Shown in pieces: positions 1 to 39,948 of a DNA stretch of 39,948 bases. The translations under genes and the position numbers were made by a program. The DNA comes from Planctomycetota bacterium. GTDB taxonomy: Bacteria > Planctomycetota > Phycisphaerae > Phycisphaerales > SM1A02. The notes beneath the pieces were generated by a model. The model saw only the letters and a list, made by a program, of their open reading frames with translations. It was not told the origin of the DNA and did no database searches. Position 1 is the first letter of the stretch. Every line of letters starts with the position of its first letter. The stretch is taken from positions 1 through 39,948 of the forward strand of contig JACNLO010000040.1 of assembly GCA_014381555.1 (NCBI GenBank), read 5' to 3'.

Positions 1-854
1 CGGTAGGGCAATATCTTCGAATTTGGTCAACACCCACGGGTGTACCGCTCGAAGAAATTGCTGCTGCGCAAGATGCTGGTCGTGCTGTTGCCTTCTCAAT
101 AAGTGCAGCTCTTGGACTTCTTATGGGTTTTTACTGTTTCACGTTGCCTCATACACCTCCTTCGAAAAATGTTGGAAACAAACTGGCTTGGTTTGAAACG
201 CTGCGTGAAATACGTATGCAACCGCTTGTCACACTTTTTATTATTGCAGTTCCAGTCAGCATTATTCATCAGTTCTATTTTGTGTACACAAGTGATTTTG
301 TGACGGGAATCCAAAATACTGCTGGAAGCGATGCCGCAAATACGTTTGCGAATGGAATTAATACAGTGTTAGGCGTTGGCGGAGGTGGATTAATGACAGT
401 TGGTCAGATGAGCGAAATTGTAGTACTGGCATTTATGCCAATACTCGCAGTAAAATTCAGCAAGAAAACACTTTTATGTACAGGGCTTGTTGCGTATGGT
501 TTGCGGATGGCAATATTTGCATACTTCCCAACACTTGTTCCTGTTCTCATCGGAGTAGCATTGCACGGCCTTTGCTTTGGTTGCTTTATCTTTGTCGCAT
601 TTATGGTTGTCGATGAGTTTTGCTCCAAAGATGTGCGTGCAACTGCGCAAAACTTTTTCAACCTTGTCATTGTTGGCGTCGGCATCATCGTGGGCAGTTT
701 GTTCGCAACAGCACTCGTTGGTGAATGGGCTATGGTCGATGGCACAATGGATTACTCTGCGTTGTTCTCAGTACCTATGTGGCTTTCGGTCGCATGCTTC
801 TTGATGCTTGTTGTGTTTTACCCGAGCAAAACAGAACTGCCAAGTGCTGATTAA
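1..854 (+). CDS. MFS transporter, nucleoside:H+ symporter-like (3' part)
   Basis: The reading frame is open from base 3 and runs into the window edge without a start, so the gene begins upstream. About 284 residues remain, with roughly seven hydrophobic segments, consistent with the second half of a 12-TM major facilitator. The loop containing FTLPHTPP at the end of the first helix seen resembles the NupG/XapB nucleoside:H+ symporter branch, and related planctomycete proteins are usually annotated this way. The likely role is proton-coupled import of a nucleoside or similar small molecule across the inner membrane; the substrate cannot be read from the sequence. The stop TAA (852-854) lies 15 bp from the convergent oxidoreductase gene, with no obvious terminator between them. 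The family call is fairly secure and the substrate is a guess. Confidence 0.75.
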   Translation, partial: VGQYLRIWSTPTGVPLEEIAAAQDAGRAVAFSISAALGLLMGFYCFTLPHTPPSKNVGNKLAWFETLREIRMQPLVTLFIIAVPVSIIHQFYFVYTSDFVTGIQNTAGSDAANTFANGINTVLGVGGGGLMTVGQMSEIVVLAFMPILAVKFSKKTLLCTGLVAYGLRMAIFAYFPTLVPVLIGVALHGLCFGCFIFVAFMVVDEFCSKDVRATAQNFFNLVIVGVGIIVGSLFATALVGEWAMVDGTMDYSALFSVPMWLSVACFLMLVVFYPSKTELPSAD

Positions 855-869
855 TTCACCCTTGGTTTA

Positions 870-2147
870 CTAACGGTTGAGTTTGGTTTTGCCTGGTTCT
901 GCGATTGGCGGAATAGCGAGTTCACCAAAGGCGTATTCTGTTGGACCAAGTCGAGTGGTAGAGTTAAGCATCTCCTCGAATGAAATCCGTTGACCAGTGT
1001 ATGCGGCCTCTCTGCCGAGAATTGCCATCAATGTAGATTGCGCCATAAAGTCACCGTCGTTAATAGTTGGCGTGTCTCCTCGAATTGCCGCTTGCAATTC
1101 GTTGTGCTCAACTTGGTACATGTTGGCTTGCTCTCCCGTATATGTCCAATTTGAGGAGCCCTTGAATTCAGGTGCGTCTGTCCATCCATTGACAACGCAA
1201 GTGCCAGTCGAACCAGTGATAAAGTCGTTGTTGTCGTTATAACAGAATGGCATTTGCCTGCAGTGCAAGTGCATTCTGCGACCATCAGCATACTCATACG
1301 CTACACCAAAGTGGTCGTACACATTTCCACGGTCAACACCTTCGTGCATTTGCCTTCCGCCAACGGAGGTGCAACTTACCGGTGCTTCGTTTTGCATCGC
1401 CCAGTTTATTTTGTCAATGGAGTGGCACGCTTGTTCAACGATATGGTCACCCGAAAGCCAATCAAAGTGAACCCAGTTGCGCATTTGCCACTCCATATCA
1501 CTCCAATAATCTTTGCGTGGTTTTGTCCAAAGAGGAGCAGCGTAATACGTTGCAAAATACGATTCAATGTCGCCAATTGCGCCGTTGTGCAATTGTTCGA
1601 ACGTTGCACGAAGTGCAGGGTTGTACCGCCAGCAGAAACCAGACATAAGATTCGTATCGTTTTTCTTTGCAAGCGCCGTTGATTCAATTACGCTGCGAAC
1701 TCCAGTGCCGTCCACTGCCATTGGTTTTTCGCAGAAGACATGCTTCTTTGCTTTAACAGCAGCGGCAATATGTTCGGGTCGAAAGTGGGGAGGCGTTGTC
1801 AAGATAACCATGTCGACGCCGGAGTCGATTACTTTTTGAAATGCATCAAACCCAACAAATTGTCGTTCCCGTGGAACTTTCGCGCGTTCCCCTTGTTCAC
1901 CAACAAGAGAATTCATGCTTCCTACTAGCCGGTCTTCAAAAGCGTCACCCATCGCCCAGATGACGGCGTCTTTGTTCGCCGTTAGCGCTTGATTTGCTGC
2001 ACCGGTGCCGCGTCCTCCGCAACCAATGAACCCAACCTTGAGTGGTTCGCGGTTCTCTTGTACAGCCCAACTTGGTAGTGTGGTAGTTGCAGTGGCGGTT
2101 AGAACACCTGCGGCTTTTACAAAGTCTCTTCTAGTTACATTATTCAT
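870..2147 (-). CDS. Gfo/Idh/MocA family oxidoreductase, Tat-exported
   Basis: A protein of 425 residues. It opens with a twin-arginine signal (TRRDFVK, residues 5-11) and an Ala/Thr-rich hydrophobic stretch ending near LPSWA, so the enzyme is probably folded with its cofactor and exported by Tat. A Rossmann dinucleotide-binding site follows (VGFIGCGGRGTG, around residues 38-49), and the family's EKP motif occurs in VFCEKPMAVD. The C-terminal half fits the GFO_IDH_MocA alpha/beta domain. Such enzymes oxidise or epimerise sugars, inositols or glycosides with NAD(P); planctomycetes carry many of them and the substrate is not predictable. It is the last gene of a five-gene minus-strand run. Its ATG overlaps the preceding lipoprotein gene by 8 bp, indicating coupled translation. 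Confidence 0.88.
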   Translation of the reverse strand: MNNVTRRDFVKAAGVLTATATTTLPSWAVQENREPLKVGFIGCGGRGTGAANQALTANKDAVIWAMGDAFEDRLVGSMNSLVGEQGERAKVPRERQFVGFDAFQKVIDSGVDMVILTTPPHFRPEHIAAAVKAKKHVFCEKPMAVDGTGVRSVIESTALAKKNDTNLMSGFCWRYNPALRATFEQLHNGAIGDIESYFATYYAAPLWTKPRKDYWSDMEWQMRNWVHFDWLSGDHIVEQACHSIDKINWAMQNEAPVSCTSVGGRQMHEGVDRGNVYDHFGVAYEYADGRRMHLHCRQMPFCYNDNNDFITGSTGTCVVNGWTDAPEFKGSSNWTYTGEQANMYQVEHNELQAAIRGDTPTINDGDFMAQSTLMAILGREAAYTGQRISFEEMLNSTTRLGPTEYAFGELAIPPIAEPGKTKLNR

Positions 2148-2853
2148 TTGGTTCTCCAGTTGTGACTACTCTAAGGCCGACATAGTCGGCGTCTGCAAAC
2201 CACCATGGACTTCGTGGTAATTGTGGATCAGTTACATTCCACCCCCGGTCAGCTTCAAGCAAAGTTTTTTCGCCTAGTTCTTTAGGGGGCGTTCGGAAGC
2301 TTCCCCCGATAACTCGAGGTCCATCTTTAGTTGTTACCCATTCACCGACATTTCCTCGCATGTCGTAAATGCCAAGTGTGTTTGGATCGGTTGTTGCGAT
2401 TGGATGTGTAGTTCCACCTGCATTTAGTTCGTTCCAAGAAGTGTCACCATGCGTGTTTGCTTCGTTCCACTGTGCAATCGTCGGAATGGAATATGTTTTT
2501 CCCGTTCTGCTTGAAAGCCATTGGCAAAACGATTCTGCAGCTTGCGCCGACATAGAAATTGCTGGGTAGCCAGAGCGACCGAAACCACGGTCGACCGAAG
2601 CGTAAGCGGGGGTCGGGCCTGTTATGGCGTCGACGCCTGCATATAAATTGTCTGGACTGTTTATGAATTGCAAGAAGATGTCATACAGGTCCCAAGGCAC
2701 TTCGGTTCGAGAAATCCAAAAAGTATCGTTTTGATTCGATACTGGCATCATTTTGAATGAAAAATCGGTGCCTTCGACTTTTTGTGTGAACAGTTCAGGT
2801 TCATTCGTGCCGGAACAACCGACAAGGAGCAATAATAGGGGAACGATTCGCAT
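2140..2853 (-). CDS. SUMF1/FGE-fold lipoprotein lacking the catalytic cysteines
   Basis: The chosen start is the second in-frame ATG (2853), because the product then begins MRIVPLLLLLVGC, a clean lipoprotein signal with lipobox LVGC. The upstream ATG at 2868 adds five residues and overlaps the previous gene by 8 bp. About 237 residues show the formylglycine-generating-enzyme/SUMF1 fold: ISRTEVPWDLYDIF, then YPAISMSAQAAESFCQWL, then GIYDMRGNVGEWV, then VIGGSF, then a terminal VGLRVV. The VIGGSFRTPPK segment has no cysteine where true formylglycine-generating enzymes carry catalytic thiols. This is therefore probably a non-catalytic member, perhaps a carbohydrate or protein binder on the periplasmic face. 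It sits next to the exported oxidoreductase, a pairing that fits envelope or periplasmic sugar chemistry. Confidence 0.78.
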   Translation of the reverse strand: MRIVPLLLLLVGCSGTNEPELFTQKVEGTDFSFKMMPVSNQNDTFWISRTEVPWDLYDIFLQFINSPDNLYAGVDAITGPTPAYASVDRGFGRSGYPAISMSAQAAESFCQWLSSRTGKTYSIPTIAQWNEANTHGDTSWNELNAGGTTHPIATTDPNTLGIYDMRGNVGEWVTTKDGPRVIGGSFRTPPKELGEKTLLEADRGWNVTDPQLPRSPWWFADADYVGLRVVTTGEPNE

Positions 2854-2860
2854 CACACCA

Positions 2861-3709
2861 TCATACATGTTTGATAATAGCTTCTGCGAGTCGTTCTGCT
2901 GAATCCGGACAATGTCTGAAGAAGAGAGAAGGCTCGACTAGTTCGAGTTCGTTGAGGACTAGATTGCCGTCATTGTCTCGCAGGTAGTCGAATCGTGCAT
3001 AAAGTAATTCCTTATGGCGGGGGACAGCACTGAGAGTCTTTTGCATCGTTTCAATTTCTTCTTGTGTGAATTCGTACGGCATGTCACTTGCGCCGAAGTC
3101 ATCTTGCACGCGGTAGTCTCCCTTGACGGGAATTTTTTGTACGCCGTGCGTGTATGCACCGTCAATAAATACAGCAGTGAGTTCGCCAACCGTTTCTACA
3201 CTTTGCAAATATGGTTGCAACATCATGTCTTGGTGCGTATTTCTGTAAAGAAATTCTTGGGCTTCATCTATGGATTTGTTTGAAAAACGAAGCGTGTCTG
3301 ATGCACACGCTCCGACTTGGGGCTTTATAAAACCCAAGGATGTTCCAAACCGGTCGAGTTCTTGCTCGATGTCGATTGTTTTGTTTTTAGCAATCCAAAC
3401 AGTCGGCGCAATAGCTGTGCCTTGTTGTTCTAGTTCGCGTAGATAAGATTTATGGGTGTTCCACTCGATTATCTCAGGGTTGTTGAAAAGTCGTGGAACT
3501 GTTTTGCTCCAACGAACAAACTCATTTTTTCTTGAATGATAATCCCACGTTGTCCGTATGACAGAAATTGCGAATTGATTCCAATCGATGTCGTCTGTCC
3601 AAACCGGCCGATGTACTATTGCACCCTTGTTTTCTAGTGCATGAATCAGTGGGTTGTCATCCACTTCCCAACCCGGCAGGTTGTCACAACTTACGAGGGC
3701 GATGTTCAT
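2861..3709 (-). CDS. ATP-grasp ligase (RimK/DcsG/glutathione-synthetase-like)
   Basis: A protein of 282 residues. The N-terminus (MNIALVSCDNLPGWEVDD) and the following segment with SVIRTTWDYHSRKNEF match a family of small ATP-grasp proteins that includes the cycloserine-pathway enzyme DcsG and many uncharacterised RimK-like ligases. The C-terminal third has the metal/ATP-binding pattern expected of ATP-grasp enzymes: FIDGAYTHGVQKIP, then ARFDYLRDNDGNLVLNELELVEPSLFF, where the acidic and Asn residues would bind Mg-ATP. The reaction would be ATP-dependent ligation of a carboxylate to an amine or hydroxyl through an acyl phosphate; the substrates are unknown. Its ATG overlaps the adenine deaminase stop by 4 bp (ATGA) and its 3' end overlaps the SUMF1-like gene, so it lies inside the coupled operon. 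Confidence 0.8.
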   Translation of the reverse strand: MNIALVSCDNLPGWEVDDNPLIHALENKGAIVHRPVWTDDIDWNQFAISVIRTTWDYHSRKNEFVRWSKTVPRLFNNPEIIEWNTHKSYLRELEQQGTAIAPTVWIAKNKTIDIEQELDRFGTSLGFIKPQVGACASDTLRFSNKSIDEAQEFLYRNTHQDMMLQPYLQSVETVGELTAVFIDGAYTHGVQKIPVKGDYRVQDDFGASDMPYEFTQEEIETMQKTLSAVPRHKELLYARFDYLRDNDGNLVLNELELVEPSLFFRHCPDSAERLAEAIIKHV

Positions 3710-5352
3710 ACTTCTAATGCAACAATTTTGAATTGGTCAATGTCGACGAGGCCAAGGTCGCTTAGTTTTAGCTTTGGGATGACAGAGAGTGGCAAGAAAC
3801 TTAGTGGCATAAATGGATCTTCAAGCGGGCAACCTAGCGATGCTATTGCAGAAAGTACAGATTTTTGTTGACTAATAACTAATTCCGGTTGTTCATCTGA
3901 CATTAATCCAGCTATGGGCAACGGCAGAATTGCAAGTAACTTTCCATTTGAAACAACACATTGTCCGCCACCGGAAGTTTGCAATGATTTTGCTGCTAGG
4001 AACATATCTTCATCGTTGTCTCCCACAACGGCGATGTTATGCGCATCGTGTCCGACAGTTGAGGCAATCGCACCTCCCGAAAAAGAAAAACCGCGAACAA
4101 ACCCAAGTCCAACATTTCCTGTGTTGTGATGCCGTTCGATAACTGCCATTTTTAAGACATCTGAATCTGTTGACTTGAGGTGTAGTTCTTCTGTTAAGAG
4201 TTGACCTTGTATAAGACCAATCACACGAATCGGTTCTGACTGGATTTTGGTTGCAAAGGATTCTTGTGTAATACTTGAAGGAAGATGTACGCTATTTTTT
4301 GCGATAGTCCAATCGGTTGTGCTCGGTATGCCAACAACTTTACCGTTGTCTGCAATAATCCGTCCATGATGCCATGTTTGTTTTGGTATTGGCTTTTGAA
4401 GATTATCGAAAACGACTAGGTTTGCGAGTTTATCGTTTTCGATTGCACCCATTTCAGTTAAATCAAAATGGTCTGCGACATGTTTAGTTGCTATACAGAT
4501 TGCAAGAATTGGGTCGAGACCAAGTTTAATTGCTTTACGAATAATATGGTCTATGTGTCCTTCGTCACGTAAATCTGCAGGGTGTCTGTCGTCGGTACAG
4601 AAGCAAATCTTGTGCGCATTTTCGGGTGTAATGATTGGCAAAAGTGCTTCTAGGTTTTTTGCTGCGCTTCCTTCTCTTATGTAGATTTGCATTCCTGCTT
4701 CAAGTTTTTCGAGTGCTTCTTCTGCAGTAATGGATTCATGATCGCTCGATATTCCAGCTGAAATATATTTGAGTAAGTCTTTGCCACGTAAACCTGGGCA
4801 GTGTCCATCGACTTTTTTGTCTAAACGCAATCCCATTTTGATTTTTTTATGTACCTCTGGGTCGTCATGGATTACTCCAGGAAAGTTCATCATCTCAGCA
4901 AGGGCGACGACTCTTTCATCTTCAAATAATGGTTCTAAATCCTCAGCAAGCAACGTAGCACCGCTTGTCTCAAGTGGCGAAGCGGGAACGCATGAACTCG
5001 CAGCAAAGAAAGCATCGAATGGAATGTTTTTCGCATCGTCCATAATGAGTTTGATGCCAGCAATTCCAAGAACATTTGCAATCTCATGTGGGTCAAAGAT
5101 AGCCGCTGTTGTTCCATGTGGCAGAGAAAGTTTTGCAAACGAAGTTGGAGGAAGCATTGTCGACTCAACGTGCATGTGTGCATCGATGAATCCCGGTGAA
5201 ATATACGAGCCGTTTAGGTCGATGATGGCTGTTGCATCTGTTGCACCAAGAATAACTCTTCCATCTTTTATACCAACGTCGACCTGGTCAATGGTGCGTG
5301 CTTGCACATTTACGAGTTTACCCCCGCGCAGAATTGTGTCAACTATTGTCAT
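3706..5352 (-). CDS. ade: Adenine deaminase (amidohydrolase family)
   Basis: A protein of 548 residues, close to the usual length of bacterial Ade. The amidohydrolase metal motif DAHMHVEST (H59, H61) follows the short beta-sandwich N-terminus. GTTAAIFDPHEIANVLG, a run of conserved adenine-deaminase blocks, and FCTDDRHPADL (metal-binding Asp) come later. The C-terminal domain retains GHDAHNIAVVGDND. The enzyme hydrolyses adenine to hypoxanthine and ammonia in the cytoplasm, feeding purine salvage, and uses a binuclear metal centre. The ATG overlaps the preceding MBL-fold gene by 4 bp. The transporter at 1-854 resembles nucleoside carriers, which would fit purine scavenging, but it is convergent and not in the operon. 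Confidence 0.93.
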   Translation of the reverse strand: MTIVDTILRGGKLVNVQARTIDQVDVGIKDGRVILGATDATAIIDLNGSYISPGFIDAHMHVESTMLPPTSFAKLSLPHGTTAAIFDPHEIANVLGIAGIKLIMDDAKNIPFDAFFAASSCVPASPLETSGATLLAEDLEPLFEDERVVALAEMMNFPGVIHDDPEVHKKIKMGLRLDKKVDGHCPGLRGKDLLKYISAGISSDHESITAEEALEKLEAGMQIYIREGSAAKNLEALLPIITPENAHKICFCTDDRHPADLRDEGHIDHIIRKAIKLGLDPILAICIATKHVADHFDLTEMGAIENDKLANLVVFDNLQKPIPKQTWHHGRIIADNGKVVGIPSTTDWTIAKNSVHLPSSITQESFATKIQSEPIRVIGLIQGQLLTEELHLKSTDSDVLKMAVIERHHNTGNVGLGFVRGFSFSGGAIASTVGHDAHNIAVVGDNDEDMFLAAKSLQTSGGGQCVVSNGKLLAILPLPIAGLMSDEQPELVISQQKSVLSAIASLGCPLEDPFMPLSFLPLSVIPKLKLSDLGLVDIDQFKIVALEV

Positions 5353-6026
5353 TCTTCTGAAAGATCTACAGAGTCACCTGGTTCCATGACAAGAACATCG
5401 ATGCCTTTTGGTGCGAATCTTGCTACATCTACTTCAATTGGTGGCCATGTGTTGTAGTGCATTGGAATTGCTGTTGTAGCGCCAATCATTTCCGCTGCAA
5501 CGGCCGCCATTTCTGGTCCCATCGTAAATCGATCACCGATTGGGAACATCGCAACATCTGGTTTGTAAATCTGTCCAAGAAGTTCCATATCACTAAAAAG
5601 GGCGGTGTCACCTGAGTGGTATATCATCGCGCCTCCAAACTCAACCATAAGACCGCAAGGCATACCCATATAACGACCATGAAAACTGGATGAGTGGATT
5701 GCTGGAGTAAATGAGACGCCACCAAATGGTGCTTCGATGCGACCTCCGGGATTGCCCGGTTCGCATTTTTCATGACCCTGCTCGCCTAGATAGTCACAAA
5801 TTTCATAAGCAGCGAACACTGTCGCATCATTTGCTTTTGCAATCTCCTCACAGTCACCAAAATGGTCAAAATGGCCATGGGTTATAGCGATATGGGTACA
5901 TTTCGCATCGTTAGCAGAGATAGTTGCTACTGGATTATTAGTAAAGAAGGGGTCAATTATTAAGTTATGAGTTCCATCATCCAGTTGGAAGCAAGATTGA
6001 CCATGAAAAGTTAGTGTGATTGACAT
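5349..6026 (-). CDS. MBL-fold metal-dependent hydrolase, UPF0173/UlaG-like
   Basis: A protein of 225 residues, the normal size for UPF0173 proteins. The metallo-beta-lactamase motif is ITHGHFDHFGD (H50, H52, D54, H55). Later ligand motifs are IHSSSFHG, the HSGDTALF loop with the bridging Asp, and MHYNTWPPI with the last His. The substrate is unknown: the family includes UlaG (L-ascorbate-6-phosphate lactonase) and many uncharacterised phosphodiesterase- or lactonase-like proteins. It is the first gene of a five-gene minus-strand operon that is overlapped at every junction. AAGGA lies about nine bases before the ATG as a ribosome site. Cytoplasmic, with no signal peptide. Confidence 0.87.
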   Translation of the reverse strand: MSITLTFHGQSCFQLDDGTHNLIIDPFFTNNPVATISANDAKCTHIAITHGHFDHFGDCEEIAKANDATVFAAYEICDYLGEQGHEKCEPGNPGGRIEAPFGGVSFTPAIHSSSFHGRYMGMPCGLMVEFGGAMIYHSGDTALFSDMELLGQIYKPDVAMFPIGDRFTMGPEMAAVAAEMIGATTAIPMHYNTWPPIEVDVARFAPKGIDVLVMEPGDSVDLSEE

Positions 6027-6158
6027 AGAACGAATTCCTTCGCTTGTATCGTATCAAAATTAGTTTTTAGGTCTTGGTTAGGGTTGAATTGGGCTTTCTC
6101 ATATAGTGATTAATCCAATATTCTTCCGCCAAATCAATGCTGCATTTCCGTTTTCAAA

Positions 6159-6169
6159 GTGACAGTCAC
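6159..6169. promoter_or_regulatory. Palindrome in the divergent promoter region
   Basis: GTGAC-A-GTCAC is a perfect inverted repeat about 20 bp upstream of the candidate -35 for the plus-strand genes, in the 239-bp space shared with the minus-strand MBL-fold operon. It could be an operator for either direction. No family can be assigned. The rest of 6027-6158 shows nothing else definite. Confidence 0.3.
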
Positions 6170-6187
6170 ATTCACTGATTAAGGGGC

Positions 6188-6216
6188 TTGCATAGTGGTG
6201 AGTAATTGAGTACGAT
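6188..6216 (+). promoter_or_regulatory. Candidate sigma-70 promoter for the outer-membrane/cytochrome pair
   Basis: TTGCAT (6188-6193) and TACGAT (6211-6216) are separated by exactly 17 bp, each matching four of six consensus bases. They lie 50 bp before the start at 6266, on the correct strand. The -10 end overlaps the inverted repeats described next. No transcription start is proven. Confidence 0.45.
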
Positions 6217-6250
6217 TCTTATTGCACGCGAATGAGAATCAGTCGCAATT
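6214..6250. promoter_or_regulatory. Fur-box-like nested inverted repeats
   Basis: Two nested inverted repeats cover the predicted transcription start: GATTCT (6214-6219) with AGAATC (6235-6240), and ATTGC (6221-6225) with GCAAT (6245-6249). The core AATGAGAATCA followed by GTCGCAATT resembles the TGAGAAT-type half-sites of Fur boxes in which arms meet around a TGAGAATnATT centre. The position over the -10/+1 region fits repression. The match is by eye and imperfect; another dimeric repressor is possible. Confidence 0.42.
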
Positions 6251-6265
6251 AATAAAGGAGCTCTT

Positions 6266-7018
6266 ATGAATCGTATATTTCACCTCATTTTACTTTTGGA
6301 AGTTATTGCAGTTAATTCCACTGCTGAGGCATCGTCACGCACAACGCCATGGTTGTATGACACAAGAACTATGACAAAGGGCGAGTTTGAATATGAGCAA
6401 TGGGTTACTTGGAAAACCGATAAGAAGAGCGACGATCAATATGATGAGTTTCGTTTTAGGCATGAATTTGAATATGGTGTTAGTGACATTTTCCAACTTG
6501 CTTTATACGTTGCTGATTGGAGACATAAAACTACTACAGAGGAAGAACATACTTATTTCCATGATGTTGCTCTTGAAGGAATTTATCAACTGCAGGCACC
6601 AAATCCGGATCAGTTAGGCTTAGCGCTTTATGGGGAAATAAAACATGGTTCAGAATTCCTTGAATTAGAGGGTAAGTTATTATTTGAAGTGGAACTTGAA
6701 AAAGTTAATCTTCTATACAACTTCACACTAGAAGCAGAATGGGAAGGACAAGATTTTGCTGAAGACAAAGGTAAAATCGAAAACGCTTTTGCAATTACAT
6801 ATCAGCCAGACCCATCCACTACTTTTGGTGTTCAATTATTATGGGAAATAGAATTTCCTGACTGGAATGAACAAGGAGAGGATGTGGTTTCAATTGGGCC
6901 ATCAGTAGCGTGGCAATCCGAAGATTGGTGGGTGAGTATATCACCAATGTTTCAAGTTACAAATGTAGACAGTGAACCAGATTTACAACTGAGATTACTC
7001 TTTGGAATTGACTTTTGA
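6266..7018 (+). CDS. Exported outer-membrane beta-barrel-like protein (DUF6662-like)
   Basis: A protein of 250 residues. The start ATG has a strong AAGGAG five bases upstream (6255-6260). The N-terminus is a short signal peptide (IFHLILLLEVIAVNSTAEA). The mature part alternates polar and aromatic residues in repeated 8-10-residue strands ending in aromatics (FEYEQWVTWK, FRFRHEFEYGV, VEKVNLLYNFTLEAEW and similar) and finishes LRLLFGIDF, with a terminal Phe as is typical of outer-membrane barrels. The opening pattern around WLYDTRTMTKGEFEYEQWVTW resembles proteins annotated in databases as DUF6662; that assignment is from memory. It is co-transcribed with a small c-type cytochrome through a 4-bp overlap and sits behind a possible Fur site, so a role in metal or redox homeostasis is conceivable. 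The function is unknown. Confidence 0.6.
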   Translation: MNRIFHLILLLEVIAVNSTAEASSRTTPWLYDTRTMTKGEFEYEQWVTWKTDKKSDDQYDEFRFRHEFEYGVSDIFQLALYVADWRHKTTTEEEHTYFHDVALEGIYQLQAPNPDQLGLALYGEIKHGSEFLELEGKLLFEVELEKVNLLYNFTLEAEWEGQDFAEDKGKIENAFAITYQPDPSTTFGVQLLWEIEFPDWNEQGEDVVSIGPSVAWQSEDWWVSISPMFQVTNVDSEPDLQLRLLFGIDF

Positions 7019-7350
7019 TTCGTATTGCCACATCAATCATAATTATTCACACATTAATTGGATGCATGGATTCAACCAAAGTTGCACCAACCATAAACGA
7101 ACTCGGTGTGAAGTTGAATGTAGAATCCTTATCACTTGGAAGAAATGTATACATAAACAAGTGTACAAAATGTCACAACGCACTGAGAATTACTAGATAT
7201 TCACAAGAGCGCTGGGATGAAATACTCCCAGAAATGATTGAAAAAACAAATTTGTCAGTTAACGAAGCAAACTCAGTGACGAGTTACATTCAGGCCGTCT
7301 TAAGTGCGTCTACGACTTCGCCTTCCACAAAATCCAGCCATCCCAAGTAA
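7015..7350 (+). CDS. Small c-type cytochrome lipoprotein
   Basis: A protein of 111 residues. It starts with TTG (7015-7017), which overlaps the stop TGA of the preceding gene by 4 bp, a coupled arrangement that supports this rare start. The N-terminus (IRIATSIIIIHTLIGC) is a lipoprotein signal with lipobox LIGC. One haem-binding motif, CTKCH, follows at about residues 43-47, and EILPEMIEKTNLS supplies the likely axial Met. The layout with a YIQAVL helix at the end is that of a minimal class I cytochrome c domain. The last residues (Ser/Thr/Pro-rich) lie in the 51-bp overlap with the convergent PEP-CTERM gene. It is presumably an electron carrier anchored in the periplasm that serves its upstream partner; the redox partner is unknown. 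Confidence 0.75.
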   Translation: MIRIATSIIIIHTLIGCMDSTKVAPTINELGVKLNVESLSLGRNVYINKCTKCHNALRITRYSQERWDEILPEMIEKTNLSVNEANSVTSYIQAVLSASTTSPSTKSSHPK

Positions 7351-8025
7351 TGCAATTGCACTAGGAGCTGGGATAAATTGATACGAGAAAGCAAATTGAC
7401 CGAGGACTGAAAAGTCTGCAGTTCCGGAGATCTCCCACTGGTTACCTTCAAAAGTAATAAATTGAATGGGATTTCCAGCAAATTCTGTGAGGTCTATGTC
7501 GTACAAGTTAAATGTGCCTGTGGGTGCAGATTCGACATCACCCCAAGCAAACGCAGCAGAAGTTTGACCATGATCCCAAGCAAGGCTAGCATTAATCAAC
7601 TGTGTGCCATTTCCCATGTCATACCAATCAGTTTGGCTTCCAACATCGCCTGTTGAAAACCAATCGGTATCCAAATTCGTCGTTGATGAAACTCCAAGAT
7701 AATTATCAATGATCGAACCATTTGGATCATTCACTTGGATACCATCAAATAACCCAATTAAGGATAGTCCAGCGTCGGTGCTTGCCAATATGAACGAAAG
7801 ATGCCCCATAGTTTCGATGCCATCGTTGTTCAAAGTTGCTGCAAGAATATCAAGTTCACTCATAGCAAACTGGTGATTATTGTTTCCTAGAAGACCAGTA
7901 AAATCACCCGCATTCATCTCATAAATGCCACTAGCATTGCTAATTGCGACGTACTCGGCTGACAATGTAGATACCACACCGAAAATGGCTATCTGGATTG
8001 CTATGAAATGGGCGTAAATGGGCAT
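7300..8025 (-). CDS. PEP-CTERM-type exported protein
   Basis: A protein of 241 residues with a signal peptide (AHFIAIQIAIFGVVSTLSAEY) and a C-terminal sorting tail: FIPAPSAIALLGMAGFCGRRSRRRT, read as a PAPS variant of PEP-CTERM, a hydrophobic segment and an Arg cluster. Planctomycetes use this PAP-type tail widely for exosortase-processed surface proteins. The body is Asp/Asn/Gly-rich with ITFEGNQWEISGTADF strands and no recognised catalytic motif. No exosortase gene lies in the window. The last 51 bp overlap the cytochrome gene in antisense, so both C-termini are encoded by the same DNA. A candidate promoter sits just upstream (8048-8076). Confidence 0.75.
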   Translation of the reverse strand: MPIYAHFIAIQIAIFGVVSTLSAEYVAISNASGIYEMNAGDFTGLLGNNNHQFAMSELDILAATLNNDGIETMGHLSFILASTDAGLSLIGLFDGIQVNDPNGSIIDNYLGVSSTTNLDTDWFSTGDVGSQTDWYDMGNGTQLINASLAWDHGQTSAAFAWGDVESAPTGTFNLYDIDLTEFAGNPIQFITFEGNQWEISGTADFSVLGQFAFSYQFIPAPSAIALLGMAGFCGRRSRRRT

Positions 8026-8047
8026 TTATCTTCTTAGAATCGACCTT

Positions 8048-8076
8048 ATTCTGGCCTAGTTTAACCCATTAATCAA
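8048..8076 (-). promoter_or_regulatory. Candidate promoter of the PEP-CTERM gene
   Basis: Read on the minus strand, TTGATT (8076-8071) and CAGAAT (8053-8048) are spaced by 17 bp, each matching four of six consensus bases. This predicts a leader of roughly 16 nt before the ATG at 8025. Confidence 0.35.
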
Positions 8077-8154
8077 TTTGTTTGCACGAGAATTTCGAAG
8101 GAATCCCCTCATTAACCTCTTAAATTACCTAAGTTTACAAATCCTGTTTACGGC

Positions 8155-9600
8155 TCATAGAAGTGGGGCAAATAAGCTTACTCCGTTTTGCCAAAGTCGT
8201 TTTCTCAGAGACCATTGGGAGGGCTCTTGAACTGAAACTGTCGTTGATTGCTCTATGTAGGTTGTTTGCAAAAAGCGGAGTTCACTTGCGAAATCAGTGT
8301 CGTAAACGAGCATGCTTATCTCAAAATTGAGATCTAGACTTCGTCGATCGAGATTAGCAGAGCCAATGAGGGCGAACTCCCGATCAATAGTCATTGTTTT
8401 GGCGTGGAGCAATCCTCCTTCAAATTCATGAATATGAACTCCAGCATTCAAGAGAGTTGCATAGCGACTCCGGCTTGCCGCGGCAACGAGGCAAGAGTCA
8501 TTCCTCGCAGGGAGCACAAGGTGGGTTTCAACTCCTCTTTTTGCAGATATGAGCAGAGCGGATTCTATTGAATCATCGGGTGAAAAATAGGGAGTGGTAA
8601 TAACAAGTTCATGTTGAGCACTGAAGAAAGCTGTTTGTAATAGTTGGCTAAGAGAGTGATTGTTGCTATTTGGTCCGGTTGCCATAAGTTGTGTAGAAAA
8701 ACCAGAATCTTGAATGTGAAGTGGTTCTTCTAATAAAACAGAGAGATCTTCGACCCCATCCATAAACCAATCTTGGACAAAGATGGCTTGCAATTCTCGA
8801 ACGACAGGACCTGTAACTCGAACTGAAGCATCGACCCATGGTGCAAATTTTGGTTTTGGAGCAAAAGAAGGCTCAGCAATATTGTTAGAGCCCATATACC
8901 CAATAGAATTGTCAATGACCGCAATTTTGCGATGGTTACGTAAATCGATGCGCTCAAAAAAAGCTCTTAGAAAACTTGCTGGTAGAGCTTCAACGACTTG
9001 GACTCCATTTTTCTTAAGTTGACAACATAAATCTGAATGAAGAAACTCTCTAGACCCTATCGAATCTAATAGAAGTCGACAGCTTACCCCCCTTGATGTT
9101 GCATCGATAAGTGCGTGAGCAATTTTACTTCCAGCATTGTCATTGAGCATAATGTACGACAAAATGTGGCAATTCTTGATTGCTTGCTGAATGTCTAGAA
9201 CAAGTGAGTCAATCATTTTGTTTGAATCACCTAGGAGCGTTGCATTATTTCCATCTGTAACTGGAGTTCCACCGATGGTCTCTGCGATGTATGCGATGGA
9301 AGCTTGATTTGTTTCTAGTTGTACTGCGTGTAGTCGCGAATCTTTTGTATGGTAGTACACACTTTGTGGAATGTGATGTTGAATAATTTTGTTTCGCTTT
9401 CTACGGCGGCTTCCCAATCTTCGTGTACCTACCAAAAGATAAATTGCCGTTCCAACAAACGGAAGGGAGATGATGAGTAATACCCAAGAAATTTTTGCTG
9501 AATCTGATTTTTTCCTTCCAAGTAGAAGGATTGAGACCATCACAATTTTCAAGATCAATTCCGAGAAAAAAAATGTAGCTGGAACGGAGGAGTTGAACAT
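8155..9600 (-). CDS. cls: Cardiolipin synthase (phospholipase D superfamily)
   Basis: A protein of 481 residues, the normal length for ClsA-type enzymes. Two N-terminal membrane helices (around residues 8-26 and 39-58) are followed by two PLD catalytic motifs: NHRKIAVIDNSIGYMGSNN in the first half and LLHAKTMTIDREFALIGSANLD in the second, each with the HxK-x4-D pattern intact. The enzyme joins two phosphatidylglycerol molecules into cardiolipin plus glycerol at the inner membrane. It follows the ftsQ-like gene by 38 bp on the same strand and may be the last gene of the mur cluster transcript. The ATG is the first in frame after a hydrophobic-start context. Confidence 0.92.
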   Translation of the reverse strand: MFNSSVPATFFFSELILKIVMVSILLLGRKKSDSAKISWVLLIISLPFVGTAIYLLVGTRRLGSRRRKRNKIIQHHIPQSVYYHTKDSRLHAVQLETNQASIAYIAETIGGTPVTDGNNATLLGDSNKMIDSLVLDIQQAIKNCHILSYIMLNDNAGSKIAHALIDATSRGVSCRLLLDSIGSREFLHSDLCCQLKKNGVQVVEALPASFLRAFFERIDLRNHRKIAVIDNSIGYMGSNNIAEPSFAPKPKFAPWVDASVRVTGPVVRELQAIFVQDWFMDGVEDLSVLLEEPLHIQDSGFSTQLMATGPNSNNHSLSQLLQTAFFSAQHELVITTPYFSPDDSIESALLISAKRGVETHLVLPARNDSCLVAAASRSRYATLLNAGVHIHEFEGGLLHAKTMTIDREFALIGSANLDRRSLDLNFEISMLVYDTDFASELRFLQTTYIEQSTTVSVQEPSQWSLRKRLWQNGVSLFAPLL

Positions 9601-9638
9601 GGCACCAAGATACGCGAAATTACTTCCTGGCGTGCTAT

Positions 9639-10496
9639 TTAATGGCGATAGACCGTGGAGGTATTGGTTAAATCTAATTCTCCAGAAATACCCTGGTCAA
9701 TTTGACCATATTGTTTGTAAATGTGGTTTAAGCGGTAGATTTTTTGATCTGCAAGTGCTTCTAACCTTTGTTCTTCACCGGGAGCTGAGCCCCAGATAAA
9801 TGCACTTTGTTTATTTGTTTCAAGAATCATAGAACTGCTTGAAGCAAAACGGGAAAGGTTAATACTTGTGATTTGAGTTGCCCATGGTTTATTATAAATT
9901 AATTTGAGAAGACTAATTGCAGCAACAATATCTTTGCCACTCCATTGTAGACCAGAGCGCTGGGGTCGACGAAAAGTTGGTTGCACAAGAGTAATGAAGT
10001 GGTAGTTGGGTTTTGTAATTTCTCCAATACGCGTAGGCAATCGCCGCCCCTGATCATCAATGTAGACAATTCCATCCTTGTCTTGTACCCGAGCAAATGG
10101 AATGAGGAACGAAGCATCTATGATTGCTTCGTTATCATTAACCCAGCGGACTTGGGTGATTTCTTGAAACCATCCTGTTGCTGTTAATGTATCAGCAGTT
10201 TCGATTAGACCCTCTCTGCCAACGGTTGTCTTGGCTAGATGGATTCTTGCGAGATCTTGAAGTTCAAGTAACAACGAATCATCAATCCAAATTGGTGGAT
10301 TGTTGAGGGTAACTTTTAAATCTGCCGCGGATACTTGAATTGCTCGGAGTTTTGGTACGCTCATAGCACTCAAAATAATAAGCCCAGAGATTGCCAGCAC
10401 CCACGATAGAACGATGGGGGACTTAAAAATGTGTCCTAATGCGCCCAATACCACAAACAGGTTGTATGAAAACTTCTTTTTCTTCGTTCGAGCCAT
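9639..10496 (-). CDS. ftsQ: FtsQ/DivIB-like cell-division protein (divergent)
   Basis: The preferred start is the second ATG (10496), giving MARTKKKKF and a basic cytoplasmic tail; the ATG at 10511 would add five residues. The topology is that of FtsQ: a short basic N-terminus, one membrane helix (SPIVLSWVLAISGLIILSAM), then an extracytoplasmic domain. A POTRA-like segment (LLLELQDLARIHL through WFQEITQVRWVNDNEAIIDASFLIPFARV) precedes YIDDQGRRLP, which resembles the FtsQ beta-domain entry. Sequence similarity alone is weak; the position directly after murC-murB-ddl, where ftsQ lies in many bacteria, carries much of the call. No ftsA or ftsZ follows: the next gene is cls. In FtsZ-dependent species FtsQ scaffolds the FtsB/FtsL complex. 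Confidence 0.62.
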   Translation of the reverse strand: MARTKKKKFSYNLFVVLGALGHIFKSPIVLSWVLAISGLIILSAMSVPKLRAIQVSAADLKVTLNNPPIWIDDSLLLELQDLARIHLAKTTVGREGLIETADTLTATGWFQEITQVRWVNDNEAIIDASFLIPFARVQDKDGIVYIDDQGRRLPTRIGEITKPNYHFITLVQPTFRRPQRSGLQWSGKDIVAAISLLKLIYNKPWATQITSINLSRFASSSSMILETNKQSAFIWGSAPGEEQRLEALADQKIYRLNHIYKQYGQIDQGISGELDLTNTSTVYRH

Positions 10497-10525
10497 AGCG
10501 TAGTACACCATCGACTATGCGCCCA

Positions 10526-11428
10526 TTAGCACTTGACTCGCCTAGAAGAAGCGAACTCGACCAGAGAAGAGCAAAGTTCAGGCATTTCTACTCCTATATG
10601 CCTAGCAGCCATTGGAATGAGTGAGTGGTTCGTAAATCCTGGCATAGTATTTATTTCAAGCAGCCAAGCTCCAGACTCATTCAATATAAAGTCGACCCTT
10701 GCAATGTCTCTGATACCCATGTGGTTATACAGGGTGGTAGCAGTTTTATTACAACTGTTATTAGGTAATTGAGGAGCGATGATGAATCGTGTGTCTTCGC
10801 GTTCGTATTTCGCTTCATAATCGTATGTTTTGATGTCTTTTGGTGGAATTATCTCGATAATCGGAAGGAGTTTCTTGCCAATTATTCCAACAGTTAATTC
10901 TCTTCCTCCAACATATTTTTCAGCAAGAACATCTGTGCGATTTTGAAGTAATCTCTCAAGTGCAACTTCAATTTCTTTTTTTGTAAAACAAAGAGCCACG
11001 TCGTAACTGGACCCATCATTTATTGGTTTAAGAACAAGCGGAGGTTCAATTGTGCATGGTGTATCTTCTGAAATCACGCACCACTCAGGAGTTTTTATTT
11101 CCAATTCTACAGCTATCTGTTTCGTAGCTATTTTATCCATCGCTACGGAAGAACTTTGACTATCTGCTCCAACAAAAATTTTGCCTGCATCTTCAAGTAA
11201 CTTTTGCAGCGGGCCGCCTTCACCAAATGGCCCATGCAGTACTGGGAAGATGACATCTGCTTGTATGATTTCTATATCTTTTGCAGAAGGGGTATCTAGA
11301 ACGATTTTTCTGACTTCATATTTGTTAGATTGTTCTAGTGCATTTGCGACAGCGGTCCCTGATTGAATAGAAACTTCGCGTTCAGCATCTGGTCCACCCA
11401 TAAGCACTGTGACAAGTTTTCTTTTCAT
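10526..11428 (-). CDS. ddl: D-alanine--D-alanine ligase
   Basis: The start is placed at 11428, where the ATG overlaps the murB stop as ATGA and the product begins MKRKLVTVLMGGPDAEREVS, matching the Ddl N-terminus; an upstream ATG at 11455 would add nine unlikely residues. About 300 residues, as expected. The ATP-grasp features are LHGPFGEGGPLQKLLE, then PLVLKPINDGSSYDV, then VGGRELTVGIIG, then ARVDFILNESGAWLLEINTMPGFTNHSLIP, with the Mg-binding Asp, Glu and Asn present. It makes the D-Ala-D-Ala dipeptide for peptidoglycan stems in the cytoplasm. It is third in the murC-murB-ddl-ftsQ order. Confidence 0.94.
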   Translation of the reverse strand: MKRKLVTVLMGGPDAEREVSIQSGTAVANALEQSNKYEVRKIVLDTPSAKDIEIIQADVIFPVLHGPFGEGGPLQKLLEDAGKIFVGADSQSSSVAMDKIATKQIAVELEIKTPEWCVISEDTPCTIEPPLVLKPINDGSSYDVALCFTKKEIEVALERLLQNRTDVLAEKYVGGRELTVGIIGKKLLPIIEIIPPKDIKTYDYEAKYEREDTRFIIAPQLPNNSCNKTATTLYNHMGIRDIARVDFILNESGAWLLEINTMPGFTNHSLIPMAARHIGVEMPELCSSLVEFASSRRVKC

Positions 11429-12372
11429 CTTTGAATCTCTGGGTCTCGTGACCACACAACAACTTCATTTTGTAATTTGATGCCTGTTGAGTCAAACACA
11501 CGTGTGCGGACATCTTTCATAACCGAAAGAACATCTCGGGCAGTACCTTTTGCAGTTGTGATGATAAAGTTTGCATGATGTTGACTTACTGAAGCTCCGC
11601 CAATGGTCAGACCCTTTAGTCCAGCGCCGTCAATTAATTCTCCAGCAGAGATTCTTTCCCCATTGTTATTTATGGGGTTTTTAAATGCACATCCAGCAGA
11701 AGTATCTGCAAGTGGTTGCATAGATTTTTTCCAAGCAAAAATATCTTTGACACTTTTCCGGATATGAATTGGATCACCCGGTGTTAAGCTAAAAGTTGCT
11801 GAGATAATAACTGGATCAGGAATTTTACTCTCTCTATAGGCAAAACCTAAATCACTGGATCGATATGTTGAGAGTTCGCCTGCTTTAGACAGACAAGTTA
11901 CGGTGGAGAGTGTGTCGGAAATTGAACCAAAATTCCCACCAGCATTCATTCGAATTGCTCCACCAATTGATGCGGGAATACCAGCTAAAACATGTAATCC
12001 ATCAAGCCCACATCGAGCAGTTTCCATAATTGCTTTACTCAAATCATAGCCACTCATAATATGCAAGGCGTCGATTGGCCCTTCTCTATTAAAGCGAGAT
12101 GTTTTAAAGCAATTATGATTCAGTTTCACAACAACTCCATCAACACCTAAATCATCAACCAAAAGATTCGCCCCTTTTCCGAGCACGCGAAAGGGAATGT
12201 TAGAGTTGTAACATCGTCGGAGTAATAACGAAAGTGCATCTGTAGATCGAGGTGATACGAGTACGTCTGCCTTTCCACCAACAGAGTAGTACGTCATAGC
12301 GCCTATGGGTGCATCAAATTCTAGATCAGCATCAATATCACCAAAAAAATCAGATTGATAGCGAACACTCAT
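11425..12372 (-). CDS. murB: UDP-N-acetylenolpyruvoylglucosamine reductase
   Basis: A protein of 315 residues. The FAD-binding motifs YYSVGGKADVLV (around 28-39) and VLGKGANLLVDD (63-74) are followed by GIPASIGGAIRMNAG (131-145), YRESKIP (179-185, substrate Tyr/Arg) and SAGCAFKNP (225-233). E303 in LQNEVVVW is the expected active-site Glu. The enzyme reduces UDP-GlcNAc-enolpyruvate to UDP-MurNAc with NADPH. The proton-donor position that is Ser in the E. coli motif SAGSFFKNP is Cys here (C228). The ATG overlaps the murC stop by 4 bp and the stop overlaps ddl by 4 bp, so the three mur genes are translationally linked. Confidence 0.95.
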   Translation of the reverse strand: MSVRYQSDFFGDIDADLEFDAPIGAMTYYSVGGKADVLVSPRSTDALSLLLRRCYNSNIPFRVLGKGANLLVDDLGVDGVVVKLNHNCFKTSRFNREGPIDALHIMSGYDLSKAIMETARCGLDGLHVLAGIPASIGGAIRMNAGGNFGSISDTLSTVTCLSKAGELSTYRSSDLGFAYRESKIPDPVIISATFSLTPGDPIHIRKSVKDIFAWKKSMQPLADTSAGCAFKNPINNNGERISAGELIDGAGLKGLTIGGASVSQHHANFIITTAKGTARDVLSVMKDVRTRVFDSTGIKLQNEVVVWSRDPEIQR

Positions 12373-13841
12373 TTGTGCAAGTGTATTTTATTATTACCAA
12401 CAAGGGCATGTGCAATTGTTGTCACTGGACCAGCTCCCATGATGACAATGAGGTCTCCATCCCTTGCAGTTGTTTGAAGGTGTTTAACGATGTTGTCAAA
12501 ATCGTCGATATGTTTTGCAGAAGAGCCTTGGTCGATAAGTTTGTCGACGAGGTCTTGAGCCGAGACACGTTGTTGTTCTGCTTCAGAGTCTCGTACGAAA
12601 TATATGTGCGGGACAATAATTTCATCTGCAGAAGAAAAACTTTGAGCGAATTGCTCAAGTAAGAACCGTGTTCTGCTGTGCTGGTGAGGTTGAAAAACGC
12701 AAAATAGTCTTTTTGGTAATTCAGCTGAACGAAGAGCACGAAGAGTCATCTCAATTTCCGTTGGGTGATGTCCGTAATCATCGTACACAATGGCTTTGCC
12801 ACCATCGTTACAGCTGAGGTGGCCAAGTTTTTGAAGGCGTCGATCAACACCTTCAAATTCTTCAAGTGGCGCAGTAATAGATTCCCAATCAACTCCCAGA
12901 TTTGCTGCTAGGATTGCTGCAGCTGCAGCATTAAGCGCATTGTGTGACCCGGGCATGCCGTTTGTCCACTGGATAGTCCACATGCCATCTCGAAGTATTC
13001 CAACCCTACGAACACTCGGATCAAACACCACTTGATAATCAGCTTCAGGATGAAAACCAAACGTTTCTACTTTGCACCGTAATCCCGGGGTGACTATATT
13101 TCGATGTGCTCCATCATGTGCAATCAATAGAAAACCCTGATCTTCTGAAGGTGGGATACGCATTGCAAATTTTCTAAATGATTCGATGATTGCATCTAGT
13201 GAAGAGTAATAATCAAGATGGTCTTCTTCGATGTTATTGATAAGACCAATCGTTGGAACATGATCGTGGAAAGAGCGATTAAATTCACATGATTCACTTA
13301 CTAGAACACCACATTTTCCCTCTAATGGCCCTTGCGGAATCTTTGAAGAACCTACTCGGCTTGACCCACCAATTTGGGAGCAGTTCGCGCCAACAATGAA
13401 ACTTGGGTCAAATCCGGCTTTGAGAAGAATTGCACTGAGCATGGAGACCGTTGTAGATTTTCCATGTGTTCCTGCGATGCAAACGCCAGTGTGTTGAGAT
13501 TGTACAAAACCAAGCATTTGTGCATACGTTAGAACAGGTATGCCAAGTTCATCTCCCCTGAGTATTTCTGGATGATCAGGAGGTACTGCAGCTGAATGGA
13601 CAATAATGTCAATATCTTGCGTAATAGTACTTCCATCTTGGAGAATCGAGGTTGGAATTCCATCATGAATTAACGCTTCGGTAACGTGTGAATTTACAGC
13701 ATCTGTTCCAACAACCTCACTCCCAAGATTGCACAGAAGGCGGGCTAGCCCATTCATGCCACACCCCCCAATTCCAACAAGGTGAAAGTGCTTCTGACTC
13801 AATGTTTCGGTTGTGAGTAGAGGAGTGGGTTGAGGAGCCAT
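12369..13841 (-). CDS. murC: UDP-N-acetylmuramate--L-alanine ligase
   Basis: A protein of 490 residues, the usual MurC length. The N-terminal UDP-binding Rossmann loop is HLVGIGGCGMNGLARLL, the ATP P-loop is GTHGKST (124-130), and the central domain has LINNIEEDHLDYY. GSHNALNAAAAA and YDDYGHHPTEI are the C-terminal ligase signatures. It adds L-Ala to UDP-MurNAc in the cytoplasm, the first amino acid of the peptide stem. It is the first gene of a minus-strand cluster murC-murB-ddl-ftsQ-cls, with 4-bp overlaps at the first two junctions. The 71 bp between this start and the divergent response regulator must hold both promoters. Confidence 0.95.
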   Translation of the reverse strand: MAPQPTPLLTTETLSQKHFHLVGIGGCGMNGLARLLCNLGSEVVGTDAVNSHVTEALIHDGIPTSILQDGSTITQDIDIIVHSAAVPPDHPEILRGDELGIPVLTYAQMLGFVQSQHTGVCIAGTHGKSTTVSMLSAILLKAGFDPSFIVGANCSQIGGSSRVGSSKIPQGPLEGKCGVLVSESCEFNRSFHDHVPTIGLINNIEEDHLDYYSSLDAIIESFRKFAMRIPPSEDQGFLLIAHDGAHRNIVTPGLRCKVETFGFHPEADYQVVFDPSVRRVGILRDGMWTIQWTNGMPGSHNALNAAAAAILAANLGVDWESITAPLEEFEGVDRRLQKLGHLSCNDGGKAIVYDDYGHHPTEIEMTLRALRSAELPKRLFCVFQPHQHSRTRFLLEQFAQSFSSADEIIVPHIYFVRDSEAEQQRVSAQDLVDKLIDQGSSAKHIDDFDNIVKHLQTTARDGDLIVIMGAGPVTTIAHALVGNNKIHLHK

Positions 13842-13875
13842 TCGTAGATTCTATCGCCGTGATTGAATAAAGGTC

Positions 13876-13902
13876 TTGAACTTGGGAGTTTCAATGTACA
13901 AT
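13876..13902 (+). promoter_or_regulatory. Candidate promoter of the sigma-54 regulator gene
   Basis: TTGAAC (13876-13881) and TACAAT (13897-13902) are separated by 15 bp, shorter than ideal. The -10 ends only 10 bases before the ATG at 13913, so a transcript would be nearly leaderless. No Shine-Dalgarno sequence is visible before this ATG, which agrees with that reading. Confidence 0.28.
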
Positions 13903-13912
13903 TAACAACAAC

Positions 13913-15277
13913 ATGACAGACTTACATGCTCAAATATTAATCGTTGACGATGAGCCAGATCACGCAGAGGTGATGGCAGAATCGTTACGTCGTCAGGGAC
14001 ACGTCTGCACAATCGTGGATGGGTTTGAGAGTGCTCGTGATGAGTTAACTATGGGTAGTTTTGATGTAGTCGTGACAGATATGGTGATGGAAGAAGAGCG
14101 TTCTGGGCTTGAGGTACTTGAGTTTACAAAGGCACATCAAGATGACGCGGCAACAATTGTTGTGACCGCTCATGGTGATATTCCAACTGCGAAGTCTGCT
14201 CTCCAAGGCGGAGCATATGATTTTATTGAAAAGCCACTTGATCTTGATGTCTTTAGAAATTTAGTAAATCGCGCTGCAGAAACAGTCATGCTTCGGCAAC
14301 AAAACGAAAGTTTGCAGGGCCAGGTGGACTCAGCATTTGGTTTTGAGGGAATTATTGGCGATTCGCCTGGTATTCGTAAAGTCATCGAACTTATTCGCCA
14401 AGTTGCTCCGAGCAACTTGCCTGTTCTGATTACTGGTGAATCTGGTACTGGTAAAGAGCTCGTAGCGGCTGCGGTTCATAAACAATCAAAAAGAGCGAAG
14501 AAAAAATACGTTGCGTTCAATTGTGCTGGACAAAGCGAGTCTTTGCTTGAAGATCAACTCTTTGGTCATGTTCGTGGAGCATTTACTGGGGCTGATCGTG
14601 ATAGGGAAGGCGTCTTTGAATATGCAAATGGCGGGACCCTATTTCTAGATGAAATAGGTGATATGCCACTTACTATGCAAGCGAAACTACTGCGAGTTCT
14701 TGAAACTGGGGATGTAGTTCGCTTGGGTCAAAATAGTGATAGATCAACAGATGTTCGATTTGTTTCTGCGACAAACCAAGATCTTAAAGCCCGTTGTGAG
14801 AGTGGTGAATTTCGCGAAGATTTATATTTTAGAATTAATGGGGCAGAACTAAACATCCCTCCACTTCGACAACGGCGAGAAGATATTCCTTTACTCGTGA
14901 ACCATGCTCTTGGTAGGTATGCAGCAGATATGGATTGCGCTAGACCAACAATGTCTGAACCAGCCATGCTCCGCTTAGTAGCATACGATTGGCCTGGGAA
15001 TGTTCGCGAGTTACTCAATGTTGTTCAGCGTATGGCTGTGATGATGAATGGGGACACGATTGAAATTTCGCAAGTTCCAGATGAAATTCGAAGTTCAGAG
15101 ACTGATGATTCCTATGAAGTTGGAAGTCTCGCTGGCATTGGTCTCGATAAACTTGAGAAAGAAGCTATTCGGCAGACACTTGCTATGACAGGTGGAAATA
15201 GAGAGCAGACCTCAAACCTTTTAGGAATTGGGGAACGCACGTTGTATCGAAAATTGAAGGAATACGGAATTAAGTAA
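13913..15277 (+). CDS. NtrC-family sigma-54-dependent response regulator
   Basis: A protein of 454 residues with the three NtrC domains. The receiver domain (1-120) has the acidic pair D12-D13, phospho-acceptor D56, T85 and K107, all intact. The AAA+ domain has Walker A GESGTGKE (175-182), the sigma-54 contact loop GAFTGA (222-227), Walker [11 protein letters not shown] (241-250) and a WPGNVREL arginine-finger region. The C-terminus (about 413-454) is a Fis-type helix-turn-helix ending in [12 protein letters not shown]. Phosphorylation should trigger oligomerisation and ATP-driven opening of RpoN promoters. No partner histidine kinase is in the window. It faces away from the murC cluster and towards the pseudopilin operon, so PilR-like control of those genes is possible but unproven. 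Confidence 0.93.
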
Positions 15278-15373
15278 TAACTCAGTTTTTTGAATCGACA
15301 CAATACAGAAGAGAATAAACGCAGCAAAGCAATATACGACCCGCGGGATAGTTTTTTTAAGAGCGACTTGTTG

Positions 15374-15865
15374 CTACCGGATCGTACCAGTCGTAGGACT
15401 TACTTGAATTGAGGCTGTTGATTCGCCACATAGAAGTGTGATTTTTGCAGTTTGAGAAAAGTCTACTAGCCCGCCATTTTGGTTGAATGAAATCATGTTT
15501 TCAGACATGTTGCTTTGGATGACTATATCTGGAGCTGAAATTGCAGCGCCTTGGCCAAAAAATGTGACGAGGGCTTCATTTGTTGTGCTATCTTCAAGTG
15601 GAATTGCAGGAGTTGAAGTTCTTGCGATATGCCACCCCGCGCCCGTGTCGTCAACAACGAGTGAAATTGAATCGTCTGGAGTTGAGATTGCTAAGATTTG
15701 TGCATATTCGAGGTCGCTTACGAGTAATCGTCTTGCAATATCAAGTTGCAAAGCATCGTTGCTGCCAAGCATTGGCGCAGCAAGCGCACCCAATGTTGCA
15801 AGGATAGCAAGTGAAATCATTAATTCAATAAGAGAAAAACCATGATGTATCTTTCGTCGAATCAT
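15374..15865 (-). CDS. Pseudopilin, GspH/FimT-like
   Basis: A protein of 163 residues. The type IV prepilin leader MIRRKIHHG ends at the cleavage site G^FSLIELMISLAIL with Glu at mature position 5, followed by an uninterrupted hydrophobic helix (to about residue 32). The rest is a small globular domain rich in Ser/Thr/Asp with the end IQVSPTTGTIR, similar to GspH/FimT minor pseudopilins. It would be processed by prepilin peptidase and built into the tip of a pseudopilus. It is the last of four pseudopilin-like genes; its ATG shares one base with the stop of the previous gene (TAATG). No prepilin peptidase or assembly ATPase is in the window. Confidence 0.8.
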   Translation of the reverse strand: MIRRKIHHGFSLIELMISLAILATLGALAAPMLGSNDALQLDIARRLLVSDLEYAQILAISTPDDSISLVVDDTGAGWHIARTSTPAIPLEDSTTNEALVTFFGQGAAISAPDIVIQSNMSENMISFNQNGGLVDFSQTAKITLLCGESTASIQVSPTTGTIR

Positions 15866-17439
15866 TAATCAACTACCTGTGCAAAAGTGGAATGGTTTGA
15901 GTGATTCATTTCACGTACAATTCTTTCCCAACGACGGGCATCAACCCCATACACAAGGAGCATGTAGATGACCTCATGAGGACGGTCAGTTGGTGTTGAT
16001 TTCCAATCATAGAATCTGTGGTTGATCCCATTGCCTTGAGTATCATATTCAGAGAGTGATCGTTCGATTGAATCGATCAAATCTGGATTTAATTGAGTTA
16101 ACTGTCGGAGTTCACTGAGCAATGACCCATCTTCGCTATACATTGGACTTTCTGTGTCGGCAAACCCTCCATTGTCAAGCAGTGGGTCGTAGAGAACTCT
16201 TGCTGCACCTCGAAGTAAAACAGTATTGCCCGCAATACGACCGCAGACCGTTGAAACTCCACCGAGTTCTATTTCACTTAAGGGGGCATAAAGTTCTGCC
16301 TTAATTGTTGATTGCCCTGATATTTCCCACTCACTGTCTTCATGTCCATACATTTGAACACGGCTTGGATCCATCCATGACCTAGATGATTGATTTGCAT
16401 TTCCAATATAGCTTGTTTTAATTTCAACATCCCCACCAATGTGAAGAGTGAGAGTAGCATTATCTAAAAGTGTGATGCTACTATTATTCATCGTAAAATC
16501 TTCTTCCACAATGAGAATTACATCCCCACTAATTTCAATCGGGTCCATCGATGTTAGTGATAGTTCTTCGACTTCGTATGTGCCTTCTTGGATAGCGCGA
16601 TAATTTGATTTCCTTCCTCGAAAATTTCTAAGTCCTGATGTAAACAAATCAGACCATCTATCGAGAGACGCGGAATCAAAATCTTCGTTATCGATATTAA
16701 GCGATTCAAATTCAGTTGGAGGAGGGGGGGGAGCGAGAAAAGGAAGTGAGTCAGTGAACTGCGAAGTCATCAATGAAGTTGCCGAAATCATTGAAGATGC
16801 TTCTTGGGGTGTGTAAAGTTCGAACTTCTGGTGCTGTGCGTTTGATCCCATCTGAATTGACATTGGGTTCGTAGCGAGTGTTCCAATTCGTAGTTGTTGC
16901 TCTACCGAATTAGGAGAAGCTACCCAATTTTGTACAGATGAAATACCAAGCATCGATATTTCTTCTTGAGCAAAGATTGCAAATTCACTGTAATCAACAT
17001 CAAATTCATCGTCATTTGGAAAAATAGTCGCTGTTGCTTCAGTGATTTGGGTTTGCCCTTCGACAGTTGCGGATATTGATATTAAAACTTCAAAGGTTGA
17101 TTCTGTAGGCGGCAATTCTGTTTCAGCATCTAGAACTGTGATGGTGATAGTTTCATCACCAAGTTGATGGTCTTGAAGAATCACGCCATCAATATGGCTA
17201 GTTCTCCAACTCGCATCTGTTTCTAGAATGGCCAACGCTAAGTCAAGACCAGACTCGGCAACAATGCGAGCTTTCGATGAAGAAGCAATATTTGCACTTA
17301 TTGCAATGGAATTATCACGTGAACCAAAATATGCAACAGCCATTGCACCAGTTACAAGAACAGCAACCATGACAAGCATCATGGCTACACCACGTCTGGA
17401 AATTGCATTTGTGTTGTGTTGTTGAGAAAATTGGTTCAC
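15865..17439 (-). CDS. PilX/GspK-like protein with beta-helical (DUF7305-like) domain
   Basis: A protein of 524 residues. After a short basic leader, RRGVAMMLVMVAVLVTGAMAVAYFG is a type IV pilin-like hydrophobic segment without the canonical Glu5, as in GspK and PilX proteins. The region from about 60 to 160 is Glu/Ile-rich (KARIVAESGLDLALAILE start). From about residue 285 to 400 short strands repeat (GDVILIVEEDFTMNNSSITLL, LTLHIGGDVEI, IKAELYAPLSEIEL, CGRIAGNTVLL), the bactofilin-like stack seen in DUF7305 proteins. A C-terminal domain of about 100 residues is unrecognised. A proline run lies at 239-243. It probably sits at the tip of a pseudopilus. It is coupled to both neighbours (4-bp overlap upstream, 1-bp downstream). 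Confidence 0.68.
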   Translation of the reverse strand: MNQFSQQHNTNAISRRGVAMMLVMVAVLVTGAMAVAYFGSRDNSIAISANIASSSKARIVAESGLDLALAILETDASWRTSHIDGVILQDHQLGDETITITVLDAETELPPTESTFEVLISISATVEGQTQITEATATIFPNDDEFDVDYSEFAIFAQEEISMLGISSVQNWVASPNSVEQQLRIGTLATNPMSIQMGSNAQHQKFELYTPQEASSMISATSLMTSQFTDSLPFLAPPPPPTEFESLNIDNEDFDSASLDRWSDLFTSGLRNFRGRKSNYRAIQEGTYEVEELSLTSMDPIEISGDVILIVEEDFTMNNSSITLLDNATLTLHIGGDVEIKTSYIGNANQSSRSWMDPSRVQMYGHEDSEWEISGQSTIKAELYAPLSEIELGGVSTVCGRIAGNTVLLRGAARVLYDPLLDNGGFADTESPMYSEDGSLLSELRQLTQLNPDLIDSIERSLSEYDTQGNGINHRFYDWKSTPTDRPHEVIYMLLVYGVDARRWERIVREMNHSNHSTFAQVVD

Positions 17440-18053
17440 TGTTGCTCCAAAGGTGGTTGGTGAAGTCGTAGGGTTTCATCAATGACGGAATCATTTGTAT
17501 TTCCATATGTTGACTCCAAGGAAAAACGAATACAAATGTGTGTGGCTTCAAATGGGTTACTGGTATCAATCCAAAAGTTACAAGAATTTATGGAATCTAC
17601 TAGTGCGATGGAATCAATCCACCCGTTTGATTTGAATGAATCAAAAAGTGATGCATAATCTGTTAGGGAGTTACATTCAATATCTGATGCATCAATCATG
17701 GACTGTGACCATTCTTCTGGGAAGTTTACAAACTGGACCTTGAGTTCATGTGTTAGGTCATCGAATTGAATCCATCTAATTTCACTTGCATGCACGGTTT
17801 TGCTATCTCTACTATCTTCAAGCCAAAGTGTGATACTTGTATTGTCCTTATCAAGTATACATCTTGAAGGCGCAATGTATGCTCCCAATCGAATTTGAGT
17901 TGTTGCGACACGTATCGCAGATTGTCTCCCATCATCTTTTGAAGTAAGACTGTTTGTAGCGGCTGCCATCATTGATGCAATTGCAGCACCAATAATTGCA
18001 GTGATGCCAATTGCGAGTGACATTTCAAGTAATGATAATCCTCGACGCTTCAT
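17436..18053 (-). CDS. Pseudopilin, GspJ/PilW-like
   Basis: A protein of 205 residues. Leader MKRRG is followed by LSLLEMSLAIGITAIIGAAIASMMAAATNSL, a pseudopilin helix with Glu at mature position 5. It is larger than major pilins and similar in size and N-terminus to GspJ/PilW minor pseudopilins. The globular part is Asp/Ser-rich and contains five cysteines (for example SRCILD, IECNSL, SCNFW, HICIRF), enough for disulfide bonds in the periplasm. The start ATG overlaps the stop of the upstream GspI-like gene by 4 bp, and the 3' end overlaps the PilX-like gene by 4 bp. Confidence 0.75.
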   Translation of the reverse strand: MKRRGLSLLEMSLAIGITAIIGAAIASMMAAATNSLTSKDDGRQSAIRVATTQIRLGAYIAPSRCILDKDNTSITLWLEDSRDSKTVHASEIRWIQFDDLTHELKVQFVNFPEEWSQSMIDASDIECNSLTDYASLFDSFKSNGWIDSIALVDSINSCNFWIDTSNPFEATHICIRFSLESTYGNTNDSVIDETLRLHQPPLEQQ

Positions 18054-18514
18054 GATTGTGGCTCTGGGATAAAACGTTGTACTGAAATTAATGATTGTTC
18101 ATCTTTGGTGAAGACAGTTACTGTGACTGTTCGCCCCATGATGTATACGCGGAGTGAATCTATGAACATATCAGTTTCAGCGATGGAAACCATGCGCCCA
18201 ATAGCATCCCAATCTCCACCGATTAGAATCCCCGTTGGATCTGTAATTGTTCCGACTTCTTCTCTATAATCATGCCAAGAATCAATTGTTTCCCATGATT
18301 CTCTAGAAATTTGAGAGAGGAGAGACTCAGCTGCCACGCTAGCGATAATTGTTTTTCTTGCTTCAAGAGATTGCGATTGCCCGGCGACAATTGCAGAACT
18401 TATAGTCGCGAATGAGAATGTTAATATTCCAACAGCAATCATGACTTCAAGAAGCGCTATCCCTCGGCGGGAATTTCGGTGTTGTACTTTACGCAGATGC
18501 ATCGTATTACACAA
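18050..18514 (-). CDS. Pseudopilin, GspI/PilV-like
   Basis: A protein of 154 residues, the first gene of the pseudopilin operon. A basic leader containing NSRRG precedes IALLEVMIAVGILTFSFATISSAIVAG, with Glu5 and the helix typical of GspI/PilV. A second in-frame ATG four codons in (18502) is an equally good start. The C-terminal part (about 100 residues) has an exposed Asp/Glu-rich domain ending in QSLISVQRFIPEPQS. In type II-like systems GspI nucleates the GspI-J-K tip complex, and here the order I-J-K-H matches such a tip set. The operon lacks a major pseudopilin (GspG), an ATPase and a secretin, which must lie elsewhere if the system is functional. Confidence 0.75.
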   Translation of the reverse strand: MCNTMHLRKVQHRNSRRGIALLEVMIAVGILTFSFATISSAIVAGQSQSLEARKTIIASVAAESLLSQISRESWETIDSWHDYREEVGTITDPTGILIGGDWDAIGRMVSIAETDMFIDSLRVYIMGRTVTVTVFTKDEQSLISVQRFIPEPQS

Positions 18515-18754
18515 ATCGAATGACCAAATGCTCCACTCTTATCTCGTTATCTGTAAAAGAGAAAATGGCGCGTCTACGTTCATACAGTTAGTAAGGATGA
18601 CCCATCTTGCCAACCCTATTGGTCCGATAACATTGTTGTGAAAAGTAGCCCTAATTTCTGAATTAGAGGAGTATTGTTACTCTGTTGATGAAATATCCTA
18701 TTTCGTAAGCCAAAGCAATTGCAATGTTTGGCATTGAGACCATAATGCCACCTT
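18515..18754. promoter_or_regulatory. Divergent promoter region, pseudopilin operon / lptF
   Basis: This 240-bp gap has no gene. It contains two perfect inverted repeats: CTAATT-TCTG-AATTAG (18651-18666) and GAAATA-TCC-TATTTC (18690-18704). Each could be an operator or, if transcribed, a small hairpin; neither has a U-run. A weak -35/-10 pair, TTGCAA (from 18719) and TAATGC (18 bp later), lies only a few bases before lptF and would give an almost leaderless mRNA. No sigma-54 promoter is seen in front of the pseudopilin operon. Confidence 0.35.
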
Positions 18755-20353
18755 ATGCCGTGGCGCTTTTACCGGTACATGCTTTTCGACGTGCTGCGGC
18801 AATTCGCCATCGCAGCAGTCATCCTTGTTATTGTCATCGCCTTTGGCGCGGCAATCAAACCCTTATCAAGTGACAGTTTGTTAACTGGCTGGGATACGAT
18901 GAAATATTTGTTTCTCGCAATTATTCCGATGCTTCAATTCGCAATCCCTTTTGCAGGAGCGTTTGCAGTAACGATTAGTTTGCATAGGATGGCTCAAGAT
19001 AACGAATTTATTGCGATGGCTGTAAGCGGTCAATCGTATATTCGTTTACTTGCACCAATGTTATTGTTTGGAGTTGTGCTAACGCTAAGTGTCGCAGTAT
19101 TGTCCCAGTCAATTATTCCAACATTTATTGGAAAAATGGCACAAACAATGACGGCAGATTTGCCAAAGTTACTCGCAAATTCAATCAAACAGCACAACCC
19201 ATTTGTTCAGGGAGATTTAGTTATTTGGGCAGAAGATATCTATTTAGATGAGAACAATGCTGATGAACGAATGGCGCTAGATCATGTTGCCGTTGCACGA
19301 GTTCAGCCAGATGGAAAAGCAAAGATGTATCTAACAGCAGCTATTGCGGTAGTCGATGTTCATCGAAAAGATAATCAGACTTCACTCTTTGTAGAAACTC
19401 GTGACACTACACAATGGACAAGGGGAGAGGGTGGCTCTGGAGTTCTTCGAGGTGCACGTGAGGGACACCTTACTCAAGCAATTGATCTTCCATCGTTGAC
19501 AAAGCAAAGACTTTCGGCGCTGACGAGAACTGAATTGCTTTACCTTCTGGATCACCCTGCGGAATATCACTATGTCCAAAAAGCTATGGATCGTTTGAAG
19601 TTGGCGATTGTCCGAAATGAATTTCTTGCTGAATTGAAAAGCACATTAAATGCAGACGGCTCGTTAACATGTGTTTCCATAGAGGGAGGCCGCCGATTCA
19701 TTATTACCTCGAATGGAATAAGAGGTACCACGTTCATCCCTCCAATTTCTGTAGAAACAATTCGCGAGACTGGCGAAATAAGTACGCTGAATCCAAAGAA
19801 CGCAACATTGATATTAGATTGTTCCGATTCCGGATTTATCGAATCAGTCACATTGCGTATGCAAGATGTCACCGTTGGAGTAGGTAAAGTTGGAGAGAAT
19901 CAACGGGGCGAATTGGTTGTTCCCTCATTAACTGTGCAGAACATTCTCGTCCCGTCATTAGAGAAGGAATTATCACCAGAGAATTTGTTGGATGTTGCAG
20001 ACGCTTCTAAGATTTCTGGAATTAATTCAATGGCAGATAATCTTCGGACACATATTTCAGCATTGGACGACCATGTTGCAGGAAGAATTGGTCAACGCTG
20101 GGCAGTTAGTTTTCTTCCTCTTCTTGCAATTTTGCTAGGGAGTTTGCTAGCGATTCGTCATTCAACTTTGATGCCACTAAGCGTGTATGCAAAAGTGTTC
20201 ATCCCAACTGTGACAGCCCTGCTGTTAATTTTCTCTGGTGGTCAGATGATTCGAGATGCAAATTTGCTTGGTGGTTATTCTGTTATGTGGATAGGGAATG
20301 CTGCTTTAGTTTGCCTTATTTTGTTCAATTGGCTGAGATTGCGGGTAACTTGA
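18755..20353 (+). CDS. lptF: LPS-export permease, LptF-like (YjgP/YjgQ family)
   Basis: A protein of 532 residues, longer than the roughly 360 of E. coli LptF because the periplasmic part is expanded. The N-terminus YRYMLFDVLRQFAIAAVILVIVIAF and helices at about 50-70 and 90-125 form the first membrane block; LLAPMLLFGVVLTLSV and the flanking RMAQDNEFIAMAVSG motif are diagnostic (the latter is the coupling-helix region). A long periplasmic jellyroll follows, then three C-terminal helices from about 445. It pairs with LptG and an LptB ATPase to extract lipopolysaccharide from the inner membrane. The lptG start follows after a single base. The presence of LPS-type export fits a planctomycete with an outer membrane. 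Confidence 0.88.
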   Translation: MPWRFYRYMLFDVLRQFAIAAVILVIVIAFGAAIKPLSSDSLLTGWDTMKYLFLAIIPMLQFAIPFAGAFAVTISLHRMAQDNEFIAMAVSGQSYIRLLAPMLLFGVVLTLSVAVLSQSIIPTFIGKMAQTMTADLPKLLANSIKQHNPFVQGDLVIWAEDIYLDENNADERMALDHVAVARVQPDGKAKMYLTAAIAVVDVHRKDNQTSLFVETRDTTQWTRGEGGSGVLRGAREGHLTQAIDLPSLTKQRLSALTRTELLYLLDHPAEYHYVQKAMDRLKLAIVRNEFLAELKSTLNADGSLTCVSIEGGRRFIITSNGIRGTTFIPPISVETIRETGEISTLNPKNATLILDCSDSGFIESVTLRMQDVTVGVGKVGENQRGELVVPSLTVQNILVPSLEKELSPENLLDVADASKISGINSMADNLRTHISALDDHVAGRIGQRWAVSFLPLLAILLGSLLAIRHSTLMPLSVYAKVFIPTVTALLLIFSGGQMIRDANLLGGYSVMWIGNAALVCLILFNWLRLRVT

Positions 20354-20354
20354 A

Positions 20355-21482
20355 GTGAGAAAATTGACACTGTACATAATGAAGAGAATGGTATTCAACT
20401 TTGTTGTCCTCTTTACACTCTTCTTTTTACTTGGAGCAGTAATTGACATTATTGTGAATCTTGATGAATTTCACAAAATTGCAGAAGTTACTTCTGAAGA
20501 TGGAGATTTCCTCGCACAAGTACTTGCACTCCTAAGAGTTGCGATTGGGTTTGAAGGCCCTCGATTGTTCCAAGTTTTTTCATACTTGCATGGCGTGATA
20601 GCAGTTGGAGCAATGGGTTTCACAGCAGCAAATATGTTACGGTCGCGTGAATTTGTTGCGATCATGGCTGCAGGAATAAGTCTTCGGCGAATTTCGTTTC
20701 CGTTCCTATATGTGATGGTCGGCATCAGTGTTTTGGCTCTCTTGAATCAAGAATATATGTTGCCAAGAGTCGCGCCATTGTTGTTGAGGAACCACCAGGA
20801 ATCGGGTGGAAAAACTGTTTCCTCGTTTTCGATTCCGTTTACACCAGATCAAAGCGGGGCATTACTTCTTTCGCCATCCCTTAACCCAGAAACAGGTGTT
20901 ATGGAAGAACCATCGTTCCTTGAGCGAGATGAAAAGGGACGGATGATTCGACAAGTACGGGCATCAAGTGCAAAGTGGGATTCAAAAACAAATGCAGGTT
21001 GGATTCTTGAGGAGGGGCTGGTAGTTCTTATTTCGTTTGATGAGTCAACTGGTCAAGCAACAACTTCCATGCCATTGGAGGTTGAATTTTATGAAACGGA
21101 ATTGTCACCATATATTCTGACTCTACATAGATACGGCCAATATGTTGGGATGCTTGGTATGTCACAGTTAAACAACATGCTCAATGCTGCAGGTTCATTT
21201 GACGAACCAATGCTCAGACGGCATTGGTATTCTCGGTTTGCTTCGATTGCATTGAATGTTTTAGCCATGATGATTGTAATTCCTTTCTTCGTTACGAAAA
21301 ACGCGGTTGTTGTTTCAAGACAAGCGATTAAGTGTGGTGGGATTGTGTTGACAATATTGTTTGGTGGAATGGTGGCGATGCTTATGCCTTTGGAAGGAAT
21401 CCCCGCAGTAGTGAGCGTGTTCCTCCCAGCAATAGTACTTATTCCAATTGCATTATTTCGAGAGATTACGATTCAAACTTGA
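20355..21482 (+). CDS. lptG: LPS-export permease, LptG-like (YjgP/YjgQ family)
   Basis: A protein of 375 residues, the normal family size. The start is GTG (20355-20357), one base after the lptF stop, with no ATG at a better position. The N-terminal helix (NFVVLFTLFFLLGAVIDIIV), the motif NMLRSREFVAIMAAGISLRRI (coupling helix), a periplasmic domain (about 130-260) and three C-terminal helices (SIALNVLAMMIVIPFFV onwards) match LptG. It is the second permease half of the LptB2FG exporter in the inner membrane. Its last 30 bp overlap the end of the convergent SurA-like gene, so both stop codons lie inside the other gene. Confidence 0.86.
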   Translation: MRKLTLYIMKRMVFNFVVLFTLFFLLGAVIDIIVNLDEFHKIAEVTSEDGDFLAQVLALLRVAIGFEGPRLFQVFSYLHGVIAVGAMGFTAANMLRSREFVAIMAAGISLRRISFPFLYVMVGISVLALLNQEYMLPRVAPLLLRNHQESGGKTVSSFSIPFTPDQSGALLLSPSLNPETGVMEEPSFLERDEKGRMIRQVRASSAKWDSKTNAGWILEEGLVVLISFDESTGQATTSMPLEVEFYETELSPYILTLHRYGQYVGMLGMSQLNNMLNAAGSFDEPMLRRHWYSRFASIALNVLAMMIVIPFFVTKNAVVVSRQAIKCGGIVLTILFGGMVAMLMPLEGIPAVVSVFLPAIVLIPIALFREITIQT

Positions 21483-22403
21483 CGTTCGTTGCAAATCAAG
21501 ATCGATGATATCTACACGAGTTCTTTGGATGTAGGATTTTGCAAGATTTTCCATAAGAAATCGCTCTTGAGCAAAAATAGCGAGACGACGCATCTCTGGC
21601 TCAACTTCATCGAATACAACATTTGATGAAGTTGGTTCATCTGTTACTTCAAGGATAACCCATCGATCTCCAATAAAAATAGGGTCAGAGATTGTATTCA
21701 ACTCTAAAGTTGAAATAGCTTCTCGGATTGGTGATGGCCAAGTTGGGTCAGAGGTAGAAATTGGATTTACTCTGCCACCTCTGCTAGCACTCGAATCGAT
21801 GGACTTCTCAATTGCAAGATCGGCGAAAGATATTCCGCGTTTTAAATCAGAGAGAACATCGTTTGCTTCATCAAGTGTTGAAATAACAATAAGACGTGTC
21901 GGGTATGCTGGACCATGTACGATTGAAAACATCCTCTGAACCGCTTGAGAAGTTATATCGACTTGGTTTTGAACAAGTTTTCGAAGAGCAGCATTTCTCC
22001 AAAGAAGTTGAGACTTTCTGTAGTTTCCAAAGCCCCTAGCTTTCAAAATGTTGTCAAATTCATTTTCACTTAGATTAGATGAAACAATCGAGAGGTTCTG
22101 CTCCTCTATTTGAATATCTTTTGGAAGAATTTTTACCCCTTCATTTTTCAACTCAGCAATGATCGCAATTTTCAGAATGTAATCTTCAAGAATCTCTTGA
22201 CCACCGAGTTCGATGAGAGATGGCCAAAGATCTTCTTGTCGAATCGCAGTTGTGTCGATAATTGCAACGATTGGAGATTTTAATATTTTGGGTGTAGTTG
22301 TTTTTGCAATAGTGTACTGTTTTTGTTTTTGGCACCCCAAAAGAGCACAAATGGCACATAACAGGATGGTGGTTTTCAAGGTTACAGTGGTTTTGAATAT
22401 CAT
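21453..22403 (-). CDS. SurA/PpiC-like peptidyl-prolyl isomerase lipoprotein
   Basis: A protein of 316 residues. The signal peptide (KTTILLCAICALLGC) ends in lipobox LLGC, so it is membrane-anchored in the periplasm. The N-terminal part (about 50-165) is helical and SurA-like (WPSLIELGGQEILEDYILKIAII). A parvulin-like domain follows from about residue 170: YPTRLIVISTLDEANDVLSDLKRGISFADLA, ending with ISDPIFIGDRWVILEV. It probably helps fold outer-membrane proteins. The isomerase core is recognisable, but several catalytic residues cannot be checked by eye. It is convergent with lptG (30-bp overlap) and divergent from the broken gene at 22387, whose start lies within its 5' end. The two meet in LPS and outer-membrane biogenesis, a sensible pairing. 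Confidence 0.8.
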   Translation of the reverse strand: MIFKTTVTLKTTILLCAICALLGCQKQKQYTIAKTTTPKILKSPIVAIIDTTAIRQEDLWPSLIELGGQEILEDYILKIAIIAELKNEGVKILPKDIQIEEQNLSIVSSNLSENEFDNILKARGFGNYRKSQLLWRNAALRKLVQNQVDITSQAVQRMFSIVHGPAYPTRLIVISTLDEANDVLSDLKRGISFADLAIEKSIDSSASRGGRVNPISTSDPTWPSPIREAISTLELNTISDPIFIGDRWVILEVTDEPTSSNVVFDEVEPEMRRLAIFAQERFLMENLAKSYIQRTRVDIIDLDLQRTSSLNRNLSK

Positions 22404-23073
22404 TACAAAGCAAAGGATACTCGTCTGCCCGATTTGTGGGGAGACTCAGAACGAAACTTCGGTATGTAGAGTGTGTAGCAACTCACTCGATGTGGGTGGC
22501 TTATTGTTTGCTGAGGGTGGAATAGGTCCTTGGTGGATAAGGGATGAAGATTGTCCCTTTCTCCCAGGAATGACATATGACTCCTTCGCTGAGATGGCCA
22601 AAAATGGCTAAATTGAACGTCATACGATTATCAGGGGACCAACGACTCGACAACTTTGGAAGGTGGCAAGAAGGGTGCTTGGGATTTCTCACCTCTTATG
22701 GAGGTGCCGCAGTTGTGGGGGAGCATGTTGCACAAAAAGACCGCAGATGTGGATCATGCGATGTTGCATTTTTGTCCTATCGTGATTGAAATAATCTTGG
22801 AGTTGATATTGCAAGACCATCTGAGGGAAAAGTAGACGGGATGTCGTCATTTCTCTCTGATACATCAATTATTGATACGTAGTCAACGCCATTGCCTTTA
22901 CCAAAAGCTACAGAATCATCGAGCAAAAGTAAGGACGATTCCGTTGGCTCTCCACAATTACATGCTTTGCAGAGAAGAATCCAACAGTCGTACAGGCAAT
23001 ACGAATCCTTTCTGTCTTTTTGGTAATAAGTACCATTGCACTTATTATCGCAATTGTGATGTTGTCGTATTGA
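22387..23073 (+). pseudogene. Broken zinc-ribbon, GYF-like, membrane-anchored protein gene
   Basis: The original protein can be read from end to end across five lesions. Segments in order are: an N-terminal zinc ribbon (CPICGETQ then CRVC); a conserved GIGPWWIRDEDCPF block; in-frame TAA (22609-22611); RGPTTRQLW and VLGISHLL (22633-22695) in the same frame; a +1 shift in G5 (22717-22721); a second zinc ribbon ending in CGSCDVAF; in-frame TGA (22787-22789); about 30 residues; in-frame TAG (22880-22882); a polar linker with LQRRIQQSYRQYESF; a -1 shift in T5 (23017-23021); a final membrane helix and TGA (23071-23073). The start is uncertain: GTG 22387 with AAGG before it is one candidate. Similar proteins occur in planctomycetes. 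Pseudogene, heavy sequencing error or recoding are the alternatives. Confidence 0.75.
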
Positions 23074-23138
23074 GAGTTATTACCGGACTTTTATGCTTCT
23101 CTGCAATGAGATTATTGAAAGTTACCTCATACTGCCGA

Positions 23139-23154
23139 TGGCATGTCGACCGCA
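23139..23154 (+). promoter_or_regulatory. Candidate sigma-54 promoter before fliW
   Basis: TGGCAT at 23139-23144, then five bases, then CCGCA at 23150-23154: the GG and GC pairs are exactly 10 bp apart, as RpoN requires. The TT of the -12 element is replaced by CC, which weakens it. A start about 12 bases after the GC would give a leader of roughly 100 nt that contains the GGA cluster. A sigma-54 activator gene lies in the same window. Confidence 0.35.
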
Positions 23155-23200
23155 TTGTTTTGCGACGTACTGGTAGCGTGGTTTCTACCTGTATGACCTC

Positions 23201-23263
23201 GGACAGGATGTCGCCCGCTAGTGGAGTGGGACACCGAAGGATGCATAGAACCACACAAGGATT
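23201..23263 (+). promoter_or_regulatory. GGA-rich fliW leader, candidate CsrA binding sites
   Basis: Six GGA motifs occur in 63 bases: 23201, 23206, 23223, 23229, 23239 and 23259. The second lies in ACAGGATGT (23203-23211), a match to the core of the CsrA consensus ACARGGAUGU, flanked by GAC (23202-23204) and GTC (23210-23212) that can pair to present it in a loop. The last, ACAAGGATT (23255-23263), overlaps the fliW ribosome site. This arrangement is typical of CsrA-repressed leaders. Confidence 0.55.
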
Positions 23264-23266
23264 GCC

Positions 23267-23716
23267 ATGGGAATGCAAGTACAAACGACTCGCTTCGGCA
23301 CCGTAGAGGTTGATGACAACCGAATTATAGAGTTTCCGTCTGGATTGTTGGGATTCTCAAGTTACACACAGTACGCATTGTTACAACCAGACAATGATGG
23401 CTTGTTCTTTTGGTTGCAATCAACAGAGGCGGCAGAGTTGGCTTTCGTTGTAACAGACCCATCGACTTGGGTGCCTGATTACCAAGCAACAGTTCGTAAA
23501 GAACAGATGAGCGCTCTTGAACTCGAAACATTAGAATCAGCACAAACATTTGTCATAGTAAATAAATATGACCAAACATTGACAGTGAATTTACAGGGGC
23601 CAATTATCGTGAACTTAGCGAACCATCATGCGATTCAACTTGTACTCGCAGATAAACGGTGGACAACAAGGCACGAAATCGTTCGACTTTCAGCCCAGGA
23701 ACGGTTGACTGCATAG
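23267..23716 (+). CDS. fliW: Flagellar assembly factor FliW (CsrA antagonist)
   Basis: A protein of 149 residues, the usual size. VDDNRIIEFPSGLLGFSSYTQYALL is the conserved N-terminal FliW block, followed by PDNDGLFFWLQSTEAAELAFVVTDP and the C-terminal VNLQGPIIVNLANHHAIQLVL. In other bacteria FliW binds flagellin and CsrA alternately, so that free FliW sequesters CsrA and allows flagellin translation. AAGGA (23257-23261) is five bases before the ATG; a second in-frame ATG is at 23273. csrA follows after 78 bp on the same strand, the classical module. No flagellin or other flagellar structural gene is present in the window. Confidence 0.93.
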   Translation: MGMQVQTTRFGTVEVDDNRIIEFPSGLLGFSSYTQYALLQPDNDGLFFWLQSTEAAELAFVVTDPSTWVPDYQATVRKEQMSALELETLESAQTFVIVNKYDQTLTVNLQGPIIVNLANHHAIQLVLADKRWTTRHEIVRLSAQERLTA

Positions 23717-23730
23717 TTTTTTTGATACAC

Positions 23731-23794
23731 ACTCACCTAAGGATGGGTGAGTACGTCGCAAACATTGCGACGCACCTTGAGGAAGGATTCGATC
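23731..23794 (+). promoter_or_regulatory. csrA leader with two hairpins and GGA sites
   Basis: Hairpin 1 (23731-23752) has a perfect 7-bp stem, ACTCACC with GGTGAGT, and loop TAAGGATG, placing AGGATG in the loop as CsrA prefers. Hairpin 2 (23754-23772) has a perfect 8-bp stem, CGTCGCAA with TTGCGACG, and loop ACA. Two more GGA motifs (23781 and 23785) form the strong ribosome site GAGGAAGG eight bases before the ATG. Together these suggest CsrA autorepression. A T7 run directly after the fliW stop lacks a hairpin before it. Confidence 0.6.
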
Positions 23795-24028
23795 ATGCTA
23801 GTGTTATCACGCCATAAGGACGAAACAATTATGATTGGCGACGACATTGAATTAACAATCGTGGACATCCGTGGTGACAAGGTACGGGTTGGTATTAAAG
23901 CGCCATCCTCAATACCTGTTCATCGTAAGGAGGTTTATGATGCGATTCGACAAGAGAATGAAGGCGCTTCGACCTTCAACAAAGCAGACTTGCATCAAGT
24001 CAAAACTCCAAGAATTGCAACTCTATAA
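23795..24028 (+). CDS. csrA: Carbon storage regulator CsrA
   Basis: The start is ATG 23795, which gives the family's invariant N-terminus MLVLSRHKDETIMIGDDI and has GAGGAAGG eight bases upstream; an upstream in-frame ATG at 23747 would add 16 spurious residues. A protein of 77 residues, slightly longer than the 61 of E. coli CsrA because of a polar tail. RNA-binding residues are conserved near the N-terminus (L4, R6 region) and in VHRKEVYDAI (the catalytically cited Arg44 equivalent). It dimerises and binds GGA motifs in mRNA leaders to block ribosome access. It is paired with fliW and convergent with pgi, with only 26 bp between stop codons and no clear terminator. Confidence 0.95.
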   Translation: MLVLSRHKDETIMIGDDIELTIVDIRGDKVRVGIKAPSSIPVHRKEVYDAIRQENEGASTFNKADLHQVKTPRIATL

Positions 24029-24054
24029 AAGGGTAACTTTCTGCGGATAACTAA

Positions 24055-25278
24055 TCAGAAGGCGTTTCGGGTGAGTTTTTTACCATATTCGACGCCGGGT
24101 TGATTATATGGGTTTACCTGAAGCAATCTTCCCGCAATGGCAACTGTATCTTGCCATAGTGCAATGAATTGTCCTATATAAAAGGGTGAAAGATTGGGGA
24201 GCGTTAGGGTCCAAGTTCCTTGCCTAGCATCTTGAACAGCACGCTCTGTAGCAATCTGTTCCGCTGAAAGAAGTGACCCTAGAGTTTCTCCACAGAGCCA
24301 TGCTTGAGATGTACCTAGTGATTTGTTCCCCAGTGGAATCTCAGGTAGTTGTTGAACAGTAAGGAATCCAATAATCTTATCTGCAGGACCTTCCCTCCAG
24401 AGTTGAAGCATGCTGTGCTGGTCGGTTGCACCTATGGCTGCAATTGGAGTCGGACCAACTCTATTTCCGTGAATATCTATTTTTCCAAGAGATTCCGCCC
24501 AAAGTTGTACATACCAATGTGCAAATTGTATAAGTTTATTGCAATATGGCATCATGACATGGATTGAACGCCCATCGTTAATCGCAGACACAAGACCATC
24601 GGCAAGTTCTGCTGCAGGGTTATTTTTTAATTGCATGCATGTATCATCCATTTTCTCTGCTCCACGGAGAAGTTCTTGGATGTCAACACCGCACATAGCT
24701 ACAGGGAATAAACCAACCGGAGATAGCGCGCTAAACCTTCCACCTACACCGTCCGGAACTGGCAGACAATCCCACCCATGTTTACTTGCATGTTCTCGAA
24801 GTGAGCCTTTCTCTCCTGTGATTGCTACGTAAGTTGCATCAGGAAGTGCTGCTTGGGTGGCCATACATAGAGCAGATATTTCTGGAGTTTCTCCAGACTT
24901 TGAAATGACAGTAACAACTGTACTCGACAAATCTGGATCGTTTGCTTGGATTAGTTTAATTGTGTCTTGGAATGTTGTTGGGTCAATATTGTCTAGTACG
25001 AAGAATGCTGGTGAATCTTCACAACAAAGAGCGCTATGCAGTGCACGTGTGCCTAGAGCGGATCCTCCTATCCCTATTACGAGTAGATTTTTGCAGGGAA
25101 GTAATGATTGAACAAGAGCAGTAATATCTTGAAGATGAACATCTTGCATTGGACTTCGCCAGAGGTTACGCCAACGTTCGTCACCTTTTCCAGCTTCTGC
25201 GTTTGCTTCTGAAATACATTCTTCAATATGTGAAGAACGCTCATGCGAAATATGTAAAGTTAGTTCGATGTTCTCCAT
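24055..25278 (-). CDS. pgi: Glucose-6-phosphate isomerase (short form)
   Basis: A protein of 407 residues, shorter than the roughly 550 of E. coli Pgi, similar to the compact forms found in several bacterial lineages. VIGIGGSALGTRALHSAL (around 67-84), VTVISKSGETPEISALCM (phosphate-binding Ser/Thr loop) and the C-terminal signature with NPYNQPGVEYGKK (catalytic region ending KLTRNAF) are all present. It interconverts glucose-6-phosphate and fructose-6-phosphate in the cytoplasm. It lies six bases after the cystathionine lyase gene on the minus strand, so it probably ends the transsulfuration operon; the metabolic link is not obvious. It is convergent with csrA, a regulator of carbon metabolism. 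Confidence 0.92.
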   Translation of the reverse strand: MENIELTLHISHERSSHIEECISEANAEAGKGDERWRNLWRSPMQDVHLQDITALVQSLLPCKNLLVIGIGGSALGTRALHSALCCEDSPAFFVLDNIDPTTFQDTIKLIQANDPDLSSTVVTVISKSGETPEISALCMATQAALPDATYVAITGEKGSLREHASKHGWDCLPVPDGVGGRFSALSPVGLFPVAMCGVDIQELLRGAEKMDDTCMQLKNNPAAELADGLVSAINDGRSIHVMMPYCNKLIQFAHWYVQLWAESLGKIDIHGNRVGPTPIAAIGATDQHSMLQLWREGPADKIIGFLTVQQLPEIPLGNKSLGTSQAWLCGETLGSLLSAEQIATERAVQDARQGTWTLTLPNLSPFYIGQFIALWQDTVAIAGRLLQVNPYNQPGVEYGKKLTRNAF

Positions 25279-25284
25279 ACGAAT

Positions 25285-26478
25285 TTAATTGAGCGCTTGT
25301 TCTAAATCTTTAATGAGATCATCGCAATCCTCAATTCCGACGCTGAGACGGACGAGACCGTCATCTATACCTAAGTCATCCCTCATCTCAGTGGGAACAG
25401 AGGCGTGGGTCATAATTGCAGGATGTTCAACGAGAGATTCAACGCCTCCTAGTGATTCAGCGAGAGAGAATATTTGTAGTTTTTCTAGAAAAACTTTGGA
25501 CCTGTCTTCACCGCCTTTAACGATGCACGTAATCATGCCTCCGCCAACAGGGACATCATCAATACGCATTTGCTTCTGTGCAATGGTGTATTGAGGATGA
25601 GAAGGTAAACCAGGGTAAATAACTCGTTCAATTTCATCATGCGATTCTAGCCAAGTTGCAATTTTCATAGCACTTGAGCAATGCCGCCTCATCCTAAGCG
25701 ACAGAGTTTTAACTCCTCGCAACACGAGGTATGAATCAAATGGGGAAAGAATTGGTCCAGCTGAGTTGTGGACAAATCGAATTCGTTCTGCAAGCGTTTC
25801 GTTCCCTGTGACAAGAATTCCTGAGACGACATCACTATGGCCGCCAAGGTATTTTGTTGCGGAGTGCATGACAATATCAAACCCAAGTTCGAGTGGGTGT
25901 TGTAGAGCTGGTGTTGCAAATGTGTTATCGCAAGCCAAAAGTATGCCTCGATTTTTGGCAATAGAAACAACACCTTCAAGATCAACAAGTTTTAACATTG
26001 GGTTGGTTGGAGTTTCAATCCAAATCAACTTTGTCTTGTCAGTGATTGATTGTTCGAGTGCTTCGAGATTCGTTAAATCGATAAACGAAAAGTCCAGTCC
26101 CGATGAACGTCGTTTCACTTTGTTGAACAATCTGTTTGTGCCGCCATATAAATCATCCATCGCAATGACATGATCGCCACTATCTAGGAGATCGAGCGTT
26201 GATGAAACAGCGGCCATCCCACTTGAAAAAGCAAAACCGCCAAATGAAGCATCTTGTTCTTTTGTAAGTGTCGAACCCTCAAGTCGAGCAATGCATCTTT
26301 CAAGAGCATATCGAGTCGGATTGTGGCTTCGGGTATATTCAAAACCTTTATGTACGCCAGGGGATTCTTGGACATACGTTGATGATAGGAAGATTGGAGG
26401 CATAACTGCACCGGTTATCTCCTCATACGATTGCCCTGCGTGGATTACTTTTGAATCAAAGTGTATATCGGTATTCAA
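25285..26478 (-). CDS. Cystathionine gamma-lyase/gamma-synthase-like PLP enzyme
   Basis: A protein of 397 residues of the Cys/Met-metabolism PLP family. FDSKVIHAGQSYEEITGAVMPPIFLSST is the conserved N-terminus, YTRSHNPTRYALE carries the PLP-phosphate Tyr/Arg from the partner subunit, and the internal aldimine Lys is K209 in MHSATKYLGGHSD. The family interconverts cystathionine, homocysteine and cysteine. Its 4-bp overlap with the upstream cystathionine beta-synthase gene points to reverse transsulfuration, that is cleavage of cystathionine to cysteine (CGL), although gamma-synthase activity cannot be excluded by sequence. A second paralogue lies at 30558-31778. Cytoplasmic, probably a tetramer. 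Confidence 0.88.
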   Translation of the reverse strand: MNTDIHFDSKVIHAGQSYEEITGAVMPPIFLSSTYVQESPGVHKGFEYTRSHNPTRYALERCIARLEGSTLTKEQDASFGGFAFSSGMAAVSSTLDLLDSGDHVIAMDDLYGGTNRLFNKVKRRSSGLDFSFIDLTNLEALEQSITDKTKLIWIETPTNPMLKLVDLEGVVSIAKNRGILLACDNTFATPALQHPLELGFDIVMHSATKYLGGHSDVVSGILVTGNETLAERIRFVHNSAGPILSPFDSYLVLRGVKTLSLRMRRHCSSAMKIATWLESHDEIERVIYPGLPSHPQYTIAQKQMRIDDVPVGGGMITCIVKGGEDRSKVFLEKLQIFSLAESLGGVESLVEHPAIMTHASVPTEMRDDLGIDDGLVRLSVGIEDCDDLIKDLEQALN

Positions 26479-27869
26479 CGTGGTAACTGCTTTCGAAGAT
26501 GGTTAATTAGATCAATTTTAGTGATGAGCCCAAGGAAGTGGTCGTTATCAAAAACAATTGCAATTTTATCTTCGGCAAAGAGAGGCATCAATTCGTCGAT
26601 GCTTGAATCTGCTGAAAGTGTGGACAACTCTCGAGTCATAAACTCGCTTACAGGTTTCTTGAAATTAGTTTCATCTTTTGTGACGGCGAGTAAGATGTCG
26701 CTTTCGTCCAAAATGCCAGAGACTTGCCCGTCATTATCTAGCACTGCTAATTGGCTGATGTCATACAGCCGCATATTTTTAATTGCTTGAATTACTGGCA
26801 TAGATTCAGTAAGCGTAAAGTCCTCACTGGTTTCATGTCTGCGTGAGATGAGATCTCTTAAATCACCGTGGCGATCACGATTGATAAATCCTTGGTCAAG
26901 CATCCAGTAGTCATTGAACATTTTCCCAAGATATTTTGAACCATGATCACACGCAAAAGTCACGACTCGTTTTGGTTCTTTCTGTTCACTGCACCAACGA
27001 AGGGCAGTTGCCACAAGTGTACCTGTTGAGGACCCGACGAGTACTCCTTCTTTTTTGAGTAAATCTCGAGAAACATCGAATGTTTCCTTATCACTTATTG
27101 AGTAAGCTTTTGTGACAAGATCAAGATCTGTAATGGATGGCACGAAATCTTCTCCAATTCCCTCAACAAGCCAAGATCCTGCTTGAACATGCTTGCCTTC
27201 GTTGACAAGAGGAGTTAACACAGAACCGTCTGGATCTGCAAGAATGATTTCTACGTCTGGGTTTTGCTCTTTGATGTAACGCCCGACACCAGAAATTGTT
27301 CCTCCAGAGCCGACACCGATAACAATGGCATCTATATTTCCATCCATCTGCCGCCAGAGTTCAGGCGCTGTTGTTGTGTAGTGTGCTTCTACATTTGCTT
27401 CATTAGAAAACTGGTTTACGAAAAACCAACCGTTTTCATCAGCAATCCGCTTAGCGACATCTTGGTAGTATTCCGGATGACCCTTTTCAACATCGCTGCG
27501 AGCCATGATGACTTGTGCCCCCATAGCACGGAGGTGCGCGATCTTGCTCTCGCTCATCTTATCTGGAACAACGACGGTGATTTCGTACCCTTTTTGTGAG
27601 GCAACAAGAGCGAGTGCGATTCCGGTATTGCCTGCAGTGGCCTCAATGATTCGGACACCCTTTTTCAAATGTCCCTCACGTTCTGCCTTTGCAATCATAG
27701 TGAGCGCGATTCGATCCTTAATCGATTGTCCAGGATTTTGAGACTCCATCTTGAGATAGAGTTCGCACAAACCGGTGTTAAGCGAATGCATTTTGAGCAT
27801 TGGCGTATTACCAACCAAGTCCAGAACTGAGTCGACAACGAGAAGTGTTTCTTGGGAAAGGTCTTGCAT
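26475..27869 (-). CDS. Cystathionine beta-synthase with C-terminal CBS pair
   Basis: A protein of 464 residues. The fold-type II PLP domain has LVGNTPMLKM (19-27), the Lys-aldimine motif NPGQSIKDRIAL (K51), EATAGNTGIALA (PLP-phosphate loop), GVGSGGTISGVGRYI and VGSSTGTL. Two CBS domains occupy about 345-464 (VIQAIKNMRLYDISQLAVLDNDGQ then EFMTRELSTLSADSSIDELMPLF). There is no N-terminal haem-binding extension. It condenses serine and homocysteine into cystathionine; the CBS pair could bind S-adenosylmethionine or adenylates as an allosteric switch, as known in eukaryotic enzymes. It is first in an operon with the gamma-lyase-like gene (4-bp overlap) and pgi. Cysteine synthase is the main alternative, but the neighbours favour beta-synthase. 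Confidence 0.88.
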   Translation of the reverse strand: MQDLSQETLLVVDSVLDLVGNTPMLKMHSLNTGLCELYLKMESQNPGQSIKDRIALTMIAKAEREGHLKKGVRIIEATAGNTGIALALVASQKGYEITVVVPDKMSESKIAHLRAMGAQVIMARSDVEKGHPEYYQDVAKRIADENGWFFVNQFSNEANVEAHYTTTAPELWRQMDGNIDAIVIGVGSGGTISGVGRYIKEQNPDVEIILADPDGSVLTPLVNEGKHVQAGSWLVEGIGEDFVPSITDLDLVTKAYSISDKETFDVSRDLLKKEGVLVGSSTGTLVATALRWCSEQKEPKRVVTFACDHGSKYLGKMFNDYWMLDQGFINRDRHGDLRDLISRRHETSEDFTLTESMPVIQAIKNMRLYDISQLAVLDNDGQVSGILDESDILLAVTKDETNFKKPVSEFMTRELSTLSADSSIDELMPLFAEDKIAIVFDNDHFLGLITKIDLINHLRKQLPR

Positions 27870-27952
27870 ATGTGCAGTGTACTGCTTTTAGTTATGGTTG
27901 CTGAAACAGGTCTGGCCCTTGGTAGGAACGTCATGGAACCACACATATAAAT

Positions 27953-27981
27953 AGAGGGTCACGCCTTAGGCGTGACCCTCT
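27953..27981 (-). terminator. Terminator hairpin after the H-X9-DG pseudopilin gene
   Basis: A perfect 13-bp stem (27953-27965 with 27969-27981) around a TTA loop, G+C-rich at its base. On the minus strand it lies 23 bp after the stop at 28004 and is followed by ATTTATAT, a moderate U-rich tract; on the plus strand no U-run follows. It separates the pseudopilin gene from the transsulfuration operon. Confidence 0.7.
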
Positions 27982-28003
27982 GATAAGGAAAAACTTATTG
28001 AAA

Positions 28004-29224
28004 TTATCGAGTGATTTTGTCTCGACCTTTTACGCCGAACTTGGTGTGCGTATGCCCTGACCATTTCAATGGTGATCCGCCAGACTGTATTTCGGATGTA
28101 GTATCGGCAAAGTATTCGCCAGCACCGTTATCGAAGCCATATGCGGCCATGTTTGAACTTTCTAGATAGAGTCCAAGGACATCACCCGGCGGGTTGTCTT
28201 GTTTTGACCTACCACTATCAATGATGAAGTCGTTAACGCTGTATGTTTTAGAACTTCCATCAGCGAAAACAGTCACAGGTTCCGAGTCTGGGTGTGCATT
28301 AAAGTGTGTTGGCTCGCAACCGTCATAGCACCCTGTGCCATCTAGGAACCAGGTTCCTGAGAACCGACGTCCACACTCGTTACCAGAGTTATTTTGTAGC
28401 CAGTGGTGTTCCATTAGCCAAGATTTATGTGATGGGTATCTCGTTTGATCGATTGAAGGAGGTTTAAAACCTCGTGGTATGTTCATAGGATCTGTTGGGG
28501 TTTGATCTGCAAAGATATTCCACTGATAGACAGCTGGGTGATACATCATTCCTGGAGCCATCGTGTAACTAGATGGAATCGCAAGTAAGTTTGATTTGAT
28601 TGGTGCTCCTCCACCTATCATTTCAGTTGTTGGGCAATAGGAACCAGTCATGTCGTCACAATCTTCAATTGCTTTTAGAGGAACAGTATCTTTTGGTGCG
28701 AAGTATGCGCTATGGAGGGTATCACCTTCCATATATTCTGCGACTTGAAGTGCGTTTGGATATCTCCAAACTCCATACCCAGTTTTTCCATTACTACTGG
28801 TTGTTAGACCAGTTTTGAAACAATATGGAGCGACACCACCAGTTTCACTTCCATACCATCCATCTGTACTGATGAACCAAATAACACCGCCAGTATCATC
28901 ACCGTATGAACCTAAACTGATACCAAGAGGATAAGCAAGACCTCCTGAAAGTGCGCTGATTGCTTGACCAATTGACATCCCAGTGCGGTCGCCACTGGAA
29001 AGGTTGTCGGGTGCAGTAGTGAAGTTGCGATCGTTGTGGTCCGATGCGTATGTTTGCAACGAAATCATAACTTGGTGAATATTAGATTTTGATTGTGTTA
29101 CTTGGGCAGTTTCACGTGCTTTTTGAACAGCGGGCACCAAGATTCCGACGAGTAGGGCGATAATCGAAATTACCACGAGCAACTCGACAATCGTGAAGCC
29201 TAATGAGTGTTGCTTGTTTTTCAT
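28004..29224 (-). CDS. H-X9-DG-type prepilin protein (DUF1559-like)
   Basis: The start is placed at 29224 (MKNKQHSLG), directly before the prepilin cleavage site G^[28 protein letters not shown], with Glu5; ATG 29245 would lengthen the leader. About 406 residues, far larger than a normal pilin. The globular part is Gly/Ser/Asn-rich with several Cys-containing loops ([17 protein letters not shown]) and a late [19 protein letters not shown], close to the H-x(9)-DG signature of the large planctomycete prepilin-like family. The role is unknown: these proteins are numerous in planctomycetes, and surface or secretion roles are only suspected. It stands alone between two gaps, with a clear terminator downstream and an extended -10 promoter upstream. 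Confidence 0.8.
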
Positions 29225-29336
29225 GTGCGTTTTTCCTTCATGCATTTACATTACATACGCTTGACACAAGATCGCGGGTGCATAAACCATTGATCTTCTT
29301 AAAAATTAGGCAGAATTTTCACGCTACCTAGCTGTT

Positions 29337-29401
29337 CGCAGGTTAATAGACATGAGGTCGAAGCCTGCGGTTTACAACGGACAACATACGTCCGCTCGAC
29401 C
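29337..29401. other. Interlocking inverted repeats in the pseudopilin leader
   Basis: Three complementary pairs lie in 65 bp: CGCAGG (29337-29342) with CCTGCG (29364-29369); GGTCGA (29356-29361) with TCGACC (29396-29401); CGGAC (29378-29382) with GTCCG (29390-29394). The order 1-2-1'-3-3'-2' is pseudoknot-like. It may be a structured RNA or a DNA site. If the promoter at 29403-29411 is used on the minus strand, the outermost arm is mostly not transcribed. The rest of 29246-29494 shows no gene. Confidence 0.35.
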
Positions 29402-29402
29402 A

Positions 29403-29411
29403 AGTATATCA
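29403..29411 (-). promoter_or_regulatory. Extended -10 promoter candidate for the pseudopilin gene
   Basis: On the minus strand TGATATACT is a TGn extended -10 (TATACT at 29408-29403), which can work without a strong -35. A start near 29396 would give a leader of about 170 nt before ATG 29224, covering the inverted repeats at 29337-29394. Confidence 0.35.
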
Positions 29412-29494
29412 TTGATGGAAAAGTCTTGTTTGCCAAGTGAAAAGTTACTAAAAAACGCAGTTATTTGACATTCCTGCCCAAAAAAAGTGAAAAA

Positions 29495-30520
29495 TCATGA
29501 ATCTTTGGGCGATTTCACTTGATTGAGACCAGAAGATGTGATTTTTCGCCCTTGCCTGGTTCGTGCTAGAAAGCCAACTTGTAGCAAATATGGCTCTACT
29601 ACATCTTGCAATGTGCCTGCATCTTCACCCATTGTGGCGGCGATTGCTTCAACCCCAACTGGGCCGCCTTCGTAAATACCTGCAAGAGTTTCAAGATATG
29701 TTCGATCAAGAGCATCTAGACCGACTGCATCGATTCCCTCAAGTTTGAGTGCCTGGTCCACGATGGAAGGACTTATCACATTCTCGCAACGAACTTGGGA
29801 AAAATCTCTAACCCGACGTAACAAACGTAAGGCGATGCGTGGCGTGCCACGACTCCTTGATGCGATGCAGTGTAATGATTCATCATCAATGGTTTCCATA
29901 TGTAGTTTCAAGGTTGCTTGCTTTAATATTGCAGTAAGTTCTTCGCATTCGTAAAAACGAATGTTGTGTACGATTCCAAAGCGGCTTCGCAATGCTGCAG
30001 TAAGCAGCCCCGCACGTGTTGTTGCGCCTATTAAAGTAAATGGCTGGAGTGCATAAGTCACAACTCGAGCGTGCATGCCGGAGTCGAGCGTAAAATCAAT
30101 TTTAAAATCTTCCATAGCAGGATAAATATATTCTTCCACTGCTGCAGGAAGTCGATGGATTTCATCTATAAATAAAACGTCGTTTGGTTCCATTCGGGTT
30201 AGAGTTCCAACTAAATCGCTACCCTTAGTAAGGGCTGGACCAGAAGTAACCCAGGCACGGGTGCCAAGTTCATTTGCAATAACATGTGCAAGTGTTGTTT
30301 TGCCTAATCCCGGAGGACCGTACAAGAGCACGTGCTCCATTGGATCATTGCGTTCTTTTGCTGCTTCTAATGCTACAGATAATCGCTCTCTAAGTTCAGC
30401 TTGACCTAAGTATTGATCAAGGGTTGATGGACGAATAGATTGGTAGACCTCGACATTGTTTGTTGGAATCTCTATGTCTTCAGATTGTTCGCTAGGTGAG
30501 ATGATTCGTTCTCGTGCCAT
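29495..30520 (-). CDS. ruvB: Holliday junction DNA helicase RuvB
   Basis: A protein of 341 residues. RPSTLDQYLGQAELRERL is the RuvB N-terminus, LYGPPGLGKTTLAHVIANELG holds Walker A, FIDEIHRLPAAVEEYIYPAMEDF holds Walker B, GATTRAGLLTAALRSRFGI is sensor/arginine-finger region, and the C-terminal winged helix contains GGPVGVEAIAATMGEDAGTLQDVVEPYLLQ. The RuvAB motor drives branch migration of Holliday junctions and works with RuvC. No ruvA or ruvC is adjacent. It is 37 bp after the PLP enzyme gene, so it may be third in an RNase D-PLP enzyme-ruvB transcript. No LexA-like box is visible close by. Confidence 0.96.
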   Translation of the reverse strand: MARERIISPSEQSEDIEIPTNNVEVYQSIRPSTLDQYLGQAELRERLSVALEAAKERNDPMEHVLLYGPPGLGKTTLAHVIANELGTRAWVTSGPALTKGSDLVGTLTRMEPNDVLFIDEIHRLPAAVEEYIYPAMEDFKIDFTLDSGMHARVVTYALQPFTLIGATTRAGLLTAALRSRFGIVHNIRFYECEELTAILKQATLKLHMETIDDESLHCIASRSRGTPRIALRLLRRVRDFSQVRCENVISPSIVDQALKLEGIDAVGLDALDRTYLETLAGIYEGGPVGVEAIAATMGEDAGTLQDVVEPYLLQVGFLARTRQGRKITSSGLNQVKSPKDS

Positions 30521-30557
30521 TTGTTTTTAGGGTAACAGGTGTACGCCGTGATGAGTG

Positions 30558-31778
30558 TCACGAGCACAGTTTAATTGCCTTCTTCATTTGTTCACATCTT
30601 TCTTCAACTCCTCCAGTTAATCCAATTGAAAAGCGGACGAGACCTGGTGAAATACCTGCTTGGCGTTGTACTTCTTCACTCATTTCACTTGAAGTTGAGG
30701 TTCCAGGGCAAGACATGAGTGTTTCAAAGTATCCGAGACTCACAGCCATATAGCCAAATTTAAACTTATTCTGTAGCACATCCATGAGTTTGTTCGCACG
30801 TTCAGCATCTCCCATGTCAATTGTAAAAAGTCCACCGTAGCCAAAATCTTTGTTTGCAATTTTTGTAAACAAGTTGTAATCAGGATGTTCAGGAAGGCCG
30901 GAATACATGACAACTTGTCCAAACTCTTGGAGTTGTTTTGCGAAGTACATCGCTCGGGCTGAATGTTCTTTCATCCTCGCTGCAAGGTGGGGGAGTCGAA
31001 GTGAGAGCCTGAATGCAACAATTGGATCCATCGTAGGACCCATGAGCATCAATGAACCAAGATGTAAATCCATGAGTTCCTCTAGGAAAGATTTACTACA
31101 ACAGATGATTCCTGCTATAACATCAGACGCTCCACTTATAAATTTTGTAGCACTATGAATGACCACGTCAGCTCCATGTTGCATTGGGCTGATAATCATA
31201 GGGGTAAAAGTATTGTCTACAACTAGAATCGCATCATGATCATGTGCTATTTTTGCAAGAGATGAGATGTCTGCAGTTCGAAGAGTTGGGTTAGATAATG
31301 TTTCGGTGTACAAAACGGAAGCGCCATTTTTCATCGCATTTTCAACGCTTGCGAGATCTTGAATATCTACGAAAGTTGTTTCAACATTGCAATTTTTTGG
31401 GAGGTATTCGTCAAGCAAAGCCCAAGTTCCTCCATAGAGTGTGTTGGACGAAACAACCTTGCCACCGCCGCCACATCGTTGCATGATGACTGCTGCAATA
31501 GCTGACAGGCCACTCGCTGTACCATACCCAGTTTCAGCACCTTCCATTGCTGCTACCATTCTTCCAAGGACGAATACGGTAGGATTAAAGTGCCGACCAT
31601 AAAGATAGCAACCACCAGTTGGCCCAAGCTGTCCAGAAAATATTTCAGGCATCAAGTCAGGTGTCATCACGGTGAAAGTTGTGCTTGCCTCGATTGACAT
31701 ATTGACGCCACCATGTTCACCAAATTCATGCCTAGCATCAGCCATTGCTTGCTGTGGATCAAACGTTCGGTTTGTCAT
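30558..31778 (-). CDS. Methionine gamma-lyase-like PLP enzyme
   Basis: A protein of 406 residues, second member of the Cys/Met PLP family in this window. YGRHFNPTVFVLGRMVAAMEG carries the partner-subunit Tyr/Arg (Y60, R62), SNTLYGGTWALLDEYLP the ring-stacking Tyr (Y115), and K212 in IHSATKFISGASD is the internal aldimine. The family position of the methionine gamma-lyase Cys (CTF/CTW motif) is Gly here (G117), so it is not a canonical MGL. It may degrade methionine or homocysteine to a 2-oxoacid, thiol and ammonia, or act on another sulfur amino acid. It overlaps the RNase D-like gene by 4 bp. It is only distantly similar to the gamma-lyase at 25285-26478, so not a recent duplicate. Confidence 0.82.
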   Translation of the reverse strand: MTNRTFDPQQAMADARHEFGEHGGVNMSIEASTTFTVMTPDLMPEIFSGQLGPTGGCYLYGRHFNPTVFVLGRMVAAMEGAETGYGTASGLSAIAAVIMQRCGGGGKVVSSNTLYGGTWALLDEYLPKNCNVETTFVDIQDLASVENAMKNGASVLYTETLSNPTLRTADISSLAKIAHDHDAILVVDNTFTPMIISPMQHGADVVIHSATKFISGASDVIAGIICCSKSFLEELMDLHLGSLMLMGPTMDPIVAFRLSLRLPHLAARMKEHSARAMYFAKQLQEFGQVVMYSGLPEHPDYNLFTKIANKDFGYGGLFTIDMGDAERANKLMDVLQNKFKFGYMAVSLGYFETLMSCPGTSTSSEMSEEVQRQAGISPGLVRFSIGLTGGVEERCEQMKKAIKLCS

Positions 31779-33055
31779 TTGGAAGAACTCCTTGCCTGAA
31801 TCAGGTCGTTGTATGAAAACGTAAGTTTGTGATTATTAGTAATCATAGATGCAAATTCTTGAGAAAAATCTTTCCTCCAACCCTTGGAAAGGGGTGAATG
31901 TTGTAATTGGGTTCCTTCGCGGAGCGCTAGATACCAATCAGTAAATGATGGTCTATTAGTGACAAGGGCTGCTGAAAGACTGTTGCCTATGCACCAAGCA
32001 TTGAACAAAGACCAAGCGCCATCAAGTTCTTGTCGTACGACAGGATCTTTTTCAATTGGATTTGGTTTTCTCAATGTAACCGGTTCCACTGAGGGTGCAT
32101 CTTCGATTGCCCTGAGGATTTGATTGCCATATTTGTTCGCCATGTTTTTTGGAAACCCGCGCATCGAAACGAGCTGTTGAACAGTTTCAACAGGTTTTTT
32201 ACCAAGTGAAAGAATACATTCGGGAGGAATAATTGCTCGAGTTGGTAGGTTTCGAGTAATTGCTATTTCTTCTCGTAGTGATGCAATAGCTTGGATTCGT
32301 TGCAATTCTTTCTTGCGAGGATGTTTATTTCTACAAATTCTCTTTACGATATTTTGTAAATTGAATTCGTAGCAATCCATAGTTGTGTATTTTGAAAACT
32401 CTTCTGCTGCCCAGTCATTTCGTCCCAGCGAGTCCAGCCGCTTTTTGAGAAAATCGTGAACCGAGAGCAAGTATCGGACATCATCTGCAGCGTAGGTTCG
32501 TTGTCTTTCAGAAAGTGGTCTTGCATCCCATTGAGAGAATGTAAAGTGCCCACCCACATCATGGTTCAGTGCTATTGAGATAATTTTCGTGAGTGAAAGT
32601 GGCCAAGGATATCCAACAAGACCTGCTGCAAGCTGAGTATCGAAAATTGATGATGGAGGTTTACCGAGATGGCGAGCAACTGGTTCTAGATCTTGTGAAC
32701 CTGAATGCAATAGAACAGTTACTTCAGGGTCACTGATGAGGCTGTATAGTGGTGTGAGATCCTTGATTTTAAATGGGTCAATAAGTGCTACGGTTTTAGT
32801 TGTTGCAACCTGAATCAAGCATGTGAATGGGTAGTAGGATTCTTCCCCAATAAACTCGGTGTCAAAGGCAAATATGCCCGTCTCTTTTAGCTCGTCACAA
32901 AGATTAAGAAAAGAGGGCTCCTCTTCAATCCATAGTGCATCTTCTGTAGGGACCAGAGGGTCTCCTTGCAGAATTGGCGTACATATAGATTCAGCATGGG
33001 ACTGATTATGGCTCTGTTGCCGATGTTTTCGTCGATGTGATGGACCGTTTCCCAT
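31775..33055 (-). CDS. RNase D-like 3'-5' exonuclease with HRDC domain
   Basis: A protein of 426 residues. A basic, His/Gln-rich N-terminus precedes the DEDDy exonuclease domain: FAFDTEFIGEESYYPFTCLIQVA (ExoI Asp and Glu), VLLHSGSQDLEPVARHLG (ExoII Asp) and QRTYAADDVRYLLSVHDFL (ExoIII Tyr and Asp), all intact. An HRDC-like helical domain (about 235-320, containing LPTRAIIPPECILSLGKKPVETVQQLVSMRGFP) follows, as in RNase D. A further C-terminal region of about 80 residues is unrecognised. It trims the 3' ends of tRNA or other stable RNA. It is first in a run with the PLP enzyme (4-bp overlap) and ruvB. The gene order gives no functional hint. Cytoplasmic. Confidence 0.86.
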   Translation of the reverse strand: MGNGPSHRRKHRQQSHNQSHAESICTPILQGDPLVPTEDALWIEEEPSFLNLCDELKETGIFAFDTEFIGEESYYPFTCLIQVATTKTVALIDPFKIKDLTPLYSLISDPEVTVLLHSGSQDLEPVARHLGKPPSSIFDTQLAAGLVGYPWPLSLTKIISIALNHDVGGHFTFSQWDARPLSERQRTYAADDVRYLLSVHDFLKKRLDSLGRNDWAAEEFSKYTTMDCYEFNLQNIVKRICRNKHPRKKELQRIQAIASLREEIAITRNLPTRAIIPPECILSLGKKPVETVQQLVSMRGFPKNMANKYGNQILRAIEDAPSVEPVTLRKPNPIEKDPVVRQELDGAWSLFNAWCIGNSLSAALVTNRPSFTDWYLALREGTQLQHSPLSKGWRKDFSQEFASMITNNHKLTFSYNDLIQARSSSK

Positions 33056-33132
33056 GCGTGTTCATTCTAGCAAAGGGAGAATGGAACCGTTTGTATTGTT
33101 TTAACGAATCTCATAGGCAAGAGAAGGTGCCC

Positions 33133-33159
33133 CCTAGTTTCTGGAGGGGAGAAACTAGG
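33133..33159. other. Second hairpin behind groEL
   Basis: A perfect 10-bp inverted repeat, CCTAGTTTCT (33133-33142) with AGAAACTAGG (33150-33159), around a G-rich loop. It lies just beyond the groEL terminator on the minus strand and close to the RNase D start. No U-run follows it in either direction, so it is not an intrinsic terminator by itself. It could be an mRNA leader structure. Confidence 0.45.
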
Positions 33160-33164
33160 CAGGT

Positions 33165-33200
33165 AAAAAAAGGGAGTGTCGTGAATCTCACGGCACTCCC
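33165..33200 (-). terminator. Rho-independent terminator of groEL
   Basis: On the minus strand a 13-bp stem (33200-33188 with 33184-33172, one wobble pair) with a 3-base loop is followed directly by seven U residues (33171-33165). It lies 30 bp after the groEL stop. This is the clearest intrinsic terminator in the window. Confidence 0.93.
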
Positions 33201-33229
33201 TGTTTGATTTTTGAAATTTGGAATGGCGT

Positions 33230-34861
33230 TTAGAAGCCCATATCATCCATTCCACCAGTTTGTGGTGAAGGTTTACTTTCCTTGATATCAGTGATGGCAC
33301 AATCGGTTGTGAGTAACAAACCACTGATGCTCGATGCATTTTGAAGAGCGACGCGTTCTACTTTTGTTGGCACGATGACGCCCGCTTTAATGAGGTCTTC
33401 GTAATTTCCAGTTAAACCGTTGAACCCAAAGTTGTCATCAGTTGAATCTTCAACCTTTTGACACACAATTGACCCGTCAAGCCCGCAATTTTCTGCAATT
33501 TGGCGGATTGGAGCAGTAACTGCACGACCAAGAATGTCGATACCGAGTTTTTCGTCGCCCTTAGCTTTCTTTCGTGCTTTTTCAAGCGCTCGACGTGCTC
33601 GAATTACCGAAACACCTCCTCCTGGAAGAATGCCTTCTTCGACGGCAGCACGACAAGCATGAAGCGCGTCTTCAACTCGCGCTTTCTTCTCTTTCATTTC
33701 GACTTCGGTTGCAGCACCGACGTTGATTTGTGCAACGCCGCCAGCTAATTTTGCGAGTCGTTCTTGCAATTTTTCGGCATCGTAGTCAGAGGAAGTATTG
33801 TCAATTTGCGCTCGGATTTGATCAATTCGACCTTTGATATCAGATGACTTTCCGCCACCTTCAATAATAGTTGTTGCATCTTTTTCAACTGCAACTTTCT
33901 TCGCTTTTCCGAGTTGTGAAAGTTCCATAGCTTCCAAATTCATCCCTAGTTCTTCCATGACTGGCTCGCCACCCGTAAGAATGGCAATATCTTGAAGCAT
34001 AGCTTTTCGTCGGTCACCAAAACCAGGTGCTTTTACCGCACAAACTTTGATGGTGCCTCGAAGTTTATTCACAACAAGAGTCGCTAGAGCTTCAGCGTCG
34101 ACATCTTCAGCGATGAGAAGCAGGGCTTTACCAGTTTCAGCAACTTTACCTAAGATTGGGAGTAGGTCTTTGGCAGTACTAATTTTCTTTTCGTGCACGA
34201 GTACGAAGCAATCATCAAGATTTACATTCATCGTAGTTGTGTCTGTTACGAAGTGAGGACTTAGATATCCCTTGTCGAATTGCATTCCCTCAACAAGTTC
34301 GACATCAGTTTCAAGAGATTGACCTTCTTCGACAGTAATGACACCATCTTTGCCAACCTTATCCATTGCTTTTGCAATGATTTTTCCAATTTCGGAATCT
34401 TGATTTGCTGCACATGTTCCGACTTGAGCAATCTCACTAGAATTTTGCACTTCGTTGGACATTGATTGAAGTTCAGAAACAATGGTAGCAACACCGATGT
34501 CAATACCACGTCGGACTTGATTGGCATGTGCTCCTGCAGTGATGTTTTTCAAGCCTTCTGTAAAAATTGACTCCGCGTAGATGGTCGCAGTTGTTGTCCC
34601 ATCGCCAGCATCTTTAGAACATTTAGAGGCAACTTCTTTCACCATTTGCGCTCCCATGTTTTCCCACGCGTCTTCAAGTTCGATCTCTTTAGCAACAGTA
34701 ACACCATCTTTAGTGATAGTTGGAGCACCGAATGATTTTTCAAGAACAACAACTCTTCCTGAAGGTCCAAGTGTAGTTTTTACAGCTTTTGCAAGTTTTT
34801 GAATTCCATGAAGCATTTTTTCACGAGCTTCAATGTCAAATGCAATTTGTTTTGCGGTCAT
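33230..34861 (-). CDS. groEL: 60 kDa chaperonin GroEL
   Basis: A protein of 543 residues, the standard length. [49 protein letters not shown] (ATPase loop with the catalytic Asp), [17 protein letters not shown] and the C-terminal GGMDDMGF are all conserved, although the usual long Gly/Met repeat is short. It forms the double heptameric ring that folds proteins with GroES and ATP. It is the last gene of a four-gene minus-strand set, receiver protein-groES-orf74-groEL, with orf74 21 bp upstream. The strong terminator at 33165-33200 ends the transcript. No CIRCE element is seen before groES, so HrcA control is not evident. Confidence 0.97.
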
Positions 34862-34881
34862 AGTATTCTTCTTTCTGTTGG

Positions 34882-35106
34882 TTAGATGTCGTCACGAACT
34901 TGCCACGCGGCAGATACGTGAGAACTATCAATCCATATGTTATTTGCTTTAGTTTTAATGTGAATGCCCTGTGAACTTGTTAATTTTTCAACTTCACGAA
35001 CGTCAATGACTTCAAGTTCATTATCTTTACCATAGAACATGATTGAAAGCTCTTTATTTGTTCCAACCATTTCGTTTAGGATTTCTAGCAGTGGTCCGCG
35101 TTCCAT
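34882..35106 (-). CDS. Small conserved-looking protein between groES and groEL
   Basis: A product of 74 residues with no family I can name. It begins [15 protein letters not shown] (amphipathic helix), then alternates short beta-like stretches ([42 protein letters not shown]). No signal peptide, membrane helix, cysteine or metal motif. The ribosome site AAAAGG is about nine bases before the ATG. It is 18 bp after the groES stop and 21 bp before groEL, same strand, so it is almost certainly transcribed with them. The reading frame is uninterrupted and the spacing is normal for a real gene; overlap with any other long frame is absent. The role is unknown; a chaperonin accessory or client-specific factor is possible. 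Confidence 0.75.
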
Positions 35107-35124
35107 TGTGGTATACCTTTTGAT

Positions 35125-35415
35125 TTAATCGATGATGCCGAGAATGTCATCCTCGGTCATTATTAAATATTCGTTGTTATCGATTTTGATTTCAGTACCA
35201 GCGTAAGAAGTGAACAACACACAATCACCCTTCTTAACGGTGAATGGGATTCGATTGCCCGTTTCAAGATTGAGTCTCCCATTGCCTACAGCAACAATTT
35301 TACCTTCTTTTGGTTTATCTTTAGCAGACTCGGGCAAGTAGATTCCACTTTCAGTTTGTTGTTGAGCTTCTGCTCTTTGGACAAGCAACTTGTCTCCTAG
35401 TGGTTTTACGTTCAT
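35125..35415 (-). CDS. groES: 10 kDa chaperonin GroES
   Basis: A protein of 96 residues, the usual length. MNVKPLGDKLLVQRAEAQQQTESGIYLPESAKDK shows the conserved N-terminal strand and the mobile loop (about 16-32) that binds GroEL. GKIVAVGNGRLN and VKKGDCVLFTSYAGTEIKIDNNEYLIMTEDDILGII complete the barrel. It caps the GroEL ring. AAGGA is eight bases before the ATG. It is followed by orf74 and groEL. The upstream neighbour is a receiver-like gene 74 bp away. Confidence 0.97.
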   Translation of the reverse strand: MNVKPLGDKLLVQRAEAQQQTESGIYLPESAKDKPKEGKIVAVGNGRLNLETGNRIPFTVKKGDCVLFTSYAGTEIKIDNNEYLIMTEDDILGIID

Positions 35416-35455
35416 TTGAATATTCCTTCTTTCCTAATTTTCCTGTTTTTCCTGT

Positions 35456-35470
35456 TGTAGCTGTGCTACA
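35456..35470. promoter_or_regulatory. Inverted repeat upstream of groES
   Basis: TGTAGC (35456-35461) and GCTACA (35465-35470) surround TGT, a perfect 6-bp inverted repeat 41 bp before the groES start. No U-run follows on the minus strand, so a terminator is unlikely. The sequence does not match CIRCE (TTAGCACTC arms). It may be an operator for groES or a small leader hairpin. Confidence 0.35.
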
Positions 35471-35489
35471 TGTGGTGAGTTAACAATCT

Positions 35490-35984
35490 TTACGAGTTCC
35501 ATCCTTGGAGTGGCCAACGGTCTGAATAATGCCTTTGAAGCACACGTTGCAATGCATCAAGCAGAGTTTCTATGAGTGCTGGTCGGTCAACCACTGTGAA
35601 TGCTCCTTCTTGCAGAGAACGTGCCAAACTTCGAGCATTTTCTCGTACTGAAGCTTGCCTTGGCCTGATGACAATTGTAGGTGGTTGTGGTTGCAGCCTC
35701 CGAAGCAGTTGAAGTACCCGATCTCCGCTATGGCGAGCAGTGGGGGAACCATGCGAAAGAGGAAGAGCAAGGTCTACGATTGCTATGTGAATATCGCTCT
35801 TCTCGATTAATTCCACGGCTTCTTCGCCGTTTTTAGCCGTTAAACTGCGAATTCCAATTGGTCCTAACAACGCAGGAAGTTGCCTAATTGGTGAATCATC
35901 TCTCCATGAACTGCATGTCAAAAGGAGGTTGAGCCGCTCATGATTGGGAATGTTTGCAAAAGATTGGGAGGGAGGAACTGACAT
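35490..35984 (-). CDS. Pseudo-receiver (response-regulator-like) protein
   Basis: A protein of 164 residues with the order of a receiver domain: beta-1 LNLLLTCSSW, alpha-1 IRQLPALLG, AKNGEEAVELIEKSDIHIAIVDLALP with the phospho-Asp position D71, HSGDRVLQLLRRLQPQPPTIVI, and a C-terminal FTVVDRPALIETLLDALQRVL. The beta-1 acidic pair is missing (TCSSW) and the conserved Lys is Arg (R134), so phosphorylation as in normal receivers is doubtful. No DNA-binding domain. It lies 74 bp upstream of groES on the same strand, possibly a stress-linked regulator of that operon. Its start overlaps no other gene. Confidence 0.7.
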   Translation of the reverse strand: MSVPPSQSFANIPNHERLNLLLTCSSWRDDSPIRQLPALLGPIGIRSLTAKNGEEAVELIEKSDIHIAIVDLALPLSHGSPTARHSGDRVLQLLRRLQPQPPTIVIRPRQASVRENARSLARSLQEGAFTVVDRPALIETLLDALQRVLQRHYSDRWPLQGWNS

Positions 35985-36096
35985 AGATACTCTCTTCCTG
36001 ATGCAAATTTCATGCCTAGTCCACTTCGCTTTACACTGTCACTGAACAGTTAACGAGCATCAAATCTGCCGTCTTGGCAGTCTCCAGCGCCTATTG
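35985..36096. other. Non-coding spacer before the tandem repeat
   Basis: No gene. It contains ACTGT-N6-ACAGT (36035-36050), an imperfect operator-like inverted repeat, and CTGCC-N5-GGCAG (36066-36080), a small hairpin. No convincing -35/-10 pair for asnS or for the receiver-like gene is visible. Confidence 0.4.
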
Positions 36097-36372
36097 ACCT
36101 CTGTGTCTACCTCTGAGGTCACCTCTGAGGTCACCTCTGAGGTCACCTCTGTGTACTCCTCTGTGTCTACCTCTGTGTCTACCTCTGAGGCAACCTCTGT
36201 GTCTACCTCTGAGGTAACCTCTGTGTCTACCTCTGAGGCAACCTCTGTGTCTACCTCTGAGGCAACCTCTGTGTCTACCTCTGAGGCAACCTCTGTGTCT
36301 ACCTCTGAGGCAACCTCTGTGTCTACCTCTGAGGCAACCTCTGTGTCTACCTCTGAGGCAACCTCTGAGGTC
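36097..36372. repeat. 23 tandem copies of a 12-bp unit before asnS
   Basis: The region is exactly 276 bp, that is 23 x 12 bp, unit ACCTCTG followed by TGTCT, AGGTC, AGGCA, AGGTA or TGTAC (one unit begins TCCTCTG). From unit 7 to 22 it alternates as 24-bp dimers, ACCTCTGTGTCT then ACCTCTGAGGCA (unit 10 is the AGGTA variant). The AGG units form an 11-bp near-palindrome (ACCTC-T-GAGGT when followed by T). Because the unit length is a multiple of three, both strands show long repeat-encoded frames that are probably not genes. Only 23 bp separate the array from the asnS start. It is most likely a minisatellite; a protein-binding array is possible. Confidence 0.95.
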
Positions 36373-36395
36373 ATCATGGTACTATTCGCCGAATT

Positions 36396-37829
36396 ATGGT
36401 TTATCAAACAAAAGCAACGTTGCTCTGCTCGATTCTTGCAGGGGATGAGAAAGAACGAACTTCAGTGGGCGAGACAATTACTGTTCAGGGGTGGGTTCGT
36501 TCTCGACGAGATTCCAAGGCAGGGCTATCCTTCATTCAAATTACTGACGGGAGTTGCTTTGATCTTTTACAGATAGTCGCGGATAAAGATTTGTCAAATT
36601 ATGAATCTGAAGTTCTTCATATAACTACGGGTACGTCTGTAGTAATTACAGGTGAACTTGTTGAGTCACAGGGTAAGGGGCAGAGTGTAGAATTGCAGGC
36701 TACAGAAGTGAAAGTTGAGGGATTCGTTGAAGATCCTGATACTTATCCTGTTGCAGCAAAACGCCATACCTTCGAATATCTTCGAACTGTATCCCATTTA
36801 CGAACTCGCACAAATACTTTTGCTGCAATTGCTCGTGTTCGAGATTGTTTATCTCAAGCGGTGCATCGTTATTTTCACAACAACAAATTTCTCTGGGTGC
36901 ATACGCCGATTATTACTGCAAGCGATTGTGAGGGTGCGGGTGAAATGTTTAGGTGTTCAACCCTTGACCTTGTAAATACTCCGATGAACGAAAGTGGAGA
37001 AGTTGATTTCGATAAGGATTTCTTTGGAAAAGAAGCATTTCTAACTGTCTCTGGTCAGATTAATGTCGAAACGTATGCGTGCTCATTAAGTCGGGTGTAT
37101 ACATTTGGTCCAACGTTCCGCGCAGAAAATTCGAACACGTCAAGGCACCTTTCTGAATTTTGGATGATTGAACCAGAGATAGCTTTTGCGGATTTGAATG
37201 ATGATGCGGATCTTGCAGAAGATTTCTTAAAAACAATTTTTACAGACCTGTTAAACGAACGCTCAGATGACATGAATTTTTTTCAACAACGAATTGACAA
37301 AGGTTGCATTGATCGACTCGAAAGTTTTGTAGCATCAAGCTTCGAACGGATGGAATACACCGACGCAATCTTGATTTTGGAGAAAGCCCAATCTTCTGGC
37401 ACGAAATTTGACTATCCTGTTTCTTGGGGTTGTGATTTACAGTCAGAGCATGAACGGTGGCTCACCGAAGAACACGTTGGTCGGCCAGTGGTTTTGATGA
37501 ACTATCCAAAAGACATTAAAGCGTTTTACATGCGACTAAATGATGATGAAAAAACAGTTGCGGCAATGGATGTGCTTGCCCCTGGAATTGGAGAGATTAT
37601 TGGCGGATCGCAGCGTGAAGAGCGGCTTGATGTCCTAGATACACGACTGGCAGAGTGTGGACTTGAGCCCGAACCATACTGGTGGTATCGCGATTTACGG
37701 AAATATGGAACGGTTCCTCATGCTGGATTTGGTCTTGGATTTGAGCGAACAATTCTGTATGCAACGGGTATGGCAAATATCCGCGATGTTATTCCATTTT
37801 CTCGGGCTCCAAGGAATTGCGATTTTTAG
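36396..37829 (+). CDS. asnS: Asparaginyl-tRNA synthetase
   Basis: A protein of 477 residues, very similar to E. coli AsnS (466). The anticodon-binding OB domain ([27 protein letters not shown]) is followed by the class II catalytic core: [44 protein letters not shown] (motif 2 Arg), and [25 protein letters not shown] (motif 3 Arg). The N-terminal [14 protein letters not shown] is a few residues longer than in E. coli. It charges tRNA-Asn with asparagine in the cytoplasm. No ribosome site is seen before the ATG, and the only sequence upstream on this strand is the tandem repeat, so expression may depend on it. The downstream gene is unrelated. Confidence 0.95.
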
Positions 37830-37910
37830 AAATCAACGTCCAATAATAAGAATCGGATGATCTATATACCTGTTTATTCATAATAAAAAGGGTTTTTTGA
37901 AACCTAATTC

Positions 37911-37938
37911 TTGGTTTTGCCGAACATTGCATTAGACT
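37911..37938 (+). promoter_or_regulatory. Candidate promoter of the S8 protease gene
   Basis: TTGGTT (37911-37916) and TAGACT (37933-37938) are spaced by 16 bp, each four of six consensus. This would give a leader of about 25 nt before the ATG. The spacer 37830-37910 shows no clear asnS terminator. Confidence 0.28.
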
Positions 37939-37970
37939 ATATTTCAAGAAGTAGACGGAGAAAGTCAATA

Positions 37971-39948
37971 ATGTTTCGATATATCAGTTCAATTGTAGTC
38001 GTTATTTGCGCGTCATTCGCTGCATTTGGCGCTGGAAAACCAAACCACCAAACGGTGAATGCACCTCAAATCGACTTCGCTCTGACTTTGGGTGAACAAA
38101 CGTTCGATCCACTTTTTGACAGTATTTCTATGCAGGATGGCTGGAACGTTATATCCGAGGATGGCAACGATCTCCGGCTCATTCAATTCGATGGCCCAAT
38201 TCAAGAATCGTGGGTCGATACACTGATTGCTTCGGGTCTAACTCCTGTTCAGTATATTCATCCTTACACCTACATTACATGGGCAGATGCTCCGACCATT
38301 GACGGTGCAATTGATTTACCACATGTCAGGTGGACGGGAGATTTTGTCAACGGCTATCGAGTATTACCAAAATGGCGCTCTCTGAGCAATCAACCAATTG
38401 CGATGAAGCTTATGTTGTATCGCGGTGTTGATGTCCATCGCACTATTTCAAAACTCAGAGACCTTGGTGCAATTCGAATTGAACATCGACCGATGGATGC
38501 TCGTTTTGAAGTGATTAGTTTTATTGCAGCGGGTTCGAGTTTACTCGACTTCTCAACAATTCAGGGCGTGTACACCATTCAACCGAAGCCTACTGATGGT
38601 GGTCTTCGAAGTGAGATGAGTAACCAAGTGAATGCTGGAAATGTAGACGCTGGAAACATGGCGTATCCCGGCTACCAAGATTGGCTTGACATTGTTAATG
38701 TGACAGGCAACGGTGTCATTGTTGCAATCGTCGACGGAGGCACAGATGAAAATCACGTAGATCTTTCTGGGCAGTTTGTTGCATGTTCTGGTCAAAGTTG
38801 TGGTGGTAGTTCATCAAGTTCACACGGTACACATACCGCTGGAACCATTGGTGCAACTGGTGCAAGTGGCAGTACCGACAGCGGTGGTTTCCTACAAGGC
38901 CAGGGTGTAGCACCTGGTGTTTCACTTCTCGAACAAGTCTACTCCCCGGTTTTCCAACAACCGGGTGGGATGACGCAACTTATTGAAGAATCACATCAGA
39001 ATGGCGCAATCGCTTCAAGCAATAGTTGGGGTCCTGCAGGGTCTCCTCAAGGGTACGACATCGATACACTCGAAGTGGATATAGGCGTTAAGGATGCCGA
39101 TCCAAATGCACTCGGCAACCAAGAGTTTACTTATGTCCTCGCAATCATGAATGGCAATGGTGGAACGAGTTCGCAAGGTTCACCAGACGAAGCGAAGAAC
39201 ATCATCACCGTTGGTTCAACAAAAATGCGTGATAACAGCGGTAACCAATACACAGCAATCAACGATGTTTCAAGTAACTCCGCACACGGACCATGTCTTG
39301 ACGGAAGAACCATTCCACACATCGTTGCTCCAGGATGTCAAACCCTTTCGGCAGTGCCTGGTTCATACAGTCTCATGTGCGGTACTAGTATGGCTTGTCC
39401 TCAAGTGGCAGGTGGTGTTGCGTTATTCGCCGAACAATATAAAAGCGCTTACGACGTAGACCCTTCGCCTTCGCTTATTAAAGCAGCGATGACTGCAGCG
39501 GCAACTGACTTGTCAGGAAATGACGATGCAGATGGCGGCACGCTTGGCCATCCCTTTGATTCCAAGCAGGGCTGGGGAAGAATGAATTTAACTTCGATGC
39601 TCGCCAATCCTAATGATAGTGTTCGATATTACGATGCCCCTTTGGTGTTAGACCAAACAGGCGATCAATGGTCCGCTACTGTTTCACCACTTGATCCCAC
39701 GCAACCAATGCGAATCATGTTAGTTTGGAGTGATGCTGTTGGGCACGGTCTCGGTGGTAGTACTCCCGCATGGAATAACGATCTGGATTTGACAGTCTCT
39801 TCGGGTTTATCCACTTATCGTGGAAACAATTTTGGCTCGCAAGGTTGGTCTGTTGCTGGTGGTAGTGCTGATGATAGAAACAATACTGAAGGTGTTTTTC
39901 TTGGACCTACTCCTCCAGGGCAGGTCACAATTACAGTGACTGCTACAA
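37971..39948 (+). CDS. Exported subtilisin-like (S8, KP-43-type) protease, 3' truncated
   Basis: Open to the window edge: 659 residues with no stop. A signal peptide (FRYISSIVVVICASFAAFGAG) leads to a prodomain-like region of about 230 residues, then an S8 catalytic domain with all three triad residues: D255 in AIVDGG, H285 in SHGTHTAG, S473 in CGTSMACPQVAGG. The likely oxyanion-hole Asn is in AIMNGNGG (about residue 396). From about 570 a beta-sandwich (MRIMLVWSDA, WNNDLDLTV, NNTEGVFLG) resembles the C-terminal domain of KP-43-type subtilisins. It would digest extracellular proteins. GGAGA lies about eleven bases before the ATG. The gene's C-terminus is outside the window, so surface-sorting tags cannot be seen. 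Confidence 0.93.
   Translation, partial: MFRYISSIVVVICASFAAFGAGKPNHQTVNAPQIDFALTLGEQTFDPLFDSISMQDGWNVISEDGNDLRLIQFDGPIQESWVDTLIASGLTPVQYIHPYTYITWADAPTIDGAIDLPHVRWTGDFVNGYRVLPKWRSLSNQPIAMKLMLYRGVDVHRTISKLRDLGAIRIEHRPMDARFEVISFIAAGSSLLDFSTIQGVYTIQPKPTDGGLRSEMSNQVNAGNVDAGNMAYPGYQDWLDIVNVTGNGVIVAIVDGGTDENHVDLSGQFVACSGQSCGGSSSSSHGTHTAGTIGATGASGSTDSGGFLQGQGVAPGVSLLEQVYSPVFQQPGGMTQLIEESHQNGAIASSNSWGPAGSPQGYDIDTLEVDIGVKDADPNALGNQEFTYVLAIMNGNGGTSSQGSPDEAKNIITVGSTKMRDNSGNQYTAINDVSSNSAHGPCLDGRTIPHIVAPGCQTLSAVPGSYSLMCGTSMACPQVAGGVALFAEQYKSAYDVDPSPSLIKAAMTAAATDLSGNDDADGGTLGHPFDSKQGWGRMNLTSMLANPNDSVRYYDAPLVLDQTGDQWSATVSPLDPTQPMRIMLVWSDAVGHGLGGSTPAWNNDLDLTVSSGLSTYRGNNFGSQGWSVAGGSADDRNNTEGVFLGPTPPGQVTITVTAT

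Follow-up and report, generated by a model that had tools for sequence, protein, structure and literature searches.

A very probable unitary pseudogene at the likely remnant of a flagellar gene cluster in a planctomycete genome

Background

When a gene can be read as one protein only across several stop codons and frame shifts, is it a gene in decay, a local fault of the assembly, a source of a shortened product, or a gene translated by recoding? This question is raised by a locus on a planctomycete contig of 39,948 bases (C90), which was analysed over its whole length and is referred to here as the window. The contig belongs to a genome of 1.99 Mb in 91 contigs that is 97.7% complete. An earlier sequence-only reading had described, at 22387-23073, a zinc-ribbon membrane protein gene interrupted by three in-frame stops and two homopolymer frame shifts. 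It favored a young pseudogene, with programmed recoding as a less likely explanation, and proposed a search for intact copies in related genomes and an analysis of dN/dS. The bridged reading is present in the sequence, and the locus was named znr.

Results

The znr pseudogene, the disrupted ortholog of a gene for a membrane protein with a double zinc ribbon, occupies positions 22402-23073 of the plus strand and retains about 223 readable codons. All five lesions described earlier were found where they had been placed. In the frame of position 22387 (frame 0), a TAA stop at 22609-22611 falls in a column that is variable in relatives (E, D, K, N, T). A run of five G residues at 22717-22721, inside the second zinc ribbon, contains one extra base, and this +1 shift moves the reading into frame 1, where a TGA stop at 22787-22789 replaces an Arg found in 12/12 relatives and a TAG stop at 22880-22882 falls in a column with Q, T or C. 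A second shift returns the reading to frame 0; it is opposite in direction to the first, but its assignment to a run of five T residues at 23017-23021 is approximate, as it lies in the variable tail of the protein. The bridged frame terminates at TGA 23071-23073. The 17 residues past the second shift are hydrophobic, agree with relatives at 3-7 of 15-17 positions, which is as weak as the rest of the variable tail, and end one residue short of the proteins of relatives G003 and G012. Each stop does lie a single substitution away from a sense codon, as any stop codon does, and this is uninformative. The start at 22387 has to be revised: the conserved start is at 22402, where all 12 relatives have M, encoded by ATG, and where the window has ATT (22402-22404). 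Loss of the start codon is a sixth lesion, overlooked in the earlier description.

Searches with the bridged query identified znr as one intact open frame, at the same place, in 12/12 other genomes of the genus (E = 6e-61 to 1e-94), as the proposed comparison of related genomes had sought. The bridged protein aligns along its length to the intact gene in all of them and is coherent, as had been claimed. In the reverse search, an intact relative's protein recovered pieces of the window at E = 1.2e-51 and 3.1e-34; the values at which the two longer window pieces match the bridged query (E = 1.8e-75 and 6.1e-62) reflect self-identity only. The nearest orthologs are those of G003 and G012, at 64% identity, and the two closest relatives by znr are the Phycisphaerae bacterium MAGs SI073_bin8 and SI047_bin22, which bears out the planctomycete origin presumed in the earlier reading. 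A TGA flagged in the znr of G002 precedes its ATG and hence is no internal stop. In the window's own assembly (97.7% completeness), the window pieces are the only matches and a second copy was not found. At the level of the family, 76 of 181 genomes carry znr, with stops inside the match only in the window copy, and no znr relatives were found in viral contigs. An intact syntenic ortholog in congeners, a destroyed frame and start, and no second copy found are together the marks of a unitary pseudogene.

Intact znr encodes two zinc ribbons, each built on paired CxxC motifs and separated by a GPW...RGPTTRQLW block. A hydrophobic stretch, which was modelled as helical, lies at the C terminus, and all four CxxC pairs are conserved without exception in the 12 relatives. 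On the intact G003 protein, the Pfam models DZR and DZR_2 scored below their gathering cut-offs (22.5 vs 27.3 and 23.1 vs 27, respectively), and a distant znr relative gave a Pfam GYF_2 match at E = 0.22. Structure prediction of three sequences returned a mean pLDDT of 45, with the C-terminal helix (residues 186-222) as the only confident part.

One alternative is an artefact of sequencing, assembly or strain mixing. The real genome, or some of the strains, would then carry an intact znr and the consensus would be locally wrong, which suits a MAG in 91 contigs and the position of two lesions in homopolymers. A background test with 758 open frames of at least 120 residues set 1.02 Mb of relatives' DNA against 529 kb of the assembly, including the window; matches whose best piece was less than 35% identical were dropped, and 346 of 376 queries were kept. 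Among the 156 matched places (53,881 codons, some of them in shadow frames), a stop or a change of frame turned up in 18. Over-extended starts explained 8 of these flags, shadow frames opposite or overlapping other genes explained 9, and the remaining one is znr. Such lesions are therefore not spread over the tested part of the assembly, and general sequencing error is very unlikely because only one of 156 tested gene-sized matches is really broken. Within the window, 7 of 37 matched places were flagged, six as over-extended starts or antisense shadow frames and the seventh as znr; the earlier statement that all other genes of the window are intact stands for these 37 places, and it is covered only for genes with a match in relatives' DNA. 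An error confined to this locus would have to account for six lesions in 0.67 kb and none in the other really tested genes of the 529 kb. Moreover, three lesions are stop codons and one is a start change, none of these being homopolymer slips, and the flanking genes are intact on both sides. We regard an artefact as quite improbable.

A shortened product, comprising the N-terminal zinc ribbon up to TAA 22609, might still be made from a non-ATG start, given that the piece before this stop is 71-73% identical to G003 and G012 and that GTG or TTG codons occur just upstream in frame. However, the later pieces match at least as well at positions conserved among relatives (78-81% from the first stop to the first shift, 77-80% between the second and third stops), the conserved ATG is lost, and the product would lack its second ribbon and membrane helix, which makes this reading very improbable. 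Programmed recoding would require three stops to be read through and the frame to be changed twice for the full protein. It fits a bridged reading that can be aligned along its length, but it is rejected with next to no probability left to it, because no relative needs it (the sites occur in 0/12 congeners, and in the family the window copy alone has stops inside the match) and because the start, the stops and the frame have all been hit in one lineage, in an assembly whose other tested genes show no readthrough.

The young pseudogene favored by the sequence-only reading is borne out by the intact ortholog in 12/12 congeners, the additional loss of the start, searches that found no second copy and the single broken place among 156 matches. 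We conclude that znr in the window is very probably a unitary pseudogene, recently dead and left over from a flagellum cluster.

The start region carries a further trace of the loss. On the minus strand, at 21453-22403, lies a divergent and intact gene for a PPIC-type, surA-like isomerase, which matches Pfam Rotamase over the cut-off, has a signal peptide with a lipobox by eye, and keeps its start. In 12/12 relatives a CATG tetramer allows the ATG codons of znr and the isomerase to overlap head-to-head, with the minus-strand isomerase frame open from this tetramer for 305-313 residues. The window tetramer (22401-22404) is CATT: the isomerase start and a frame of 316 residues are retained, and the znr start is gone. 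Such a half-lost tetramer is expected if only the isomerase is still selected, as far as a single site can tell. With the tetramer shared as in the 12 relatives, the upstream control region of each gene would sit inside the coding start of the other. The znr protein begins M-A/S-K-Q in the genus, and 9 of the 12 relatives have a -10-like TACAAT shortly 5' of the znr ATG, where the window reads TACAGT; this motif was not counted as evidence because the stretch doubles as the isomerase coding start. Outside the genus, the isomerase is divergent and adjacent to znr in 14 of 18 distant loci, and the locus or contig may end early in the others.

How recently the gene died was approached through conserved positions. 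The window copy has changed at 5 of 60 columns that are invariant in the 12 relatives (the start, the TGA at the Arg column and three others), compared with 0-3 changed invariant columns when each relative was left out in turn. When neutral change of a relative's gene was simulated, three stops with 4-6 changed columns were commonest at 3-8% divergence, and this rough simulation suggests a neutral divergence of about that size since znr was lost. Even in this range, at least three stops with no more than six changed invariant columns occurred in 2-6% of runs, and at the best-fitting divergence in at most 4-6%; the number of stops is rather high given how few other changes there are, and chance can explain this.

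The proposed dN/dS analysis, run as branch tests over 13 tips and 10 control genes, gave for the window branch a comparison of omega 0.161 vs 0.084 (2dlnL 1.97, not significant, with synonymous sites saturated), which does not establish relaxed selection statistically. An omega of 1 over the whole window znr branch was rejected (2dlnL 10.3), a result that is itself affected by saturation and that fits a late death. Other tips gave absurd values, and 5 of 13 tips and some controls deviated at least as much as the window; the branch omega tests are uninformative because synonymous sites are saturated. The control alignments excluded lptA of G009 and lptB and o26 of G010 for coverage, and the isomerase of G006 because its extended match contains a stop, although the gene's own frame is open. 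The length of the window znr branch was 0.40, compared with 0.25 in ten concatenated neighbours, and since this ratio of 1.6 is also reached by other tips, there is no evidence of a speed-up. A codon-position test found no excess change at invariant bases in the window znr. Together, these results suggest that most of the branch passed under constraint and that the gene died late.

The surroundings of znr indicate where it came from. All 13 genomes of the genus, the window's included, have the order lptB, isomerase, znr, fliW, csrA. In the window, fliW (23267-23716, plus strand; Pfam FliW, 4.4e-35) is intact and adjoins znr, as it does in 13/13 genomes, followed by an intact csrA (23747-24028, plus strand; Pfam CsrA, 3.3e-24); no match to flgI, flgN, flgK or flgL was found between znr and fliW in 13/13. 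Eight stretches, one from each of eight other genera of the family, have the order znr, flgI (6), flgN (7), flgK (8), flgL (8), fliW (8) and csrA (8), and the isomerase is divergent upstream of znr in 7 of them; the flg names were assigned with Pfam and NCBIfam on two stretches, whose proteins were the queries for the eight. Outside the genus, 38 pairs of znr and FliW that share a contig were noted; in 37 of them the two lie within 20 kb of each other, and the median distance is 9.3 kb. Profile searches for Flagellin_N and Flg_bbr_C detected neither in 13/13 genus genomes; the same models matched 4 of 14 control genomes and detected FlgL and FlgK in a family relative. The flagellar order is present in 8/8 stretches outside the genus and the structural genes are gone in 13/13 genomes within it; therefore znr is the head gene of a flagellar cluster, the middle of which was most likely deleted before the genus diversified.

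This position and a partial co-occurrence with FliW suggest that znr may work for the flagellum. The 181 family genomes comprise 70 with both znr and FliW, 6 with znr only, 61 with FliW only and 44 with neither, as raw counts that are uncorrected for kinship and include many incomplete genomes. That FliW so commonly occurs in the absence of znr weighs against the link. In genus g44, 12/12 tested genomes are without FliW, retain the isomerase and lack znr. The genomes of this genus (G065-G083) are small, at 1.6-2.9 Mb, and 19/19 listed are without znr.

Although neither flagellin nor hook genes were detected in it, the window's genus retains FliW, CsrA, FlhA, FlhF and a sigma factor. In the window genome, fliP-fliR-flhB-flhA-flhF and the sigma factor are kept together (L150:552-7810, minus strand; G000:C87), and a FliF-like match is present, as in 8 of 13 genus genomes. 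From its gene content, the window genome is predicted to encode an export gate without a detectable filament or hook. FliW, encoded in the fliW-csrA region (23267-24028) of the window, ranks with the most strongly conserved proteins around znr, with 76-92% identity to the 12 congeners. In 6 of 13 genus genomes the FlhA (FHIPEP) match is to the C-terminal part only and shares a single open frame with an FlhF-like SRP54 GTPase (minus strand, L111:12904-15402 and L151:4499-6907; also in G003, G007, G008 and G010, at L152, L157, L158 and L160), with Pfam run on two of the six genomes. In the four genomes with a long enough stretch, fliP, fliR and flhB are not beside the fused gene. In the species tree, each of the three fused pairs neighbours a clade with unfused genes, and the FlhA-C and FlhF gene trees conflict over whether there was a single fusion event. 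One FlhA match (G007:C96:2425-3225; L157) contains a TAA near the contig end and is either a broken gene or a contig-end artefact.

Discussion

The lesions and the gene order are observed; the reason for the decay of znr is one that we infer. Most likely, znr served the flagellum and its constraint weakened when the genus lost filament and hook. Flagellum loss alone is insufficient for the death of znr, because the gene is intact in 12 congeners that also have no flagellum. These lineages probably retained znr, perhaps along with FliW-CsrA, because some residual reason remained. If that reason lapsed in the window lineage, null mutations, both point mutations and homopolymer slips, would no longer have been removed by selection, and the divergent isomerase, staying under selection, would have preserved its half of the start tetramer.

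The locus clearly shows a gene in the process of dying, an ordinary decay caught mid-course. It also places a step in the dismantling of a flagellum, in which structural genes went first, znr is going now and fliW-csrA is still kept. The gene order ties a planctomycete protein family without a name to the flagellum, and its function is testable in flagellated relatives. The pseudogene itself is of modest interest, and the retained flagellar regulators around it are of more. Flagellin is the known partner of FliW; that the genus retains FliW-CsrA although no flagellin was detected in it prompts one to ask what function FliW has there. Within the literature searched, no paper addressed znr or FliW-CsrA in non-flagellated planctomycetes in its title or the start of its abstract. 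It is conceivable, though doubtful, that znr, FliW, CsrA, the sigma factor and FlhA/FlhF form a flagellar regulatory module put to new use, of which the window genome would be a natural knock-out of one part; FliW would then sense something other than flagellin.

The znr pseudogene resembles the unitary pseudogenes of small bacterial genomes in having the same single ortholog intact in relatives, in combining start loss, stops and shifts, and in lying between intact neighbours. There is no difference in kind, and the half-lost head-to-head start tetramer is an added detail here.

A second comparison is with YvyF, a zinc-ribbon protein, which NCBIfam names a flagellar region protein (TIGR03826). 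Against this model the intact G003 protein scored 13.5 bits, compared with a cut-off of 124.15 (E = 0.052, residues 7-31 only), which is far below what membership in the family requires. The gene sits like yvyF, although the model does not support its being a yvyF: in 8/8 family stretches outside the window's genus, znr heads a run ending in flgK-flgL-fliW-csrA, the operon position indicated for yvyF in an account of Bacillus subtilis (PMC8849057). It differs from YvyF in its C-terminal membrane helix and its divergent isomerase neighbour, and 6 of the 8 stretches include flgI in the run.

Lineage-wise loss of flagellar genes, as seen here, is also indicated by accounts of degenerative flagellar evolution in Actinobacteria (PMC10746217) and of freshwater Planctomycetes in which flagellar genes are absent by habitat (PMC6461901). 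Unlike the cases as outlined in those accounts, the fliW-csrA regulators and the head gene znr have here outlasted the structural genes of the same cluster.
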